Below are positions 1 to 64,000 of a stretch of 64,000 nt of DNA, one piece after another. The notes beneath the pieces were generated by a model that was given only the letters and a program-made list of their open reading frames with translations, made no database searches and had not been told where the DNA came from. Position 1 is the stretch's first letter. Each line of letters begins with the position of its first letter. This stretch comes from Streptomyces erythrochromogenes. Its GTDB lineage: Bacteria; Actinomycetota; Actinomycetes; Streptomycetales; Streptomycetaceae. The DNA lies in contig NZ_CP108036.1 of the NCBI RefSeq assembly GCF_036170895.1, positions 1,302,001 to 1,366,000 of the forward strand. The letters are read 5' to 3'. The position numbers were made by a program, and so were the translations under genes.

Positions 1-2
1 TC

Positions 3-1265
3 CCGGCGAGCACCCACGTCCACACCCAGGTACCCCTGGCGTGGGCGATGCGGGCCGCGGGACACGAGGTCCGTGTCGCCACCCGGCCGGACGTGGTCGA
101 GGACATCAACAACGCCGGCCTGACCGCGGTCGCGGTCGGCGGGGTCCTCGACGTCGCGGCCACGATGAATCCGGAGTACACCGACGAGCCCGACGAGATA
201 CGTGACGAAGCCTGGCTGGACGTCCTCGACATCAGCGAGACGCGGCCGGAGAAGCTGACCCTTCCCTATGTCCACGGGGTACTGACCGCGTGGACCTCGT
301 TCGTCTACCAGAACACCCTGCCGGACGACACCACCGGGGAGCTGATCGACTTCGCCCGTTCCTGGCGGCCCGACCTGGTCGTCTGGGACACCATGTACTA
401 CCCCGGCGCGCTCGCGGCGCGGATCAGCGGCGCGGCGCACGCGCGGCTGATGTTCGGCCTGGACCTGGTCGGGCTGATGCGCCAGCACTACCTGCGGGGG
501 CTGGCCGGACTGCCGCCGGCGCTGCGGGAGGATCCGCTGGAGGAGTGGATGGACCGGATCCTGCGGCGGTACGGCCGGGAGTTCACCGAGGACCTGGTCG
601 TGGGCCAGTGGACCATCGATCCCGTTCCGCCGTCGCTGCGGCTGCCGGTCGACCTGCCGTCCGTGCCGGTGCGCTACGTACCGTACAACGGCGAGGCGCA
701 GGTCCCGGACTGGCTGCGGGAGCCGCCGCCCCGCCGGCCCCGTGTCTGCCTGACCCTCGGCAGGTCGTTCCGCGAGGTGGTCGGCGCCGACCGGACGTCG
801 GTCGGCGACCTGCTGGAGGCGGTGGCGGACCTGGACGTCGACGTGGTCGCGACGTTCACCGCGGACCAGCTCGATCCGGGCCGGCGCGTACCGGACAACG
901 TGCGGGTCGTCGACTTCGCACCGCTGGACGCGCTGCTGCCGACCAGCGCGGCGATCGTGCACCACGGGGGTTCGGGCACCCTCCAGACCGCGCTGGCGCA
1001 CGGCGTGCCCCAGGTGATCGTGCCGGCCAAGATGTGGTGCAACGTCCCCAAGGCGCACCGGGTGCGCGACGCGGGCGCCGGGCTGTGCATCGATCCGGAG
1101 GCGCTGACGCCGCAGGGGCTGCGCGCCGCGCTGGTCCGGGTGCTGCAGGAGCCGTCGTTCCGTGCCGGCGCCGACCGGCTCCGCCGGGAGGTCCTCGCCA
1201 CGCCGTCGCCCGCCGATGTCGTCCCGGTCCTGGAGCGGCTCACCGCCGAACACCGGTCGCGCTAG
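3..1265 (+). CDS. Family 1 glycosyltransferase, 5' end outside window
   Basis: This is an NDP-deoxysugar glycosyltransferase of the EryCIII/DnrS/AknS type (GT-B fold), expected to move a deoxysugar onto an anthracycline aglycone or onto a sugar already attached. The frame is open to the left edge. The residues before the first internal ATG (position 48) still look like the family N-terminus (HVHTQVPLAWAMRAAGHEV), so the true start is outside and about 420 residues are visible. The C-terminal nucleotide-sugar motif HHGGSGT lies near visible residue 320. It is similar throughout to the enzymes at 5796-7112 and 20056-21429, which points to duplication inside the cluster. A strong hairpin follows the stop codon. 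Its specific sugar and acceptor cannot be read from sequence. Confidence 0.9.
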   Translation, partial: PASTHVHTQVPLAWAMRAAGHEVRVATRPDVVEDINNAGLTAVAVGGVLDVAATMNPEYTDEPDEIRDEAWLDVLDISETRPEKLTLPYVHGVLTAWTSFVYQNTLPDDTTGELIDFARSWRPDLVVWDTMYYPGALAARISGAAHARLMFGLDLVGLMRQHYLRGLAGLPPALREDPLEEWMDRILRRYGREFTEDLVVGQWTIDPVPPSLRLPVDLPSVPVRYVPYNGEAQVPDWLREPPPRRPRVCLTLGRSFREVVGADRTSVGDLLEAVADLDVDVVATFTADQLDPGRRVPDNVRVVDFAPLDALLPTSAAIVHHGGSGTLQTALAHGVPQVIVPAKMWCNVPKAHRVRDAGAGLCIDPEALTPQGLRAALVRVLQEPSFRAGADRLRREVLATPSPADVVPVLERLTAEHRSR

Positions 1266-1280
1266 AACGGGTCCGGTGCG

Positions 1281-1318
1281 CCGCGGCCGTCGGGGTGTCT
1301 GTGCCCCGACGGCCGCGG
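1281..1318. terminator. Bidirectional terminator between convergent genes
   Basis: A perfect 15-bp stem (CCGCGGCCGTCGGGG at 1281-1295 pairing with 1304-1318) encloses an 8-nt loop. It lies between the glycosyltransferase stop at 1265 and the end of the XRE regulator at 1330, so it can serve both strands. There is no U-tract, as is usual in Streptomyces. Confidence 0.8.
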
Positions 1319-1329
1319 TGTGCTGCCGC

Positions 1330-1731
1330 CTACGCGGGCGGAGTGCTCCCGATCCGGGGGAACGGGGTGGTCGAGAAGATCACCTCGACCGGTACCTCGA
1401 AGTATTCCGCGATCCTCAGGGCGAGGTGCAGGCTGGGGCTGTACTCGCCGCGCTCCAGGTAGCCCACCGTCTGGTAGTGCACCCCGAGGGCGTCGGCGAG
1501 CTGCCTGCGCGTGATGGCGCGCTCGACCCGCAGCACGGCGATGCGGTTGTGCACCGTCTCGTTCGCTGCGCCGCCGCGCGGACGGCCCTGCTCGCCGGTC
1601 GAACGCCAGCCCGCCGCGGGCGTGTCGGTGCCGGAGCCGGACCGCGGGGCCACCGCCCCGGTCTCCGGCTCCGCCGCCGACGTGCCCCGGCGGGCCGACG
1701 CGCGCTTGCCGCCGGTTTCCTTGTCACCCAA
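1330..1731 (-). CDS. XRE-family helix-turn-helix regulator
   Basis: A 133-residue protein. About 60 N-terminal residues are polar, Pro/Gly-rich and probably disordered. They are followed by a Cro/C1-type HTH (about residues 62-115) with ITRRQLADALGVHYQTVGYLERG as its helix-turn-helix. Short proteins of this type often repress or modulate the transporter genes beside them. The ATG lies 8 bp inside the end of the upstream ABC permease gene, so it is the third gene of the operon ATPase-permease-regulator. Autoregulation through the inverted repeat upstream of the ATPase (3566-3592) is an inference. The last residues after the HTH (FSTTPFPRIG) are short, so there is no ligand-binding domain. Confidence 0.8.
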   Translation of the reverse strand: MGDKETGGKRASARRGTSAAEPETGAVAPRSGSGTDTPAAGWRSTGEQGRPRGGAANETVHNRIAVLRVERAITRRQLADALGVHYQTVGYLERGEYSPSLHLALRIAEYFEVPVEVIFSTTPFPRIGSTPPA

Positions 1732-2578
1732 CGCGCTTCAATGCCTCCTGTTGTCGGGCCTCGACCTTCGAACCCGTCTCGCCGCGCACCGTACGGCCCA
1801 GGACCCTCGGTGCGATCACCAGCGCGACGACGGCCCAGGCGAGCAGCACGACCGCGGTCATGGGCCTGCGCCAGGAGTCGCCGAGCTCGACCGCGACCGC
1901 CGCGTCGGGCAGCAGCGCGGCACGGGTGCCCAGGCCCACCCAGTACACGGGGAACAGCTGCGCAATGCCCTGGAGCCAGCCCGCGAGCGAGGTGATCGGG
2001 TAGAAAATACCCGAGATCGCCATCAGGCCCATCGTCGGGAAGATCCCCCACGTGTTGGCGCCGCGCGGGTTCTTCACCATGGCGCCGATGATCAGGCCGA
2101 TCGGCAGGGTGGCGAGGAGTCCGAGGGCCAGCACCCACACCAGGTTCAGCCACTTGGCGAGGTCCCCGGTCATCAGGTCGTCGAAGAGGAACACGCTGGG
2201 CACCAGGATGATGACCAGGGTGAGCAGGGTGCTCAGCGCGATGCCCAGCACGCGGCCGGCGATGTAGCCGACGAGCCCCTGCGGGACGGTCCTGGCCCGC
2301 AGCAGCGTGCCGTCCTCCCGCTCGGCCGCCAGCGCGAACGCCGCTCCGCCCAGGGCCTGGAAGGCAAGCAGGCCGCCGATCATGCTCGGCATGGTCAGCG
2401 TCGCCAGCGACAGGTCGGTGCCCTCCACGGTCGAGTTCCGCATGAAGAACAGCACCCCGAGGAAGACGCCCCCGAGGAAGAGGTAGTAGATGATGTCGCC
2501 CGGCGACGTCACGCTCTGCCTGAACTCGGTCCAGCCGCGGCGCAGACCGAGTCGCACGGCGTACAGGGTGGGATTCAT
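1724..2578 (-). CDS. ABC-2 type transporter permease
   Basis: A 284-residue integral membrane protein with about six hydrophobic segments, of the ABC-2 family that includes DrrB. The start (MNPTLYAVRLGLRRG) overlaps the ATPase stop codon in an ATGA, so the two are translationally coupled and surely form one exporter. Reading further upstream in this frame crosses the ATPase gene and is not coding. The position beside glycosyltransferase and PKS genes suggests export of, or self-protection against, the anthracycline. The substrate is inferred from context only. A second, unrelated ABC exporter pair lies at 32400-34210. Confidence 0.87.
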   Translation of the reverse strand: MNPTLYAVRLGLRRGWTEFRQSVTSPGDIIYYLFLGGVFLGVLFFMRNSTVEGTDLSLATLTMPSMIGGLLAFQALGGAAFALAAEREDGTLLRARTVPQGLVGYIAGRVLGIALSTLLTLVIILVPSVFLFDDLMTGDLAKWLNLVWVLALGLLATLPIGLIIGAMVKNPRGANTWGIFPTMGLMAISGIFYPITSLAGWLQGIAQLFPVYWVGLGTRAALLPDAAVAVELGDSWRRPMTAVVLLAWAVVALVIAPRVLGRTVRGETGSKVEARQQEALKRVG

Positions 2579-3555
2579 CGGCCTGCCTCCCGGAACGCGG
2601 CGATCGCCTCTTCGGACCGGCCGGCCTCGTGCTGGCGGACCATGGTCATGTACGTGTCCTCCAGGCTGGCCCGGCGCACCTCCAGGTCGCGGACCCGGTC
2701 GCCGTGCTGCTTGAACAGCTCGTGGACGAACGTGCTGGCGTCGGGCGTGGCGTGGACGAACTGTTCGCCGCTCAGGCTCCAGCGGACCTCCGCCTTGCCC
2801 GACGTCTGCCGGGCGAGCTGGTCGGCGCTGCCGTCCGCGACGATCTGGCCCCCGGCGAGGATCAGGATGCGGTCGGACAGCTTCTCGGCCTCGTCCAGGT
2901 CGTGCGTGGTGAGCAGGATCGTGGTGTCCTCCAGGTCGGAGAGCCGGTGCACCACGTCGTGGAAGTCGCGGCGCGCCTTGGGGTCGAACCCGACGGTGGG
3001 CTCGTCCAGGAACAGCACCTCCGGGCGGCCCACGATGCCGATCGCGACGTCGAGCCGGCGGCGCTGGCCGCCCGACAGGGACCCGATCTTCTGGTCCGCC
3101 TGCTCCTCCAGGCTGACCATGGAGATCAGCTCGTCCACGTCGCGCGGACGCGGCCGCTCGGGCGTGGAGTAGGGCCGGTAGAAGTCCCCCAGCTGGGCCA
3201 GCAGCTCCCGGACCTTCCACTTGCCGTGGTCGCGCCACGACTGGAGTACGACGCCCAGCCTGGCGCGCCACTCCTCGTCGCCCTTGGCCGGATCGACGCC
3301 GAGCACGCTGACCTCGCCCGCCGAGCGCGTCCGGAACCCCTCCATGATCTCGATGGTCGTCGTCTTCCCGGCGCCGTTCGGCCCGAGCAGAGCGAGCACC
3401 TCGCCCCGGCGGACACTGAAGTCGACCCCGTTCAGCACGTCTTTGGACCCGTACCGCATACGCAGTCCGCGGATGTCGATCACTCGTTCGCCTGCCGAGC
3501 CGTCCGGTGCTCCCGCAGCCCGGTTCGCCTCGCGCAGATCACTTAACTCCGCCAT
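2575..3555 (-). CDS. ABC transporter ATP-binding protein (drug-export type)
   Basis: A 326-residue nucleotide-binding subunit of the CcmA/DrrA class. A 25-residue hydrophilic extension precedes the fold. Walker A is GPNGAGKTT (about residues 58-66), the signature is LSGGQRRR, Walker B is VLFLDEPTVG and the switch His is in LTTHD. The C-terminal 80 residues after the switch match the regulatory tail of drug-export ATPases. It pairs with the permease at 1724-2578. It is the first gene of a three-gene operon starting downstream of a 105-bp gap, and the next gene upstream on the same strand is the P450 homologue. Role in anthracycline export is inferred. Confidence 0.9.
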   Translation of the reverse strand: MAELSDLREANRAAGAPDGSAGERVIDIRGLRMRYGSKDVLNGVDFSVRRGEVLALLGPNGAGKTTTIEIMEGFRTRSAGEVSVLGVDPAKGDEEWRARLGVVLQSWRDHGKWKVRELLAQLGDFYRPYSTPERPRPRDVDELISMVSLEEQADQKIGSLSGGQRRRLDVAIGIVGRPEVLFLDEPTVGFDPKARRDFHDVVHRLSDLEDTTILLTTHDLDEAEKLSDRILILAGGQIVADGSADQLARQTSGKAEVRWSLSGEQFVHATPDASTFVHELFKQHGDRVRDLEVRRASLEDTYMTMVRQHEAGRSEEAIAAFREAGR

Positions 3556-3660
3556 AGGCCCCTACCTTTCGATCAGACCTGTTAGATCAAAGATAGTATC
3601 TCTACTACGACCCGTACAAGTCGCACGACCAAAGGGATCGTCACGCACCGTGAGAATCAG
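3556..3660 (-). promoter_or_regulatory. Promoter region of ABC/XRE operon with inverted repeat
   Basis: This stretch is more AT-rich than its surroundings. It contains the near-palindrome CTTTCGATC-N10-GATCAAAG (3566-3592), one base short of perfect in one arm. Its size and position just upstream of the ATPase start fit an operator for the XRE regulator encoded two genes downstream. No experimental basis; read from sequence only. Confidence 0.45.
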
Positions 3661-4947
3661 CTAGCGGGCGACGGGCATCTCGATCACCGCTCCGGTGACA
3701 CCGGAGCGCAGGCGCCGCAGGACGGGCCCGACCGGACGCAGGCCCGGGACCTCGGCCGCGAGCGCGCGGAGCCCGGCCTCCGCGAGGAACCGCGCCGTCG
3801 GGGCCGGCAGCGACGTGGGCAGGCCCTCGGCGAACGCCAGGGGCTCCGCGGCCCGTTCCCGGGCCGGGTCGAAGGCGGCCGGCTCCGGGTGCACGGCAGA
3901 GTCCCGGCCGGCCGCCTCGACCGCCACGACGACCTGGCCGCCGGCCGGGACGGGCGTCCCGGCCAGTTCGAGGTCCTCGAGCGCGTACAGCGGGACGAGC
4001 CGCACGGGCGGGGCGTGGCGCAGCGTCTCCTCGACGACCGCCGGAGCGAGACCGGGGTCCTCGCACAGCGCCCGCCACTGCGCGGGGTGGTCGAGCAGCT
4101 CCGCCACCGCGTCGCAGAACAGGGTCGCGGACAGCTCGGTCCCGACGAGGGCCAGCAGTGTGCACACCGACCGCACCTCGTCCTCGTGGGTCGCCGCCAG
4201 CAGGGCGCTGACGAGGTCGTCCCCGGGCTTCTCGCGCCGCTGCGCGATCACTCCGGCGAGCAGGGAGCGCATGCCCTCGACGGAAGCGATCAGCTCGCGT
4301 GCCGTGCGCAGGTGCGGCGAGCACACCGTGGCGTCCAGGAGGCCCGCGGCGCCCCGGCACAGCGCCGCGAAGCGGTCGTGGTCCTCCTCCGGTACGCCGA
4401 GCAGCTCCCGCACGATCCCGGCGGCGAACGGGTCGGCCACCTCCGTGCGGAGGTCGAAGCCGCTGCCCGCTTCGGCGAGGGCGCGGCGCAGCGCCTGCTC
4501 GGCGACGGGCCGCCGGCGTTCCAGGGCCTTCGCGCCGAGCAGGGGTTCGAGCAGCTCGCCCACGCGCTCGCAGTCGGCGCGGCCCGCGGTCAGGAAGGCC
4601 CCGCCGAAGGGGAGGACCTCGCGCAGTGCGGGAACTTCCCAGGGCATGGGCTCGCGCTGCTCCCCTCCGTCCTGCGCGGCGGGTGCGTCCGCGTCGGGGT
4701 GCCGGACGCTCAGCCGCGGGTCGGCGAGCGCGGCCGCGGCGACCTCGTGGTGCGCCGTCACCCAGGCCTCGGCGCTGCTCCGGTACAGCGGGCCCCGTTC
4801 CCGGATCAGTTCGCCGAGCCGGTGCGGGTCGTCGCCGGCGGCCCGCACGAGCAGGGCGTACGGGTCGTCCTTCGTGCCGATGATCCACTGGACGCCGCGG
4901 TGCGTGAGCAGCACACGGCCCAGTTCGCTCTCGTTCATGGTCACCAT
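3661..4947 (-). CDS. Cysteine-less cytochrome P450 homologue, glycosyltransferase auxiliary protein
   Basis: A 428-residue protein with the P450 fold but no haem ligand. The K-helix ExxR is kept (EETLR, residues 306-310). The haem-binding loop (about 371-381, AFAEGLPTSLP) has no Cys and lacks the FxxGxHxCxG pattern, and the I-helix oxygen-binding motif is replaced by LVGTELSAT. These are the features of DnrQ, AknT, EryCII and DesVIII, which activate a partner glycosyltransferase instead of performing oxidation. It is the last gene of the PKS operon, 64 bp after the SDR. The likely partner is the glycosyltransferase at 5796-7112 in the same operon, though those at 3-1265 or 20056-21429 are possible. 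GTG or ATG alternatives nearby do not change the fold; ATG at 4947 has a GGAG eight bases upstream. Confidence 0.88.
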   Translation of the reverse strand: MVTMNESELGRVLLTHRGVQWIIGTKDDPYALLVRAAGDDPHRLGELIRERGPLYRSSAEAWVTAHHEVAAAALADPRLSVRHPDADAPAAQDGGEQREPMPWEVPALREVLPFGGAFLTAGRADCERVGELLEPLLGAKALERRRPVAEQALRRALAEAGSGFDLRTEVADPFAAGIVRELLGVPEEDHDRFAALCRGAAGLLDATVCSPHLRTARELIASVEGMRSLLAGVIAQRREKPGDDLVSALLAATHEDEVRSVCTLLALVGTELSATLFCDAVAELLDHPAQWRALCEDPGLAPAVVEETLRHAPPVRLVPLYALEDLELAGTPVPAGGQVVVAVEAAGRDSAVHPEPAAFDPARERAAEPLAFAEGLPTSLPAPTARFLAEAGLRALAAEVPGLRPVGPVLRRLRSGVTGAVIEMPVAR

Positions 4948-5011
4948 GTGCTGAACTCCGCCTCTCCGGGGGCCTGCTGTGGTCCCGTACCGCTGTGGGG
5001 GTCGTACCGGT

Positions 5012-5803
5012 TCATGTCAGGGAGAGCCCGCCGTCGACCGGCAGTACGGCGCCGGTCAGGTGGCTGGCCTCGGGCCGAGTGAGGTGCGTGACCCACCAGG
5101 CGATCTCCTGGGGGGTGCCGACACGGCCCTGGGGCGTCAGCGCGCCCACGTGGTGGAGCATGCCGTCGTACTGTTCGGGCGACATGCCCGCCCGCTCCGC
5201 GAAGCCGGAATCGACCAGCCCGGGCGCGACGCCGACGGCCCGGATGCCGCGCGGCGCGAGTTCGACCGCCCAGCTGCGGGTGAGGAAGTCCAGGGCGGCC
5301 TTGGCGGCGCCGTACACGCTGTTGCCCGGCCAGGCCCTGGATCCGCGCGCACCGGACGAGCCGATGTTGACCACGGTGCCGCCGCCGTCGGCGGCGAGGG
5401 CGTCGAGCGCGGCCCGGGTGAGCAGCACGGGCACCGCCAGGTTGGTGCCGAGCTGGGCGGCCACCTGCTCGGGGTCGACGTCGGCGAGGGCGCGGTGGCC
5501 CAGGGCCGCGGCGTTGTTCACCAGGACGTCGATCCCGCCCAGTTCGCGCACCGCGGTCTCCACGACCTCCCGGGGCGCATCGGCCCCGGTGAGGTCGACG
5601 GCGAGCGTCCTGATCGTGTCGTACCCCTTCGCCGTGCCGGCGAGGTCGGCGGCGGTGCGGCCGACGACGAGGACGGCCGCGCCCTCGTCGGCGAAGGCGT
5701 GGGCGATCGCCCTGCCGATGCCGGAGCCGCCTCCGGTGACCACGACCGACCGCGGGGCCGGGGGCGGAGCCGTGACCGGGGGCAGGGGTGCTGCGTCAGA
5801 CAT
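5012..5803 (-). CDS. Short-chain dehydrogenase/reductase, probable aglycone ketoreductase
   Basis: A 263-residue classical SDR. It has the TGGGSGIG cofactor motif (residues 23-30), NNA at 96-98, and a catalytic Ser near 150 with Tyr164 and Lys168 (YGAAK). About 18 Pro/Ala-rich residues precede the fold. It differs clearly from the C-9 ketoreductase at 8096-8881, so a separate step is expected. With a SnoaL-like cyclase present, the simplest role is reduction of the fourth-ring ketone (C-7) left after ring closure, as done by DnrE/AknU/SnoaF. That assignment comes from context and is not shown by a diagnostic motif. The start overlaps the end of the upstream glycosyltransferase by 8 bp, so it sits inside the PKS operon. 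Confidence 0.75.
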
Positions 5804-7112
5804 GGTTCCTCACAAGGTCGTCGCGGTGTTCGGCGGTGAGCGACTCCAGCAGCGGGACGACGTCCCGGGGGGACGGGGTGGCGAGGGTCTCCCGGCGCAG
5901 CCGCTCGGCGCCGGCCGTGAAGGACGGCTCGGTCAGGACACGGGTGAGCGCGTCGCGCAGGGCGGCGGCGGTCAGGGTCTGCGCGTCCAGGCGCAGTCCG
6001 GCGCCCGACCGCTGCACGAGGTCCGCGCGGATCGCGTTGTCCCACATGGTGCCCGGCACGAGGATCTGCGGGACGCCGTACAGGAACGCCGCGTGCACCG
6101 TGCCGGACCCGCCGTGGCTGACGAGCGCCGAGCAGGTCGGCAGCAGCACGTCCATCGGGACGAAGTCGACGGCGCGGACGTTGGGCGGAAGGCTGCCGAC
6201 CTCGCGCAGCTGGCGGGCGTCCAGGGTGGCGACCACCTCCACGTCCAGTCCGGCCACCGCCTCGATCAGCTCGCCGACGGACGCCTGGTCGCCGCCCATC
6301 ACCTCGCGGTGGGAGACGCCCAGCGTCAGGCACACCCGGGGGCGCCGGGGCGCCTCGCGCAGCCAGTCCGGGACGCTGCCCCTGCCGTTGTAGGCGACGC
6401 AGCGCACGGGTACGTAGGGCAGGTCCGCCGGCAGCCGCAGGGAGGTCGGCACGGGGTCGACGGTCCACTGGCCGGTCACCAGGTCCTCGGTGAACTCTCC
6501 GCCGTAGCGCTCCATCACCGTGCCCAGCCACTCCCGCAGGGGATCCTCGCGCAGCGCGGCGGGCCGTCGGCGCACCTGCGCCAGATAGCTCTCGCGCATG
6601 CGCCCGACCAGGTCCAGCCCGAACATCAGCCGGGCGTGGGCCGCCCCGGTGACCCGGGCGGCGACGGCTCCGGCGAAGGTCAGCGGATCCCAGATCACCA
6701 GGTCGGGATGCCAGCCGCGGGCGAATCCGACCAGGTCGTCGATCATCTCGGCCGACGAGTAGTTCTGGAAGACGGCCGAGGTCATCGCGGTGAACACGCC
6801 GTGCATGTGGTCGTACGTCAGCTTCTCCGGGCGCAGCTCGTCCATCGCCAGCAGCAGCTGGGCGTCCGGGGCGTCCTCGTCGTAGGTCTCGCGGGAGGCG
6901 TCCTCGCGTTCCCGCAGCTCCTCCATCAGTCGTTCCTCGCCCAGCTCGCGGCCGACCGGGACGGCGGTCAGTCCGGTGCGGGCGATGACCTCGGCGAGGT
7001 CGGGGTGGCTGGCCACGCAGACCTCGTGCCCGGCGGCCCGCAGCGCCCAAGCGAGCGCGACCTGGGCGTGGACGTGGTTGCGCGCGCCGAAGGTGGTGAA
7101 CAGGACGCGCAT
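5796..7112 (-). CDS. Anthracycline-type glycosyltransferase
   Basis: A 438-residue GT-B glycosyltransferase of the DnrS/AknS/EryCIII group. It begins [18 protein letters not shown], the usual first strand and His-containing loop, and ends with the nucleotide-binding region [18 protein letters not shown] near residues 345-362. In that motif Ser replaces the first His of the usual HHGG. The start is set by a TGATG overlap with the aromatase/cyclase stop at 7112; the open frame further upstream is only the shadow of other genes. The P450-like auxiliary protein two genes downstream is its best candidate activator. Expected substrate is an NDP-L-2-deoxysugar, possibly the amino sugar attached at C-7. 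Confidence 0.9.
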
Positions 7113-8065
7113 CAGCGCTCCCGTGCCGCTCGCTCGGCGTGCTCCTTGGCGAGCAGCATCGTCGCCGTGCTGTTGCGGCCGAGCGCGTCGCGGACGAAGG
7201 TGCGCGCGTCCCCGACCGTGGCGCCCTCGCCGAGGACGGGGACGACGGCGTCCCGGCTGAGGACGACCGTGTGCGTCGAGGTGACGGTGCACCCGGAGGT
7301 GCTCTTCGCGATCCGCCAGAGGCCGTTGTGGACGGTCATCAGGGCGGGTGTCCTGAGCTGCTTGTAGACGATGGCGGCCGAGGGGAAGCAGACCCGGACC
7401 GACTTCGTGGTGTGGACGGCGCCGTTCGGGGTGAGCGTGTCCATCTCCAGCAGTTGGAGGTTCGGGGTGCTCTCCTCCAGCTCGACCCGGTTCACGTGGG
7501 GCAGCCGCTCCTGCCACCGCCGGGCGTCGTAGAGGAAGTCGTACACGTCGGCGGGGTCGCCGGCCACCTCCACCACGTCGTCGAACTCGAGCGACAGGTC
7601 GTCGGCGCCGGTGCCGGAGGCCTGCTCGGCGGCCCGCCGGAGCGCGTCCAGTTCCGCGTCGCTGTTGCGGTCGATGGCGCGGGTGATCCACTCCACGCCC
7701 TCCGGGTCGTCGTCGACGGCCCGGAAGTCGTGGGTCAGGCGGACCAGCGATACGGTGTCCGACAGCGGTTCGACGGTCCATTCGCCGCCCATGGCGGCGA
7801 CGGGCGGCTGGGACACCTCCTGGCGGAAGCCCACCCGCAGTCCGCCGGGGTCGAGGACGCGGCGCGAGGTCCACGTCTTGACGGCGTCGTTGGCGGTCGC
7901 CCAGAGGCGGATGCGCTCCTCGCCGGCGGTCCGGTCGAGGACGTCCACGTGCACGGTCGGGGGGAAGACCCGCGGCCACGATTCGACGTCCGCGATCAGG
8001 CCGTAGACGGTGCGGGCGGGTGCCTGCACCGTGATCCGGTGCTCGGCTCGGTGGTTGTTCGTCAT
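7112..8065 (-). CDS. Two-domain aromatase/cyclase
   Basis: A 317-residue protein with two START/Bet v1-like domains (about 5-150 and 160-315), the arrangement of ActVII, Gra-ORF4 and SnoaE. In reducing type II PKS pathways this enzyme cyclises and dehydrates the C-9-reduced chain to form and aromatise the first ring. It works on ACP-bound intermediates in the cytoplasm. It follows the C-9 ketoreductase by 30 bp and is coupled to the downstream glycosyltransferase by a one-base TGATG overlap. The didomain form, together with the ActIII-type ketoreductase, indicates a C-9-reduced decaketide or similar chain. Confidence 0.92.
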   Translation of the reverse strand: MTNNHRAEHRITVQAPARTVYGLIADVESWPRVFPPTVHVDVLDRTAGEERIRLWATANDAVKTWTSRRVLDPGGLRVGFRQEVSQPPVAAMGGEWTVEPLSDTVSLVRLTHDFRAVDDDPEGVEWITRAIDRNSDAELDALRRAAEQASGTGADDLSLEFDDVVEVAGDPADVYDFLYDARRWQERLPHVNRVELEESTPNLQLLEMDTLTPNGAVHTTKSVRVCFPSAAIVYKQLRTPALMTVHNGLWRIAKSTSGCTVTSTHTVVLSRDAVVPVLGEGATVGDARTFVRDALGRNSTATMLLAKEHAERAARER

Positions 8066-8095
8066 GGTGCGGGTCTCCTGGTCCTCGGACGGCCG

Positions 8096-8881
8096 TCAGT
8101 AGTTGCCCAGTCCGCCGCAGACGTTGATCGCCTGCGCAGTGACGGGTGCGGCCCGGTCGGTGACGAGGTAGCCGACGAGGCCGGCGACCTCCTCCGGGGT
8201 GGTGTACCTGCCGAGCGGGATCTTCGCCTCGAACCGTTCCAGCACGGCCTCTTCCGTGGTGTCCCAGACCGCGGCGTACCCCTGCCTGACCCGCTGGGCC
8301 ATCGGCGTCTCCACGTAGCCCGGGCAGACCGCGTTGACGGTGATGCCGGTGGGGGCCAGTTCCAGGCCCAGCGCCTTGGTGAAGCCGACGACGCCGTGCT
8401 TGGACGCGGAGTACGGGGCGCCCAGCACCACACCCTGCTTGCCGCCGGTCGAGGCGATGTTGATAACTCGGCCCGTGCCCCGTTCGAGCATGCCGCCGGT
8501 GGTGAGCGCCTCGCGGGTCATCCGCAGGACGCTGTTGAGGTTGGTGTCGATGACGTCGAGCCACAGCTCGTCGGTGATCTGCGCGGTGGGGCCTCCCCCG
8601 CTGCGGCCGGCGTTGTTCACCAGCACGTCCACGGGCCCGTACCGGTCGACGGCGGCCCGCACGAGGGCGCCGACCTGTTCGGTGGAGCGTACGTCGCACG
8701 CCAGGCCCGCGACCTCGTACCCCTTCTCGCGGAGGCGTTCGACGGTGAGTGCGACGTTCTCCTCGTCGCGGGCGCAGATGAACACGCGCTGGCCGAGTTC
8801 GCACAGCAGGGTGGTGATGGCGAGCCCGATGCCGCTGGTGGCACCGGTGACCAGGGCGTGGCGGTCGTCTTGGGCGGGCAT
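8096..8881 (-). CDS. C-9 polyketide ketoreductase (ActIII type)
   Basis: A 261-residue SDR of the same length as the actinorhodin ketoreductase. It reduces the C-9 carbonyl of the nascent ACP-bound polyketide with NADPH. The cofactor motif is TGATSGIG, and the catalytic residues Ser144, Tyr157 and Lys161 (YSASK) fall at the actinorhodin enzyme positions. The motif that is PGG in ActKR at 94-96 reads SGG here. ATG at 8881 is preferred to ATG at 8893 because AGGAGA lies five to ten bases before it. It sits 8 bp after KS-beta in the PKS operon. Confidence 0.95.
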   Translation of the reverse strand: MPAQDDRHALVTGATSGIGLAITTLLCELGQRVFICARDEENVALTVERLREKGYEVAGLACDVRSTEQVGALVRAAVDRYGPVDVLVNNAGRSGGGPTAQITDELWLDVIDTNLNSVLRMTREALTTGGMLERGTGRVINIASTGGKQGVVLGAPYSASKHGVVGFTKALGLELAPTGITVNAVCPGYVETPMAQRVRQGYAAVWDTTEEAVLERFEAKIPLGRYTTPEEVAGLVGYLVTDRAAPVTAQAINVCGGLGNY

Positions 8882-8889
8882 GTCTCTCC

Positions 8890-10110
8890 TCATCGTTGTC
8901 GGGTCAAGGCCGCGGCCGCGTTGAAGCCGCCGTGTCCCCGGGCCAGCACGAGCGCGGCGGACACCGGTACGTGGCGGGGGGCGCTGACCAGGTCGATGCC
9001 GTACTCGGCGACCGGGCGGCGCACGTTGGCCGTCGGCGGGATCACCCCGTCCCGGATGGACAGCACGGCCGTCGCCAGGTCCAGTGCCGCCCCGCCGGCG
9101 CCGAGCCGTCCGGTCATCGTCTTGGGCGCGGTCACGGGGACGCCCTGCGGGCCGAAGAGCTCGCGGACGGCCTGTGCCTCGGCGCGGTCCAGGTCGGGGA
9201 CGCCCGCGGCGTCGGCGAACACCACGTCGATGTCGCCCGGTTCCAGTCCCGCCTCGTCGAGGGCGAGTTCGGCGGCCCGCCGCAGGGTGGACGGGCGGCC
9301 GCTGCCGGGCGCCGGGTCGAAGGTGGACGCCTGGCCGGCGATCTCCGCGTACCAGGACCGCACGCCCCGGGCGCGTGCCGACTCCGGGGTCTCCAGGACG
9401 AACAGCGCGCCGCCCTCGCCCGGTACGTGGCCGGCGGCGTCCTGGTCGAAGGGCAGGTACGCCCGCTCGGGATCGTCGGCGGTGCTGATGCGGCCGCCGG
9501 CCAGCTGGGCGACCCAGCCCCAGGGCGAGGGGGAGCCGTCGACGCCGCCGGCGATCACCATCGGGACGCCGTCGCGCAGTTGGCGGCGGGCCTTGGCCAG
9601 GGCGTCCAGGCCGCCGGCCTGTTCGGTGACGACCACGCCGCCCGGGCCGCGCAGGCCGTGCCGGATGGAGATCTGGCCGGTGTTGACGGCGTAGAACCAG
9701 GCGAAGGACTGGTAGGCGCTGACGTGCTCCGGTCCCTTGCTCCAGAGGTTGTGCAGTTCCCGGTGGCCGAAGGCGAACCCGCCGGCCGAACTGGCCGTGA
9801 CCACGCCCACGCCGTACTCGGGCATCGCCGCGAGGTCCACCCCGGCGTCCTTGATCGCCCATTCGGCGGCGACCAGGGACAGCCGGGTCATGTGGTCGGT
9901 CTGCGGCAGCAGCCGGCTGGGGATGCCGTGTTCGCGCGGATCGAAGCCGGCGATCTCGCCGGCCAGCCGGCTCGGGTAGCGCTCGGCGTCGAAGTGGCTG
10001 ATCCGGCCGATCGCGGCCCGTCCGGCCAGCGTGCGGCTCCAGTGGGACTCCGCGCCCAGGCCGGTCGGCGCGATCACGCCCATGCCCGTGATCACAGCGG
10101 TGGAGGTCAT
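8890..10110 (-). CDS. Type II PKS ketosynthase beta / chain length factor
   Basis: A 406-residue KS-beta. The active-site Cys is replaced by Gln164 ([11 protein letters not shown]), which is diagnostic of the chain length factor. In the minimal PKS it pairs with KS-alpha, decarboxylates malonyl-ACP and shapes the tunnel that sets chain length. The start overlaps the KS-alpha stop in an ATGA (10107-10110), so the two subunits are coupled for equal synthesis. The ACP that normally follows is absent here and lies at 24960-25217. Chain length is inferred to be C20 or C21 from the anthracycline-type cyclases. Confidence 0.96.
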
Positions 10111-11387
10111 GACGCCGCCCTCTCCGGGCTGCGCAGCACCATGGCGCTCTGGAAGCCGCCGAAGCCGCTGCCCACGGTCAGTACGGTGTCCACGGGCTGT
10201 CGGCGCGCGGTCAACGGCACGTAGTCCAGGTCGCATTCGGGGTCTGGCTCGTGCAGGTTGGCGGTGGGCGGAATGGTGTCGTGCTCGATGGTGAGGGCGC
10301 AGGCCGCGATCTCCAGCGAGCCGATCGCCCCCAGCGAGTGGCCGATCATCGATTTGATGCCGCTGACGGGCACCCGGTAGGCGTCCTCGCCCAGCGCCCT
10401 CTTGAAGGCCGCCGTCTCGTGCCGGTCGTTCTGGAGGGTGCCCGAGCCGTGCGCGTTGACGTAGTCGATGTCCCCCGGGGCGACCCCGGCCCGCAGCATC
10501 GCCACGCGGATCGCCTCGGCCATCTCCCGTCCGTCCGGGCGCAGTCCGGTCATGTGGAAGGCGTTGGAGCGGGAGGCGAAGCCGCTGATCTCGGCGTACA
10601 CGTACGCGCCGCGCCGGCGGGCGTGCTCGGCGTCCTCCAGGACGAAGACCGCGGCGCCCTCGCCGAGGACGAAGCCGTTCCTGGTCCGGTCGAAGGGCCG
10701 TGAGGCCAGGCCGGGTTCGTCGTTGCGCGGTGTGGTCGCCTTGATCGCGTCGAAGCAGGCCACGGTGATGGGCGAGATCGGGGCGTCGGTGGCGCCGGCC
10801 ACCATGACGTCCACCGTGCCCTCCCGGATCAGCTCCACCGCGTGCCCGACCGAGTCCAGTCCGGAGGTGCAGCCGGTCGAGATGAGCGACACGGGTCCTT
10901 CGGCGCCGACGTCGCGGGCGACCTCGGCCGCGATCGAGTGCGGCACGAAGTAGTCGAAGAGGTGGCGTCCGGCGTAGGAGGCGTCCACGTTCCAGTGGCG
11001 GCCGCCGTCGCTGACGACGGAGTACTCGTCCTCCAGGCTCATGGTGCAGCCGACGGCGCTGCCGATGGCGACACCGGTGCGCGCGGGGTCGAGCCCCGCG
11101 GGGTCCAGCCCGCTGTCGGCGACGCCCTCGCGGGCGCTCACCACGGCGAACTGCGCGGCCCGGTCCATCCGCCGGACCTGCTGCGGGGTCAGTCCCTCGC
11201 CCAGCGGGTCGAAGTCGACCTCGGCGGCGATCTGCGAGCGGTAGGGGCCGGGGTCGAAGAAGGTGATCCTCCTGGTGGCGGTGCGCCCGGCGGTCAGGGC
11301 GTCCCAGAAGGGCTTGCGCCCCACGGCTCCCGGGGCGACGACCCCGATGCCGGTGATGACGACGCGGCGGCCCGTGGAGGCGTCCAT
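10107..11387 (-). CDS. Type II PKS ketosynthase alpha
   Basis: A 426-residue condensing enzyme with a complete catalytic set: Cys173 (STGCTSG), His313 (NAHGSGT) and His350 (IGHSLGA). It extends the poly-beta-keto chain from malonyl-ACP together with KS-beta. The ATG forms a TGATG overlap with the monooxygenase stop codon. No DpsC/DpsD-like starter-unit KSIII or acyltransferase is seen in the window, so an acetate starter is possible, but those genes could lie to the left. Confidence 0.97.
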
Positions 11388-11737
11388 CAGAGGCCCTCCG
11401 TCGCCGCCCGCTCCGCCGGCACGTACTGCCGGGGGACGTACAGACCGGGCTCGCTGGTGCTCAGTTCCCGAAGCCGGGCGACGTGCTGGGGGAAGGAGGG
11501 TGCGCCCACGGCGGCACGGAAGGCCCGCGCGTCGCGCCAGTGTGCGATGTTGACCCAGCGGGTCGGGTCCTCGGCGTGGCGGTGCAGCGTGTACCGCAGG
11601 AATCCGTCCCGGCCGGCCAGGTGCCGTCCGGTCTCGGCGAAGGCCTTCTCGAACTCCTCGGGCGAGGCGTGCACGGTGAATCTGTTGATGAAGGTGACCA
11701 CCCCGCTCCCGCTGGGATCAAGGTCGTTCGGTTGCAT
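11387..11737 (-). CDS. Cofactor-free anthrone monooxygenase, SnoaB-like
   Basis: A 116-residue antibiotic biosynthesis monooxygenase (ABM) domain. It resembles SnoaB and its relatives ([13 protein letters not shown] near the N-terminus, [10 protein letters not shown] near the C-terminus). Enzymes of this family oxidise the tricyclic anthrone intermediate to an anthraquinone with O2 and no metal or flavin. ATG at 11737 is chosen because AAGAGG lies 7 bases upstream. The frame runs a further 28 codons upstream, but that extension would enter the divergent promoter. It is the first gene of the long leftward PKS operon. Confidence 0.85.
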
Positions 11738-11904
11738 CTCACGCCTCTTTTCAGGTCCGGCGTCGGGCTCTGACGATGTGGCGTCGTCCAACGTGGGCGT
11801 CGGGTCTCGCAGCCCGCTCAACAGCGTCTGGACCGGCGGCGGCCGTGCCCGGTCGGGGGTCGAGCGGCCGTGGAGGGGACGTGGAGGGGCCGTGGAGGGC
11901 CGGC

Positions 11905-11937
11905 TCGAGCGAACGTCGATCCGCTGCCGATCAGGGT
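11905..11937 (+). promoter_or_regulatory. SARP-type operator and promoter, PKS/SnoaL divergent region
   Basis: Heptads TCGAGCG (11905-11911) and TCGATCC (11916-11922) are separated by 4 bp, giving an 11-bp period. A weaker third copy, CCGATCA, follows at 11927-11933. A CAGGGT hexamer (11932-11937) lies 12 nt after the last perfect TCGA and could be the -10 element of the rightward SnoaL-like operon. The same region must also drive the leftward PKS operon from 11737. SARP regulators such as DnrI are known to bind direct heptad repeats of this kind. Confidence 0.7.
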
Positions 11938-11985
11938 GTTGGGATGCTCGTCGGCAACGAGCACACCGAGAGCCGGAGGCACCCA

Positions 11986-12420
11986 GTGAGTCGGAACATC
12001 GAAGCCGTGCGGCGGATGATCGCGGCGTACAACACCGGCAGGACCGACGACGTCCACGAGTTCATCCACCCGGAGTATCTGAATCCGGCCACGATCGAGC
12101 ACGGGCTCGGTGAAGGGCCCGACGCGTTCGCCATGGCGGTAGCCTGGGTGCGGAAGACCTTCTCCGAGGAAGCGCATCTGGAGGAGGTCAGGATCGAGGA
12201 GCGGGGCGACTGGGTGCGGGCCTACCTGGTGCTCTACGGCCGTCAGGTCGGCCCCATGGTCGGCATCGCGCCGACCGGCCGCCGCTTCTCCGGGGAACAG
12301 ATCCACTTGCTGCGCGTCGTCGACGGCAGGATCAGGGACCACCGGGACTGGCCGGAGTACCAGAGCACGTACCGCCAGCTCGGCGAGCCGTGGCCGGAGC
12401 CGGACGGCTGGCGCCGCTAG
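11986..12420 (+). CDS. SnoaL-like fourth-ring polyketide cyclase
   Basis: A 144-residue NTF2-fold protein very like SnoaL and AknH. These close the fourth ring of the anthracycline by intramolecular aldol reaction of the aklanonic/nogalonic acid methyl ester. Family features visible are VHEFIHPEYLNPATIEHG near the N-terminus and IRDHRDWPEY near the C-terminus; the latter carries the Asp that acts as general acid/base in SnoaL. GTG at 11986 is chosen: GGAGG lies 6 bases upstream and the protein then matches the family length. ATG at 11944 would put the leader in the coding region. It is strong evidence that the product is an anthracycline and not an angucycline. Confidence 0.92.
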   Translation: MSRNIEAVRRMIAAYNTGRTDDVHEFIHPEYLNPATIEHGLGEGPDAFAMAVAWVRKTFSEEAHLEEVRIEERGDWVRAYLVLYGRQVGPMVGIAPTGRRFSGEQIHLLRVVDGRIRDHRDWPEYQSTYRQLGEPWPEPDGWRR

Positions 12421-12447
12421 AGAGAGCCGTGTGAGGAGCGCCGATCG

Positions 12448-13068
12448 ATGACCGAACAGCGGACCGTGGACTTCTGGTTCGACCCCGTCTGCCCGTACAC
12501 GTGGATCACCTCGCGGTGGCTGGTGGAGGTCACCAAGGTGCGGCCGGTGACCGTGCACTGGCGGGTGATGAGCCTGTCGGTGCTCAACGAGCACCGGGAC
12601 GACAACCCCGAGGGCGAGTGGGAGGACTACATGTGGGCGCCGGTGCGGGTCTGCGCCGCGGTCGAGGAGCGGTTCGGCCAGCAGGCGCTCGGTGACCTCT
12701 TCACGGCGATGGGCAACCGCTTCCACCTCCAGGGCGACTGGGGGAACCTGGCGGGGGCCCTGGCCGATGCCGGGCTGCCGGAGGAGATCGCGGAAGTCGC
12801 CGGTTCCACGGAGTACGACGGGGCCGTCCGGTCCTCGCACGCGCAGGCCGTCGCGCTGGCCGGCGGCGACATCGGCACCCCGGTGGTGTCGGTCGTCCGG
12901 CCGGGCGGCGAACGGGTCGGCTTCTTCGGTCCGGTCGTCTCCCCCGCGCCCACGGGGGAGACGGCCGGCCGGTTGTGGGACGGTCTGCTGCTGATGGCCG
13001 GTGTTCCGGGCTTCTACGAGGTCAAGCGCACCCGGACCGAGGAGCCCCGGTTCGAGCTCGCCGACTGA
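12448..13068 (+). CDS. DsbA/FrnE-like thioredoxin-fold oxidoreductase with single active-site Cys
   Basis: A 206-residue cytoplasmic protein of the DsbA-like family that includes mycothiol-dependent Rv2466c. The first strand leads into DPVCPYTWITSRW, so the usual CxxC is reduced to CPYT with one Cys. A cis-Pro loop is visible near GTPVVSV. The gene is 27 bp behind the SnoaL-like cyclase and is probably co-transcribed. Members with one Cys could work by mycothiol mixed disulfide or reduce quinones or nitro groups. Whether it acts on the anthraquinone, on a nitrosugar intermediate, or only protects the cell from redox stress cannot be decided. Confidence 0.8.
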   Translation: MTEQRTVDFWFDPVCPYTWITSRWLVEVTKVRPVTVHWRVMSLSVLNEHRDDNPEGEWEDYMWAPVRVCAAVEERFGQQALGDLFTAMGNRFHLQGDWGNLAGALADAGLPEEIAEVAGSTEYDGAVRSSHAQAVALAGGDIGTPVVSVVRPGGERVGFFGPVVSPAPTGETAGRLWDGLLLMAGVPGFYEVKRTRTEEPRFELAD

Positions 13069-13081
13069 GGCGGACGGCCGG

Positions 13082-15148
<2,067 letters not shown>

Positions 15149-15152
<4 letters not shown>

Positions 15153-16354
15153 GACGTGCTGCCCTCCAGGTCGGTGCCGAGCGCGTGCGCGCTCAGGTGG
15201 TCGACGGCGTCGGCGTAGGTGAAGGGCTGCATGAACCAGCCGGCGCGGACGTCGCGGTAGTGGCGCGACAGGGGGTGGCTCGTGGTGAAGGACGCCCCGC
15301 CCATGAGGGTCATGCTGTCCTCGACGATGTCGGCCGCGGTGCGGTTGACGACGAGCTTCGCGTACTGGAAGGGCGCCATCATCAGCCGACCGCGCTCGTC
15401 GGGGTCGACCGTCGTGCGGTGCGCGTGGTGGTCGGCGTTGGTCAGGGCCGCCGCGAGCGCCGTGCGGAGCGTGTACAGCTTCACGTCGAGCTCCGCCACC
15501 AGGGTGCGGACGGCGGCCGCCGGCTGTCCGCCGCGCCGGGCGATGCCGGCGACGGCGAAGTCGCGTGCCGCCTGCGCGATCCCGGCGTACACGCCGAGCA
15601 GTCCGATGGAGCTGACGGTCTGGCCCGCCATCGCGGCGTCGTTGCGTACGCCGACCGGTCCGCGCAGGAAGACGTCGGCCGCGGGGACGGGGCAGTCCTC
15701 GAAGACGACCTCGGTGCTGGCGGAGGCCCGCATGCCCATGCCGTCCCAGGTGTCCGGCGCCTTCAGGCCGGGGGTGTCGGCGGGCAGGAACGCGGAGGCG
15801 ATCCGTGCGGGCCCCGAGGCGGGGCGGGTCTGCGCCGCGACGACGAGGTGGGTGGCGAACGGGGCCATGCTGACCAGGATCTTGCGGCCGGTGAGCCGCC
15901 AGCCGCCGTCGTCCGCGGGCACCAGCTCGGTGGTGACGCCGGCGTCCTTGAGGGCGCCGCTGATCAGGGCCCGTTCGGTGCCCATGAGCCGGAGCAGCCG
16001 CTCGGCCAGGGCGCGCCCCGTGCCGGCTGCGTGCTCGCGCTCGTACGACATGGTGATCCCACGGCTGAACTGCATGTGCAGCGACAGGGCGACGGCGGCG
16101 TCGGCCTCGGCGATGCGCTTCACGGCGAGGCACACGTCGTGGACGCTGGTGACGCCCAGTCCGCCGAACTCCCGTGGCACGGTCGCGCCGAGGACGCCGT
16201 CGGCGCCCATGCGGCGGACCGCGTCCAGCGGGAAGGCGGCGTTGCGGTCGTGCTCCGCGGCGCCGGCCGCGAGGTCCGGCAGGTGCCGGTCGAGTACCTC
16301 CAGCAGTGCGTGGCCCTCGGGTGTGCGCGGTTCGGTCAGGTCTCCCGCCGTCAT
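15149..16354 (-). CDS. Acyl-CoA dehydrogenase-fold flavin N-oxygenase, probable aminosugar nitrososynthase
   Basis: A 401-residue flavoprotein of the acyl-CoA dehydrogenase fold. Its middle segments (MQFSRGITMSYE, RKILVSMAPFATH, DGMGMRAS, GQTVSSIGLLGVYAG) resemble the nitrososynthases ORF36, KijD3, RubN8 and DnmZ. These oxidise the 3-amino group of an NDP-sugar to hydroxylamine and nitroso, on the way to a nitrosugar. Location in a sugar-tailoring operon, between a 4-ketoreductase and a methyltransferase, is wrong for fatty-acid oxidation and supports this role. A C-3 methyltransferase and a 3-aminotransferase in the window supply the expected substrate. It overlaps both neighbours by 4 bp. 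Assignment is by remembered family resemblance, not by search. Confidence 0.78.
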
Positions 16355-17121
16355 GGCGTTTCCGTCCTTTCCCTCCGGATGACGTCCGCGGGACGCGTCG
16401 CCGCCAGATATCGGTCGATGGCGGACCGGTGGTATCCCGGCCCGAATCCCAGCCGTTCGAGCCCGGGCACCAGCCGCCGCAGTTTCCGTACCGAGGGGCA
16501 GTGCTCGATGCTGTCGTCGGTGACCTGCCAGTGGGCCGTGACCCCGAGGCGCTGTTCGAGGTGGCGCACGACGTCGGCGACCTCGACGCAGTCCCCGGAC
16601 GCGACGTTCACGGTCTCGTCGCACACCCCGGTACGGAGCAGGGCGTCCACCACGGTGGTGAAGTCGGCCACGTGGATCATGTCCCGGCGGGCTCCGCGCT
16701 GGACGCGCACCCGGCCGGCCAGGACCTGGGTGACGAGCGCCGTCAGAAGGCGGAAGCCGGGTTCGTCCGGGCCCAGTACGTAGCCGAGCCGCAGGACGAG
16801 GTGGCGCACCCCGGAGGCCTTGACCAGCCGTTCGAGGTCGAGCTTGTGCTGCCCGTAGCGGGTGGAGGCGACCTGCGGGCCGTCCTCGTCGCCGGGGCCT
16901 CCCGGACCGCCGTACATGCTGACGGTGGAGAAGAAGACGAGCATCCGGTCCCTGCGCAGGCAGTGCCGGATCGCGTCTTCGACGAGGGCGGCCTCACGCC
17001 GGTGCTCGGCGTCGGGCAGCGGATGCGTGGGCACGCCCGCGGCCAGCACCGTCACTCCGGGATGCCCGGCCGAGAGCGGTGCGAGATGTCGTGCGAGGAA
17101 CCCGTTCCCGATGATCTCCAT
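16351..17121 (-). CDS. NAD-dependent NDP-sugar epimerase/4-ketoreductase
   Basis: A 256-residue extended SDR, short for the class. The N-terminus has a minimal nucleotide motif (IIGNGFLA), with the catalytic Ser/Thr in FFSTVSMYG and YGQHK as YxxxK. Similar short reductases (DnmV, SnogC and AknM class) reduce the 4-keto group in the last step of NDP-deoxysugar formation. It is the first gene of a four-gene leftward operon and ends in an ATGA overlap with the nitrososynthase. The ATG lacks a strong ribosome site, only AAGGA 13 bases away. A second 4-ketoreductase at 25288-26235 suggests two sugars with different C-4 stereochemistry. Confidence 0.75.
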   Translation of the reverse strand: MEIIGNGFLARHLAPLSAGHPGVTVLAAGVPTHPLPDAEHRREAALVEDAIRHCLRRDRMLVFFSTVSMYGGPGGPGDEDGPQVASTRYGQHKLDLERLVKASGVRHLVLRLGYVLGPDEPGFRLLTALVTQVLAGRVRVQRGARRDMIHVADFTTVVDALLRTGVCDETVNVASGDCVEVADVVRHLEQRLGVTAHWQVTDDSIEHCPSVRKLRRLVPGLERLGFGPGYHRSAIDRYLAATRPADVIRRERTETP

Positions 17122-17155
17122 CTGACAAGGCAGTCCTTCGGCTCGCTGGGGGCAC

Positions 17156-17192
17156 CGACCCTGGCAGCCGGGTGTCGAAAGACGCTCGAAGG
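17156..17192. promoter_or_regulatory. SARP-type operator in divergent promoter
   Basis: Heptads TCGAAAG (17175-17181) and TCGAAGG (17186-17192) have an 11-bp period. They are preceded at a fixed distance by CGACCCTGGCAG (17156-17167), whose complement contains CAGGGT, a possible -10 element for the leftward operon starting at 17121. The same arrangement and spacing recur at 24021-24057. The site lies between the sugar/tailoring operon and the glycosyltransferase at 17282. Confidence 0.72.
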
Positions 17193-17281
17193 GCGTGTTC
17201 AACAAGGCTCCGTGAGCCTTCAAGGACGCGGGGGGAGCGTGGCACCAGCACCCCACCCCTTTCATGAGGCGAGGAGTCCCC

Positions 17282-18400
17282 ATGCGCGTACTGTTCGTCA
17301 ACTCCCCAGGGCTGGGGCACATCTTCCCGTCGGTGCCCCTGGCGCACGCGCTGACCGCGGCAGGTCACGACGTGCTGTTCGCCCAGGGCGGTGACGTCGG
17401 CGCGGTGGCCGCGGCGGGCGTCCACGTCGTCGATGTGACCCCCGGGCTCGACTATGCGACGGTGTTCCGGCCCGAGGAGATCGACTTCAGCGTCGACGGC
17501 GGGGACGAGTTCGTCGCCGCGCTCTTCGCCAGGGTCTCGGGCGTCACCGTGGACCGGCTGCTGGAGGTCGCCCGCGGCTGGTCGCCGGACCTGATCGTCC
17601 ACTCGCCGCTCCAGGGCGCAGGACCGCTGGTGGCGGGGGCGCTCGGCGTGCCCGCCGTGTCGGTGGTCACCGGTCCGGCCGACAGCGCGCCGCTCATCGC
17701 CGGCCTGATGCGCGATCACATGAAGGAGCACTACGTGCGGCACGACGTCGCACCGGTGCCGGCGCCCGGCTTCCGGCTCAACTCGATACCGCCGAGCCTG
17801 CTGGAGCTCCTTCCGGAGCGGGTGCGGGCGGAGGACGACGTCCCGTTCCGGTACGTGCCCTTCAACGGCAACGGCGAGCTGCCCGGCTGGCTCCTGGAGC
17901 CGCCGCGACGGCCCAGGATCGCCGTCACGCTCGGGTCGATCGCCGGCCTGTGGGGCGGGCTCGCCGTGCTGGCGCCGCTCGTCGCCTCGGCGGCCGGCAC
18001 GGACGCGGAGTTCGTCGTCACCCTCGGCGGCGGTGATCCGTCGCTGCTGGGCGAACTGCCGCCGAACGTGAGGACGGTGGACTGGCTCGCCCTGGGTCCG
18101 CTGCTGCGGACCTGTCACGGGCTGATCCACCACGGCGGGTCGGGTACGTCGGCGGTCGCGGTGGCCCTGGGCGTGCCCCAGTGCGTGATGCCGCTCAGCC
18201 CGGACCAGAAGGACAACGAGCGCGCGGTCGTCGAGCGGGGCATCGCGATCGGGACGTCGGCGGGAGTCGTCGGCACGGCGGAGTTCCGGGCCCTGCTGGA
18301 GGACGAGGGGATGCGGGCGGCCGCGGCCGAGGTACGCGACGAGGCGGCGGCGATGCCGTCCCCCGCCGCGCTCGTCGGGCGCCTGGAGTCCCTCGTCTGA
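17282..18400 (+). CDS. Glycosyltransferase of a distinct, shorter subgroup
   Basis: A 372-residue GT-B enzyme beginning MRVLFVNSPGLGHIFPSVPLAHAL and ending with HHGGSGTSAVAVALGVPQ and a DQKDNE sugar-nucleotide motif. It is about 65 residues shorter than the other three and more like the UrdGT2/SnogZ style enzymes, which do not need a P450-like helper. ATG at 17282 is chosen because GAGGAG lies 5 bases upstream; the in-frame ATG at 17264 has no such site. It is a single-gene transcript under the divergent SARP operator and converges on the AknOx-like gene. Substrate is not predictable; chain extension or C-glycosylation are possible. Confidence 0.88.
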   Translation: MRVLFVNSPGLGHIFPSVPLAHALTAAGHDVLFAQGGDVGAVAAAGVHVVDVTPGLDYATVFRPEEIDFSVDGGDEFVAALFARVSGVTVDRLLEVARGWSPDLIVHSPLQGAGPLVAGALGVPAVSVVTGPADSAPLIAGLMRDHMKEHYVRHDVAPVPAPGFRLNSIPPSLLELLPERVRAEDDVPFRYVPFNGNGELPGWLLEPPRRPRIAVTLGSIAGLWGGLAVLAPLVASAAGTDAEFVVTLGGGDPSLLGELPPNVRTVDWLALGPLLRTCHGLIHHGGSGTSAVAVALGVPQCVMPLSPDQKDNERAVVERGIAIGTSAGVVGTAEFRALLEDEGMRAAAAEVRDEAAAMPSPAALVGRLESLV

Positions 18401-18439
18401 GGGGCCGCGGGAGCGCTGGCCGCGGGCGCCGCCGGCGCG

Positions 18440-20059
18440 TCAGCGGCCCGGCGGCCGGACGGACAGCGCGTGGCGGAACACGTCCGCCGGGTCCCAGCGG
18501 GCCTTGACCTGCTGGAGCCGGGGGTAGTTGTCCCGGTAGTAGAAGGTGTGCCAGGGCACGCCGGAGGTGTTCCACCGGGGGTCGGCGAGGTCGACGTCCG
18601 GGTAGTTGATGTAGGCCCCGCCGTTCGCGGCGTCGGGCACGGGGACGCCTCCGGTGTCCGCGTACAGGTCCCGGTAGAGCTCGCGCACCCAGGCCAGTTG
18701 CTCGTCGCCGGAGATCCCGGGCCACCAGGAGGTCTCGTAGGAGGCGCTGAAGAGGCTGTCGCGGTGCGGGATCGCCGTCGCGGACGCCGGGACCGTGTTG
18801 ATCCTGCCGCCTAGGGTGGACAGGTACACGGCCGAGCCCTGGTGCTCGCCGCCGGAGCTGGTCAGACAGCGGTGCAGGGTCCGGATCTGGGTCTCCGTCC
18901 AGGCCTTGCGCAGGAGCGCGGCCTTGGACTTGAAGGGGTACCCGCCGCCGGCGTAGGGGTCGGTGGTCAGGGTGGACTTCATCCACAGCGCGGTGGCCTG
19001 TTCGGCCTCGTGGCGCACTCCGGTGCCGGCGGTGATCGCCGCGACGTACTCGTCGAGCAGCTGCGCGCCGTGCGGCAGTGAGCCGTCCACGTTGGCCACG
19101 AGGGTGAACCGCCCGTTCGCCCGGTGGTTGAGGATCAGCCAGGCGCTGAGGGGTGCGTAGCGGGAGTCCGCGGCGGACTCCCGCTCGTGCCAGGTGCCGT
19201 GGTTGCGCAGGATCCGTACGAAGGCCGCCTCGGTCATGTCCGCCCACGACCAGCCGATGGTGACGGAGCGGATCGTCGCCGGGGGCTTGGGCAGCAGGGT
19301 CGTCGGGTCGTCGCCGCGCGCGCCGGGAGAGCGCATCAGATAGCGGGTGACGACGCCGAAGTTGCCGCCTCCGCCGCCGGTGTGGGCCCACCACAGGTCG
19401 TGGTGGGGGTCGGCGGGGTCACGGGTGGCGGTGACCAGGCGGGCCCGGCCGGGGCGGTCGGCCACGACGACCTCGACGCCGTACAGGTGGTCGGCGACGA
19501 AGCCGTGGTGGCGCGACAGCCCCCCGTACCCGCCGCCCGCGATGTGGCCCCCGGCGCCGACGCCGGGGCAGGCGCCCGCCGGGACGGTCACTCCCCAGCC
19601 GAGGTAGAGGGTGCGGTAGACCTCACCGAGCGTCGCGCCGGACTCGATGGCGAAGGCCTTGTGGCGGGGGTCGTAGTGGACGGACTTCATCTCGGAGACG
19701 TCGACGACGACCTGGACGGCCGGGTCGTCGACGAAGCCCTCGAAGCAGTGTCCGCCGCTGCGGACGGCGATCCGCCGGCCGGTGCGCAGGGCGTCGTCCA
19801 CGGCGGCGACCACCTGGTCGGCGCGGTGGACGAGGCGTACGGACTCCGGGCGGCCGGAGAACCGCCCGTTGTAACCCCTGGCCGTCAGCTCCGCGTAGCG
19901 GGGGTCGCCCGGGCGGATGTCCTTGGCCGGGGGCGCCGGGAAGCAGCCGGCGGCCGTCGTGTCCGCCGCGGCCGTTCCCGTGCCGGCGGCGGTCAGCGCC
20001 GCGGCGCCTCCGGCCGCGACGCCGCCCGCGATGAATCCGCGGCGCGATAGGTCCTTCAC
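18440..20059 (-). CDS. Secreted FAD-dependent sugar oxidoreductase, AknOx-like
   Basis: A 539-residue berberine-bridge/PCMH-type flavoprotein with a twin-arginine signal (SRRGFIAGG, residues 5-13, followed by an Ala-rich core). Both covalent FAD anchors are present: His104 (RSGGHC) and Cys164 (GACPG). The 60-residue interval between them equals that in AknOx (His70-Cys130, mature numbering). AknOx oxidises the terminal L-rhodinose of aclacinomycin to cinerulose and aculose after export. The gene starts in a GTGA overlap with the glycosyltransferase stop at 20056; GTG at 20065 is an alternative. It predicts a terminal 2,3,6-trideoxysugar that is oxidised outside the membrane. Confidence 0.92.
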   Translation of the reverse strand: MKDLSRRGFIAGGVAAGGAAALTAAGTGTAAADTTAAGCFPAPPAKDIRPGDPRYAELTARGYNGRFSGRPESVRLVHRADQVVAAVDDALRTGRRIAVRSGGHCFEGFVDDPAVQVVVDVSEMKSVHYDPRHKAFAIESGATLGEVYRTLYLGWGVTVPAGACPGVGAGGHIAGGGYGGLSRHHGFVADHLYGVEVVVADRPGRARLVTATRDPADPHHDLWWAHTGGGGGNFGVVTRYLMRSPGARGDDPTTLLPKPPATIRSVTIGWSWADMTEAAFVRILRNHGTWHERESAADSRYAPLSAWLILNHRANGRFTLVANVDGSLPHGAQLLDEYVAAITAGTGVRHEAEQATALWMKSTLTTDPYAGGGYPFKSKAALLRKAWTETQIRTLHRCLTSSGGEHQGSAVYLSTLGGRINTVPASATAIPHRDSLFSASYETSWWPGISGDEQLAWVRELYRDLYADTGGVPVPDAANGGAYINYPDVDLADPRWNTSGVPWHTFYYRDNYPRLQQVKARWDPADVFRHALSVRPPGR

Positions 20060-21429
20060 TGCCACTCTCCCTGTCGTTGGTGCGGTCGTCGCCCGGCGGC
20101 GAGCTCTTCGAGGACGGGTACGACGGCGCTGGGCGCGGGCATGTCCCTCGACTCGTCGCGCAGCCGGGCGGCCGCCCGGCCGAAGGAGGGCTCCTCCAGC
20201 AGCCGCGTGATCATGCCGTGCAGCGTTGCGGCGTCGGCCTTCTCGGGCTGCGCGACCCGGATCCCGGCTCCGCGCTCCTCCAGCAGGCGGGCCTTGTGGT
20301 CGGTGTCCCACACCCCGTCGGGCAGGATCAGCTGGGGCACTCCGCAGCTCAGCGCGGTGTTGAAGGTGCCCGCTCCCCCGTGGTGGATCACTGCGGAGCA
20401 GCTGGGGAGCAGGGTCTCCAGGGGTACGAAGTCCACGACGCGGACGTTGTCCGGAACTTCGGTGACGGACGCGAGCTGGGCCGCGTTCAGGGTGGCCACC
20501 ACCTCGGCGTCGACACCGGCGAGGGCCGCGAGCACCTCCCCGAGCGGGAGCCGGTCGGCGCCGAGCAGCTCACGGTGCGAGACGCCGAGCGTGAGGCAGA
20601 CGCGCCTGCGCTCCTGCGGCTCGCGCAGCCAGTCCGGGAGGACGGAGCTGCCGTTGTGGGGCGCGCAGCGCATGGGTACGCGGTCCGGCCCGTCCAGGAA
20701 GCGCAGGGCGGGCGGGAGGGGGTCGATGGTGCGCTGCCCGACGACGAGGTCCTCGCCGAACTCCCCGCCGTAGCGCCGCACGGTGTCGCCCAGCCACTCC
20801 TCCATGGGGTCCTCGCGCTGCGCCGGCGGCAGCCGGCGCAGCGCGTCGAGGTAGGGGCGGCGCATCCGCCCGATGAGGTCCAGGCCGAACAGGAGCCGGA
20901 CGTGGGCCGCGCCGACGGCCCGGGCCGCGACGGGACCCGCGAAGGTCAGCGGGTCCCAGACGACCAGGTCCGGCCGCCACCACCGGGCGTGGCGCACCAG
21001 GTCGTCGATCATCGCGGGTGCGGAGTACTGCTGGAACACCTGGGTGGTCATGGCGGTGAAGACGCCGTGCATGTACTCGTACGACAGCTTCTGTGGACGG
21101 ATCTCGGTCATGTCCGTCCAGTACTCGTACCGCTCGGCGATCGCCCGGTAGTCGTCCGCGCCGCCGGTCCCCTCCCAGGCTCCCGGGTCCTGCACCGTGC
21201 CGTCGCCGGACCCGTCGTGCTCGTTATGTTCGTACGACTCCATCTGGGCCGCCAGGTCGAGCGCGGCTCCGGCCGTCACGGCGGTCAGGCCGGTGCGGGT
21301 GATGTCGTCGGCGAGGTCGGGCTGGCCGGCCATGTGGACCTCGTGGCCGGCCGCCCGCAGTGCCCAGGCCAGCGAGACCTGTGCGAACAGATGGGACTTC
21401 GCTGTGTGTGTGGTGAACAGGACCCGCAT
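20056..21429 (-). CDS. Anthracycline-type glycosyltransferase with extended N-terminal domain loop
   Basis: A 457-residue GT-B enzyme homologous to those at 3-1265 and 5796-7112. It has an acidic Gly/Asp-rich insertion at about residues 60-105 not seen in the other two. The C-terminal motif is HHGGAGTFNTALSCGVPQ, then DTDHKARLLEERGAG. It lies between the C-3 methyltransferase and the AknOx-like oxidase in one operon, so it may attach the branched sugar or the sugar later oxidised. ATG at 21429 starts the canonical MRVLFTTHTAKSHLFAQ; the gap to the upstream gene is 51 bp. Confidence 0.9.
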   Translation of the reverse strand: MRVLFTTHTAKSHLFAQVSLAWALRAAGHEVHMAGQPDLADDITRTGLTAVTAGAALDLAAQMESYEHNEHDGSGDGTVQDPGAWEGTGGADDYRAIAERYEYWTDMTEIRPQKLSYEYMHGVFTAMTTQVFQQYSAPAMIDDLVRHARWWRPDLVVWDPLTFAGPVAARAVGAAHVRLLFGLDLIGRMRRPYLDALRRLPPAQREDPMEEWLGDTVRRYGGEFGEDLVVGQRTIDPLPPALRFLDGPDRVPMRCAPHNGSSVLPDWLREPQERRRVCLTLGVSHRELLGADRLPLGEVLAALAGVDAEVVATLNAAQLASVTEVPDNVRVVDFVPLETLLPSCSAVIHHGGAGTFNTALSCGVPQLILPDGVWDTDHKARLLEERGAGIRVAQPEKADAATLHGMITRLLEEPSFGRAAARLRDESRDMPAPSAVVPVLEELAAGRRPHQRQGEWQ

Positions 21430-21480
21430 CGGGCACCCTTCCTCGGCCGGCGTGTTCGCGTGCTGTGGGCGCGGGCGCGC

Positions 21481-22698
21481 TCACAGCACGCGGACGTCCG
21501 GCACGTAGCGGATCCACTTGCCGCCCGAGGCCCGGAACTGCTGTTCCTTGGCGATGATCTCCTCGGCGTGGTTCCAGGCGAACAGCAGGGCGTAGTCGGG
21601 GTAGGGGTTCTCGAAGTCGGCCCGGGACCGCACCGGGATGTGCGAGCCCGGTGTCAGCCGTCCCTGCTTGTTCGGGGTGGTGTCGGAGATGAAGGAGATC
21701 AGGTCGGGCCCGATGCCGCAGTAGTTGGCGACGGTGGCGCTCTTGGCCGTGGCCCCGTACCCGACGACCGTGCGGCCTTCGTCGCGCAGCCTGCGCAGCA
21801 GCGCGACCAGCTCGTCCCGGGCCCGCTCCACACGGGCCACGAAGCCCTGGAGGGTGGCGAGCTCCGACAGCCCGCGCGCGCGTTCCTGCCCCAGCAGCTC
21901 GGCGACCGCGGGCGCGGGGGTGCGCCGTCCGGCGCGGGCGATGGTGTAGCGGACCTCGCCGCCGTGCACGGAGAGCCGTTCCACGTCGACCAGTTCGAAG
22001 CCGAACCGCTCGACCATGGCGCTCACGGAGGAGACGGAGAAGAAGTAGTAGTGCTCGTCGTAGATCTGGTCGAAGGAGGCGAGGTCGACGATGTCGGCGA
22101 GATAGGGGTCCTCGAAGACGAACACCCCGTCCGGTGCGAGCAGCTCGTCCACTCCCCGGAAGATGGAGTCCAGGTAGGGGATGTGGCAGATGGTGTTGGC
22201 CGCGAAGATGACCTGGGCGTGGCCCTCCTCCTTGCGGATGTCGGCGGCCGTCGACTCCTGGAAGAACTCGGTGGCGACGCGGATGCCCTGGCGGCGCGCG
22301 ATGTCGGCCACGCTCTGCGAGGGTTCGACGCCGAGGTGGCGGACCCCGGCCTCGGCCAGGGCGCGGAGCATGACGCCGTCGTTGCAGCCCAGTTCGACGA
22401 GGAAGGCGTCCTTCCCGGTGAGTTCGGTCGCCAGGAAGTGCCGGGCGGTCTCCTCGAAGTGCCCGCGCATGACGGAGGATCCGGACGACAGGTACGGGTA
22501 GTGGCTGTTGAACATCAGGTGGCGCGGCACCTCCTCCGTGAGCTGGACCATGGTGCAGTCGCCGCAGACGCCGACGGCCAGCCGGAAGAAGAACTCGTCG
22601 CCGAGGTATTCGGGCTCGAGGAGCCCGCTGGAGAGCGGTTGCTGTCCGAAGTCGATGAACTCGTGCAGCCGACCGCCGCAGATCCGACAACTGAGCAC
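21481..22698 (-). CDS. NDP-hexose C-3 methyltransferase
   Basis: A 405-residue enzyme of the TylCIII/EryBIII/EvaC family, which puts a methyl branch on C-3 of an NDP-4-keto-2,6-dideoxyhexose. The N-terminal zinc site is built from CRICGG (residues 4-9) and a later CGDC. The SAM-binding motif VELGCNDG follows near 105, and a C-terminal Rossmann-like domain carries VVGYGATAKS. GTG at 22698 has AAGAGG nine bases upstream and gives the family length. Together with the aminotransferase and the nitrososynthase it makes the set used for evernitrose, rubranitrose or decilonitrose-type sugars. Confidence 0.92.
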   Translation of the reverse strand: MLSCRICGGRLHEFIDFGQQPLSSGLLEPEYLGDEFFFRLAVGVCGDCTMVQLTEEVPRHLMFNSHYPYLSSGSSVMRGHFEETARHFLATELTGKDAFLVELGCNDGVMLRALAEAGVRHLGVEPSQSVADIARRQGIRVATEFFQESTAADIRKEEGHAQVIFAANTICHIPYLDSIFRGVDELLAPDGVFVFEDPYLADIVDLASFDQIYDEHYYFFSVSSVSAMVERFGFELVDVERLSVHGGEVRYTIARAGRRTPAPAVAELLGQERARGLSELATLQGFVARVERARDELVALLRRLRDEGRTVVGYGATAKSATVANYCGIGPDLISFISDTTPNKQGRLTPGSHIPVRSRADFENPYPDYALLFAWNHAEEIIAKEQQFRASGGKWIRYVPDVRVL

Positions 22699-22784
22699 GA
22701 TGGGTGTCCTCTTCCTTGAGTGGCGGATGGGCAAAGGGGCGAATCGTCCCGGCGTGCGCGGGCGGACGGGCCCGGCGGGCGGGC

Positions 22785-23981
22785 TCACAGGCCTCCCGGC
22801 CAGTCGTCGTCGGCGCGCAGCAGGGCCCGTGCCAGGTTCTGGTAGAAGGCCACGACGCCGGGTTCCTTGGGGCTCAGGTGGCCGCGTGCGGCGAAGCGGG
22901 ACCCCACCGCGCGCTGGACGGCCTCCAGGCCGTTGCGGTCCTCGCTGTTGATCATTCCCGCGTACGTCTCGGCCTGCCGGCGCATCTCGTCGAGGTCGGC
23001 GCCCTCCAGCGCGGCGCGCGGCACGAGGATGCCGCCGCGGACCAGCGTCCGGTCGATCGTCTGCGGGATGAGGCTGAGCCAGATGACCATCTCGCCCGCC
23101 GCGGCCAGGCTCGCCGCGGGGAAGACGAAGATGCCGTACAGGTGGGCCTTCTCCGTGTCCGTCAGCGGCAGGGCGTAGGCCTCCTGCGGCTCGGTGAACG
23201 GGACGAGCAGGCGCAGCGCCCACGGGGAGTCGACCCGCACGTCCGTGTCGGACCCGCCGGGCGTCGACTGCTGGAGGGTCTCCGGGTGGAAGCCCATGAC
23301 GTGGTAGTTCTCGTGGGCGTTCTCGACGGCGACCTTCCAGTTGCACGCCCACTCCTCGCTCCAGGAGCCGAGCTGCGCCATCTCGTCGAGCCGGTAGTTG
23401 GTCAGGTCGCCGGAGATCCGCTTCAGTTCGGGGGCGAGGGGGGCCGCGGCCGCGTCGAGGTTCACGTACACGAAGCCGTGCCACTCCTCGACGGCGAAGG
23501 CGGGGAGTCTGCAGTCCTTCGGGTCGAAGTCCGGGTTCCGCCGCATGTGGGTGGCGCCGATGAGGCGGCCGTCGAGCCCGTACCGCCACAGGTGGTACGG
23601 ACAGGTGAAGGAGTCGGCCCGTCCGGTGGCGCCGGGTTCGACGAGCGGCATCATCCGGTGCCGGCAGATCGGTGACATCCCGTGGAGCGCGCCGTCCGCG
23701 TCGCGGGTGACCAGGATCTGCTCGCCCGCGATGTCGACCGAGACGTAGCTGTTCGGCTCGGCGAGTTCGTCGCGGTGCGCGACGAGCACCCAGGAGCGTC
23801 CGAAGACGCGGGTGCGTTCGAGCTCGTAGAGCTCGGGCGAGGTGAACGCGCGGGGCGGCAGACTGAGCTGGGGTGCCAGGTCCAGGTAGCCGCGCAGTAC
23901 GTCCAGCAGCTCGGCGACCTCTGCCGACGGGGAGCCGGCGCGCGCGTCGGCGGTCCGGTCTGTGCTCGTTCCTGTGCTCAC
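22785..23981 (-). CDS. Rieske non-haem iron oxygenase
   Basis: A 398-residue oxygenase alpha subunit. The Rieske [2Fe-2S] ligands are Cys106-x-His108 and Cys127-x2-His130. The mononuclear iron motif is in ENAHENYHVMGFH (His227 and His232, Glu220 bridging). No ferredoxin or reductase partner is encoded nearby, so it must use a general electron supply. It is the first gene of the operon C-methyltransferase, glycosyltransferase, AknOx. This class is not part of the standard anthracycline pathways I know, so the substrate, aglycone hydroxylation or sugar oxidation/N-demethylation, is open. A SARP operator lies just upstream. Confidence 0.85.
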   Translation of the reverse strand: MSTGTSTDRTADARAGSPSAEVAELLDVLRGYLDLAPQLSLPPRAFTSPELYELERTRVFGRSWVLVAHRDELAEPNSYVSVDIAGEQILVTRDADGALHGMSPICRHRMMPLVEPGATGRADSFTCPYHLWRYGLDGRLIGATHMRRNPDFDPKDCRLPAFAVEEWHGFVYVNLDAAAAPLAPELKRISGDLTNYRLDEMAQLGSWSEEWACNWKVAVENAHENYHVMGFHPETLQQSTPGGSDTDVRVDSPWALRLLVPFTEPQEAYALPLTDTEKAHLYGIFVFPAASLAAAGEMVIWLSLIPQTIDRTLVRGGILVPRAALEGADLDEMRRQAETYAGMINSEDRNGLEAVQRAVGSRFAARGHLSPKEPGVVAFYQNLARALLRADDDWPGGL

Positions 23982-24020
23982 GGTGGGGACTCCAACCTGT
24001 GCCGCGGGTCCGTGGTGCCC

Positions 24021-24057
24021 CGACCCTGGCAGGGGGGATTCGAACCCTGCTCGACAG
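24021..24057. promoter_or_regulatory. SARP-type operator in divergent promoter
   Basis: Heptads TCGAACC (24040-24046) and TCGACAG (24051-24057) are 11 bp apart. CGACCCTGGCAG (24021-24032) precedes them at the same distance as in the 17156-17192 site. The complement of that block offers CAGGGT as a -10 element for the leftward Rieske operon, 11 nt from the TCGA core. The rightward N-methyltransferase starts 160 bp further on. Confidence 0.72.
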
Positions 24058-24216
24058 CGGGGCCCGGCCCCGCGAGCGGCCCCGGGGGCCCGTGCGTCCA
24101 GCCGGTCTCCGGCGTTCCTCTAGCGGCCGGCCCGACCATCGGTCCCGCCGGACCCCTGTCCCTTCCGCCGTACCCGTCGCGCTGTCGCCGCCGGGTGCCC
24201 GTCGAACGAGGTCGCC

Positions 24217-24936
24217 GTGTACGGAGCCGAACTGGCCGAGATCTACGAGCTCATCCACCGCAGCCGCGGCAAGGACTACCTCGAGGAGGCGGCCGAAGTG
24301 GAACGGCAGGTGCGGGCGCACAAGCCGGACGCGGCGAGCCTGCTCGACGTGGCCTGCGGCACCGGGGCCCATCTGCGCCGCTTCGACGAGCTGTTCGACG
24401 AGGTGGCCGGGCTGGAGCTGTCCGAGCCGATGGCCCGCTTCGCGCAGGCGGCGCTGCCGCACGTGCCCGTGCACGTGGGCGACATGCGGGACTTCGAACT
24501 GGGCCGCACCTATGACGTCATCACGTGCATGTTCGGCTCGATCGGCTACCTGCTGACGCAGGACGCGCTGGTCGGCGCGCTGCGCCGGTTCGCGCGGCAC
24601 CTGGCGCCCGACGGGGTGCTGGCCGTCGACCCGTGGTGGTTCCCCGAGACGTACCTGCACGGCCATGTCGCCGGGGCCACGGCGACCGTCGGGGGGCGGA
24701 CCGTGTCCCGGGTCTCCCACTCCGTACGGGAGGGGGACGCTTCCCGGATGAACGTGCACTATCTCGTCGCGGACGGGGCGTCGGGCGTCCGGCACTTCCA
24801 CGAGACGCACCTGATCGGCCTGTTCTCACGGGAGCGGTACGAGGCGGCGTTCGGGGCCGCCGGTTTCCGCGTCGACTACGTCCCCGTCGCGCCCGCCGGC
24901 CGCGGGCTCTTCGTCGGCGTCCCGTCCGCCGGCTGA
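24217..24936 (+). CDS. NDP-aminosugar N-methyltransferase (first copy)
   Basis: A 239-residue class I methyltransferase of the DesVI/TylM1/SnogX family, which N,N-dimethylates 3-amino deoxysugars such as daunosamine to rhodosamine. It starts MYGAELAEIYELIHRSRGKDY, typical of the family, with the SAM motif [12 protein letters not shown] near residue 41. GTG at 24217 has GAGG 5 bases upstream. It is about as long as, and clearly paralogous to, the copy at 27739-28449. It converges on the ACP gene with a hairpin at the stop codon. Confidence 0.88.
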   Translation: MYGAELAEIYELIHRSRGKDYLEEAAEVERQVRAHKPDAASLLDVACGTGAHLRRFDELFDEVAGLELSEPMARFAQAALPHVPVHVGDMRDFELGRTYDVITCMFGSIGYLLTQDALVGALRRFARHLAPDGVLAVDPWWFPETYLHGHVAGATATVGGRTVSRVSHSVREGDASRMNVHYLVADGASGVRHFHETHLIGLFSRERYEAAFGAAGFRVDYVPVAPAGRGLFVGVPSAG

Positions 24937-24949
24937 TCCGGCGGACGGG
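24921..24949. terminator. Bidirectional terminator overlapping a stop codon
   Basis: A perfect 12-bp stem (CCCGTCCGCCGG at 24921-24932 with 24938-24949) has the loop CTGAT, which contains the TGA of the N-methyltransferase. It separates the convergent methyltransferase and ACP genes. Confidence 0.75.
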
Positions 24950-24959
24950 GCGGCGGGGT

Positions 24960-25217
24960 TCAGGACCGCTGCACCAGTTGTTCGTTGGCCTGCTCGAGGA
25001 ACTGGTTCAGCGTCTTGATGCGGGTCTCCGCGTCCGGCATGCCGATGGAGTACCTCCGCTCGACCTGGCTGATCGCCTCCAGCAGGGCGAGCGAGTCGTA
25101 GCCGAGGACGTTCAGCTCGACGTCACCGACGTCCTCGCCGTCCAGATCGGCGCCGTCCGCCTCGCCCGCGCACTCCCGGAAGATCTCGACCAGTACCGGC
25201 AGGGTCAGTTCGCTCAT
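24960..25217 (-). CDS. Type II PKS acyl carrier protein
   Basis: An 85-residue ACP with phosphopantetheine attachment at Ser42 (GYDSLALLE). It carries the growing polyketide for the KS-alpha/KS-beta pair. It is the only ACP in the window and is some 14 kb from the ketosynthases, on a different operon behind an NDP-sugar ketoreductase. Detached ACPs are known in the daunorubicin cluster (dpsG). ATG at 25217 has AGAGG eight bases upstream. The longer overlapping frame to 25499 is a shadow of the reductase gene. Confidence 0.94.
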   Translation of the reverse strand: MSELTLPVLVEIFRECAGEADGADLDGEDVGDVELNVLGYDSLALLEAISQVERRYSIGMPDAETRIKTLNQFLEQANEQLVQRS

Positions 25218-25287
25218 CACTCGTACCTCTCTCCGCTCGTGGGGAATCGGGCGCCCGCCGACGGGCGCCCGGGGTGGCGGCCGGGGC

Positions 25288-26235
25288 TCAGCCCGCCGCC
25301 TTCCACATGTCGTGCAGGGAGGCGCGCAGCCCGATGGCCGGGCGCCAGCCCAGTACCCGTTCCGCGCGCCGGATGTCGGCCTTGGTCCAGCCGCCGCCCT
25401 TGCTCTCCACCGCCCCGCCGGTCTCCTTGACCGTGCCGGGCGGGAATCCCGCCGCCTCGACCAGGGTGGTGACCAGTTCGCGCATGGTGGGCGCCTCACC
25501 GCGTCCGATGTTGAACACGGTGCCGGAGGCGGCCGCGTCCGCGGCCACCAGGACCGCCGAGGCGACGTCGCGCACGTCGACGTAGTCGCGTGCCGCGTCC
25601 GCGATGACCAGCTCCAGCCGCTCCCCCGGCGTCAGTGCGCGCAGTCGGTTCAGCACGGTGCCCAGGAAGCTCGCCTCCGACGGGTGCGGACCGCACACGT
25701 TGACCGGGCGCAGCACGACCCCGTCGACGTCCCCGGTCCGGGCCGCCTCCAGTACGGCCTGCGACCCGGCCAGTTTCGTCCGGGCGTACGGGGTGGTCGG
25801 CTCCGGCGGCACCGACTCGTCGATGCCGTCGGGGTCCGGGGACACGAATCCGTACTCGTGGATGCTGCCGACGTGGACGACGCGGGGGCGGGTGGGCAGC
25901 TTCGCGACGCCGGCGAGCATCCGCTCCACCAGCCGCACGTGGGCGTGGTGCATGGCCTCCTCGGTCACCACCCATCCGCCCGTCGCGTTGACGACGACGT
26001 CCACGTTCCGTTCGGCGAGTAGGTCGGCGATGTCCCGGGGATCCGCCTCCGCCACGTCCAGCGGGACGAAGGGATGCCGGGCGGTGTGCGGCGCGGGGTG
26101 CCGGGCCACGCCGAGCACCTCGTGTCCCGCGCGCGTGAACGCCGCGGCCACCTGCCGTCCGATGGTGCCGGTCGCGCCCAGTACGGCGACCGTACGGCGC
26201 CCGGTCGCCCTGCCGACCTCGTCTGCGGTCACCAC
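25288..26235 (-). CDS. NDP-hexose 4-ketoreductase (extended SDR)
   Basis: A 315-residue SDR with VLGATGTIG as nucleotide motif and YARTK as catalytic YxxxK. It resembles TylCIV, EryBIV and EvaE, which reduce C-4 of NDP-4-keto deoxysugars as the final step. GTG at 26235 lies 5 bases after GGAGG; the adjacent GTG (26232) is an alternative. The frame continues upstream but has no good start there. The gene is between the NTF2-like protein (58 bp upstream) and the ACP (70 bp downstream). Probably acts on the C-3-methylated amino sugar, since EvaE-type enzymes go with EvaC-type methyltransferases. Confidence 0.85.
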   Translation of the reverse strand: MVTADEVGRATGRRTVAVLGATGTIGRQVAAAFTRAGHEVLGVARHPAPHTARHPFVPLDVAEADPRDIADLLAERNVDVVVNATGGWVVTEEAMHHAHVRLVERMLAGVAKLPTRPRVVHVGSIHEYGFVSPDPDGIDESVPPEPTTPYARTKLAGSQAVLEAARTGDVDGVVLRPVNVCGPHPSEASFLGTVLNRLRALTPGERLELVIADAARDYVDVRDVASAVLVAADAAASGTVFNIGRGEAPTMRELVTTLVEAAGFPPGTVKETGGAVESKGGGWTKADIRRAERVLGWRPAIGLRASLHDMWKAAG

Positions 26236-26293
26236 CGCGTCCTCCCTTCCTCGATGTTTCCCGTGGTCATGGCGGGTCCCGGCGGCGCCGCGG

Positions 26294-26737
26294 TCACGGG
26301 CGCCGGTCGTCACGGGTGACGCGGCGTTCGCGCACCTTCAGTTCGCCGTCGACCCGGACGAGCACGTCGTCGCACACGCACATCAGGTGCAGCCGGGGGC
26401 TGCCGCCCCGGGCCGTGGCGATGATCTGCGCGTACGAACGGACGCTCAGGGAGCCGTCCTCGCCCGGCCGGACCGACACCATGCCGAGCAGGTGCCGGTG
26501 CACCTCGCCGGCCTCGGCCAGCGCCGCGGCGGCCTTGTCGACCCCCTCGGCCAGGGCGGCCCGGCCGACGACGGGCTCGGGCAGCGAGGGCGGCGCGAAC
26601 GATCCGTCCTCGGTGAAGGTCCGCGCCCAGCCCTCGCCGTCCCCGGCGTCGAGCAGGTGCATGTGATCGGCGTAGAACTGTTGCACTTCGGCATAGAGGG
26701 AATCGAACGACGACGAGGTTCCCGTCCGCATTGCCAC
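26294..26737 (-). CDS. NTF2-like (SnoaL-4 type) protein of unknown role
   Basis: A 147-residue protein with a single NTF2-like domain: an N-terminal helix (SLYAEVQQFYADHMHLLDAGD), then FTEDGSFAPP, and a C-terminal strand pair ending KVRERRVTRDDRRP. It is only distantly like the SnoaL-like cyclase at 11986. Small NTF2-fold proteins in anthracycline clusters act as cyclases or, as SnoaL2 with SnoaW, as C-1 hydroxylase partners. The role here is open. GTG at 26737 is chosen because GGAGG lies 5 bases upstream; ATG at 26731 is possible. The 14-base leader GGAGGACGCGGTGG is repeated in front of the next gene. Confidence 0.75.
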   Translation of the reverse strand: MAMRTGTSSSFDSLYAEVQQFYADHMHLLDAGDGEGWARTFTEDGSFAPPSLPEPVVGRAALAEGVDKAAAALAEAGEVHRHLLGMVSVRPGEDGSLSVRSYAQIIATARGGSPRLHLMCVCDDVLVRVDGELKVRERRVTRDDRRP

Positions 26738-26804
26738 CGCGTCCTCCTCACGCTGGTCCCGTTCGGGGCGAACGGGCGCACCCGCGAACGATTCACGACG
26801 CCCT

Positions 26805-26822
26805 TCGACATCGGCTCGAACG
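26805..26822. promoter_or_regulatory. SARP-type operator in divergent promoter
   Basis: Heptads TCGACAT (26805-26811) and TCGAACG (26816-26822) are 11 bp apart, between the leftward NTF2/ketoreductase/ACP operon and the rightward cyclase/sugar operon. Unlike the other three sites, no CAGGGT hexamer is found at the usual distance. Confidence 0.65.
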
Positions 26823-26919
26823 TGACGCGCGGGAGCCGAGTGAGGCTTGAGCGCTTCTCCGTCGGCACCGAGCACGATCTGCTCGTCGGTGCGAGCGGTT
26901 CGATGCGTAGGAGGTCCGT

Positions 26920-27699
26920 GTGCGGTTGATCGACCTGTCGTCGGCGGTGGACGCCACGGCGTACGAGCCGGATCCGGTGGTGCACGAGGTGTTGACGCCC
27001 CGTCAGGGTGCGGAGCACATGAGCGCGGAGATGCGTACGCACTTCGGGCTGGAGTTCTCCCCGGAGGAACTGCCCGACGGGGAGTTCCTCTCGCTCGACC
27101 GGATCACCCTGACCTCGCACACCGGCACGCACGTCGACGCGCCGTCGCACTACGGCTCCAGGGCCGGGTACGGCGACGGAGTGCCCCGGCACATCGACCG
27201 GATGCCGCTGGACTGGTTCTGCAGGCCCGGGATCGTGCTCGACCTCACCGACGCGGCGACCGGTGTCGTCGGGGCCGCGCGGCTGGAGAAGGAGTTCGAG
27301 CGGATCGGCCGCACCCCGGCGCCGATGGACATCGTCCTGCTGCGCACCGGGGCCTCGGCGCGGGCGGGCACCCCGGAGTACTTCACCGAGTTCGCCGGGC
27401 TGGACGGGCCGGCCGTGCACCTGCTGCTGGACCTGGGGGTGCGGGTGATCGGGACGGACGCGTTCAGCCTGGACGCCCCCTTCACCGACATCATCGAGCG
27501 CTACCGGCGCACCGGTGACCGTTCGGTGCTGTGGCCGGCCCACTTCGCCGGCCGCGACCGGGAGTACTGCCAGATCGAGCGTCTGGCGAACCTCGACGCC
27601 CTGCCCGCCCCGTACGGGTTCACCGTCGTCTGCTTCCCCGTGAAGATCGCGGGCGCGGGCGCCGGCTGGACCAGGGCGGTCGCCATGGTCGACGAGTGA
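26920..27699 (+). CDS. Metal-dependent polyketide cyclase, DpsY/SnoaM/MtmX-like
   Basis: A 259-residue member of the kynurenine-formamidase-like cyclase family. The metal motif HxGTHxDxPxH is present as His67, His71, Asp73 and His77. In anthracycline and aureolic acid pathways this enzyme works with the aromatase/cyclase to close the second and third rings and prevent aberrant folding. GTG at 26920 has a perfect AGGAGG 5 bases upstream. It is the first gene of the rightward operon that continues with N-methyltransferase, aminotransferase and 3-ketoreductase, so PKS and sugar genes are mixed within one transcript. Confidence 0.9.
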   Translation: MRLIDLSSAVDATAYEPDPVVHEVLTPRQGAEHMSAEMRTHFGLEFSPEELPDGEFLSLDRITLTSHTGTHVDAPSHYGSRAGYGDGVPRHIDRMPLDWFCRPGIVLDLTDAATGVVGAARLEKEFERIGRTPAPMDIVLLRTGASARAGTPEYFTEFAGLDGPAVHLLLDLGVRVIGTDAFSLDAPFTDIIERYRRTGDRSVLWPAHFAGRDREYCQIERLANLDALPAPYGFTVVCFPVKIAGAGAGWTRAVAMVDE

Positions 27700-27738
27700 G
27701 CCCGGCACCGACCCCGACCCGACACCGACTGGAGAGAG

Positions 27739-28449
27739 ATGTACGGACAGGAGCTGGCGGAGGTCTACGAGATCTTCTACCGCAGCCGGGGCAAGGACTG
27801 GCCGGCCGAGGCGGCCCACGTCACGGACCTCGTACGGGCGCGGTGCCCGGAGGCGGACTCCCTGCTCGACGTGGCCTGCGGGACGGGAGCCCATCTGGAG
27901 ACCTTCGGAACGCTGTTCAAGCACACCGAGGGTCTGGAGATCGCCGCCCCGATGCGGGAGCTGGCCCACCGGCGGCTGCCGGCGGTGACGGTCCACCCCG
28001 GCGACATGCGCGCCTTCGGCCTCGGCCGCACCTTCGACGCGGTCGTGTGCATGTTCTGCGCCATCGGCTACCTCGGCACCGTCGCCGACATGCGTGACGC
28101 GGTGCGGTCGATGGCCCGGCACGTACGCCCCGGCGGGGTGCTCGTCATCGAGCCGTGGTGGTTCCCTGAGAACCATGTCGAGGGCTACGTCGCGGGCGAC
28201 CTCGGCCGGGAGAACGGCCGCACGGTGGCGCGGATCTCGCACTCGACCCTCCAGGGCCGCGCGACCCGGATGGAGGTGCGGTTCCTGGTCGGCGACAGCT
28301 CCGGCATCCGGGAGTTCACCGAGGTCGACGTCCTCACCCTCTTCACCAAGGACGAGTACCTCGCGGCGTTCGCCGACGCGGGGTGCACCGTCGAGTACCT
28401 CCCCGGCGACCCGACCGGCCGCGGTCTGTTCGTCGGTGTACGGCAGTAG
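27739..28449 (+). CDS. NDP-aminosugar N-methyltransferase (second copy)
   Basis: A 236-residue paralogue of the enzyme at 24217-24936: same start ([21 protein letters not shown]), same SAM motif ([12 protein letters not shown]), same ending (GRGLFVGV). Either the two act on different amino sugars or one adds the first and the other the second methyl group. The nogalamycin cluster also has two such genes. ATG at 27739 follows GGAGAGAG closely. It lies just upstream of the aminotransferase that makes its substrate. Confidence 0.88.
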
Positions 28450-28498
28450 GACCCCAGCCAGGCACGTGCCGGAGACGAGCGGAGACAGTGACTCAGCC

Positions 28499-29608
28499 AT
28501 GACCACTTACGTATGGGACTACCTGCGCGAGTACGAGAACGAGCGGGAGGACATCCACGACGCCGTCGAGACCGTGCTGCGGTCGGGGCAGCTCGTGCTC
28601 GGCGCCAGCGGGCGCGGCTTCGAGGAGGAGTTCGCCGCCTACCACGGGGTCGGGCACGCGGTGGGTGTCGACAACGGCACCAACGCGATCAAGCTGGGCC
28701 TCCAGGCGATCGGCGTGGGCCCCGGCGACGAGGTGATCACGGTCTCGAACACCGCCGCGCCCACGGTGGTGGCCATCGACTCCGTGGGGGCGACGCCCGT
28801 CTTCGTCGACGTCCACCCCGACACCTATCTGATGGACGTCGAGCAGGTGTCCGCGGCCGTCACCGAGCGCACCAGGTGTCTGCTGCCGGTCCATCTGTAC
28901 GGCCAGTGCGTGGACATGACCGCGCTCCAGGCCGTGGCGGACGAGCACGGCCTGGTGGTCTTCGAGGACTGCGCGCAGGCCCACGGCGCCCGCCGGGGCG
29001 GACGCCTCGCCGGCACCTGGGGGGCCGCGGCCGGGTTCTCCTTCTATCCCACCAAGGTGCTCGGGGCCTACGGCGACGGCGGCGCCGTCATCACCTCGGA
29101 CCCGGCCGTGGACGCCGCGCTGCGGCGGCTGCGGTACTACGGCATGGAGGAGCGGTACTACGTCGTCCAGACCCCTGGGCACAACAGCCGCCTGGACGAG
29201 CTGCACGCGGAGATCCTGCGCCGCAAGCTGCGCCGGCTCGACGCCTACGTCGAGGGCCGGCGCGCGGTGGCCCGCCGGTACGCCGAGGGCCTCGCCGGCA
29301 CCGGTCTGGTCCTGCCGTCGACGGCGCCGGGCAACGACCACGTCCACTACGTCTACGTGGTCCGCCATCCGCGGCGCGACGCGATCATCGAGGCGCTGAA
29401 GGCCTACGACATCCAGCTGAACATCAGCTACCCGTGGCCGGTCCACACCATGACGGGCTTCGCCCACCTCGGATACGCCAAGGGGTCCCTGCCCGTCACC
29501 GAGTCGGCGGCCGAGGAGATCTTCTCGCTGCCCATGTACCCCTCGCTGGACCCGGCGGTGCAGGACAAGGTGATCGGCGCGCTCCACGACGTACTGGCCT
29601 CGCTGTGA
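28499..29608 (+). CDS. PLP-dependent NDP-sugar 3-aminotransferase
   Basis: A 369-residue aminotransferase of the DegT/DnrJ/EryC1/StrS family, related to TylB, EvaB and DnrJ. The PLP lysine is Lys186 ([13 protein letters not shown]). It transfers an amino group to the 3-keto carbon of an NDP-deoxysugar. It is the only aminotransferase seen, so it probably feeds both the N,N-dimethylated and the nitro sugar branches. ATG at 28499 is used; the frame upstream overlaps the N-methyltransferase gene and is not coding. It ends in a GTGA overlap with the next gene. Confidence 0.92.
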
Positions 29609-30618
29609 GCCCTGTCCCCACCGGGCGGGACGGGGACGGCGGCCGCCGGGTCCGCATGGGTGTGCTCGGCTGCGCGGACATCGCGCTGCGCCGGATGCTG
29701 CCGGCCATCGCGGCGGCCGAGTCGGCCGAGCTCGTCGCGGTGGCCAGCCGGGACGCCGCGAAGGCGCAGCGGGCGGCGGCCCGGTTCGGGTGCGCCGGGG
29801 TCAAGGGCTACCGGACGCTGCTGGAGCGGGACGACATCGACGCGGTGTACGTCCCGCTCCCGCCCGCGCTCCACTTCGAGCAGGTGGCCGAGGCGTTGCT
29901 CGCCGGCAAGCACGTGCTGTGCGAGAAGCCGCTGTGCACGACCCACGCGGAGGCCGCCGAGCTGATGGAGCTGGCTCGGCGGCACCGCCGGATCCTCGCC
30001 GAGAACTTCATGTTCCTGCACCACTCCCAGCACGCCGGGGTCCGCTCGCTCGTAGAGTCGGGCGCCATCGGCGGGCTGGAGGTGCTCTCCGGTTCCTTCG
30101 GCGTACCGCCGCTGGACCCCACGGGGTTCCGGTACGCCCCCTCGCTCGGCGGCGGCGCGCTGCTGGACGTCGGCGTCTATCCGCTGCGCACGGCGCAGAT
30201 GTACCTGTCCGGTGAGCCGGAGGTGCTGGCGGCCACCCTGCGGGTGGACGACGCGACCGGCGTGGACGTGGCGGGCACGGCGCTGCTGTGCGCCCCCGAC
30301 GGCGTCGCGGCGCAGCTGGAGTTCGGCTTCCGCCACTCCTACCGGTCGCGCTACGCGCTGTGGGGCGGCGCGGGACGGATCTCGGTGGAGCGGGCGTACA
30401 CCCCGCCGGAGGTGCTCAAGCCCGTGGTCCGGCTCCAGCAGCAGGACCGGCTGACCGAGCTGGCGATGCCCGCGGACGACCAGGTGCGCAACGCGCTGGC
30501 CGCGTTCACGGCCGCCGTCCTGGCCGGCGGGGACGGACCGGTCGGCGAAGCGGAGTCGCTCCTGCAGGCCAGGCTGGTCGAGGACGTCCGCAAGGTCGCC
30601 AGGATCGTCGGCGGCTGA
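29605..30618 (+). CDS. NDP-3-keto-2,6-dideoxyhexose 3-ketoreductase (Gfo/Idh/MocA family)
   Basis: A 337-residue reductase with an N-terminal Rossmann domain (GVLGCADIA near residue 18) and the CEKPL motif near 107. It resembles UrdT, LanT, OleW and KijD10, which reduce C-3 after 2,3-dehydration to give 2,6-dideoxysugars such as deoxyfucose or the rhodinose precursor. It competes with the aminotransferase for the 3-keto intermediate, so both neutral and amino sugars are made. GTG at 29605 overlaps the previous stop by 4 bp. It is the last gene of the rightward operon. Confidence 0.9.
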
Positions 30619-30629
30619 GGCGGCACAAC

Positions 30630-30660
30630 GGCGCCGGGGGCGGGGCCGCGCACCGGCGCC
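30630..30660 (+). terminator. Probable terminator of sugar operon
   Basis: An 8-bp perfect stem (GGCGCCGG at 30630-30637 with 30653-30660) and a 15-nt G-rich loop lie 12 bp after the 3-ketoreductase stop. It is of moderate strength. Confidence 0.5.
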
Positions 30661-30787
30661 CGGCGGCGGCGGGTGCCCGGGCTGCGGTGTCCGCGGCGCG
30701 GACCTACGCTGATCCGGTGACCGGCCGCACCGGAGGCAGGGTGTCACCTGGCGCCACCCGGTGGCGGTCCGAGGGAGGTGACGCCCG

Positions 30788-31537
30788 ATGTCCGCACCCC
30801 GGGCAGCAGCCGTGGTCCGCAGCGCGGCCGCGGGAACCGTCTTTCTGATCGTGTTCGCGGGCGTTGGCACGGGCACGGCCCTGGCCGACGACAACGGGAT
30901 GGCCGACAAGAGCGCGCAGGCCATCGCCGACGCCTCGCGCAAGGCCATGTCGGAGGTCACGTCCATGCGCATGGTGGCCAAGGTGACCGAGGGGTCGGGC
31001 ACCACCGCGCTGGACATCCGCTTCGACGAGGCGGGCAACTGCGTCGGCACCGTCAGGCCGCCCGGCGGCTCCGGCAGGGCCGACGTGATCAAACGCGGCA
31101 ACGACGTGTGGATGAAGCTCGACGACGCGCTGCTGCGGGCCCAGGTACCGGCCGCCGCGGCCGAGGACGCGATCGCGCTGATCGACGGCCGCTACCTGCA
31201 CGGCACCACGGACAACATCATGCTGCGTGATTTCGCCCAGTTCTGCGATCTCGACTACTTCAAGTCGGAGTTCTCCTCGAAGCCGGCGAACGAGCAGCTG
31301 AAGAAGGGCGCGCGCAGCGCCGTCGACGGCCGTCCGGCCATCACGGTCACCGGCAAGCGCGGCGGGGACACCGGCACTTACCAGGTGTCCACGCAGGACG
31401 AGCCGTACCTCCTGCGCATCCAGGGCGCCAAGGCCTCCGGCGAACGTGTGGAGGCCACCTTCTCCGCCTTCGACGAGCCGGTCCGGCCCAAGCCGCCCGC
31501 GCCCGCGGACTCGGTCGACCTGTCCAAGCTCCAGTAG
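30788..31537 (+). CDS. Secreted LppX/LprG-like protein
   Basis: A 249-residue exported protein. It has a basic N-terminus, a hydrophobic core (residues 12-30) and a likely Ala-x-Ala cleavage just after GTALA. There is no lipobox Cys. The mature part (MRMVAKVT, later MKLDDALL and DKAPYL-like strands) resembles the LolA/LppX fold that binds lipophilic molecules. GGGAGGTGA lies upstream of ATG 30788. It is the first gene after the sugar operon and may or may not belong to the cluster; binding an anthracycline outside the cell is speculative. Confidence 0.75.
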   Translation: MSAPRAAAVVRSAAAGTVFLIVFAGVGTGTALADDNGMADKSAQAIADASRKAMSEVTSMRMVAKVTEGSGTTALDIRFDEAGNCVGTVRPPGGSGRADVIKRGNDVWMKLDDALLRAQVPAAAAEDAIALIDGRYLHGTTDNIMLRDFAQFCDLDYFKSEFSSKPANEQLKKGARSAVDGRPAITVTGKRGGDTGTYQVSTQDEPYLLRIQGAKASGERVEATFSAFDEPVRPKPPAPADSVDLSKLQ

Positions 31538-31560
31538 CGCACCGCGCGAAAGGGACCACC

Positions 31561-32358
31561 ATGATCACCACTGACTTCGCCGCGGGCGCCCCCTGCTGGA
31601 TCGACCTCGGCGCTCCCGACGTGCCCGCCGCGGCGGCGTTCTACGGCGCCGTCCTCGGCTGGGACTACGAGTCCATGGGCGAGGGGGAGGACATGGAGGG
31701 CGGGATGTTCCGGAAGGACGGGAAGATCGTCGCCGGGCTCGGCAAGCTCACCGAGGAGGGTGCCCGCCCGGCCTGGATGATCTACTACAGCGTGCCCGAC
31801 GCGGATGCCGTCACCGAGGCCGTCGAGCGCGGCGGGGGCACGGTGCGGGTGCCGCCGAGGGACCTCGACGAGTGGGGGCGGATGGCCCAGTACAGCGACC
31901 CGCTGGGGGGCCAGTTCGCCGTCTGGCAGCCGGGGACCAGCAAGGGCGTCGAGCTGGTCGACGAGCCGGGGTCGCTGTCGTGGACGGAGCTGTACACGAG
32001 CGACGCGGCGGCGGCCAAGGACTTCTACGGCGGGGTCTTCGGCTGGTGGTTCAGCGACATGGAGCTGCCGGGCGGCGGAGGGACGTACGCCCTGGTCACG
32101 CCCGCCGGACAGCCTGCGGAGCGCATGCACGGCGGCGTGATGGAGCTGCCCGCCGAGCACCTCGCCCCGGCGGGCGGGCGGCCGTACTGGCACCCCGTCT
32201 TCGCCGTAACCGACTGCGACGCGGCGGTCGCCGCGGTCACCGGGAACGGCGGCAGCGTGCAGATGGGGCCGGAGGACGCCGAGGGCGTCGGACGGCTGGC
32301 CGTCTGCCTCGACCCGGCGGGCGCCGACTTCGTGGTGCTGGCTCCGTCGCCGGACTGA
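31561..32358 (+). CDS. Two-domain VOC/glyoxalase-fold protein
   Basis: A 265-residue protein with two VOC modules (about 8-125 and 135-262), like mycobacterial CFP-30B. Each begins WIDLGAPD or WTELYTSD and contains FYGAVLGW or FYGGVFGW. Such proteins occur beside anthracycline and bleomycin genes as binding or resistance proteins, and as general stress proteins elsewhere. It starts 23 bp after the secreted protein gene and is likely co-transcribed. A second two-domain VOC gene is at 35135-35914. Confidence 0.85.
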   Translation: MITTDFAAGAPCWIDLGAPDVPAAAAFYGAVLGWDYESMGEGEDMEGGMFRKDGKIVAGLGKLTEEGARPAWMIYYSVPDADAVTEAVERGGGTVRVPPRDLDEWGRMAQYSDPLGGQFAVWQPGTSKGVELVDEPGSLSWTELYTSDAAAAKDFYGGVFGWWFSDMELPGGGGTYALVTPAGQPAERMHGGVMELPAEHLAPAGGRPYWHPVFAVTDCDAAVAAVTGNGGSVQMGPEDAEGVGRLAVCLDPAGADFVVLAPSPD

Positions 32359-32400
32359 CCCGGATCCCGGCGGCCCCGCGAAGGCCGGACCGGGAGAGGT
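32358..32400. terminator. Possible imperfect bidirectional hairpin
   Basis: Between the convergent VOC and ABC permease genes, nested short arms (TGACC with GGTCA, CCCGG with CCGGG, GCC with GGC) can form one interrupted hairpin. Its strength is uncertain. Confidence 0.35.
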
Positions 32401-33215
32401 CAGACCCGGGAGCGGTATGCCCGCATCGCGAGCGGGACGAAGACGATCGCGATGCCCGCGGCCCAGATCAGGGACCACATGATCGGCTCGCCGGCGGGGG
32501 TGCCGAGCAGCAGTCCGCGGAAGGCGTCCGACAGCTGGGTGACGGGATTGACCTCCACCCAGGCCTGGAGCCAGCCGGGCATCGTGTCGACCATCACGAA
32601 CGCGCTGCTCGTGAAGGTGATCGGGAAGATCAGCGTGAAGGCGAAGACCTGCACCTTCTCCGCGTCGCCGGCCAGCATCCCGATCAGCACGGCCGTCCAC
32701 GAGACGGCCGCGGCGAACACCAGGAGCAGCAGCAGTCCGCCGACCAAGCCGGCGACGCCGCCGGTGATCTCGAAGCCCAGCAGGGTGCCCAGGGCGATCA
32801 TCAGGAGCATCGCCCAGAGCTGTTTGGCCAGGTCGGCCGTGATGCGCCCGAGGAGCGGCGCCGAGCGGGCGATGGGCAGGCTGCGGAGGCGGTCGAAGAC
32901 GCCCTTGGTGAGGTCGGTGTTCAGCGCCATGGCCGTGTACATGCTCATGAAGAGCGTGTTCTGGACGATGATCCCGGCGAGCGCGTACTGGAGGTACGCC
33001 TGCGGGGATCCGGCCATCTGTCCGCCGAAGACGAAGGTGAACAGGAAGACGAACATGATCGGCGAGATGCTGTAGTCGACGAGCTCCAGCGGGTTGTGCT
33101 TGACGGAGACCAGGCTGCGCCAGGCGAGCGTCGCGGTCTGCCGCAGCGCCGCCAGAGGGCGTACCCGGCCGCTGCCGCCCAGGGTGCCGGTCACGGGTGC
33201 GGAGGCGGTGGTCAT
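32400..33215 (-). CDS. DrrB-like ABC-2 permease
   Basis: A 271-residue integral membrane protein with about six hydrophobic segments. It contains typical DrrB-family stretches such as LVDYSISPIMFVFLFTFVFGG and NPVTQLSDAFRGLLLG. It couples by an ATGA overlap to the DrrA-like ATPase. In S. peucetius DrrAB exports daunorubicin and doxorubicin, so this pair is the best self-resistance candidate in the window. Confidence 0.9.
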   Translation of the reverse strand: MTTASAPVTGTLGGSGRVRPLAALRQTATLAWRSLVSVKHNPLELVDYSISPIMFVFLFTFVFGGQMAGSPQAYLQYALAGIIVQNTLFMSMYTAMALNTDLTKGVFDRLRSLPIARSAPLLGRITADLAKQLWAMLLMIALGTLLGFEITGGVAGLVGGLLLLLVFAAAVSWTAVLIGMLAGDAEKVQVFAFTLIFPITFTSSAFVMVDTMPGWLQAWVEVNPVTQLSDAFRGLLLGTPAGEPIMWSLIWAAGIAIVFVPLAMRAYRSRV

Positions 33216-34210
33216 GACAGGCTCCCGGCGGTCGCGTACTGCTCGTCGTCACCGTCACCGTCGGCCGCCGGCGTCTGCGGCTGCGCCCGGTGGCCGGTCA
33301 GGACCATGAACACCTCGTCGAGCGACGAGCGCCGCAGGGTCAGCTCGGCCACGGCGATGCCCGCGTGGTCCAGCCGACGGACCACGCTCGGCATGAGCTC
33401 CGGGTCCTTCACCGGCACGGTGATCTCCTCGCCGTCGATCTCGGCCAGGGGGCCCGCGGCCTCGGCGAGCAGGGCGTGCGCCGGGGCGAGGTCCGCGGCC
33501 CGGGCCGGCCGCAGCTGCAGCACCTGGCCGCCGACCTGCGCCTTCAGCTCGTCGGGCGTGCCGTCGGCGATGACCGTGCCCTTGTCGATCACGACGATGC
33601 TGTCGGCCAGCCGGTCCGCCTCGTCCAGGTACTGCGTGGTCAGCAGCACCGTGACCCCCTCGGCGACGAGGCCGCGCAGCATGCCCCACACCTCGCCGCG
33701 GCTGTGCGGGTCGAGCCCGGTGGTCGGCTCGTCCAGGAAGAGGATCTGCGGCCGCCCCACCAGGCTCGCCGCGAGGTCGAGACGCCGCCGCATGCCGCCG
33801 GAGTACGTCTTGGTGGCCCGTCCCGCCGCCTCGACCAGTTGGAAGCGGTCGAGCAGTTCGGCGGCCCGGGCCCGGGCCGCGCCGCGCGGCATGCCGAGCA
33901 GCCGCCCGATCATCAGCAGGTTCTCCGTGCCGGTCAGGTTCTCGTCGACCGCGGCGTACTGGCCGGTGAGCCCGATCGCCGAACGGACCCGGCCCGCCTG
34001 CCGGACCACGTCGTACCCGGCGACCTCCGCGCGGCCGTCGTCCGGCTGGAGGAGGGTGGCGAAGATGCGGACGGCGGTCGTCTTGCCCGCGCCGTTGGGT
34101 CCGAGCAGGCCGAGGACGCTGCCGGCGGGCACCTGGAGGTCCACGCCGGCCAGTGCACGGGTCTGCTTGAACCGCTTCGCCAGGCCTTCGGCCCGGATCG
34201 CGTACTGCAT
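33212..34210 (-). CDS. DrrA-like ABC transporter ATPase
   Basis: A 332-residue ATPase of the daunorubicin-resistance type. Walker A is GPNGAGKTT, the signature is YSGGMRRRLDLA, Walker B is ILFLDEPTTGLDP and the switch region is LTTQYLDEAD. The C-terminal regulatory region follows (LRRSSLDEVFMVLTG). ATG at 34210 is chosen because GGGGTGA lies 5 bases upstream; GTG at 34219 is the alternative. It is the first gene of a two-gene leftward operon. Confidence 0.92.
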   Translation of the reverse strand: MQYAIRAEGLAKRFKQTRALAGVDLQVPAGSVLGLLGPNGAGKTTAVRIFATLLQPDDGRAEVAGYDVVRQAGRVRSAIGLTGQYAAVDENLTGTENLLMIGRLLGMPRGAARARAAELLDRFQLVEAAGRATKTYSGGMRRRLDLAASLVGRPQILFLDEPTTGLDPHSRGEVWGMLRGLVAEGVTVLLTTQYLDEADRLADSIVVIDKGTVIADGTPDELKAQVGGQVLQLRPARAADLAPAHALLAEAAGPLAEIDGEEITVPVKDPELMPSVVRRLDHAGIAVAELTLRRSSLDEVFMVLTGHRAQPQTPAADGDGDDEQYATAGSLS

Positions 34211-34319
34211 GGAGATCACCCCGGACGGGAGTACGTGCTGCTGCCACTTCCCTCAACTGTGACGCACACCATTGACATTGTCCGGCCGGGCGGACGGCCC
34301 GGGCGGCGCGGGCCGGTGC

Positions 34320-35118
34320 GGCGCCGACCCGCGGACACTGACCGCGCTCCTCGCCCACCTCGTCGAGTGGGAGGTCTTCCCGGCCGGCCCGGACGGCTAC
34401 CGGCTGACCCCGGTCGGCGAGGAACTCGTCGAGGACGACCACTCGTTGGAGGAGTACGACCTGCGCGGGGCGCAAGCCGCGCTGGACCTCTCGCTGTCCG
34501 GTCTGCACGAGACGCTGCGCACCGGCCGGGCCGGCTTCCGTACCGCGTCCGGGGCCCCGCTCGCCGTGGCCCTGGCCGCGGACGAGCGTCTGGGCGCGTC
34601 CGCGCGGGAGGCCGTGGAGGACGAGGCCCCGTGGATCGCCCCGGGGGTGCGCACCGGGCACCCTCGCCGCGGCCTTCCCCACCCTGCGGGTCCGCGTGGC
34701 CGCGCTGCCGTCGGCGCTGCGCACGGTCGCCGACCGGGTGCTGGACTCCGCGGTGCTCGACCGGGTGCAGCTGGTGCCCACCAGCGGGCCGGTCCCGGCG
34801 GGCGACCGCACCGTCCTGCTGTGCCGGCTGCTGGAGCAGCTCCCCGACGAGGACGCGGTGCTCGCGCTCCGCGAGAACGCCGCCGCGGTGCCCGCGGGCG
34901 GCGCGCTGCTGCTGGTCGAGCAGGTCGAGGGGGCGGACGGCATCGAGCTGGACACCGAGGCCGCCCTGCACCACCTGCGGCTGAAGGCGGCGTTCGGCTC
35001 GGGCGTGCGCACGGAGCGGGACTTCGAGCGCATCGCCGCACTGGCCGGGCTCCGCGTCGCCTCGCGCCGCGACATCGGCTGGGACCACCGCCTGTGGGAG
35101 CTGGCACCCGCCCGCTGA
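34320..35118 (+). pseudogene. Decayed DnrK/RdmB-type methyltransferase
   Basis: One frame encodes the family's middle region (DPRTLTALLAHLVEWEVF, then DGYRLTPVGEELVEDD and a region like LRTGRAGFRTASGAP). The other frame encodes the C-terminal half (TLAAAFPTLRV, LLCRLLEQLPDEDAV, ending DHRLWELAPAR). The change of frame is near 34655-34665, where the SAM-binding DVGGGTG should be and is mostly lost. The N-terminal dimerisation helices are also missing. It is therefore truncated, deleted and frameshifted. It looks like a relic of a polyketide O-methyltransferase at the right edge of the cluster. Confidence 0.75.
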
Positions 35119-35134
35119 CGCCTCCGGGGACCGC

Positions 35135-35914
35135 TCAGACGGCGCCCTCGCTGATGGTGAACAGGGCACCGCTCCGGTCGCGCAGGGTGACCCGGCGGTC
35201 CGTCGGGGAGGACCGTACGGGTGTCACGGCGGCGCCCCCGTGCCGGACCGCCCGGTCGATCGCCCCGTCCAGGTCGGCCACGGCGAAGTGGACGTGCCAG
35301 CGGGGCCGGACCTGCGGGTCGGGGGCGTTCTCCACGGCTCCGGCGTCGATCCGCGCGACGGTCTGGCTGCCGCGGCGCACCACGACGTGGTCGTGCTCGT
35401 AGGCCACGTCGCAGCATCCGGGCCGCTCGCAGGCCCAGTCGAGGACCTCCCCGTAGAACACCGCGGCGGCGAACGCGTCGCGGGTGCGGAGCTCCACCCA
35501 GGACGCGGCGTCCTCCTGCCCGGCGTGCCACTCCTGGACGACCTCGCCCTCCCAGAAGCCGAAGACCGCCCCGGACGGGTCGGCGGCCAGCGCGGCCCTC
35601 CCGGTGGCGAAGGCGAGCGGTCCGACCGCCATCGTCGCGCCCCGCTCACGGACCCGGGCGGCGGTCACCTCCGCGTCGTCGACGGCGAAGTACGGCGTCC
35701 ACGCGGTCGGCACGCCGAGCCTCGGGGCGAGTGCGCCGACCGAGGCGACGGGCCGGCCGTCCAGCAGGGCCGCTCGGAAGTTCTCGCCGAGCCGGGTGGC
35801 CCGGAACGTCCAGCCCAGCACCCCCGCGTAGAACTCCTCCGCCTCGGCGAGGCCCGGAGCCGTGAGGTTGACCCAGCAGGGCACGCCGAACACGTCACGG
35901 CTGTTCGTGGTCAT
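35135..35914 (-). CDS. Two-domain VOC/glyoxalase-fold protein
   Basis: A 259-residue protein with two VOC modules (about 10-120 and 135-258), containing WVNLTAPGLAEAEEFYAGVLGW and WVELRTRDAFAAAVFYGEVLDW. It has the same layout as the protein at 31561-32358 but is clearly diverged. ATG at 35914 is chosen; the frame upstream is not conserved in type. Its function is unknown beyond the fold; it converges on the decayed methyltransferase gene. Confidence 0.83.
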   Translation of the reverse strand: MTTNSRDVFGVPCWVNLTAPGLAEAEEFYAGVLGWTFRATRLGENFRAALLDGRPVASVGALAPRLGVPTAWTPYFAVDDAEVTAARVRERGATMAVGPLAFATGRAALAADPSGAVFGFWEGEVVQEWHAGQEDAASWVELRTRDAFAAAVFYGEVLDWACERPGCCDVAYEHDHVVVRRGSQTVARIDAGAVENAPDPQVRPRWHVHFAVADLDGAIDRAVRHGGAAVTPVRSSPTDRRVTLRDRSGALFTISEGAV

Positions 35915-36117
35915 CGCACCGCCTCCGATCGCCGCCCGGCATCCGGTCCCGCCGCAGGGCGGCTGCCCCGTCCGCCCCACTCCTAACACAAACGGACGAA
36001 ACGGACCATCCGCGCCGCGTCGGCCGACGGAAGCACTGTGCGCCGGCCCTCCGGTGCGCACACTGGACCAGGTGGCCCGCGCCGCGGCGGCGGCGGACCG
36101 AGGAGAGGTGTCCGGCC

Positions 36118-37149
36118 TTGAGCGTTCCCGTTCCCGTTCCTGCTCCCGTCCCTGTTCCTGCTCCTGCTCCTGCTCCCGTTCCGATCGTCATCGACTGCGA
36201 TCCTGGGCATGACGACGCCCTCGCGATCCTGCTCGCGGCGGGCGACCCGGGGGTCGACCTGCTGGCCGTCACCACGGTGGCGGGCAACCAGACCCTGGAG
36301 AAGACCACCCTGAACGCCCTGCGGGTGTGCACCGTCGCCGGCATCACCGGCGTCCCGGTCGCCGCCGGGTGCGCGGCACCGCTGGTGGAACCGCTGCGGG
36401 TCGCCGAGGACGTCCACGGAGTGTCGGGACTGGACGGCCCCCGCTTCCCCGAGCCGTCCCTGGCGGCCGAGCCCGAGCACGCGGTGGAGCTGCTGCGGCG
36501 GATCCTGGCCGGGCATCCGGAGCCGGTCACGCTGGTGCCGACGGCGCCCCTGACGAACATCGCCCTGCTGCTGACCCGGTATCCCGAGCTGGCTGGCCGG
36601 ATCAGGGAGATCGTGCTGATGGGCGGGTCCACGGACCGGGGGAACCGGACCCCGGCCGCCGAGTTCAACATCCACACCGACCCGGAGGCCGCGGACATCG
36701 TCTTCCGCAGCGGCGTACCGGTGACCATGTGCGGGCTCAACGTCACCCACCAGGCCCTCGCGACGCCCGAGGTCGTCGCCCGCTTCGAGGCGCTGGACAC
36801 GGACCTCGGGCGGATCTGCGCCGAGCTGCTGGACTTCTTCGCGGGCACCTACCGGCAGCTGTGGGGGTTTCGCGCTCCCCCGGTGCACGACCCGGTCGCG
36901 GTGGCCCGGGTCATCGACCCCGGGATGGTCACCTGCGTGGACGCGCACGTGGCCGTGGAACTCCACGGCAGGCACACGCGCGGGGCGACCGTGGTGGACC
37001 TGCACGGCACCCTGGGGCGGTCGGCGAACGCCCGGGTCGCCGTCGGGCTGCGGGCCGACCTGTTCTGGGACCGGCTGCTGGCGGCCGTGGCGGCACTGGG
37101 CGGCTCCGGTACGGGTCAGTCGGCGCCGCCCGCGGAGGGCCGCACCTGA
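36118..37149 (+). CDS. Inosine/uridine-preferring nucleoside hydrolase with Val-Pro-repeat N-terminus
   Basis: A 343-residue enzyme that hydrolyses ribonucleosides to base and ribose in salvage. The calcium-binding motif DCDPGHDDA (about residues 26-34) is intact, and ELHGRHTRGATVVD matches the C-terminal region. The first 22 residues are a Val/Pro/Ala repeat encoded by a 6-bp tandem repeat (36125-36184). The start is TTG at 36118 with GAGAGG nine bases upstream. The 3' end overlaps the convergent DUF5133 gene by 34 bp. Confidence 0.88.
   Translation: MSVPVPVPAPVPVPAPAPAPVPIVIDCDPGHDDALAILLAAGDPGVDLLAVTTVAGNQTLEKTTLNALRVCTVAGITGVPVAAGCAAPLVEPLRVAEDVHGVSGLDGPRFPEPSLAAEPEHAVELLRRILAGHPEPVTLVPTAPLTNIALLLTRYPELAGRIREIVLMGGSTDRGNRTPAAEFNIHTDPEAADIVFRSGVPVTMCGLNVTHQALATPEVVARFEALDTDLGRICAELLDFFAGTYRQLWGFRAPPVHDPVAVARVIDPGMVTCVDAHVAVELHGRHTRGATVVDLHGTLGRSANARVAVGLRADLFWDRLLAAVAALGGSGTGQSAPPAEGRT
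36125..36184 (+). repeat. Hexanucleotide tandem repeat in coding sequence
   Basis: About ten imperfect copies of a 6-bp unit (GTTCCC/GTTCCT/GCTCCT/GCTCCC) encode the (Val/Ala)-Pro repeat at the N-terminus of the nucleoside hydrolase. Changes in copy number would stay in frame. Confidence 0.8.
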
Positions 37150-37703
37150 TCGGGCCCCTCGGACGGGGGAAGCCGGTGGGCTGCCACCAGTTCCTCGGCG
37201 GCGAGCAGCGCGCTGTGGGCGTTGCGCTGGCCCATCAGGACGCACAGCGTGTACGCGGCGTCCTCCATCGCGGCGCGCAGCGCCGGGTCGCCCGGCGAGG
37301 CCAGCGTACGGCGGCGCACGGCCCGCAGGTGGTTCAGGTGCCGGCGCAGCACGTGCGGGGACGGCAGGAGCGTCCCGGAGGCGGGCGGAGCAGGGGGGTA
37401 GGGGGTCCGGGCGTGCCCGATCTCCGCGCGCAGGGCCCGCTCGCAGTCCGGGTCGGCGTCCCCGGGGGCGGTGCGGGTCGCGATGACCGTGCGCGCCATG
37501 AGCGGGAGCGTGACGCCCGCGGCCTGGGCCGCGTTGCCGAGGACGCGCCGGGCGCTCTCGGCGGTGCAGGGCACCAGGGCCATCACCATCCCGGTCGCGC
37601 CGGCGAGCGCGGCCCGGTCCGTTAGGCCGTCCGCGCCGGCCTCCCCGTCGGTCACGGCGGCGCCGCCTTCCGTGCGGCCGCGGGCCGCCGGGCTCTGAAT
37701 CAT
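37116..37703 (-). CDS. DUF5133-type Streptomyces protein
   Basis: A 195-residue cytoplasmic protein without known activity. Two parts are visible. Residues about 40-105 (MVMALVPCTAESARRVLGNAAQ, LPLMARTVIATRT) resemble the C-terminal part of ANTAR-type proteins. The C-terminal part (HVLRRHLNHLRAVRRR, then AMEDAAYTLCVLMG) is typical of DUF5133 proteins common in Streptomyces. ATG at 37703 has GGAG 7 bases upstream. A role in regulation is only a guess. Confidence 0.65.
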   Translation of the reverse strand: MIQSPAARGRTEGGAAVTDGEAGADGLTDRAALAGATGMVMALVPCTAESARRVLGNAAQAAGVTLPLMARTVIATRTAPGDADPDCERALRAEIGHARTPYPPAPPASGTLLPSPHVLRRHLNHLRAVRRRTLASPGDPALRAAMEDAAYTLCVLMGQRNAHSALLAAEELVAAHRLPPSEGPDQVRPSAGGAD

Positions 37704-37865
37704 CCGTCCGCTCCTCGGGTCTGTCCGGGTGGATGCCGCTGTGTAGCACCTCCGGACGGGCGGTCGGCGCACCCACGCGGGCGCCGGCGAGCGGATCGCC
37801 CGATGTGGGGAACCCCGGAGCCGTGGGTTGACGTTGCGCGGCGCTCCGCACCGCTCGTGACGCGC

Positions 37866-37903
37866 GAACGCTCCGCAGCGGCGGGTGCCGGTGCGGAGCG
37901 TTC
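37866..37903. terminator. Hairpin terminator and short direct repeats
   Basis: An 11-bp perfect stem (GAACGCTCCGC at 37866-37876 with 37893-37903) has a 16-nt loop, about 35 bp downstream of the CBM48-type gene. A CGGTTCAG direct repeat follows (37911-37926). The rest of the gap 37704-37936 shows nothing else. Confidence 0.65.
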
Positions 37904-37936
37904 GGCTGAGCGGTTCAGCGGTTCAGCGGGCGGACG

Positions 37937-38212
37937 TCACGTGTCCAGACGGCTGTTGGGGCCGTCGTGCCCGTCGGCGCCCGCGTCGTTGAACCAGTAG
38001 TCCCCGGCCGCGAGGTAGCGGAAGGCGTGCGTGGACTTGGCGGGCAGCGCGACCGTCACCGCCCGCATGCCGTCGGGACGGGGTTCGAGTACGTGGGCGC
38101 CGGGCTGCCAGCCGTTGAACGTCCCCACGACGCTGACGGGGCCGGGCGGGTCGCCCCCGGGCAGCACGAAGGTGACGGCGGTGGTGTTCTTGCGACGCTG
38201 TCTTTCCAGCAT
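37937..38212 (-). CDS. Small isoamylase-N/CBM48-like protein
   Basis: A 91-residue protein made of one early-set immunoglobulin-like domain: VTFVLPGGDPPGPVSVVGTFNGWQPGAHVLEPRPDG, then FRYLAAGDYWFND. The GTFNGW motif is that of AMPK-beta and glycogen-branching enzyme CBM48 modules, which bind alpha-glucans. Stand-alone copies are common in Streptomyces and of unknown purpose. ATG at 38212 has AAGGAG 6 bases upstream and is preferred to ATG at 38233. Confidence 0.75.
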   Translation of the reverse strand: MLERQRRKNTTAVTFVLPGGDPPGPVSVVGTFNGWQPGAHVLEPRPDGMRAVTVALPAKSTHAFRYLAAGDYWFNDAGADGHDGPNSRLDT

Positions 38213-38324
38213 GAAGTGCTCCTTCTGCGTCATGGACGGCCCCACTCTTCCGGAGTCATCCTGACGGCCCCCCGCGGCGCCCACCCGCGACCCGCCGCAG
38301 CGCGGTCAGGGTCACCCGTCGGGG

Positions 38325-38987
38325 CTACAGGCTCAGGGCGTCCTCGGCGTTGTCCACCCACGGGGTCACGGAGTTCTTGGTGGAGGAGACGTACAGGCCG
38401 GGGGTCGACGCCTTGAGCGGTGTCTGCACCAGGTCGGACTCGGTGTTCATGGTCATCGCGATCGAGTCGACGGTCTTGCCGGTGCCGTCGACGGCACCGC
38501 CCATGAGGCCGGCGTAGGCGGACTTGCCCGGGGCGAGCCTGATCGCGTCCTCGATGCCGGGGGCCGTGCCCCGTTCCGTGGCCTGCCCGTCGAGGGCGCC
38601 GAAGGTCACGACCGGGTGCCCGAGCACCTTGCACGCCTTCGTTCCCTTGTTGGTGATCTTCAGCAGGTAACTGCTGGTCGTGGGCTCCGCCAGGCTCGCG
38701 GTGAACGTCACGTCGTGGGTGCTGCACGGGAAGACGTCGAAGTCGGGGTCGGTCGGTGCCTTGGAGCCGGGGGATCCGGCGGACTTCGTCGGCTTGGCCG
38801 GCTTCGCCGTCGGTGTCGCGGACTTCGACGGCGCGGCGGATCCGGACGGGGACGAGCCGGCGGTCGGCGTGCCCGCGGACGGCGTGCCGGTCCCGCCCGC
38901 CGTGTCGTCCCCGGTGGGCCCGCAAGCGGTCAGCGCCAGTGCGGACAGGGCGGCGAGGGCGACGGCGGTTCTGCGTACGGTGCTCAT
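38325..38987 (-). CDS. DUF4232-type lipoprotein
   Basis: A 220-residue exported lipoprotein. The signal peptide ends in the lipobox LTAC (Cys about 22). It is followed by a 55-residue Ser/Thr/Pro/Gly/Lys-rich linker and then a beta-rich domain with two Cys (PCSTHDVTF, KACKVLGHP). That domain matches the DUF4232 family of Streptomyces cell-envelope proteins. Function unknown. It probably stands alone, with its promoter in the 190-bp gap shared with the divergent VOC gene. Confidence 0.78.
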   Translation of the reverse strand: MSTVRRTAVALAALSALALTACGPTGDDTAGGTGTPSAGTPTAGSSPSGSAAPSKSATPTAKPAKPTKSAGSPGSKAPTDPDFDVFPCSTHDVTFTASLAEPTTSSYLLKITNKGTKACKVLGHPVVTFGALDGQATERGTAPGIEDAIRLAPGKSAYAGLMGGAVDGTGKTVDSIAMTMNTESDLVQTPLKASTPGLYVSSTKNSVTPWVDNAEDALSL

Positions 38988-39178
38988 GGTGTTCCCCCAG
39001 ATGAGGCGCGACACGCGCGGGGCAGGGCCGGTCCGGTTCCGGCGGCCTGGCACCAGGATCCCGCCGAAGCTTCACAGCTTGGTGACGGGCCGTTGCCGAG
39101 TCCACCACGGTTCCCGGCGCGCCGCCCACGCCTCGCCTAACCTGACATCGCACCAGACCATCAGGAAGGGAATGTTCC

Positions 39179-39595
39179 ATGCCTTCTCGCCTCAACCCGT
39201 ACATCAGCTTCGACGGCGACGCCCGGCAGGCCATGGAGTTCTACAAGGAGGTCTTCGGCGGCACCCTGGCGCTGAACACGTACGGCGACTTCGGCGGGGA
39301 GGAGGCCGGCGACGCCGCCGACCGGATCATGCACGGCATGCTGGAGACCGCGAGCGGCTTCACCCTCATGGGCGCCGACAACCCCCCGGGTACGCAGCAC
39401 AGCCCGGGCAACAACATCTCGGTGAGCGTCAGCGGGGAGGACACCGCCGAGCTGCGCGGCTACTGGGACGCGCTCTCCGGCAGCGGCACGGTCTCGGTGC
39501 CGCTGGAGAAGCAGATGTGGGGCGACGTCTTCGGCATGTGCACGGACCGCTTCGGCATCACCTGGCTCGTCAACATCAGCACGTCGGAGGGCTGA
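39179..39595 (+). CDS. PhnB-like VOC protein
   Basis: A 138-residue single-domain VOC protein of the PhnB type, beginning MPSRLNPYISFDGDARQAMEFYKEVFGG. GAAGGGAAT lies before ATG 39179. It is preceded by the 191-bp gap shared with the divergent lipoprotein gene. Function unknown beyond fold. Confidence 0.82.
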   Translation: MPSRLNPYISFDGDARQAMEFYKEVFGGTLALNTYGDFGGEEAGDAADRIMHGMLETASGFTLMGADNPPGTQHSPGNNISVSVSGEDTAELRGYWDALSGSGTVSVPLEKQMWGDVFGMCTDRFGITWLVNISTSEG

Positions 39596-39776
39596 CCCGG
39601 CGCCGTCGAACGGGGCGGGCGCTCCCGCGCCACCTCCACGGTGGAGCTGCGGCCGTCCCCGTTTCGACACCGCGGCACCTGCCTCGCCGGCCGGACTCCA
39701 GCATGATCGATGCTCCGCACGTGCGGGAGCACGGGCGACCGCCCCGCCCCGCCTTCGATCACAGGAGTCCAGCCCC

Positions 39777-40235
39777 ATGTCCGACATCACCGTGCGCGCC
39801 GTACGCCCCGGGGACTTCGCGCAGTGGCGCGCCCTGTACCGCGGCTATGCCGACTTCTACGAGGTGGAGCAGACCGAGGAGGCGGCCGCCACGGTGTGGT
39901 CGTGGGTGAACGACCCCGGCCACGAGGTCGGCGCGCTGGTGGCCGAGGACACCACGGGCCGGCTCCTCGGCCTGGCGCACTACCGTCCGTTCGCCCGGCC
40001 CCTGTCCGCGACGGTCGGCTGCTTCCTCGACGACCTGTTCGTGGCCCCGGAGCACCGCGGCTCGGGCGCCGCGGACCTGCTGCTCGGCGCGCTGCGCGAG
40101 CTCGCGGCCGAACGGGGCTGGAGCGTGGTCCGCTGGATCACCGCGGACGACAACCACCGCGCGCGGGCCAAGTACGACCAGGTGGCCACGCGCACCCTGT
40201 GGGTCACCTACGACATGCCCCCGGCCCGCCCCTGA
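39777..40235 (+). CDS. GNAT-family N-acetyltransferase
   Basis: A 152-residue acetyltransferase. The acetyl-CoA loop is in LFVAPEHRGSGAADLLLGAL (about residues 86-105), the R/Q-x-x-G-x-G/A pattern of the family. The N-terminus (ITVRAVRPGDFAQWRALYRGYADFY) is typical. Substrate unknown. The gap before it (39596-39776) contains only a small CTCCAC/GTGGAG palindrome. Confidence 0.85.
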   Translation: MSDITVRAVRPGDFAQWRALYRGYADFYEVEQTEEAAATVWSWVNDPGHEVGALVAEDTTGRLLGLAHYRPFARPLSATVGCFLDDLFVAPEHRGSGAADLLLGALRELAAERGWSVVRWITADDNHRARAKYDQVATRTLWVTYDMPPARP

Positions 40236-40283
40236 CTGGACACTGCGCTTGCCACGGGGAGGCGGTCGAGGCAGTCGCGTCTG

Positions 40284-40950
40284 GTGTTCGTCCACGGGAT
40301 CGGCGGTCCTCGCGACCCCGTCCGGGAACTCACCGCCTGGACCGGGGCGCTGGCCGCCGGCATGCGGGAGGCCGGGCACTCCGCCGCCGCCCGCGCGCTG
40401 TTCTCGGACGGGCCGCCGGACCGTCACGTCTTAGTCCACTACACCGACCTCTTCGGGCGGGCGCAGGCGCACGGCGGCGACGCCCCGGACACCGTCGGTG
40501 ACGCGGAGTCGGAGATCTTCGCCGGGCCGCTGGTCGCCTGGGTGGAGGGGCTGTCCGAGGAGAACACCGGCGAGGACGACCGCAGGATCCTGGAAGACGC
40601 CCGGCGCAGGCCGAATCGAGGCCCCAGGAACAGGGCAGCCTGGCGGTCGACCGCAGGGCCCTCAACGTCGCGACGACCGTGCTCTCCCTCAAGCCCTGGG
40701 GAGCCGCGGCCCGTTACGTCACTCCCGAGGTGATGGTCAGCCACCTCAGTCAGGTGGCCCGCTATCTGGCGCGCAAGGAGCCCGACGCGCACGGCACGAG
40801 CTTCGACGGCCGCATCCGCGCCCGGGTCGCCGAGGCGGTCGGGGACGGGCCGGCCGTGGTGGTGGCCCATTCGCCGGGGTCGGTCGTCGCGCTGGAGAGC
40901 CTGCACCACCTCGCCTCGCCCGTACCGCTGTTCGTGAGTCCCCCGATACG
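40284..40950 (+). pseudogene. Frameshifted and truncated alpha/beta hydrolase
   Basis: The first frame gives LVFVHGIGGPRDPVRELTAW and runs well to about RRILEDARRR (near 40605). The family then continues in another frame: QEQGSLAVDRRALNVATTVLSL, then VVVAHSPGSVVALESLHHL with the nucleophile motif. After about 40950 the expected C-terminal lid and His region is lost. So there is one frameshift and a 3' truncation. The first part contains a TTA codon (40431-40433), rare in this DNA. A sequencing error could explain the frameshift but not the missing end. Confidence 0.68.
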
Positions 40951-41214
40951 CCCCGCCCGCCCGGAACCGGACCGCAGTAGCCCTCGACCACGGCCCTGCG
41001 ACCTGGCGAGTTCTACGACCGCGCAGGTACCGGCCGCGGACGGCGAGCGGCGGGGCCCGCCCGCCTGCGCATCCGGTACTTCGCCCGGCCCGGGGGCAGG
41101 CCCAGCTGTACGGTTCGTGGTGGTCGTCCGGGACGACCACTACCGGAGTACCCGGCGGACGCGCCGGTCGCCTCGCACGGAGGCCACCGGCCGGCCGCAG
41201 GGGAAGGAACGGAT

Positions 41215-41535
41215 GTGGGCATCGACCTGCTCGTGATCTACACGGCCCGGCTGGAGGAGTGCCGAGGCTTCTACGCCGGCCTCGGGCTCGACCTCGTACC
41301 GGAGAGGCACGGCACCGGGCCGGACCACTACGCCGCGACCCTCGCCGACGGCGGCGTCCTGGAGCTGTACCCGGCCACGCGCCGCCCGGCGACCGGGTAC
41401 GTGCGCCTCGGGCTGACGGTCGCGGCGCACCGCGCAGGGGGTCGACCCGCCGGCCGCCACACCCTGACCGACCCGGACGGCCGGACGGTCGTCCTGACCG
41501 TCCAGGAGCCGGGCGGCACCACGACCGGCTCCTGA
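41215..41535 (+). CDS. Small VOC-fold protein
   Basis: A 106-residue single-domain VOC protein (GIDLLVIYTARLEECRGFYAGLGLDLVPERHG, ending in LTDPDGRTVVLT). GTG at 41215 has AAGGA 6 bases upstream. Function unknown. Confidence 0.72.
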   Translation: MGIDLLVIYTARLEECRGFYAGLGLDLVPERHGTGPDHYAATLADGGVLELYPATRRPATGYVRLGLTVAAHRAGGRPAGRHTLTDPDGRTVVLTVQEPGGTTTGS

Positions 41536-41556
41536 GCGGCGCGGCGAACGCGCTCC

Positions 41557-41584
41557 CCGCGGGGGCCGGGGCCGGCCCCCGCGG
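41557..41584. terminator. Bidirectional terminator
   Basis: A 13-bp perfect inverted repeat (41557-41569 with 41572-41584, core GGGGGCC/GGCCCCC) lies between the convergent VOC and DUF1801-type genes. The loop would be four bases after the tip pair opens. Confidence 0.72.
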
Positions 41585-41590
41585 CCCGCC

Positions 41591-42043
41591 TCAGCCCACC
41601 GCCTGCTTCACGAGCGCGGCGATCCTCTCCTCCGCCTCGGGCGTCACCTCGGTCAGGGCGAACCCGGCCGCCCACATCGTGCCCTCGTCGAGCTTCGCAA
41701 CGTCGCTGAACCCGAGGGTGGCGTAACGGGCCTTGAACTTCTCCGCGCTCTGGAAGAAGACGACGACCTTCCCGTCCAGGGCGTAGGACGGCATCCCGTA
41801 CCAGAGCTTCGGCGCGAGGGACGGCGCACTGGCCGTGATGACGGCGTGCACGCGCTCGGCCATGATCCGGTCCGAGTCCTGCATCTCGGCGATCTTCGCG
41901 AGCACGTCCTGCTCGGCCGCCGCCGCCTTGTCCGCGCGCGAGCTGCGCCGCGCCGCCGTCTTGAGTTCCTGGGCGTGGTCCTTCATCGCGGCCCGCTCCT
42001 CGGCCGTGAATCCCTCGTGCTTGGCGCTTTCCGTGCTGCTCAT
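41591..42043 (-). CDS. DUF1801/YdhG-like protein
   Basis: A 150-residue cytoplasmic protein. The N-terminal 55 residues are highly charged and helical (TAEERAAMKDHAQELKTAARR). The rest is the small alpha/beta fold shared with YdhG and bacterial frataxin-like proteins (KLWYGMPSYALDGKVVVFFQ, then FALTEVTPEAEERIAALV). Many Streptomyces have it; its function is unknown. ATG at 42043 follows a GGGGGAGAT sequence. Confidence 0.72.
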   Translation of the reverse strand: MSSTESAKHEGFTAEERAAMKDHAQELKTAARRSSRADKAAAAEQDVLAKIAEMQDSDRIMAERVHAVITASAPSLAPKLWYGMPSYALDGKVVVFFQSAEKFKARYATLGFSDVAKLDEGTMWAAGFALTEVTPEAEERIAALVKQAVG

Positions 42044-42329
42044 GGCTGATCTCCCCCTAGAGGACCTCGCATGTGCGGGACTTGGGGGGACCCTATCCCG
42101 CCCCACCGGCATCGGCATCGGGAAATCCCTGAAGCTACTGACAAGTACCGCAGTTGCCAGATGAATTCCTGGAATCCGACGCACTTGCCGGCTTATCTGA
42201 CTGACACATTCCGCAAGCGCACCCCGCACACCTGCAGCTGGTGGTCCCGTCGGACCGGTGCGGGGCGCGCTACGTCAGCACGGTCCCCCACGTGTGGTTC
42301 GGCGCGGGCGCCGGACATCTGAAGGCGGA
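42044..42329. other. Intergenic stretch with no gene, locally lower G+C
   Basis: No open frame here has coding character. A section around 42125-42215 is clearly richer in A and T than its surroundings (for example GCTACTGACAAGTACCGC) and may hold a promoter or be a remnant of a lost gene. The rest is unremarkable. Confidence 0.4.
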
Positions 42330-42749
42330 TCAGGCGGTGGCGAGGGAGATCTCGGTCGACTTGATCAGGGCCACGACGGGCGAGCCGGCGGCCAGGCCCA
42401 GCGCCTCGACCGCGTCGGCGGTCACGGCCGCGGTGAGGCCGCCGCCGTTCACGTCCACGCGTACCGCCGCCATGGCCGGGCCGGCGGCCACGTCGACGAC
42501 CGTGCCGCCGAGCTGGTTGCGGATGGAGATGTTCTCGACCGGGCCCGTGGCCAGGGCCACCTCGGTGGCCTTGACCAGTGCCGTGACCGCGGAGCCCGTG
42601 GTGATGCCGAGGTCCTTGACGGCGTCGGCGGTGATGGCCGCCGTGATGTCCTGGCCCCCTTCCAGACGGACCTTGACCGCCGCCATGGCCTCGCCGGCGG
42701 TGACGGCGGTGACGGTGCCTGCGATCTGGTTGCGGATGCTGAGACTCAT
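42330..42749 (-). CDS. Di-Mop (molbindin-type) molybdate/tungstate-binding protein
   Basis: A 139-residue cytoplasmic protein made of two TOBE/Mop domains (about 1-68 and 72-139). Each begins SIRNQxxGTV and contains TADAVxxLG and SxVxALxKxTEV/I. Such molbindins oligomerise and store molybdate. The two halves are plainly an internal duplication. It is a single gene; no molybdate transporter lies beside it. Confidence 0.87.
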   Translation of the reverse strand: MSLSIRNQIAGTVTAVTAGEAMAAVKVRLEGGQDITAAITADAVKDLGITTGSAVTALVKATEVALATGPVENISIRNQLGGTVVDVAAGPAMAAVRVDVNGGGLTAAVTADAVEALGLAAGSPVVALIKSTEISLATA

Positions 42750-42989
42750 GAAGGTTCGACCTCTTGTGTGAACACGGTGCACGGGCCGAACAGACCGTGC
42801 GTGATCGACAGTAGGAGGGTTCGTCCGGGTTCGCTCCGGGCACCTCTCATCCGCCAACCGGAACCACCCTCCTGGCTGGCCGCCCCTGCCGCGAACGCGC
42901 GTCGCGATGGCCGCCTTCGCCGGATTGTCGGTTGCGTGTTCTAGCCTCGGCCCGGAAGCTCCCGCCCCGTCACCCGGAGGACCGGCTCG

Positions 42990-43406
42990 ATGGCCTCGGC
43001 ACCGCAGAAGATCACCACGTTCCTGATGTTCGAGGGCCGGGCGGAGGAGGCGCTGACCTTCTACGCCTCCCTGTTCGACGACTCCGAGGTCGTCGACATC
43101 ACCCGCTACGGTCCCGACGGCCCGGGCGAGGAGGGCACCGTGCTCCGTGCCACGTTCTCGCTCGCCGGCCAGCGGTTCATGTGCATCGACAGCTACGTCA
43201 AGCACGAGTTCGGCTTCACCCCGGCGGTCTCGCTCTTCGTGGAGTGCGATTCCGCCGCCGAGCTGGACCGCCTCTACGCGGCCCTCGCCGACGGGGGCAA
43301 GGAGCTCATGCCGGTGGGCTCGTACGGCTTCAGCGCCCGCTTCGGCTGGGTGAACGACCGCTTCGGGGTGTCCTGGCAGCTGAACCTCCAGGACGTGCCC
43401 TCCTGA
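42990..43406 (+). CDS. PhnB/3-dmu-9-type VOC protein
   Basis: A 138-residue VOC protein (KITTFLMFEGRAEEALTFYASLF, then FGVSWQLNL at the end), the type often misnamed 3-demethylubiquinone methyltransferase. CCGGAGGACC lies upstream of the ATG. Function unknown. Confidence 0.83.
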   Translation: MASAPQKITTFLMFEGRAEEALTFYASLFDDSEVVDITRYGPDGPGEEGTVLRATFSLAGQRFMCIDSYVKHEFGFTPAVSLFVECDSAAELDRLYAALADGGKELMPVGSYGFSARFGWVNDRFGVSWQLNLQDVPS

Positions 43407-43424
43407 AGGCTGGTGCAGAGCGAG

Positions 43425-43455
43425 GTCGTACGGGGTGGCGACAGCCCGGTACGAC
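43425..43455. terminator. Terminator between convergent genes
   Basis: GTCGTAC (43425-43431) pairs with GTACGAC (43449-43455), extended by GGG/CCC inside the loop. It lies between the VOC and DUF2182 genes. Confidence 0.55.
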
Positions 43456-43465
43456 GCCCGGCCGG

Positions 43466-44290
43466 TCAGGTCAGAGCAGGTGCGAGGGCGGCCGCCAGGG
43501 CGGCCGCCGCGAGGGCCACGGCGGCGAGTCGCGTGGTGCGGCCCGGCCTGCGGGTGAACCGCTCCGCCGTGACGATCCCGGTGAGCAGCGCCATCCAGGC
43601 GAGCATGCCCGTACCTCCGCCTGCCGCGGCCATCACCGCCATCAGCGCCCAGCACGACCGCAGGCAGGCGCCTCCGTGGCGCAGCCCGAAGCGGACGGTG
43701 CCCGTCATGGCGCGCGGGCCGCTCTGCGGCAGCGGCGAGGAGCGGTGGCAGTCGCGCAGGGCGCGCCGCTTGTGGACCGTCGACTGCCAGGCGGCGGCCA
43801 GTGCGAGCGCGCAGGCCAGTACGGCGTCGCCCGGCAGCCGCGACCACAGCGGGGCCGACGCGGCGAGCAGTGCGCCGTAGCCGGTCCACACCGCCAGGTA
43901 GACGGCGGCGAAGCCGGCCATCGCGCGCTGCCGGCGCCGGCGCAGGCTGTTCGTTCCCACGTGCGCGAGCGCCGGGAGCGCGGCGGGCACCATCATCGCG
44001 ACGCACATCAGCGCCCACGTCGCGAGGCCGCCGAAGCCTGCGGTGCCACCGAAGCCGGATGTGCCGTGGGCCGTCTGCGCCGGGCTCACGTGGTGGTGGG
44101 GCGACTCACCGGCGGGGGCGGGGCCCGCGGGGTGGGCGCCGTGCACCGCCCCGGTCACGGTCAGCGCGATCACGGCGATCCAGGCGGCGAGGGCCACCAG
44201 TTCGTAGGGGAAGGTGACACGCGCCCACGGCCGTCGGGGCACGGACGCCGTCCGTGGGGACCGCGCCCGCGCCCCGCCCGCCAGGACCAT
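43466..44290 (-). CDS. DUF2182 membrane protein
   Basis: A 274-residue integral membrane protein with five or six hydrophobic segments and a His-rich loop (HGAHPAG, ESPHHHVSPAQTAHG, residues 48-75). The family motif region includes WALMCVAMMVPAALPAL and HGGACLRSCWALM. DUF2182 proteins are predicted metal-binding, possibly copper-related, membrane proteins. The start shares one base with the tyrosinase stop (TGATG), which couples it to a copper enzyme and favours a copper-delivery role; this is an inference. Confidence 0.82.
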   Translation of the reverse strand: MVLAGGARARSPRTASVPRRPWARVTFPYELVALAAWIAVIALTVTGAVHGAHPAGPAPAGESPHHHVSPAQTAHGTSGFGGTAGFGGLATWALMCVAMMVPAALPALAHVGTNSLRRRRQRAMAGFAAVYLAVWTGYGALLAASAPLWSRLPGDAVLACALALAAAWQSTVHKRRALRDCHRSSPLPQSGPRAMTGTVRFGLRHGGACLRSCWALMAVMAAAGGGTGMLAWMALLTGIVTAERFTRRPGRTTRLAAVALAAAALAAALAPALT

Positions 44291-45729
44291 CAGGAGTAGC
44301 TGAGGCTGACGCGCCCGATCTCGACCGGAGGGTCCTCGTCCGCCTCGCCCGCAGCCTCCTCCGCCGCCGCCACCGCTCCGAGCGGACGGAACGTGACGCT
44401 CAACCGGGCTTCGTCCCAGGCACCTTCCGCCTGGAGCCTGCGCACGAGCGGGGTGATCTCGACGCTCACCCGCAGGCCGTGCGGGTGCTCGTCGCCCCGG
44501 GGGTCCTGGGCCCGCTCGATGCCGAAGAACGACAGGTTGCCGACCCGGTGGCCCTCCGCCTGTTCGCGGGAAGACCCTTCGGGCAGGTTCACGTAGATGC
44601 CGTAGACCTTGTCGGGGTTGGTGTCGCCCTCGATGTCCTCGACGTTGAGGTAGACGTGCCGGTCGGCCTCGGGTTCGTCGACGCCGAGTGCCTCGCCCAG
44701 CGGCCTGGTGGTGCGCCGGTCGATCGGTACGGCGATGCTCTCGGCGCGGCCGACGAGGCGCAGGGGCTGTTCCGACGAGCCGGCCATCTCACGGCGTCGG
44801 GGCGGGGGCGGCGCCGAGGCGCTCGGTCCGCTCGTCGATTCGGGCACGGGGAACCTCGTCGCGGAGGGCGGCAGCGGAACCGGTGGGGAGATCGGCACGG
44901 GCGACTCGTAGGTGTAGCCGAGTTGGCCGGCCGTGTCGAGGATGTCGGACGCCGCCAGGCTCTGCTGGCTCCCGTCCGCGTCGAAGAACTTGTACTCCTG
45001 GGTGATCCAGCGCGGGTCGTCCGGGTTGCTGTGCCCGGTACTGCTCGACCACAGGGACCACAGGCGGTCGATGTTCGCGTGGTGGAGCCAGAAGACCGGA
45101 TCCAGCGCGGCCGTGGTGGTCCTGCCCATCAAGCGGCCGATGTGGCTGTGCACGGCGTTGTGCGGCGTGTCTTCCAGAGCACCCTTGCGGTTCCAGAAGG
45201 TGCTGCCGTTCGGCGTGATGCCCCCGCCGAACTCGGCTTCGCCGACGAACTGGGTGCGCCCCATCGCGTAGGCCGGGGAGGTGATCTCGAAGGGCAGGGG
45301 TTCGCCCTCGTTGATCAGGTTCGCCCGCTCGGCGAACAGCGGGTTGGCGCCGCCCTCCTCGTCGCGGAAGGCCGGCGGGATCCGGGCCTGCTCCCGGTCG
45401 GCGTCGTAGTCCCAGAACGGCAGCGCCCAGTCGGCCGGGCCGCCCAGCTGGACGACGGTCGCACGGACGATCCGCTCGAAGTACCAGAGGTACATGCGGT
45501 GCCAGGCGAGGAAGTACCAGGAGCCGTGCTTGCAGCCGTTCCACAGCGGCCTCGGGGGCGTCGTGCCCGTCCCGTGGACGGCCGCCTGGTAGGTCCAGCC
45601 GGTGGGGTCGTCGGGGTCCCGCGCCTTCATCTCGGCCACGGCCGCCGCATAGTGGGCGAGTGTCAGGTCGCCGGCCGGGAGGGTCCATACGTTCCTGCGC
45701 ACGTGCGCCACCTGCTCAGGGCTGCCCAT
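44290..45729 (-). CDS. Tyrosinase-family copper oxidase
   Basis: A 479-residue type-3 copper protein. The CuA segment is KHGSWYFLAWHRMYLWYFER and the CuB segment is DPVFWLHHANIDRLW. A C-terminal beta-rich domain (about 330-478) resembles the shielding/middle domain of plant-type polyphenol oxidases. No signal peptide or Tat motif is visible and no MelC1-type caddie gene is adjacent. It differs from the short secreted Streptomyces MelC2. Substrates are probably phenols. The downstream DUF2182 gene may assist copper loading. Confidence 0.88.
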   Translation of the reverse strand: MGSPEQVAHVRRNVWTLPAGDLTLAHYAAAVAEMKARDPDDPTGWTYQAAVHGTGTTPPRPLWNGCKHGSWYFLAWHRMYLWYFERIVRATVVQLGGPADWALPFWDYDADREQARIPPAFRDEEGGANPLFAERANLINEGEPLPFEITSPAYAMGRTQFVGEAEFGGGITPNGSTFWNRKGALEDTPHNAVHSHIGRLMGRTTTAALDPVFWLHHANIDRLWSLWSSSTGHSNPDDPRWITQEYKFFDADGSQQSLAASDILDTAGQLGYTYESPVPISPPVPLPPSATRFPVPESTSGPSASAPPPPRRREMAGSSEQPLRLVGRAESIAVPIDRRTTRPLGEALGVDEPEADRHVYLNVEDIEGDTNPDKVYGIYVNLPEGSSREQAEGHRVGNLSFFGIERAQDPRGDEHPHGLRVSVEITPLVRRLQAEGAWDEARLSVTFRPLGAVAAAEEAAGEADEDPPVEIGRVSLSYS

Positions 45730-45985
45730 CGAGTCCGCCTTCCGTCAGGAATCGGGTGGAACTTACCGAAAAGGCATGCAGCGATCGAACCGGCGCGCGG
45801 ACAGCAGGCCCAAAGGGGGGCATCCCCGAGCCCCCGGATCCCTTCCCGCGCCTGCGCCCGCGCCTGCACCCGCGCATTCCGTTGCAGATCGGCGGGAACC
45901 CCGGACGCCCCGCGTCCGACTACTGGAACGTGGGAGGCGGAGCCGCGCCGTCCCGCGCGGGGCGAGGACGATCGAGAGGCGTGTG

Positions 45986-46621
45986 ATGGGCGGACTGGAC
46001 GTGCGCATGCGGGGGGTCGTCTGCCGGCACGGCCGGGTGGAGGCCGTCGCCGACGTGGACCTGGAGATCGCCGCTGGTGAGCGCGTGGCGCTGACCGGTA
46101 CCAACGGCTCGGGCAAATCCACCCTCCTGCGTGCCGTCCTCGGCCTGCACCGCCAGACGGCGGGCTCGATCCTGGTCGGCGGCCGGGAGGGCCGCTCCCC
46201 CGCCGAGTGGGCGTGGCGGCGCCGGGCCTGTGCCTGGATCCCGCAGAAGCCGGCCGCCGGGCGCTTCCCGCTGCTCGGCACCGAGCTGCTGGCCGGCAGC
46301 AACGCCCCGACGGAAGCGGCCGAGGCCGCGGACCGGCTCGGGGTGGGCGCGCTGACCGGGCGGCCCCTGCACACCCTCTCCGGAGGCCAGTTGCAGCGCA
46401 TGTACCTGGCCCGGGCGATCGGATGCGTGGCCGCGGGAGCCGAGCTGCTCCTGGCGGACGAGCCGACGGCCGCCCTCGACTTCGACGGGCAGGCGGAGGC
46501 CGCGGACGTCCTCACCTCGCTGCCGGTGACCCTGATCGTGGTGACGCACGACCGGACCCTGGCGGAGCGGTGCGACCGCGTACTGGAGATGGCCGCGGGC
46601 CGGCTGCGGGAGGTCCGGTGA
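45986..46621 (+). CDS. Metal-type ABC transporter ATPase (ZnuC/TroB-like)
   Basis: A 211-residue ATPase, short for the class. Walker A is GTNGSGKST, the signature is LSGGQLQRMYLA, Walker B is LLLADEPTAALD and the switch is VVTHD. It supplies energy for import of zinc or manganese with the next two genes. ATG at 45986 has GAGAGG 6 bases upstream; the longer frame to 45776 crosses the promoter region. No obvious Zur palindrome was found in the 256-bp gap upstream. Confidence 0.87.
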   Translation: MGGLDVRMRGVVCRHGRVEAVADVDLEIAAGERVALTGTNGSGKSTLLRAVLGLHRQTAGSILVGGREGRSPAEWAWRRRACAWIPQKPAAGRFPLLGTELLAGSNAPTEAAEAADRLGVGALTGRPLHTLSGGQLQRMYLARAIGCVAAGAELLLADEPTAALDFDGQAEAADVLTSLPVTLIVVTHDRTLAERCDRVLEMAAGRLREVR

Positions 46622-47487
46622 CCACCCTGGCCACCGCCGACCTCGGCGAACTCCTCCAGCTGCTGCCCGTGCAGCGGGCGGGAGCGGCGCTGCTGCTGGC
46701 GGCGGTCGGGCTGCCGGTCATCGGCGTCGTCATCGTCGGGCTCGACATCATGCCGGTCCGGTTCGCGATGATGCACGTGGCCCTGCTGGGCATCGCCGTG
46801 GGCCTGCTCACCGGGCTCGACCCCATGCTGTGCGCGCTGGTGGCGTGTGCGCTGGCCGGCGCGGGCGTGGCGCCTCTCGCCCGCACCCCCGACGGCCTGT
46901 CGGGGGCGATGGGGCTACTGATGAGCCTGGCCATCGCGGCGGCGCTGCTGCTGCTGGCCGTGTCGGGCGTCAACGCCTCCGGCGCCTTCGCCCTGCTGTG
47001 GGGGTCGATCCTGTCCGTCGGCACGCCCGACCTCGTCGTCCTCGGGGTCCTCGCCGTCGCCGTGCCCGGCCTGTTCTGGTGGCGGCGGCGCGAGATCGGG
47101 CTGCTGCTGTACGACCGCGAGCTCGCCCAGTGCTCCGGTGTCCCGGTGCGGGCGCTGACGGCCGCACTCCTGGTCCTGGTCGCCGTCGCGGTCGCCGGGG
47201 CCATCAAACTCACCGGCGCGCTGCTCGTCGACGCGCTGACCCTGCTGCCCGCGCTCGCCGCGCGCCGCCTGGGCAGCTCGCTGAAGTCGATCACCCTGTG
47301 GGCGGTCGGCATCGGCGTCGCGGTGAACCTGACGGGGTTCCTGCTGGCCCTGTGGCTGGACTGGCCACCCGGCCCGGTCCTCGTCCTGACCGCGGGGGCG
47401 CTGGTCCTCGCGGTGCATTTCATACCTGAACGGAGAATCAGCTCATGGCGCGCACCCGCGTCCGTATCCCTGCCGTCCTCGCACTGA
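46618..47487 (+). CDS. Metal ABC transporter permease (ZnuB/TroC-like)
   Basis: A 289-residue membrane protein with about eight or nine hydrophobic segments of the ABC-3 family, e.g. MHVALLGIAVGLLTG and LTGALLVDALTLLPALAARR, the conserved metal-channel region. GTG at 46618 overlaps the ATPase stop (GTGA). Its 3' end overlaps the binding-protein gene by 43 bp, so all three are one tightly packed operon. Confidence 0.87.
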   Translation: MTTLATADLGELLQLLPVQRAGAALLLAAVGLPVIGVVIVGLDIMPVRFAMMHVALLGIAVGLLTGLDPMLCALVACALAGAGVAPLARTPDGLSGAMGLLMSLAIAAALLLLAVSGVNASGAFALLWGSILSVGTPDLVVLGVLAVAVPGLFWWRRREIGLLLYDRELAQCSGVPVRALTAALLVLVAVAVAGAIKLTGALLVDALTLLPALAARRLGSSLKSITLWAVGIGVAVNLTGFLLALWLDWPPGPVLVLTAGALVLAVHFIPERRISSWRAPASVSLPSSH

Positions 47488-48251
47488 GCGCGGCCCTCTT
47501 CCTGACCGCCGGCTGCGGGAACGACGCCTCGTCCACCTCCGGCGAGGGCCAGGAGCAGCCGCGCACCGGCAAGCCGTCCGTCGTGGTCACGACCACCTGG
47601 GAGGGCGCCTTCGCGAAGGCCGCCGGCGCCGAGGACATCAAGGTCATCGTGCCGCAGTCCGTCCACCACGCCCCCGACTACGACCCCAAGCCCTCGGACC
47701 TCGCCGCCGTGGCCAAGGCCGACTTCGTGCTGTACGCGCCCTTCGAGCCGTACGCCGCGAAGATCAAGGAGGCCGCGGGGTCCAAGGCGAAGCTCGTCGA
47801 AGTGGAGCTGGACAACGACCCCGCCAAGGTGTCGGCCGAAGTCGGCCGCCTGGCAGGGCTGTTCGGCACGGCGGACGCCGCCGCGCAGTGGAAGACCGGC
47901 TTCGACGCCGAGTACACGAAGCTGAACAAGGACCTGCAGGCCGCCTGGCCCGGCGGCCGCAGCCCGTCCGTCGTGACCCAGGTCTTCACCGCGTGGTCGG
48001 CGAAGCTCGCCGGCGCCACCACGGTGGGTACGTACGGGCCGGAGGCCGTGACCCCGGCGCAGCTCGCCGAGCTCGCCGCGAAGAAGCCCTCACTGGTGCT
48101 GGACAACGCACACATGTCGACCGGAGCGGTCCTGCCGGACTCCGGCGCCAAGCAGGTGAAGATCGTCAACTACCCGGGGGACGACCTCGATCTGCTGCCC
48201 GTCTACCGCAACGCGGCGGCGGAGCTGAAGAAGGCCATGGGCACCCCCTGA
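47445..48251 (+). CDS. Metal ABC transporter substrate-binding lipoprotein (ZnuA-like)
   Basis: A 268-residue lipoprotein with a signal peptide ending in LTAGC. The metal ligands expected of cluster A-I binding proteins are in QSVHHAPDYDPKPSD (His) and later LVLDNAHMSTG. The family's long His-rich loop is absent. It lies outside the membrane and hands Zn or Mn to the permease. A strong terminator follows. Confidence 0.85.
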   Translation: MARTRVRIPAVLALSAALFLTAGCGNDASSTSGEGQEQPRTGKPSVVVTTTWEGAFAKAAGAEDIKVIVPQSVHHAPDYDPKPSDLAAVAKADFVLYAPFEPYAAKIKEAAGSKAKLVEVELDNDPAKVSAEVGRLAGLFGTADAAAQWKTGFDAEYTKLNKDLQAAWPGGRSPSVVTQVFTAWSAKLAGATTVGTYGPEAVTPAQLAELAAKKPSLVLDNAHMSTGAVLPDSGAKQVKIVNYPGDDLDLLPVYRNAAAELKKAMGTP

Positions 48252-48265
48252 CCCTCGGGGGGCGG

Positions 48266-48300
48266 GAGAGGGCCCGGCGGGACGCCCGCCGGGCCCTCTC
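48266..48300. terminator. Strong bidirectional terminator
   Basis: A perfect 16-bp stem (GAGAGGGCCCGGCGGG at 48266-48281 with 48285-48300) has a 3-nt loop, between the metal transporter operon and the convergent CoA ligase gene. Confidence 0.85.
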
Positions 48301-48340
48301 CGGGCCGCCGCCCGGGTCGGGCAACGGCCCGTCTGCCCGT

Positions 48341-49999
48341 CTATACCAGGGCGCTGCTCTCCGTCAGGCGCTTGCGCAGGGCGGCGCGGTCCGGTTTGCC
48401 GGCCGCCGTCAGGGGCAGTTCCGCGACGACGAGGAGCTGCTCGGGGTGCTTGCGCCGCTCCAGGCCGCGCCCCGTCAGGTGTTCGCCGAGGGAGGCGAGG
48501 GTGGGGGCCTGCGCCCCCCGGGCCACGACGCAGGCCGCGAGCCGCTCCCCCATCAGCGGGTCGGGGACTCCGACGCAGGCCACGTCGCGGACCTGGGGGT
48601 GCGCGGTGAGTTCGCGTTCCACCTCGGCCGGGCTGATGTTGGCTCCGCCGCGGATGACGATGTCCTTGAGGCGGCCGACGACGTGCAGGACGCTCTCGGC
48701 GTCGAGGTAGCCGAGGTCGCCGGTGCGGACCCAGCCGTCGGGCGTGCGGTAGCGGGCGTCCAGCTCGGGGGCGCCGACGTAGCACAGCGGCGTCATCGGG
48801 CCGCGCGAGATGATCTCGCCGACGGCGCCGTCGGGGAGCGGCTGGTGCGTGTCGGGGTCGGCGATGCGGATCTCGGCGACCCGGGGGTCGGGGTGGCCGG
48901 CGACGACGCCGGAGCCGTCGGTGGGCGGCACCGTACTGCCGAGCCCCGTATGGCAGTTGACCCCGTCGGCGGAGCCGTAGAGATTGACCACGGAGCAGCC
49001 GAAGGCCTGCGCCGCCGCGGCCGCCGTGGTCTCGTCGAGCGGCGCCCCGCCGAGAACCAGGGCGGTGGGCGACGGCAGCTCCTCGCCCGTCCCGTCGAGG
49101 CGTTCGAGCATCATGCGGACCATGGTGGGTACGCCGAGGACGTGCGTCGGCCGGTGTTCGCGCACGGCGGCGAGCGCGGCGTCCGCGGTGAAGTGGTCGA
49201 GCAGCACGAGGGTGCCTCCGTGCCGGGCGAGGGTGACCGCGGTGCCGTTGGACCCGAAGGCGGAGGCCAGCGGGACGAGGAAGAGACAGCGCGGCGGGGT
49301 CCCGTCGGGGATGAGAGAGGCCAGGAAGTTGCCGCGGCCGCCGGCCAGCGCGTTGTGGGAGTACGCGATCATCTTGGGCTCGGCCTCGGAGCCGGAGGAG
49401 ACGAGGATGCGTGCGGCACTGTCGGGGTCGGGGCGGGCGGGCACGAACCCGCCGGGGTCGCGGCGCAGCAGTTCCGCCAGCGGAATCGTTCCGTCAGGGA
49501 TGGTGCCCGGCCGCCCGGCGGCGATGACGTGGCGCAGGCGTGGCAGTGCCCCGGCCAGGGTGCGCAGATCGGCCGCGTGCCGGAACGCGCGGTGCTCGGT
49601 CGCCGCGATGACGGCGACGGCCTCGGAGCGGCGCAGCAGGCACTCGGCCTCCAGGACGCCCCGGCCGACGGGGAAGGGCAGCGAGACCGCGCCGAGGGCG
49701 GCCAGCGCCAGGTCGGCGATGACGGCGTTCCGGCCGTCGGGCAGTTGGACGCCGACCACGTCGCCCGGCCCGATCCCGAGGTCCCTCAGGCCGGTGGCCA
49801 GACATCGGACCTTGCGGTCGAGGGCGGTGTAGCAGAGCTTGCCCTTGGCGTCGATGACGGCGGTGCGGTGCAGGTCGGCGATCTGGCGGGCACGGAAGAG
49901 GCTGTAGAGGTCGAGGTCGGGGCAGGTGCCGTCGACCACCCAGGAACGGCGGAGTTCGGGGGGCAGCAGGTCACGCAGTACGAGCCTGTCGGCGGTCAT
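48341..49999 (-). CDS. AMP-forming acyl/aryl-CoA ligase
   Basis: A 552-residue member of the ANL superfamily. The adenylate-binding motifs are visible: ILVSSGSEAEPKMIAYSHNAL in the P-loop position, LYGSADG, GWVRTGDLG and RLKDIVIRGGANISP. The C-terminal catalytic Lys is in PLTAAGKPDRAALR. It should activate a carboxylic acid to its CoA thioester. The SSGSE P-loop is somewhat unusual against the TSGTTG consensus. The start overlaps the CoA-transferase stop (ATGA). With a CoA transferase and an acyl-CoA dehydrogenase it forms a small acid-catabolic or acid-modifying unit. Confidence 0.87.
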   Translation of the reverse strand: MTADRLVLRDLLPPELRRSWVVDGTCPDLDLYSLFRARQIADLHRTAVIDAKGKLCYTALDRKVRCLATGLRDLGIGPGDVVGVQLPDGRNAVIADLALAALGAVSLPFPVGRGVLEAECLLRRSEAVAVIAATEHRAFRHAADLRTLAGALPRLRHVIAAGRPGTIPDGTIPLAELLRRDPGGFVPARPDPDSAARILVSSGSEAEPKMIAYSHNALAGGRGNFLASLIPDGTPPRCLFLVPLASAFGSNGTAVTLARHGGTLVLLDHFTADAALAAVREHRPTHVLGVPTMVRMMLERLDGTGEELPSPTALVLGGAPLDETTAAAAAQAFGCSVVNLYGSADGVNCHTGLGSTVPPTDGSGVVAGHPDPRVAEIRIADPDTHQPLPDGAVGEIISRGPMTPLCYVGAPELDARYRTPDGWVRTGDLGYLDAESVLHVVGRLKDIVIRGGANISPAEVERELTAHPQVRDVACVGVPDPLMGERLAACVVARGAQAPTLASLGEHLTGRGLERRKHPEQLLVVAELPLTAAGKPDRAALRKRLTESSALV

Positions 50000-51792
50000 A
50001 CGAAGCTCCAGGGGTCGGGGACTGCGGGGGCGCCGTGCGCGTCGCGGCCGATCGAGCCGGCGAAGCGCGGGTCGTGGTGCAGGTCGGACAGTTCGGTGGT
50101 GACGGCGGCCGCGGTCAGGCCGTGCTCGCGCAGCTGGGACAGTGCCTCTCCCGTGGGCAGGCCGCGCAGGTCGTGGCCGGCCGCGGCGCGGGCATCGGCG
50201 TCGGCGGGGGCGACCCAGCCGTCGGCCGTGGCCAGCGGGTGGCGGAATCCGGCCGGGCGGCGGGGGTTCTCCCCGCGGGCCGCCCGGCGCAGGGCGGGGC
50301 CGGTGAGGGTGTCGGCCGCGCCGAGCAGGGAGGAGTCGACCCGTACGCCGCGGCCGGTGCGTTCGCGCAGCATCAGCCCGGCGAGAACGGCTTCGGCTCC
50401 CAGCAGTCCACCGAGGACGTCGAGGAGGGTCATCAGCGAGGGCGCGGGGGTCTCGCCCTCGGGCCGGGCGGCCTCGCCGACCCCCGTACGCGCCTGGACC
50501 ATGAAGTCCGTGCCCATGGGGGCGTCGTCGAGCCGGCCGGCCCAGCCGCTGGTGTACGCGTGGACGAGCGCGGGGTTGACCCGTGCGAGGTCGTCGGCGT
50601 CGAGGCCGAGGGCGGCGGCCTTGCCCGGCGCCCAGTTGTGCAGGAAGACGTCGGCGTGCGCCGCCATCTCCCGCAGCCGGTCGCGGTCCGCCTCCGCCTT
50701 GATGTCGATCTCGACGGCCCGCTTGCCGCGGTTGAGGGCGAGCCAGCGGGCGGAGATCCCGGAACAGGCGGGGGGCATGCCGCGCAGCGGGTCGCCGCCC
50801 GGCGGTTCGATGCGGATCACGTCGGCGCCGAGCAGGCCGAGCAGGTGCGCGGCGAGCGGCGCCTGGATGCGGCGGCCGGCCTCCAGCACGGTCAGCCCGG
50901 CGAGCGGCCGGCCGGCCGCCGGGATCGACGGGCGGCCCGGGGCGCCGGCCGGTGCCCCGCGCGGCGCCGGGGTCAGGAACCAGGGTGCGGCGCCGTCGTG
51001 TTCCGCCGCCCGGTCCGCGAGGGAGCGCAGCGCGCACACCTCGGCACCGGAGGCGGCCGCGGCCAGGCGGATCCGGTCCCAGCCGTGGGACCGCGCGGTG
51101 GTGTGGAGGGCCGGCGGGAGGGGGGCGCAGGCGGTGGCGTAGCGGAACTGGAAGGGCCGCCAGCCGGTCCGGAGGGCTTCCTGCGGTGCTTCCAGCGCCT
51201 TCCAGAAGGCGGCCCAGGCTCCCGGGTCGAGCGTCTCCAGTTCGAAGAGGATCCCGTCGGCGGAGGTGAACGGCGGTCCGCCGGCGGCGATTTCGGCCGC
51301 CTCGCCCTCGTCGGCGCCGGCGGCCGCGAGGTACTGGGACACGGCGAGCAGCCCGGCCCGGTCCGCGCCGGTGGTGACCTGGGCGGCGGCGCCGCCGCGG
51401 GCCTGGCCCACCAGGTTCGCGAGCAGTCCCTGCACCGTGAGGACGGCGGCGGCCGTGGCGGCGTAGTCGACGGCCAGTCCGCGCGGGGTGCCGTCCCGCC
51501 GCCCGTGCACGGCCATCATGCCGGTGGCGGCCTGCACCGTGGCCTCGTCGGCGAGTCCGCTCGCGGGGTGCGCCCAGCCGGCGGTGGCGTGCGCCGGTTC
51601 GAAGCCGGCGCCCGTGAGCGTGGTGCCGGCGGCGGGCGCGTCCCCGTGACCGGCCGGGCCGGGGCGGTCCGTCCGTGCGCCGAGCAGCCGCAGGTGATCG
51701 GCGACGACGCTCGTGATCTGCGGCGGCCCCGAGGTGTCGAAGCGCAGTGTGTCGAGCGGCCGGACCGTCTGCGTGGTTGCTGGTGACGCCAT
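49996..51792 (-). CDS. Class III CoA-transferase family protein (CaiB/BaiF type)
   Basis: A 598-residue protein, longer than the usual 400. The first 270 residues resemble a degenerate, half CaiB domain (VQAATGMMAVHGR, GLAVDYAATAAAVLTVQGLLANL). The second part (about 285-560) carries the better-conserved CaiB signature (AGLTVLEAGRRIQAPLAAHLLGLLGADVIRIEPPGGDPLRG, then LNRGKRAVEIDIK and GTDFMVQARTG). The catalytic Asp is expected in that half. The fused double-domain form is found in some Actinobacteria. It would transfer CoA between acids in the same pathway as the ligase. Confidence 0.82.
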   Translation of the reverse strand: MASPATTQTVRPLDTLRFDTSGPPQITSVVADHLRLLGARTDRPGPAGHGDAPAAGTTLTGAGFEPAHATAGWAHPASGLADEATVQAATGMMAVHGRRDGTPRGLAVDYAATAAAVLTVQGLLANLVGQARGGAAAQVTTGADRAGLLAVSQYLAAAGADEGEAAEIAAGGPPFTSADGILFELETLDPGAWAAFWKALEAPQEALRTGWRPFQFRYATACAPLPPALHTTARSHGWDRIRLAAAASGAEVCALRSLADRAAEHDGAAPWFLTPAPRGAPAGAPGRPSIPAAGRPLAGLTVLEAGRRIQAPLAAHLLGLLGADVIRIEPPGGDPLRGMPPACSGISARWLALNRGKRAVEIDIKAEADRDRLREMAAHADVFLHNWAPGKAAALGLDADDLARVNPALVHAYTSGWAGRLDDAPMGTDFMVQARTGVGEAARPEGETPAPSLMTLLDVLGGLLGAEAVLAGLMLRERTGRGVRVDSSLLGAADTLTGPALRRAARGENPRRPAGFRHPLATADGWVAPADADARAAAGHDLRGLPTGEALSQLREHGLTAAAVTTELSDLHHDPRFAGSIGRDAHGAPAVPDPWSFV

Positions 51793-51996
51793 GCCTCTCC
51801 TCTCCTGGCCGCGGCGGTGGCCGCGGCCCGGGTCTTGCGGAATTCGGGAACCCGGGAGCGTCCGCGCCCGACCAGTTCCACGAACAGACAGTCGGTCGGC
51901 CGTTCGTGCGAGTTCCCGCGAGTTCGCGCCGGGCTCCCGAAACTTTCCGGAAGTCCGCACGAGTCCCGGAAGTTCCCGGGCAGGAGGAGGCACACA
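51793..51996. promoter_or_regulatory. Divergent promoter with several short repeats
   Basis: Between the leftward CoA-transferase/ligase pair and the rightward acyl-CoA dehydrogenase gene lie CACGAAC-N16-GTTCGTG (51879-51908), a GCGAGTTC direct repeat with 10-bp period near 51908-51925, and CCGGAAGT repeats in 51945-51978. Such density suggests control by a dedicated regulator, none of which is encoded beside it. Confidence 0.5.
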
Positions 51997-53193
51997 GTGG
52001 AAGATCCCCGTACGGACGGCGCCGGATCCGCACGACGGGAGCCGGAGGCAGCCGCTTGGGGGGAGCGGGTCGCCCGGTTCGTCCGGGGCCGGGTGTTCCC
52101 CCGGGAGTCCGTACTGGACGGGGGCGGTCCCGAGGCCGCCGAGGCCCTGGCCGCGCTGCGCGCCGAGGCCCGGGCCGAGGGGCTGTGGGCCCTGCCGCTC
52201 CCCGCCGCACTGGGCGGCGGCGGACTGTCCTTCGGCGCCTACGCCGAGCTCGCCGAGGCGGAGGGGGCCAGTGACCACGGTCCCGCCGCGCTGGGATCCG
52301 CCCCGCTGCTCGACGTGACGATGCTGGCGCGGTTCGGGCGGCCCGAGGTCCGCGAGGCGTACCTGAAGCGGCTGGTCGCCGGAGAGGTGCGCACCTGCTA
52401 CGCCATGACCGAGCCGGGGGTGCCAGGCACCGACCCGTTCCGGACCGCCACCCGCGCCGAACGGCACCCGGACGGGGGCTGGCTGGTCACCGGCCGCAAG
52501 TGGTTCACCTCGGGCGCCGCCGGCGCCGACCTGGTGACCGTCATGGCCCGGACCTCCGGGGCCGCCGGAGACCGGGAGGGGCTGTCGCTGCTGCTCGTGC
52601 CCACCGGCTCGGCCGGCTTCCGCGTGGTGCGCGAACTCCCCGTGCTGGGCGCCCCGGGCCAGTACGAGATCGCCCTGGACGGGGTGCGGGTGCCGGCCGA
52701 CCACCTCCTCGGCGAGCCCGGCGAGGCCCTGGCGATCGCCGGGGAGCGGCTTCAGCTCGGCCGTACGCTGCGCTGCCTGCGCTGGCTCGGCCAGGCGCAG
52801 CGGGCCTTCGACCTGATGTGCGAACGGGCCGCCACGCACGACGGGTCCCGCGGGCCGCTCGCCGACCAGCAACTGGTGCAGGCGCACGTCTTCGACGCCC
52901 TGCTCGCGCTGCGCACCACCCGGCCCCTCGTCCGGGAGGCGGTGGCGCTCATCGCCTCCGGTCGGGACGCGCGTACGGAGGTGGGGCTGGCCAAGGTCGC
53001 CGCCGCGCGCATGCTCCAGCAGGTCGCCGACTCCGCGATCCAGATCCACGGCGCCGCCGGCCTCGGCCCGGACACCCCGCTCCCGGCCCTCTTCCGCACC
53101 GGCCGCGCCGCCCGCATCCTCGACGGCCCGGACGAACTCCACATCACCGCGGTGGCCCGCCGCGTACTGCGCACCTACGGCCGCGCCGGCTAG
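51997..53193 (+). CDS. Acyl-CoA dehydrogenase
   Basis: A 398-residue FAD-dependent dehydrogenase. The family motifs are CYAMTEPGVPGTDP, GRKWFTSGA, LGRTLRCLRWLGQAQRAFD and QIHGAAGLGPDTPL. The catalytic base of the ordinary family is not certain here. GTG at 51997 has an exceptionally strong AGGAGGAGG six bases upstream. It belongs functionally with the divergent CoA ligase and CoA transferase: activation, transfer and alpha,beta-oxidation of one acid. The acid itself is unknown. Confidence 0.87.
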   Translation: MEDPRTDGAGSARREPEAAAWGERVARFVRGRVFPRESVLDGGGPEAAEALAALRAEARAEGLWALPLPAALGGGGLSFGAYAELAEAEGASDHGPAALGSAPLLDVTMLARFGRPEVREAYLKRLVAGEVRTCYAMTEPGVPGTDPFRTATRAERHPDGGWLVTGRKWFTSGAAGADLVTVMARTSGAAGDREGLSLLLVPTGSAGFRVVRELPVLGAPGQYEIALDGVRVPADHLLGEPGEALAIAGERLQLGRTLRCLRWLGQAQRAFDLMCERAATHDGSRGPLADQQLVQAHVFDALLALRTTRPLVREAVALIASGRDARTEVGLAKVAAARMLQQVADSAIQIHGAAGLGPDTPLPALFRTGRAARILDGPDELHITAVARRVLRTYGRAG

Positions 53194-53344
53194 GCCGTCT
53201 CTTCCGGAACTCGCCGGGCCCGCGGAGCGCAAGCGCGGACACGGAGTGCAGTGCCTCGTCGCGGACACGGCCGCGCCCCGGGCGTCCGTACAGGACGGAG
53301 GCCTCGGGGCGTGGATCGCGCGGGGACCTGACGGGGTGGGTCGG

Positions 53345-53725
53345 TCAGCAGCCGGGGATGCCGGGGGCCGGGTCGGCGCCCACGTTGACGTTGCCGCCCC
53401 ACATCCACACGTTGCTGTAGATGTGGCCGATGTCGTAGTCGATGACGGTGCCGAAGTACCAGACGTCCGTGGTGTATCCGCCCGCGGTGACGCGTTGACC
53501 GCGGGTGTAGCACGCGACGCCGGCCTCGGTCACCTTCGTCGTGGTGCCCCAGATCCGGCTGTTGGTCCTGGGGGCGTCACGCAGATTGCTGTGGGCCTGC
53601 ACCGTCGCCGCGTAGCCGCTGGTGCCGGAAGGTGCGGCCTCGGCGGCCCCGGCGGTGCCGAGCAGGGAGAGGGCCGCGCCGAGCGCGAGCCCTGTCGCCG
53701 CAAACCTCGTGGATCGCTTCGCCAT
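53345..53725 (-). CDS. Secreted SH3-like protein with C-terminal Cys
   Basis: A 126-residue exported protein with a Sec signal peptide (about 1-30, ending AAEAA). The mature part is one small beta-rich module: SNLRDAP, CYTRGQRVTAGGYTTDVWYFG, HIYSNVWMWGGN, and the final GIPGC. It shares the pattern NxR, Cys-x-x-x-Gly, Tyr-x-x-x-Trp and terminal Cys with the five related proteins at 53829, 59123, 60058, 60813 and 61315. The two Cys probably form a disulfide. ATG at 53725 is preferred to 53743. Likely cell-wall binding; role unknown. Confidence 0.78.
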   Translation of the reverse strand: MAKRSTRFAATGLALGAALSLLGTAGAAEAAPSGTSGYAATVQAHSNLRDAPRTNSRIWGTTTKVTEAGVACYTRGQRVTAGGYTTDVWYFGTVIDYDIGHIYSNVWMWGGNVNVGADPAPGIPGC

Positions 53726-53828
53726 TGTCTTCCCCTCTGTCATCAACGCTTGCTGTCCGGCTCTACGACGGAAGGGCCGGTACGTCCGTATGACCGTGCC
53801 GCGGGGCCGCCTTCACGGGTGTCTTCTG

Positions 53829-54281
53829 TCAGAACGTGCAGTCGCTGACGTGCGCCAGGTGCTCGTCCCCCGTGATGTACACGTTGTTGACCCAGCCCCA
53901 CGGTCCGCTCGGTGACTTCACGTACGTCCACCACCGGCTGCTGTAACCCGAGTCGCTGATGAGCTCTCCCTGCTTCTGGCAGTAGGCGGTCACGGTGGTC
54001 CGGGACACTGTCGCCACGGCGTGGCAGTTCTGCCGGGAGGGAAAGGTCTTGCACGTTTCGAAGGGGATTCCCGAGTCGGCGTTGCGGACGTTGACTCCGG
54101 TCGCCCACACGTGGACCTCCGTGAAGTCCATCGCCGCGGCATCGGCCACGGCGGGCCGCAGGGTCGCCGTCGGCTGCCCGGTCGCCGACGCGGTCGCGGT
54201 CGCGGGAACGGCCAGCGCCGCGGCGGCGACGAGGAGGGCCGTGGTCAGCCCTCGGAGCGTGCGCGGTGACGTGTTCGTCAT
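53829..54281 (-). CDS. Secreted SH3-like protein with C-terminal Cys
   Basis: A 150-residue exported protein with a signal peptide (1 to about 32, ATATASA). It has the same module as the neighbouring gene: GVNVRNADS, AYCQKQGELISDSGYSSRWWTYV, WVNNVYITGDE, ending VSDCTF. A Cys-x6-Cys insertion (CKTFPSRQNC) in the first loop is unique in this group. It is 103 bp from the gene at 53345 and on the same strand, so they may be co-transcribed, downstream of the AfsR-type regulator gene. Confidence 0.77.
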   Translation of the reverse strand: MTNTSPRTLRGLTTALLVAAAALAVPATATASATGQPTATLRPAVADAAAMDFTEVHVWATGVNVRNADSGIPFETCKTFPSRQNCHAVATVSRTTVTAYCQKQGELISDSGYSSRWWTYVKSPSGPWGWVNNVYITGDEHLAHVSDCTF

Positions 54282-54411
54282 GGTGGAAGCCTCTTCCGGC
54301 AGTGGTCGCGGGCGGCGGGTACCGGCCCGTGCACACCGGCGACGGGGGGTGGCCGCCTCTCGTATGAGTGGCGGCGTGCCGGACCGAGTGCCTCGTCCCA
54401 CGGTGGCTGCC

Positions 54412-57400
54412 TCAGGGCCCCGGGAGCGCTTCGCGGGTGCCGAGCCGGCGGAAGACCTCGTGCGCCTCCTGCTCGAACTCGCGCGCCGTTGCGGTCCGGC
54501 CCTGGGCGAGTGCGGCGTGGGCCAGGTCCCGCAGGGTGCGCGCGCGCCACAGCGGCAGTTGCAGCTTGTCCCACAGTACGAGGGACTGTCGCAGGGTCTC
54601 GGTCGCCGTGTCCCAGTCGGACGCGGCGAGGTGCCACTCGCCCAAGGTGCGCAGGACGAGGGCTTCGCCGAACACGTCCTGACGCTTGCGGGTGATCTCC
54701 AGACACCGGTCGAGCCGCTGCCGGGGCTCGGTCGTCCGGCCCTGCCGGAACTCGACCTTGGCCAGCGACAGGCTCGCGTACATGACGCCGTAGGAGTCGT
54801 CCGTCTCCTCGAAGATGGCGAGGGACTGCCGCAGCAGGGCCTCCGCACCCGCCAGGTCACCCCGCGCCCGGTGGCACAGGCCCAGTGAGCGCAGGGCTAG
54901 GGCCTCGCCGTGCCGGTCCCGGGCGGTGACGTACAGGCGGTGGGCGCGGGAGATCGCCTCCCACGCCTCGTCGTCGCGGCCCTGCTCCCGGTGGACGAAC
55001 CCGATGCCGTACAGCACATGGGCCATGGACGCGATGTCCTCCGGCTCCCGGTACTGTTCCAGCGCCGAGGTCAGCAGGGCCAGCGCCTCGTCGAAGCGGG
55101 CCTGTTCGCGGCGGGCCGCGCCCATGCCGGCCCGCGCGCCCGCGCAGCCCGTGCGTACGGACCGCTCCTCGAACAGACGCAGCGCCAGGGCGAAGAACGC
55201 GTACGCCTCGTCGAAGCGGTCCTGCTCCAGGCGGAGTTGGCCCAGACCGTTCAGCAGCCAGGCCTCGCCCTCGACGTCCCCGCCCCGGCGTACCGCCGCC
55301 AGGGCCACGTCGTGGGAACGGGACCAGGCGTCGAACTGGTTGTAGAGGGCCACGGATGCGGCCATGAGGGTGGCGGCGAGTTCGCGGGCGGCGTCGAACA
55401 TTCCGTGGTCCGCGCAGTGGATGACGGCGGCCAGCAGACACGGCTGCTCGGCGGCGAACCACGCGGCTGGCTCGTCCGCCAGGTGGGCCGACGCCTCCGT
55501 CGGCGGGACCGGCTCGCCCGCTACCCGTGTCGGCCCGCCCGTAGCGGTGACGGGGAGGAGCCGTGAAGCGCCGCCCGGGCCGTGGGCCGCCGCGATGCGG
55601 GCCATGGCCAGCCAGCGGTCGACCAGTCTGCGGACCGCCGTCTCCCGTTCCTCCGGGGACTCGTCGGCCAAGCAGCGCTCCCGGGCGTACTCGCGCGCCA
55701 GGTCGTGGATCCGGTAGCGCGTCCTGCCCGTCTCGTCGGTGCCCACGACCTCCACGAAGTGGCAGTCGACGAGTTGTTCGACCACGTCCTCGGCGTCGTC
55801 CTCGCTCACGTCCAGGAGCGGCCCGGCGACCCACGCCGCGAAGTCGGGCAGATCCATCAGGGCCAGGCGGCGCAGGGCGCGCTGCTCCTGCTCGTCCAGG
55901 TCCGCGTAGCCCATTCCGAGGCTCGCGCGCACTTCCAGGTCGCCCGCCTGCAGTTCGTCCAGCCGACGGCGCTCGTCCCTCAGGCGCGACACGAGCCGTG
56001 CCGGTGTCCAGTGGGGGCGGGCGGCGAGACGGGCACCGGCGATGCGGACGGCGAGCGGAAGCCGACCGCACAGCGCGACGATCTCGGCGGCCCGGTCGGG
56101 ATCCAGCGCGGGCCGGGTCGGACCGGCCACGCGGGCCAGCAGGTCCAGTGCCTCGGTTTCGGACGGCACCCCCAGATCGAGGTGGGCGGCGCCCTCCAGC
56201 GCGACGAGCCGGCGGCGGGCGGTGATCAGCACGGCCGAGCCGCCGCCGGGCGGGAGCAGCGGGCGCAGCAGGGCCTCGCTGACAGCGTTGTCGAGGACGA
56301 GCAGGACCCGACGGCGCGCGATGTGCGTGCGGTACAGCCCGAGGAGGTCCTCCTCGTCGCGCGCCGGGGCCTCCGGGTCCACCCCGAGGGCACGCAGCAG
56401 TCTGGCCAGGGCGTCCGCGGTCCGTACCGGCTCGGAGTCCGAGGCACGCAGGTCCACGAAGAGCTGTCCGTCGGGGAAGAGCGCGGCGGTGCGATGGCCC
56501 ACGTGGACGGCCAGGGCGGTCTTGCCGGTGCCCGACCGGCCGGAGATCACCCCGATGCGCGGTGCGGTGCGCAGCGGGTCGCCCTCCCCGAGCAGGGCGG
56601 TCGCCCAGGCCGTCTGTGCCGTACGGCCCACGAAGTCAGCTGCATCGGGGGGAAGTTGGGTGGGCACCGGACGGCCGGTGCCGTCGTGGGACCGGTCGGC
56701 ACGGCGGGTTGCCGGCATGTCCTCGCCCGAGCGCGGGGGAGCCGCCGCGGGTGCGTGCACGTGTCTCTTCCCGGCGAGCGCGGCTCTTGGGGCGGCCGGC
56801 GGCCCCAGCACCGTCGTGTCCGCCCGGAGCAGGGCGTGGTGCAGCGCGCGCAGTTCCGGGCCGGGGTCCGCGCCCAGTTCCGTACGGAGCAGCCGGCGGC
56901 CCTCCTCGTAGCAGCGCAACGCGTCGGGCATCCGGCCGGCGCGGAACAGGGCGGTCATCAGCTGGCCGCGCGGGCGCTCCCTGAGGGGGTGGGCGGCGAC
57001 GTGGGCCACCAGTTCGGAGACGAGATCCGTACGACGGTCCAGGTCCAGTTCGGCAGAGAAGCGGAACTCCTGCGCCTCCAGCCGGAGTTCCCTCAGGCGC
57101 ATGGCCTCGACACGGGCGAAGGACTGACCGAGCCCTTCCAGGGCGTCCCGGCCGCGCCACAGGCGCGACGCCGCTTGCAGGGTCTCGACGGCCTCCTCGG
57201 CCCGCCCGTCGACGGCCGCCTTCCGGCCGGCCGCGAACGCCTTCTCGAAGCAGCGGGCGTCCACGGCGGCGGGCGGGAACTCGGCGACGTATCCCGGTGT
57301 GCGGGTACGGATGGCCTCCGCGCCCTGCGTACCGGCCAGGGCCCTGCGCAGTCCGGAGACGTGCGACGCGACGAGCGCCCGCGCGGTGGCGGGCGGCTCC

Positions 57401-57582
57401 TCTTCCCAGACCAGGTCGACGAGCCGCTCGACGGACAGCACCTCACCGAGATGCACGACGAGAGCCGCGAGTATCGCGGTCGGTTTGGCGCCGTTCAGCG
57501 CGATCCTGTGTCCCCCGCTCAACACCTCGACCGGACCCAGAAGGCAAAGGTCCACCACGTCCCCCGATTTCACGTTCCGCAT
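54412..57582 (-). CDS. AfsR-type SARP regulator (BTAD-NB-ARC-TPR)
   Basis: A 1056-residue cytoplasmic regulator. The N-terminal winged helix (about 8-100: LCLLGPVEVLSGG, GAKPTAILAALVVHLGEVLSVERLVDLVW) is followed by the BTAD helical domain to about 255. The NB-ARC ATPase has Walker A GRSGTGKTA (about 352) and an IHDLAREYA segment in the MHD position. A TPR array fills the last 300 residues. Members such as AfsR bind 11-bp-periodic heptads as direct repeats. Four such heptads lie immediately upstream (57713-57752). It is the only full-length SARP in the window. Position and operator suggest it controls the cell-wall island and its own gene, not the anthracycline genes. Confidence 0.9.
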   Translation of the reverse strand: MRNVKSGDVVDLCLLGPVEVLSGGHRIALNGAKPTAILAALVVHLGEVLSVERLVDLVWEEEPPATARALVASHVSGLRRALAGTQGAEAIRTRTPGYVAEFPPAAVDARCFEKAFAAGRKAAVDGRAEEAVETLQAASRLWRGRDALEGLGQSFARVEAMRLRELRLEAQEFRFSAELDLDRRTDLVSELVAHVAAHPLRERPRGQLMTALFRAGRMPDALRCYEEGRRLLRTELGADPGPELRALHHALLRADTTVLGPPAAPRAALAGKRHVHAPAAAPPRSGEDMPATRRADRSHDGTGRPVPTQLPPDAADFVGRTAQTAWATALLGEGDPLRTAPRIGVISGRSGTGKTALAVHVGHRTAALFPDGQLFVDLRASDSEPVRTADALARLLRALGVDPEAPARDEEDLLGLYRTHIARRRVLLVLDNAVSEALLRPLLPPGGGSAVLITARRRLVALEGAAHLDLGVPSETEALDLLARVAGPTRPALDPDRAAEIVALCGRLPLAVRIAGARLAARPHWTPARLVSRLRDERRRLDELQAGDLEVRASLGMGYADLDEQEQRALRRLALMDLPDFAAWVAGPLLDVSEDDAEDVVEQLVDCHFVEVVGTDETGRTRYRIHDLAREYARERCLADESPEERETAVRRLVDRWLAMARIAAAHGPGGASRLLPVTATGGPTRVAGEPVPPTEASAHLADEPAAWFAAEQPCLLAAVIHCADHGMFDAARELAATLMAASVALYNQFDAWSRSHDVALAAVRRGGDVEGEAWLLNGLGQLRLEQDRFDEAYAFFALALRLFEERSVRTGCAGARAGMGAARREQARFDEALALLTSALEQYREPEDIASMAHVLYGIGFVHREQGRDDEAWEAISRAHRLYVTARDRHGEALALRSLGLCHRARGDLAGAEALLRQSLAIFEETDDSYGVMYASLSLAKVEFRQGRTTEPRQRLDRCLEITRKRQDVFGEALVLRTLGEWHLAASDWDTATETLRQSLVLWDKLQLPLWRARTLRDLAHAALAQGRTATAREFEQEAHEVFRRLGTREALPGP

Positions 57583-57610
57583 TCGGGGACAACGTGTCGG
57601 CCCCCACTGA

Positions 57611-57627
57611 GGTGCACGCCCTGCACC
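57611..57627. promoter_or_regulatory. GGTGCA inverted repeat upstream of SARP gene
   Basis: GGTGCA (57611-57616) and TGCACC (57622-57627) form a perfect inverted repeat with a 5-bp spacer, 28 bp upstream of the regulator's ATG. It shares the TGCA core with the heptad array 90 bp away. Confidence 0.45.
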
Positions 57628-57712
57628 GGACCTCCGGTTTCACTGTTGGCGGATGTGGCGTAGGGGTGGCCGAAACCCCTCAGGTCTGCCCATGCGGGTG
57701 GCCCGTTCCCGG

Positions 57713-57752
57713 CGTTGCATGCGTTCTGCAGAGGATCTGCATCGATCCTGCA
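57713..57752. promoter_or_regulatory. Four-heptad SARP-type operator
   Basis: CGTTGCA (57713), TTCTGCA (57724), ATCTGCA (57735) and TCCTGCA (57746) follow each other with exactly 4 bp between, an 11-bp period. The last heptad ends 17 bp before the GTG of the VanX-like gene. The array lies between that gene and the divergent AfsR-type regulator. Direct repeats with this period are the known binding pattern of SARP proteins. Confidence 0.75.
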
Positions 57753-57769
57753 GCGCCCGCCTCGACGCT

Positions 57770-58441
57770 GTGAGCGTGACGGACATCATCCTGCTTTCGG
57801 ACCCCCGGGTCGCCGCCACGCATGTCACCGACAACGGTGAACCCCTGGTCGACGCCCGGGAGTTCGCCGCGCTGCGGGTCGACACGCGGAAGACCGACCA
57901 CGACGGCTCGTACGCCCATCTGCGGGCCGACGTGCTGCGCCGGCTCCTGCTCGCACAGGAAGCGCTGCCTGCCGGCATCCGCCTGCTGATGGTGGAGGGC
58001 TTCCGGCCGCCCGCCCTGCAGCGCCGCTACTTCGACGAGTACGCGGCGACGCTGCGCACGGCGCATCCGGACGCCGGACCGGACCGCATCCGCGAGCTGG
58101 CCAGCGCGTACATCTCACCCCCGGAGGTCGCCCCGCACGTCAGCGGCGGTGCCGTGGATCTGACGCTGTGCACCGAGGACGGTGCCGAACTGTCCCTCGG
58201 TACGGAGGTCAACGCCACCCCCGAGGAGAGCGAGGGCGGCTGCCGCACCGCCGCGCTCAACGTCGGCTCCCGCGCCCGCGCCAACCGGGCGGCGATGGGC
58301 CGGGCCATGGCGGCCGCGGGGTTCGTCAACTACCCGACCGAGTGGTGGCACTGGTCGTACGGGGACCGGTACTGGGCGCTCCTGACCCAAGCGCCGGCGG
58401 CCAAGTACGGTCCCGCCTCCCTGCGCCCGACCACAGCCTGA
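57770..58441 (+). CDS. VanX-like D-Ala-D-Ala dipeptidase
   Basis: A 223-residue zinc peptidase of family M15D. The zinc ligands His123, Asp130 (SGGAVD) and His194, and the catalytic Glu191 (EWWHW), match VanX His116, Asp123, His184 and Glu181. It hydrolyses D-Ala-D-Ala dipeptides. No signal peptide is visible, so it should act in the cytoplasm. GTG at 57770 has no ribosome site, and the operator ends 17 bp before it, so a leaderless mRNA is possible. An ATG at 57692 would put the operator inside the gene. No vanH/vanA genes accompany it, so glycopeptide resistance is unlikely; wall turnover fits better. Confidence 0.87.
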   Translation: MSVTDIILLSDPRVAATHVTDNGEPLVDAREFAALRVDTRKTDHDGSYAHLRADVLRRLLLAQEALPAGIRLLMVEGFRPPALQRRYFDEYAATLRTAHPDAGPDRIRELASAYISPPEVAPHVSGGAVDLTLCTEDGAELSLGTEVNATPEESEGGCRTAALNVGSRARANRAAMGRAMAAAGFVNYPTEWWHWSYGDRYWALLTQAPAAKYGPASLRPTTA

Positions 58442-58466
58442 ACCAGCCCGACCCCGGGGGGACACC

Positions 58467-59045
58467 GTGGAGAACACCTGCATCGCAACGACGACGACCA
58501 CGTCGGCCGAGGCCTCCGAGACCAGCAAGCCGAGCACGAGCCCGGCGGCCCTCACCGACCACATGACCGCCGCCGAGTTCGACGAGGCGTTCACCGCCGT
58601 GATGCCGAGGCTGCGGCGCCGGCTGCTGGCTCTGACCGGCAATCCGCACGACGCCGACGACCTGCTGCAGGAGACGTACCTGAGGCTCTCCCGCCGGGCA
58701 CGCGCCCACACCCTGACGCGTCAGCAGCAGCCGTACGCCTACACCTGCGCGGCCGCGCTGAACCTGCTGCGCGATCTGTGGCGGCACCCCTCGCGCCAGG
58801 AGCGCTGCACCGACCGGCTGCCGGAACGCGGCTGGGACGGCGGCTTCGCCGGCAGGGAGGCCGAGGCGGTGACGGCAGCGCTGCTGCGCGGGCTGTCCCC
58901 CAAGGAAGCGGCGGCCGTGATCCTGGTCGACATCGAGGGCCTGACCCATGACATGGCGGGGGAACGGCTCGGCGCACACCGCGGCACGGTGCAGCGCAAC
59001 CGTATGCGCGGCCTCGCCAAGATCCGCGCCGCGCTCGCCGCATAG
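58467..59045 (+). CDS. ECF-type RNA polymerase sigma factor
   Basis: A 192-residue sigma factor. The first 35 residues are rich in Thr and Ser. Region 2 is at about 40-105 (MPRLRRRLLALTGNPHDADDLLQETYLRLSRR) and region 4 at about 130-190 (GLSPKEAAAVILVDIEGLTHDMAGERLGAHRGTVQRNRMRGLAKIRAAL). GTG at 58467 follows GGGGGGAC. It lies 25 bp behind the VanX-like gene and before the secreted hydrolase genes. No anti-sigma factor is encoded nearby, so activity may be set by its transcription from the SARP-type operator. Confidence 0.85.
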   Translation: MENTCIATTTTTSAEASETSKPSTSPAALTDHMTAAEFDEAFTAVMPRLRRRLLALTGNPHDADDLLQETYLRLSRRARAHTLTRQQQPYAYTCAAALNLLRDLWRHPSRQERCTDRLPERGWDGGFAGREAEAVTAALLRGLSPKEAAAVILVDIEGLTHDMAGERLGAHRGTVQRNRMRGLAKIRAALAA

Positions 59046-59122
59046 GAACCGGCCGCCGCACCGGCCGCTGCCGACCCGTACAGCACCTGCACACATCGCA
59101 CCGACCACCCGAGGGGGAACCC

Positions 59123-59998
59123 ATGCACCGTGCCCACCGCACACTCGCGACGGCGGGAGGGCTGCTGCTCGCCACCGCGTTGACCTGTACCGGTACGGCG
59201 ACGGCCGCCGTACCGCCGGTCTCCTCGGCGGCCGCGGCCGCCGCCGACTGCCGTCCCCTGGCGGACGCGCCCGCCCAGGCGCAGGCGATCGTCAACGCGG
59301 CGTGCTCACAGATCGGGGTGCCGTACTCGTGGGGCGGCGGATCCGTCCACGGGCCGACGTACGGTCAGGACTATCCCGGCGGCGGCCCCGGCGCCCACGA
59401 CAGCCAGGTCAAGGGCTTCGACTGCTCGCACCTGGTGCAGTACGCGGCCTGGCAGGGAGCGGGCATCGCCCTGCCCGAGGGGACGTGGAACCAGGCCCGG
59501 TGGAACGGCGCCACCGCCCGGTTCACCCGCGCCCAGGGAACCGCTCCGCTGCAGCCGGGGGATCTGCTGCTGTGGGGGTCGGACCCGGCCAACCTCGGCA
59601 GCGTCCACCACATCGCCGTCTACCTCGGCAACGGCAGGATGGTCGAGGCCCGGGAGTCCGGCACGCTCGTGATGGTCAGCGACGTACGGCTGGACTCCCA
59701 GTACGCGGGCGCCCTGCGCATCGCCGGCACCCAGCAGCCGCCTGCGGGCACCAAGCGGTTCATGACCTGGGGCACCCATGTGGGCCTCCGTCCCGATCCC
59801 GGCACCCAGAAGCCTCCCGTGGCCCGGCTGCCCGGCCCCACGGCCGTGGACGTGCTCTGCCAGGCACACGGGGAGACGGTCACGGCCGAGGGCTACACCA
59901 ACGACGCCTGGTCGTACCTGCCCAAGTACAAGGCGTGGATCTCGAACATCTACATCAACGACCCGGCGGCCTGGCTGCCCGGGGTTCCCACCTGCTGA
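59123..59998 (+). CDS. Secreted NlpC/P60 peptidoglycan endopeptidase with SH3-like C-terminal module
   Basis: A 291-residue exported enzyme with a signal peptide to about residue 29. The NlpC/P60 domain (about 48-205) has catalytic Cys101 (GFDCSHLVQYAA) and His163 (VHHIAVYLG). Such enzymes cut the gamma-D-Glu-meso-DAP bond of stem peptides. The C-terminal module (about 212-291: TWGTHVGLRPDP, CQAHGETVTAEGYTNDAWSYLP, ending LPGVPTC) is shared with neighbouring proteins, especially the M23 protein next door. GAGGGGGAA precedes ATG 59123. Probably attacks or remodels cell wall outside the membrane. Confidence 0.9.
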   Translation: MHRAHRTLATAGGLLLATALTCTGTATAAVPPVSSAAAAAADCRPLADAPAQAQAIVNAACSQIGVPYSWGGGSVHGPTYGQDYPGGGPGAHDSQVKGFDCSHLVQYAAWQGAGIALPEGTWNQARWNGATARFTRAQGTAPLQPGDLLLWGSDPANLGSVHHIAVYLGNGRMVEARESGTLVMVSDVRLDSQYAGALRIAGTQQPPAGTKRFMTWGTHVGLRPDPGTQKPPVARLPGPTAVDVLCQAHGETVTAEGYTNDAWSYLPKYKAWISNIYINDPAAWLPGVPTC

Positions 59999-60020
59999 CC
60001 CACCGCTTCCTCACCGCCTC

Positions 60021-60043
60021 TCACATCGCTCACATCGCTCACA
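60021..60043 (+). repeat. Short 9-bp tandem repeat in leader
   Basis: TCACATCGC occurs twice in tandem, followed by TCACA (60021-60043), just before the GAGGAG ribosome site of the M23 peptidase gene. Its role is unknown. Confidence 0.5.
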
Positions 60044-60057
60044 GAGGAGACTCCGCC

Positions 60058-60819
60058 ATGCGCGCACTCAAGCGCACCAAGTCCATCGGCCTGCTCGTCG
60101 CCACGGTCGCCGCGGCCGGGCTGGTCCCGCTCACGGCCGGCCAGGCCGCCGCCGCGCCCGCCGGCTACGCCGGATCCTGCCCGACGGCCGGCACGGTGAC
60201 CCAGGGGTGGCACTCCGGCCACGACGGCGTCGACATCGCCAACAACCGTGGTACGCCGATCCACTCCGCCGGGCCCGGCACCGTCATCGTCTCCGGCACC
60301 GCCAGCGGCTACGGCCAGTGGATCCGCATCAAGCACGACGACGGCACCGTCACCGAGTACGGCCACATGTACGAGCGCCTCGTCTCCGTGAACCAGCGGG
60401 TGAGCAGCGGCCAGCTGATCGCACGCATGGGCTCCGAGGGCCAGTCCACCGGGCCGCACCTGCACTTCGAGGCGCACTCCTCCACGGCCAGCACCCGGGG
60501 CATGGACCCCGTCGCCTATCTGGCCGAGCGCGGTGTGAGCCTGCCGTGCACCCCGGGCAGCGGAACGCCCGGTACCAACTTCACCACCTGGGGCACATCG
60601 GTCCGGGTGCGCGCCGACGCCCGGCTGAACGCTGCGGTCGTGCGCACCCTGACCGGGCCGACTCCGGTCCAGGTCCAGTGCCAGAAGCGCGGCGACTCGG
60701 TCACCGCCGAGGGCTACACCAACGACGCCTGGTCCTACATCCCGGCGCTCGGCGGCTACATCTCCAACATCTACATCGACCACCCCGCCGCCTGGCTGCC
60801 GGGGGTGGGCACGTGCTGA
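60058..60819 (+). CDS. Secreted M23 peptidase with SH3-like C-terminal module
   Basis: A 253-residue exported metallopeptidase with a signal peptide to about residue 34. The LytM/M23 zinc site is complete: His55 and Asp59 (HDGVD), with His103, His134 and His136 (GPHLHFE). The C-terminal module (about 172-253) is nearly the same as in the NlpC/P60 protein (VTAEGYTNDAWSYIP, SNIYI, AAWLPGV), ending GTC. Such peptidases cut peptidoglycan cross-links. GAGGAG lies upstream of ATG 60058. Its 3' end overlaps the next gene by 7 bp. Confidence 0.9.
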   Translation: MRALKRTKSIGLLVATVAAAGLVPLTAGQAAAAPAGYAGSCPTAGTVTQGWHSGHDGVDIANNRGTPIHSAGPGTVIVSGTASGYGQWIRIKHDDGTVTEYGHMYERLVSVNQRVSSGQLIARMGSEGQSTGPHLHFEAHSSTASTRGMDPVAYLAERGVSLPCTPGSGTPGTNFTTWGTSVRVRADARLNAAVVRTLTGPTPVQVQCQKRGDSVTAEGYTNDAWSYIPALGGYISNIYIDHPAAWLPGVGTC

Positions 60820-61220
60820 CCGGCGCCCTCACCGGCAGGAAGGGTGCCGCGGCGGCGGCTCTGGCCGCCGCGCTGCTCCTCTCCCCCGGCCTCACCCCGT
60901 CCGCGCGGGCCGCCGACTCGGCGCCGTGCACCCCCGACCGCAACTACGCGGGTACGTTCCTGTGCCAGATATGGGGCTCGAACGTCAATCTGCGGTCCGC
61001 CCCCGATCCCCAGGCCCAGGTCACCTCCACGTCGCCCCCCGGTGGCGTCCTCAGGGTTCAGTGCCAGGTCAAGGGCGGCCGTGCGACCTACGGCGACTAC
61101 TGGCACACCTGGTGGGTCAAGACCCCGGCGGTGGGCATGGCCCCGTCCGCGTACATGAGCGAGATATTCCTCGTCGGAGGCGGCAACGACGAGCCGGACT
61201 CCGGTCTGCCGAACTGCTGA
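60813..61220 (+). CDS. Secreted stand-alone SH3-like protein
   Basis: A 135-residue exported protein with a signal peptide (about 1-33, PSARA). It consists only of the SH3-like module: NVNLRSAPD, CQVKGGRATYGDYWHTWWVK, MSEIFLVGGGN, ending SGLPNC. GTG at 60813 overlaps the M23 gene by 7 bp, so it is translationally coupled to that enzyme. Without a catalytic domain it may target, protect or inhibit. A strong terminator follows. Confidence 0.8.
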   Translation: MLTGALTGRKGAAAAALAAALLLSPGLTPSARAADSAPCTPDRNYAGTFLCQIWGSNVNLRSAPDPQAQVTSTSPPGGVLRVQCQVKGGRATYGDYWHTWWVKTPAVGMAPSAYMSEIFLVGGGNDEPDSGLPNC

Positions 61221-61239
61221 ACGGCGGCCCGCACCGACC

Positions 61240-61277
61240 GGATGCCCCCGGGACCACGGCAGGTCCCGGGGGCATCC
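61240..61277 (+). terminator. Strong terminator
   Basis: A perfect 16-bp stem (GGATGCCCCCGGGACC at 61240-61255 with 61262-61277) has a 6-nt loop, 19 bp after the stop codon of the stand-alone SH3-like protein. It ends the vanX-sigma-hydrolase transcript. Confidence 0.85.
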
Positions 61278-61314
61278 GCCTCCACTTCCCTCTCCACCCA
61301 TTCCGAGGACGAAC

Positions 61315-62520
61315 ATGATGACCTTGAGCAGCACACGGATCGCGGTGCGGGCGGGCGCGCTGACCGCCGCCCTCGCCGCGTTCCTGTGCACCACCGCGAC
61401 CGCGGTCTCCGTCGCCTCCGCCGAGTCCCCCTCTGCGCGTCCGGCGGCGGTTCAGGCCGACGTGCCCGCCGGGGTGACGGCGGGCGTCGCCGTCTTCGAC
61501 CGCCAGACCGGCACCTTCACCGAACAGCTGAACACCGCCACACAGTTCAGGTCCGCGTCGGTGGTGAAGCTGCTGATCGCCCTGGACGTGCTCTGGAACC
61601 GCAGCCCCGACGCCCTGCCGGCCGCCGACCGGGGCCGGATCGACACCATGCTGCGCGGCAGCGACGACACGGCCGCGAGCACGTTCTGGTCGAACAACGG
61701 CTCGGGGGCGATCGTCGACCGGATGGTCACCCGGCTCGGCCTGACGGACACCGCCCGGCCGCCGTCCACCCACCCCGGCTACTGGGGCTACACGGCCCTC
61801 TCGGCCCGCGACACCGTGAAGATCTACCGCCATCTGCTGGACTCCGCCCCGGCGGCGACACGCGACTACATCCTCGGCGACCTGCGGCAGTCCACCCGCT
61901 GCGCCACCGACGGCTACGACCAGCACTTCGGCATCGCCGGCTCCTTCAACCGCCCCTGGGCCGTCAAGCAGGGCTGGTCGGGCTTCAGTTCGGGCGGCTG
62001 CACGGCACCGACCGCGACGACCGCGAAGGCCGCCGGGGCCGCTGAGTCCGCCGGGGAACCGGCGGGAACGGATGCCCGGACGCCGGCGGGCGCCGACGCC
62101 GTGGACCTCTCCCGTCCCGCACTGCACACGACGGGTGTGGTGGGCGCGGGCGACCGTTCCATCGTGGCGGTCTTCACCCTGCACCCCGGCGGAACGCCCT
62201 ACGGCAAGGCCTACACGGACATCGGGCGGCTGACCCGTTCGCTGGACGTCCCCGGCGCCTCCCGCCCCGCCGGGACGTGGGTCGGCACCTGGGGCAGCGG
62301 GGTCCGGGTCCGCACCCAGGCGACGACCACCTCCGGCGCGATCACCACGCTGCCCGCCGGGGTCGAGGTCCTGGTCGGCTGCCAGAAGCGCGGGCAGCAG
62401 GTCAGCCAACCGCCCTACGTCAACGACTGGTGGGCCCAACTTCCCCAGTACGGCGGCTACATGACCAACATCTATCTCAGCGTGCCGGAGAACCAGGTAC
62501 CCGGGGTGCCGGTCTGCTGA
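61315..62520 (+). CDS. Secreted class-A beta-lactamase-like serine hydrolase with SH3-like C-terminal module
   Basis: A 401-residue exported protein with a signal peptide (to about 36). The catalytic domain (about 50-320) has the SxxK motif at Ser82-Lys85 (SVVK), an SNN triad (WSNNGS) and a KQG box (VKQGWSGF), the plan of class A beta-lactamases and DD-peptidases. An Ala/Gly/Thr-rich insertion of about 35 residues (TATTAKAAGAAESAGEPAG) follows the KQG region. The C-terminal module (about 322-401: GVRVRTQA, CQKRGQQV, YVNDWWAQLP, TNIYL, ending PGVPVC) is that of the island. It could hydrolyse beta-lactams or D-Ala-D-Ala bonds. Confidence 0.86.
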   Translation: MMTLSSTRIAVRAGALTAALAAFLCTTATAVSVASAESPSARPAAVQADVPAGVTAGVAVFDRQTGTFTEQLNTATQFRSASVVKLLIALDVLWNRSPDALPAADRGRIDTMLRGSDDTAASTFWSNNGSGAIVDRMVTRLGLTDTARPPSTHPGYWGYTALSARDTVKIYRHLLDSAPAATRDYILGDLRQSTRCATDGYDQHFGIAGSFNRPWAVKQGWSGFSSGGCTAPTATTAKAAGAAESAGEPAGTDARTPAGADAVDLSRPALHTTGVVGAGDRSIVAVFTLHPGGTPYGKAYTDIGRLTRSLDVPGASRPAGTWVGTWGSGVRVRTQATTTSGAITTLPAGVEVLVGCQKRGQQVSQPPYVNDWWAQLPQYGGYMTNIYLSVPENQVPGVPVC

Positions 62521-62608
62521 CCGGGCTGCGGGAGCGGCCCTCGGCTCATACGGCGAGTGCCGACCCGCCGTCGCGTTGCGAGACGACCTTCGAACAAGGA
62601 GAACTGCG

Positions 62609-62980
62609 ATGAACAAGCGTGCACTTGGCTCCCTGGCCGCGGCGGCGGCGATCACCGGCCTGCTGGGGGCGGCGCCGACGGCCTCGGCCGCAGAGGTTCC
62701 GCCGGGCTGCGACAAGGGCTACTTCTGCGTCTACTCGGGGGACTACGGGACGGGTCAGCTCGTCCTGAAGTCGGACGGCAACTGGTCGGGCAGCGTCACC
62801 GGCCGGTCCATCTTCAACAACGGCGCGCCCTTCCCCGGCCTCGACCACATCCAGGTCGAGTGGAAGGGCATCGGCCCCGGCACGGAGTGTGTCCACTACT
62901 ACCCCGGCCCGGGCGACTACGGCATCAACTTCAACCACAACGCCGTCATCACCAAGGTGACGTGGCGCGGAGAGTGCTAG
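62609..62980 (+). CDS. Secreted peptidase inhibitor family I36-like protein
   Basis: A 123-residue exported protein with a signal peptide ending in ASA (about 28). The mature domain has four Cys (PPGCDKGYFCVYSG, TECVHYY, final GEC) and the beta-gamma-crystallin-like pattern of the I36 family, whose founder is the Streptomyces metalloproteinase inhibitor SMPI. It may restrain the island's metallopeptidases or those of other organisms. AAGGAGA lies before the ATG. Its stop codon overlaps that of the transposase remnant on the other strand (CTAG). Confidence 0.8.
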   Translation: MNKRALGSLAAAAAITGLLGAAPTASAAEVPPGCDKGYFCVYSGDYGTGQLVLKSDGNWSGSVTGRSIFNNGAPFPGLDHIQVEWKGIGPGTECVHYYPGPGDYGINFNHNAVITKVTWRGEC

Positions 62981-63180
62981 GTGTATTGCCTCGTCGGGTT
63001 GGGGACGCGGCCTGCGGGTGGTTCGCCTGCGAGTGCGGTGTGTCCGCGGTGGTGATTGCAGGAGCGGAGCCAGCCGGGGAACGCTTCGCGGCGTTCGATG
63101 TCTGACCGGTAGGGGCGGGCGTAGGCCCATTCGTCGAGCAGGGTGCGGTTGAAGCGTTCGACCTTGCCGTTGGTCTGCAT
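62977..63180 (-). mobile_element. IS481-type transposase C-terminal remnant
   Basis: A 67-residue fragment with the end of a DDE transposase: TNGKVERFNRTLLDEWAYARPYRS and NHHRGHTALAGEPPAGRVPN. It contains the third catalytic acidic residue (Glu in KVERF) but not the first two Asp. The 5' part of the gene is gone beyond about 63190. Inverted repeats were not found. It is inactive. Confidence 0.78.
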
Positions 63181-63212
63181 CTGTTCTTCGCGCCGACGCG
63201 GGAGGAGGCGGC

Positions 63213-63425
63213 GTGGGGGCGGAGTGGATGGACGCGGATGGAGATCAGCCGGCCCTGCTGCTGGCGTTGAAGTCGTACCAGCGGATGGGCCGGTTCCCGA
63301 GGCCGGAGGAGTATCCGGCGGCGGTGGTCGACTTCGTGCGCCGCGCGGTGGAGCTGCCGGAGACTACGCCGGTTATGGTGGGTGGCCGTACGGCGGTGCG
63401 GAAGCGGCGGGTGGTGCATTCGTAG
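63213..63425 (+). pseudogene. Unidentified short open frame, possible transposase fragment
   Basis: A frame of 70 residues (MDADGDQPALLLALKSYQRMGRFPRPEEYPAAVVDFVRRAVELPE). It looks like a short piece of the DUF4158 N-terminal region of Tn3-like transposases (FP..EE.PAAVV..VR). The remainder of such a protein is absent. I place it as a remnant with low certainty. The stretch 63426-63572 holds nothing recognisable apart from the GGAGGG site for the next gene. Confidence 0.4.
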
Positions 63426-63572
63426 ACCCTTGACGGCCTCGGTCTCCTGTCCCGGACCCGGGTGCGAAGCAGGCGTCTCAGCTCTCGGCGGGGGCGGCGG
63501 GCCGGCCTGCTTGCCGGGAATCGGATCGCCATCAACGGGGTTGGTGGGGGATGAGCCGTTGATTGGAGGGCC

Positions 63573-64000
63573 ATGCGAGCGATTCAGGTGTACGAAGTGG
63601 GCGGTCCCGAGGTGCTGCAGGAGGCCGAGGTGGACCAGCCGCGGCCGGGTCCGGGCGAGGCGATCGTGGAGGTCGCCGCATCCGGGGTCAACTTCCTCGA
63701 CGTCTACCACCGCGAAGGCCGGTACAGCCTCCCGCTGCCCTTCACCCCGGGCGCTGAGGGCGCCGGCACGGTCGTCGAAGTCGGACCCGGCGTCGCTGAC
63801 GTCGCAGTCGGGGACCGGGTCGGTTGGGTGGAGATTCCCGGCACGTATGCCGAGCGGGCCGTCGTGGACTCCTCCCGGCTGGTGCCGCTGCCCGACGATA
63901 TCGACTTCGAGACCGCCGCCGCCGTGCTCCTCCAAGGCATGACCGCGCACTATCTCGTCAAGGATGCCTACCCGGTTCAGGGGGGCGACACGGTGCTCGT
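63573..64000 (+). CDS. Quinone oxidoreductase (MDR family), 3' end outside window
   Basis: The first 142 residues of an NADPH:quinone oxidoreductase of the QOR type: MRAIQVYEVGGPEVLQ, then SGVNFLDVYHREGRY and FTPGAEGAGTVVEVG. The catalytic-zinc Cys of alcohol dehydrogenases is absent, as in QOR. GGAGGG lies before the ATG. The NADPH-binding half is beyond the window edge. Confidence 0.85.
   Translation, partial: MRAIQVYEVGGPEVLQEAEVDQPRPGPGEAIVEVAASGVNFLDVYHREGRYSLPLPFTPGAEGAGTVVEVGPGVADVAVGDRVGWVEIPGTYAERAVVDSSRLVPLPDDIDFETAAAVLLQGMTAHYLVKDAYPVQGGDTVL

Follow-up and report, generated by a model that had tools for sequence, protein, structure and literature searches.

A predicted regulon of secreted peptidoglycan-acting proteins sharing an SH3-like module in Streptomyces

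Introduction

The locus described here is probably a regulon that is switched on as a unit and whose secreted products, all sharing one SH3-like wall-binding domain, act on peptidoglycan. It lies in a 64-kb stretch of DNA (the window; G000:C1:1302001-1366000) within an 8.6-Mb Streptomyces genome, the closest named proteins coming from Streptomyces erythrochromogenes. What is most interesting about the locus is how it is regulated: mutual activation of an ECF sigma factor and a large SARP may throw on a set of SH3-targeted hydrolases, while free modules of the sigma regulon compete for binding sites and so determine the place and extent of cutting, a model that we put forward tentatively. We know of no earlier case in which a SARP regulon is given over to peptidoglycan enzymes rather than to secondary metabolites; if the model is true, SARP regulation would be extended from antibiotics to the cell wall.

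Organisation of the locus

The plus strand carries, in order, genes for a VanX-like M15 D-Ala-D-Ala dipeptidase (57770..58441), an ECF sigma factor (58467..59045), a secreted NlpC/P60 peptidase (59123..59998; C-terminal module 59756-59995), a secreted M23 peptidase (60058..60819; C-terminal module 60574-60816), the secreted module-only protein modC (60813..61220; module 60936-61217), a secreted protein of class A β-lactamase/PBP-A fold (61315..62520; C-terminal module 62275-62517, hereafter bla-module) and a secreted peptidase-inhibitor-I36-like protein (62609..62980). The intergenic gaps are 25, 77, 59, −7, 94 and 88 nt, modC starting 7 nt inside the M23 gene. On the opposite (minus) strand lie a large SARP regulator of 1056 residues (54412..57582), modB (53829..54281) and modA (53345..53725), the last two being secreted, module-only proteins that end in SDCTF and PGIPGC respectively. 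In the subgroup to which the window belongs, SARP and M15 are separated by a short stretch of 187 nt. Gene calls were made with a GC3-based caller written for this analysis, so some starts, notably that of the SARP, are placed too far downstream; the modB start was taken at 54281, as the longer listed frame to 54860 starts inside the SARP gene.

An earlier, sequence-only reading of the window had described six secreted proteins with a common module, three of them joined to wall-directed enzymes. All six genes are present at the coordinates given there, and a hydrophobic stretch with an A-x-A site within the first 48 residues of each (6/6; a crude check, made with no predictor) fits Sec signal peptides. 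The division likewise stands: three proteins carry NlpC/P60, M23 and a weakly matching Beta-lactamase2 domain, and the other three are without an enzyme.

The shared module

In an all-against-all phmmer comparison of the six modules, 28 of the 30 ordered pairs match at E<=0.0014, the E-values referring to the six-sequence set with filters off. The weak pair is 53345 against 53829 (E 0.019 and 0.0076), both of which find the M23 module with E-values of about 1e-9 to 1e-10. The aligned modules, modA, modB and modC included, have R13, C36, G40, Y48, W53 and C81 in common. On these pairs and residues, the proposal that the modules belong to unrelated families is rejected; by sequence comparison the six form one family. 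In a wider set of 217 modules (209 unique; E<1e-8, model positions 8-80 covered), position 12 is basic throughout (R in 146, H in 55 and K in 8 of the unique modules). None of the six proteins reaches the Pfam SH3_3 gathering score of 27 (best 23.0 bits), and modA has no Pfam match up to E 1.

The window's genome contains 11 module matches at E<=1e-3, six of which fall within 9.2 kb, so chance clustering is not credible. The nine that were listed are the six described here, two NlpC/P60-type copies with equal scores near both ends of the 8.5-Mb contig, and one module-only gene at 241945. Copying in place could by itself have made these genes neighbours, as several paralogous modules close together would suggest; such duplication without joint function is nevertheless improbable, since modules from different species group with those on the same type of enzyme (14 label changes against a shuffled mean of 97.8) and common motifs span both strands and one unlinked gene. 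The grouping also indicates that the array is old and has been kept. The underlying tree comprised 133 modules from selected loci over 83 columns, with 52 of 130 inner branches well supported; recent homogenisation within the array is rejected on the same grouping, many forks being unresolved with 83 columns.

Relation to the fungal cell-wall-binding domain

Among the PDB matches listed, the SH3-like cell-wall-binding domain (CWBD) of fungal muramidases is nearest to the module in both sequence and fold. The module profile (A3) matched 8b2f (E 4.9e-8), 8b2g (2.7e-7), 8b2s (6.3e-7) and 8b2h (6.6e-5) in an hmmsearch of the PDB, the next rows being antibodies from E 2.7e-4 that look like chance. 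In the AlphaFold2 (AF2) model of the M23 protein, the module matches the CWBD fold, with the structural alignment reaching model residue 253 and chain residue 72-73. Both cysteines of the fungal Cys33-Cys72 pair are conserved in the modules, C33 being aligned with a module cysteine, and the C-terminal tail of the module is probably pinned by the predicted disulfide. No conserved cysteine occurs at the A3 columns of the fungal Cys9-Cys53 pair, which places the module as a sister branch outside the fungal subgroup. The window modules further differ from the fungal CWBD in being bacterial, C-terminal on enzymes and also stand-alone. By sequence and model, the domain is a new branch of an already known wall-binding fold. 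To the fungal muramidase examples of this fold it adds a defined branch in bacteria, and one locus carries it both with and without an enzyme.

The fungal domain has been named and studied as cell-wall-binding and was crystallised with triglycine, which is held by Arg10 (PMC10394673); the module's basic residue occupies the place of this arginine. SH3 folds bind many ligands, and the module could instead recognise a protein or another surface polymer; we regard this as unlikely, given that the module is fused to several peptidoglycan enzyme types and that its nearest relative in sequence and fold is this triglycine-bound, cell-wall-binding domain. Most likely, the enzymes act on peptidoglycan through their common domain.

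Enzymes and regulators of the locus

The NlpC/P60 protein (Pfam NLPC_P60 54.6 bits, E 1.2e-14) retains C101 and H162/H163. The M23 protein (Pfam 105 bits, E 2.4e-30) has its nearest solved catalytic domain in StM23 (9gy1; 52% identity), whose solved chain of 144 residues covers only the catalytic part and which is named in none of the open-licence papers listed. With lysostaphin (4lxc) it shares secretion and an M23 domain followed by a C-terminal SH3 fold, and Foldseek aligns both domains; lysostaphin is not among the best 60 PDB matches listed for the module profile, where the fungal CWBD ranks first. This lysostaphin layout favours a reading in which the secreted enzymes lyse competitors, as lysostaphin does, the M15 dipeptidase and module-only proteins affording self-protection, which we consider possible, at roughly one chance in three.

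The bla-module protein has a weak Pfam Beta-lactamase2 match (E 1.8e-5, 24.6 bits, cut-off 22) and none in the PDB by sequence at E<=0.01. It has in common with class A β-lactamases and PBP-A (2j9o) the fold, SxxK, KxG and an SDD replacing SDN, and differs from them in lacking a conserved Glu166 equivalent and in its C-terminal wall module. Glu166, the general base, is a criterion for class A β-lactamases; no invariant or near-invariant Glu lies between S116 and K218 in 42 sequences, and membership of class A is rejected for want of this residue.

The M15 protein scores 55.3 bits against a Pfam gathering score of 27 (taken on a longer ORF starting at 57653), matches PDB 1r44 at E 9.6e-8, and shares with this VanX-type dipeptidase its family and active-site motifs (HVSGGAVD and EWWH). 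No signal peptide was seen. Membership of the VanX equivalog is rejected (35.4 bits against an NCBIfam cut-off of 320), and no VanH- or VanA-like protein occurs among ten neighbours scanned.

The sigma factor has Sigma70 r2 and r4_2 matches and passes the sigma70-ECF superfamily cut-off (TIGR02937; 46.0 against 42.9 bits), and the I36-like protein passes that of PF03995 (23.7 against 21.1 bits). The SARP (Pfam BTAD 132.8 bits, NB-ARC, TPR; 1056 aa) has the architecture of the large SARPs, described as a SARP DBD-BTAD, NB-ARC and TPR in about 1000 residues (PMC10972967).

Distribution of the module and the gene block

A six-row module profile matches 136 of 150 genus genomes at E<=1e-3, many best matches being weak (E 1e-6 to 1e-9). 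In a phylum-level sample, 13 of 296 genomes have matches at E<=1e-6, and all those above 50 bits are within Streptomyces; the protein database holds a few module proteins from other genera, e.g. Kribbella and Kitasatospora. All modA homologues with an organism name (75 homologues at E<=1e-5) are from Streptomyces. A 127-aa PGLREC protein, which may be a divergent module, aligns with modA proteins and is absent among the modA-profile matches listed.

In other loci M23 proteins of a second set carry the module (checked by Pfam in L041 and L043), and it also occurs on an Amidase_2 protein (L045:8147), in two or three copies on NlpC/P60 proteins, in four copies on a cutinase-NlpC/P60 fusion (L088), and on a family of ~430-aa proteins (A4). 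The N-terminal domain of the latter has no Pfam match in the five proteins scanned, and is labelled DPBB here for its resemblance in motifs; outside the module these proteins show no convincing PDB sequence match, only three weak rows (E 0.4-1). That the module sits on several wall-enzyme types, as the earlier reading held, is thus true here and elsewhere (NlpC/P60, M23, Amidase_2, cutinase with NlpC).

Orthologs of the ECF sigma factor are found in 9 of 150 genus genomes at 256 bits or more, with weaker matches (99-114 bits) in 3 further genomes. An NlpC-module match adjoins the ortholog in all nine and an M15 match in eight, the exception being G080, which has no M15 match at 1e-30; M15 is commoner than the ortholog, occurring in 63 of 150 genomes at 1e-30. 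A total of 79 relative loci, from the best 80 of 98 relatives, was examined. The block including the M23-module gene is present in the window, in G082 and G017 and in L059-L073 (15 loci, of which L064 repeats the G082 region), with bla-module absent in L069 and L071 and module-only content varying. As L064 is the same genome region as L039, it was left out of tallies and trees. Another 19 loci (core loci) hold the ECF gene and a two-module NlpC protein, with SARP and M15 also called in 16, and the remaining fetched loci are without the ECF gene. A tree of M15 and sigma sequences separates the 17 expanded loci from the 18 usable core loci, which group as a single clade (support 0.996). The linkage for which the earlier reading had proposed a genome survey is hence seen as a gene block recurring in relatives.

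Attack on competitors draws support from gene content that differs between strains and from the cutinase-NlpC/P60 fusion with its four modules, which is odd for an organism not known to have mycolates; however, the conserved core comprises one module enzyme, a dipeptidase without a signal peptide, and regulators, and own-wall use fits this equally well. Alternatively, the own wall would be remodelled or turned over in development, with SARP and sigma starting wall cutting late in growth and the dipeptidase recycling D-Ala, a reading to which we give a little under an even chance. It is favoured by the M15 dipeptidase, lacking a signal peptide, in the same operon of the conserved core, and by a weak NCBIfam match of the module to GsmA (NF038016), a family of wall hydrolases in sporangiospore maturation. 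Against it, this match falls well short of the GsmA cut-off (best 25.9 against 240 bits), and with the ECF ortholog in only 9/150 Streptomyces genomes, the normal life cycle does not require the core. On balance, remodelling or turnover of the own wall in late growth is slightly favoured over attack on neighbours.

Among the titles and abstract starts listed from the open-licence literature, nothing describes the locus; the one paper that came near the combination of SARP, M15 dipeptidase, sigma and NlpC is on Lactobacillus and has no SARP, and none matched either GsmA search in all its terms.

A putative sigma motif before module-only, I36 and SARP genes

A promoter-like motif, TCATACG-N16-CGTC, was first noticed before modA (53767..53793, minus strand) and modB (54341..54367, minus strand), with starts 68 and 86 nt away, and recurs 63 nt before the I36 gene (62546..62572, plus strand). 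The whole genome holds six sites, and none for the backwards control. Four of the six have the start of a module-only or I36 gene 63-89 nt downstream (modA, modB, I36 and the unlinked module-only gene at 241945, whose start was placed by hand at 241810, Met45 of the called frame); the other two presumably lie inside rnpA and antisense to the end of aroK.

In 38 ECF-positive loci, the motif occurs within 500 nt upstream of 23/33 SARP, 15/41 module-only, 7/69 module-enzyme and 2/3 I36 genes, against 8/457 other genes (up to five of the eight being divergent lipoprotein-like genes beside the SARP), 0/34 M15 and 0/36 ECF genes; the corresponding counts for 61 ECF-negative loci are 0/4 SARP, 0/14 module-only, 0/50 module-enzyme, 0/2 M15 and 0/869 other genes, these loci being unequal and related and the motif having been derived on part of the same loci. 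Genes with less than 200 nt of upstream sequence were skipped, and L057 and L058, from the window's own genome, were counted as ECF-positive though the ECF gene lies off them. When spacers of 8 to 26 were scanned, expanded loci had 37 matches at 16 and 3 elsewhere. In the 19 core loci, which were not used for motif derivation, all 21 matches fell at 16, none of the 18 remaining spacers giving any, and the ECF-negative loci (1.15 Mb) had 0 at 16 and 5 elsewhere. In core loci the motif precedes 14 of 18 SARP-labelled genes and, in five loci, a divergent lipoprotein-like gene (that of L103 without a Pfam match).

Exact sites average 4.3 in the nine ECF-positive genomes and 2.1 in the 141 others (Mann-Whitney p 1e-4, kinship ignored). 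The motif is not confined to the former: an exact site occurs somewhere in 128 of 150 genus genomes, the median in ECF-negative genomes being 2 and the maximum 8, and 6 of the 38 ECF-positive loci have none. The targets of the ECF sigma factor are probably the module-only and I36 genes here and, in many relatives, also the SARP, which would complete a positive loop. Neither the SARP nor the bla-module gene of the window has an exact motif, so this feedback arm is seen only in relatives.

A candidate SARP operator before the M15 gene

SARP operators are heptameric direct repeats with an 11-bp period (PMC10972967, PMC5930380). A candidate of this kind, four TGCA units with an 11-bp period (57715..57753, plus strand), lies beside the large SARP gene, upstream of M15, its predicted target. 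The pattern CTGCA-N6-CTGCA-N6-CTGCA matches this locus only in the 8.6-Mb genome, even with one mismatch allowed, against two matches for the backwards control. Runs of at least three TGCA lie 5' of M15 in 25 of 34 cases in ECF-positive loci, against 1/458 and 0/872 other genes (genes with less than 150 nt upstream skipped); core loci, which were not the source of the repeat, have the run before M15 in 14 of 18 listed. Where the gap common to SARP and M15 is short, the run lies before the SARP as well (4 of 33 SARP genes), and in the window's subgroup the repeats may serve both directions. The sigma operon is probably driven by the SARP.

Architecture and 11-bp repeat operators are common to AfsR and the window's SARP, and AfsR activates the adjacent sigma-like gene afsS (PMC10972967). 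The window differs from AfsR-AfsS in its wall-hydrolase targets and in the sigma motif before the SARP itself in many relatives. That the genes are coordinated, as the earlier reading suggested, is made likely by these shared promoter-like motifs; its interpretation is supported in part, namely for one family on several enzyme types in linked genes, and what it omitted is the regulatory core of SARP, ECF sigma factor and M15 dipeptidase.

Proposed mechanism

Module identity, folds, linkage and motifs were read from sequence or models; from these we infer binding, cutting, the specificities of sigma and SARP, and the role of the module-only proteins. The SARP would bind the 11-bp repeats and turn on M15, sigma and NlpC, with read-through into M23, modC and bla-module. 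The sigma factor would then read TCATACG-N16-CGTC before module-only genes, I36 and, in many relatives, the SARP, giving positive feedback; the circuit predicts that a SARP-sigma loop controls the peptidoglycan hydrolases together with a D-Ala-D-Ala dipeptidase. The SH3-like module probably docks enzymes on peptidoglycan peptide bridges, where the NlpC/P60 and M23 enzymes would cut stem and bridge peptides and the PBP-A-like serine enzyme probably trims D-Ala. The VanX-like enzyme, probably cytoplasmic, would remove D-Ala-D-Ala, either from recycled wall or so as to alter new wall. Module-only proteins would bind at these sites too but not cut, and may hold the hydrolases in check or set their spacing. 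A standalone SH3 protein is also encoded beside lysis genes in the T1-like phage KanT1 (PMC13164509); likened by description only, both are free SH3 proteins, that of the phage in a different context. With enzyme-bearing and enzyme-free versions in one locus, restraint of hydrolases by free binding modules is directly testable.

Further module-bearing proteins

The module, an SH3-like putative wall-binding domain of ~80 residues ending at a C-terminal cysteine, also forms the end of a secreted ~430-residue protein (L041:10065-11342; relatives are grouped in set A4), the gene of which is often adjoined by that of a module-bearing M23 enzyme, and the N-terminal part of which matched no Pfam family in the five proteins scanned. 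Four-module proteins of 800-826 residues, resembling the module-bearing NlpC/P60 enzyme (NlpC-module), are encoded in L088 (844-3303), L089, L093, L095, L099 and L101; in the one scanned, that of L088, Pfam identifies cutinase and NlpC/P60 domains.

Neighbouring and putatively co-regulated genes

Near a contig end of the window's own genome, an NlpC-module gene is followed by that of a secreted ~127-residue protein ending in PGLREC (L057:8824-9207 and 9283-10158), a pair that recurs in L097, L104, L109, L114, L117-L119, L130 and L131. Elsewhere an NlpC-module gene adjoins that of an nSTAND1-WD40 protein of ~1290 residues, assigned by Pfam in L105 (5118-8978) and L098 (11147-15025), and proteins of comparable length occupy the same place in other loci.

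TCATACG-N16-CGTC, the promoter-like motif proposed as the target of the locus ECF sigma factor, precedes an I36-inhibitor-like gene (window 62609-62980), the product of which perhaps shields the secreted enzymes against proteases. In core loci, which pair the ECF gene with a two-module NlpC protein, lipoprotein-like genes divergent from the large regulator gene SARP have their own copy (L103:3267-4184; L122:3031-4086; L124:3389-4444; L129:3560-4495; L133:3274-4209); the L103 product, the one of the five scanned, had no Pfam match.

Within the VanX-like dipeptidase gene M15, ARAGORN called an antisense 93-nt tRNA-Glu(ctc) (window 58170-58262, minus strand), probably a false positive.
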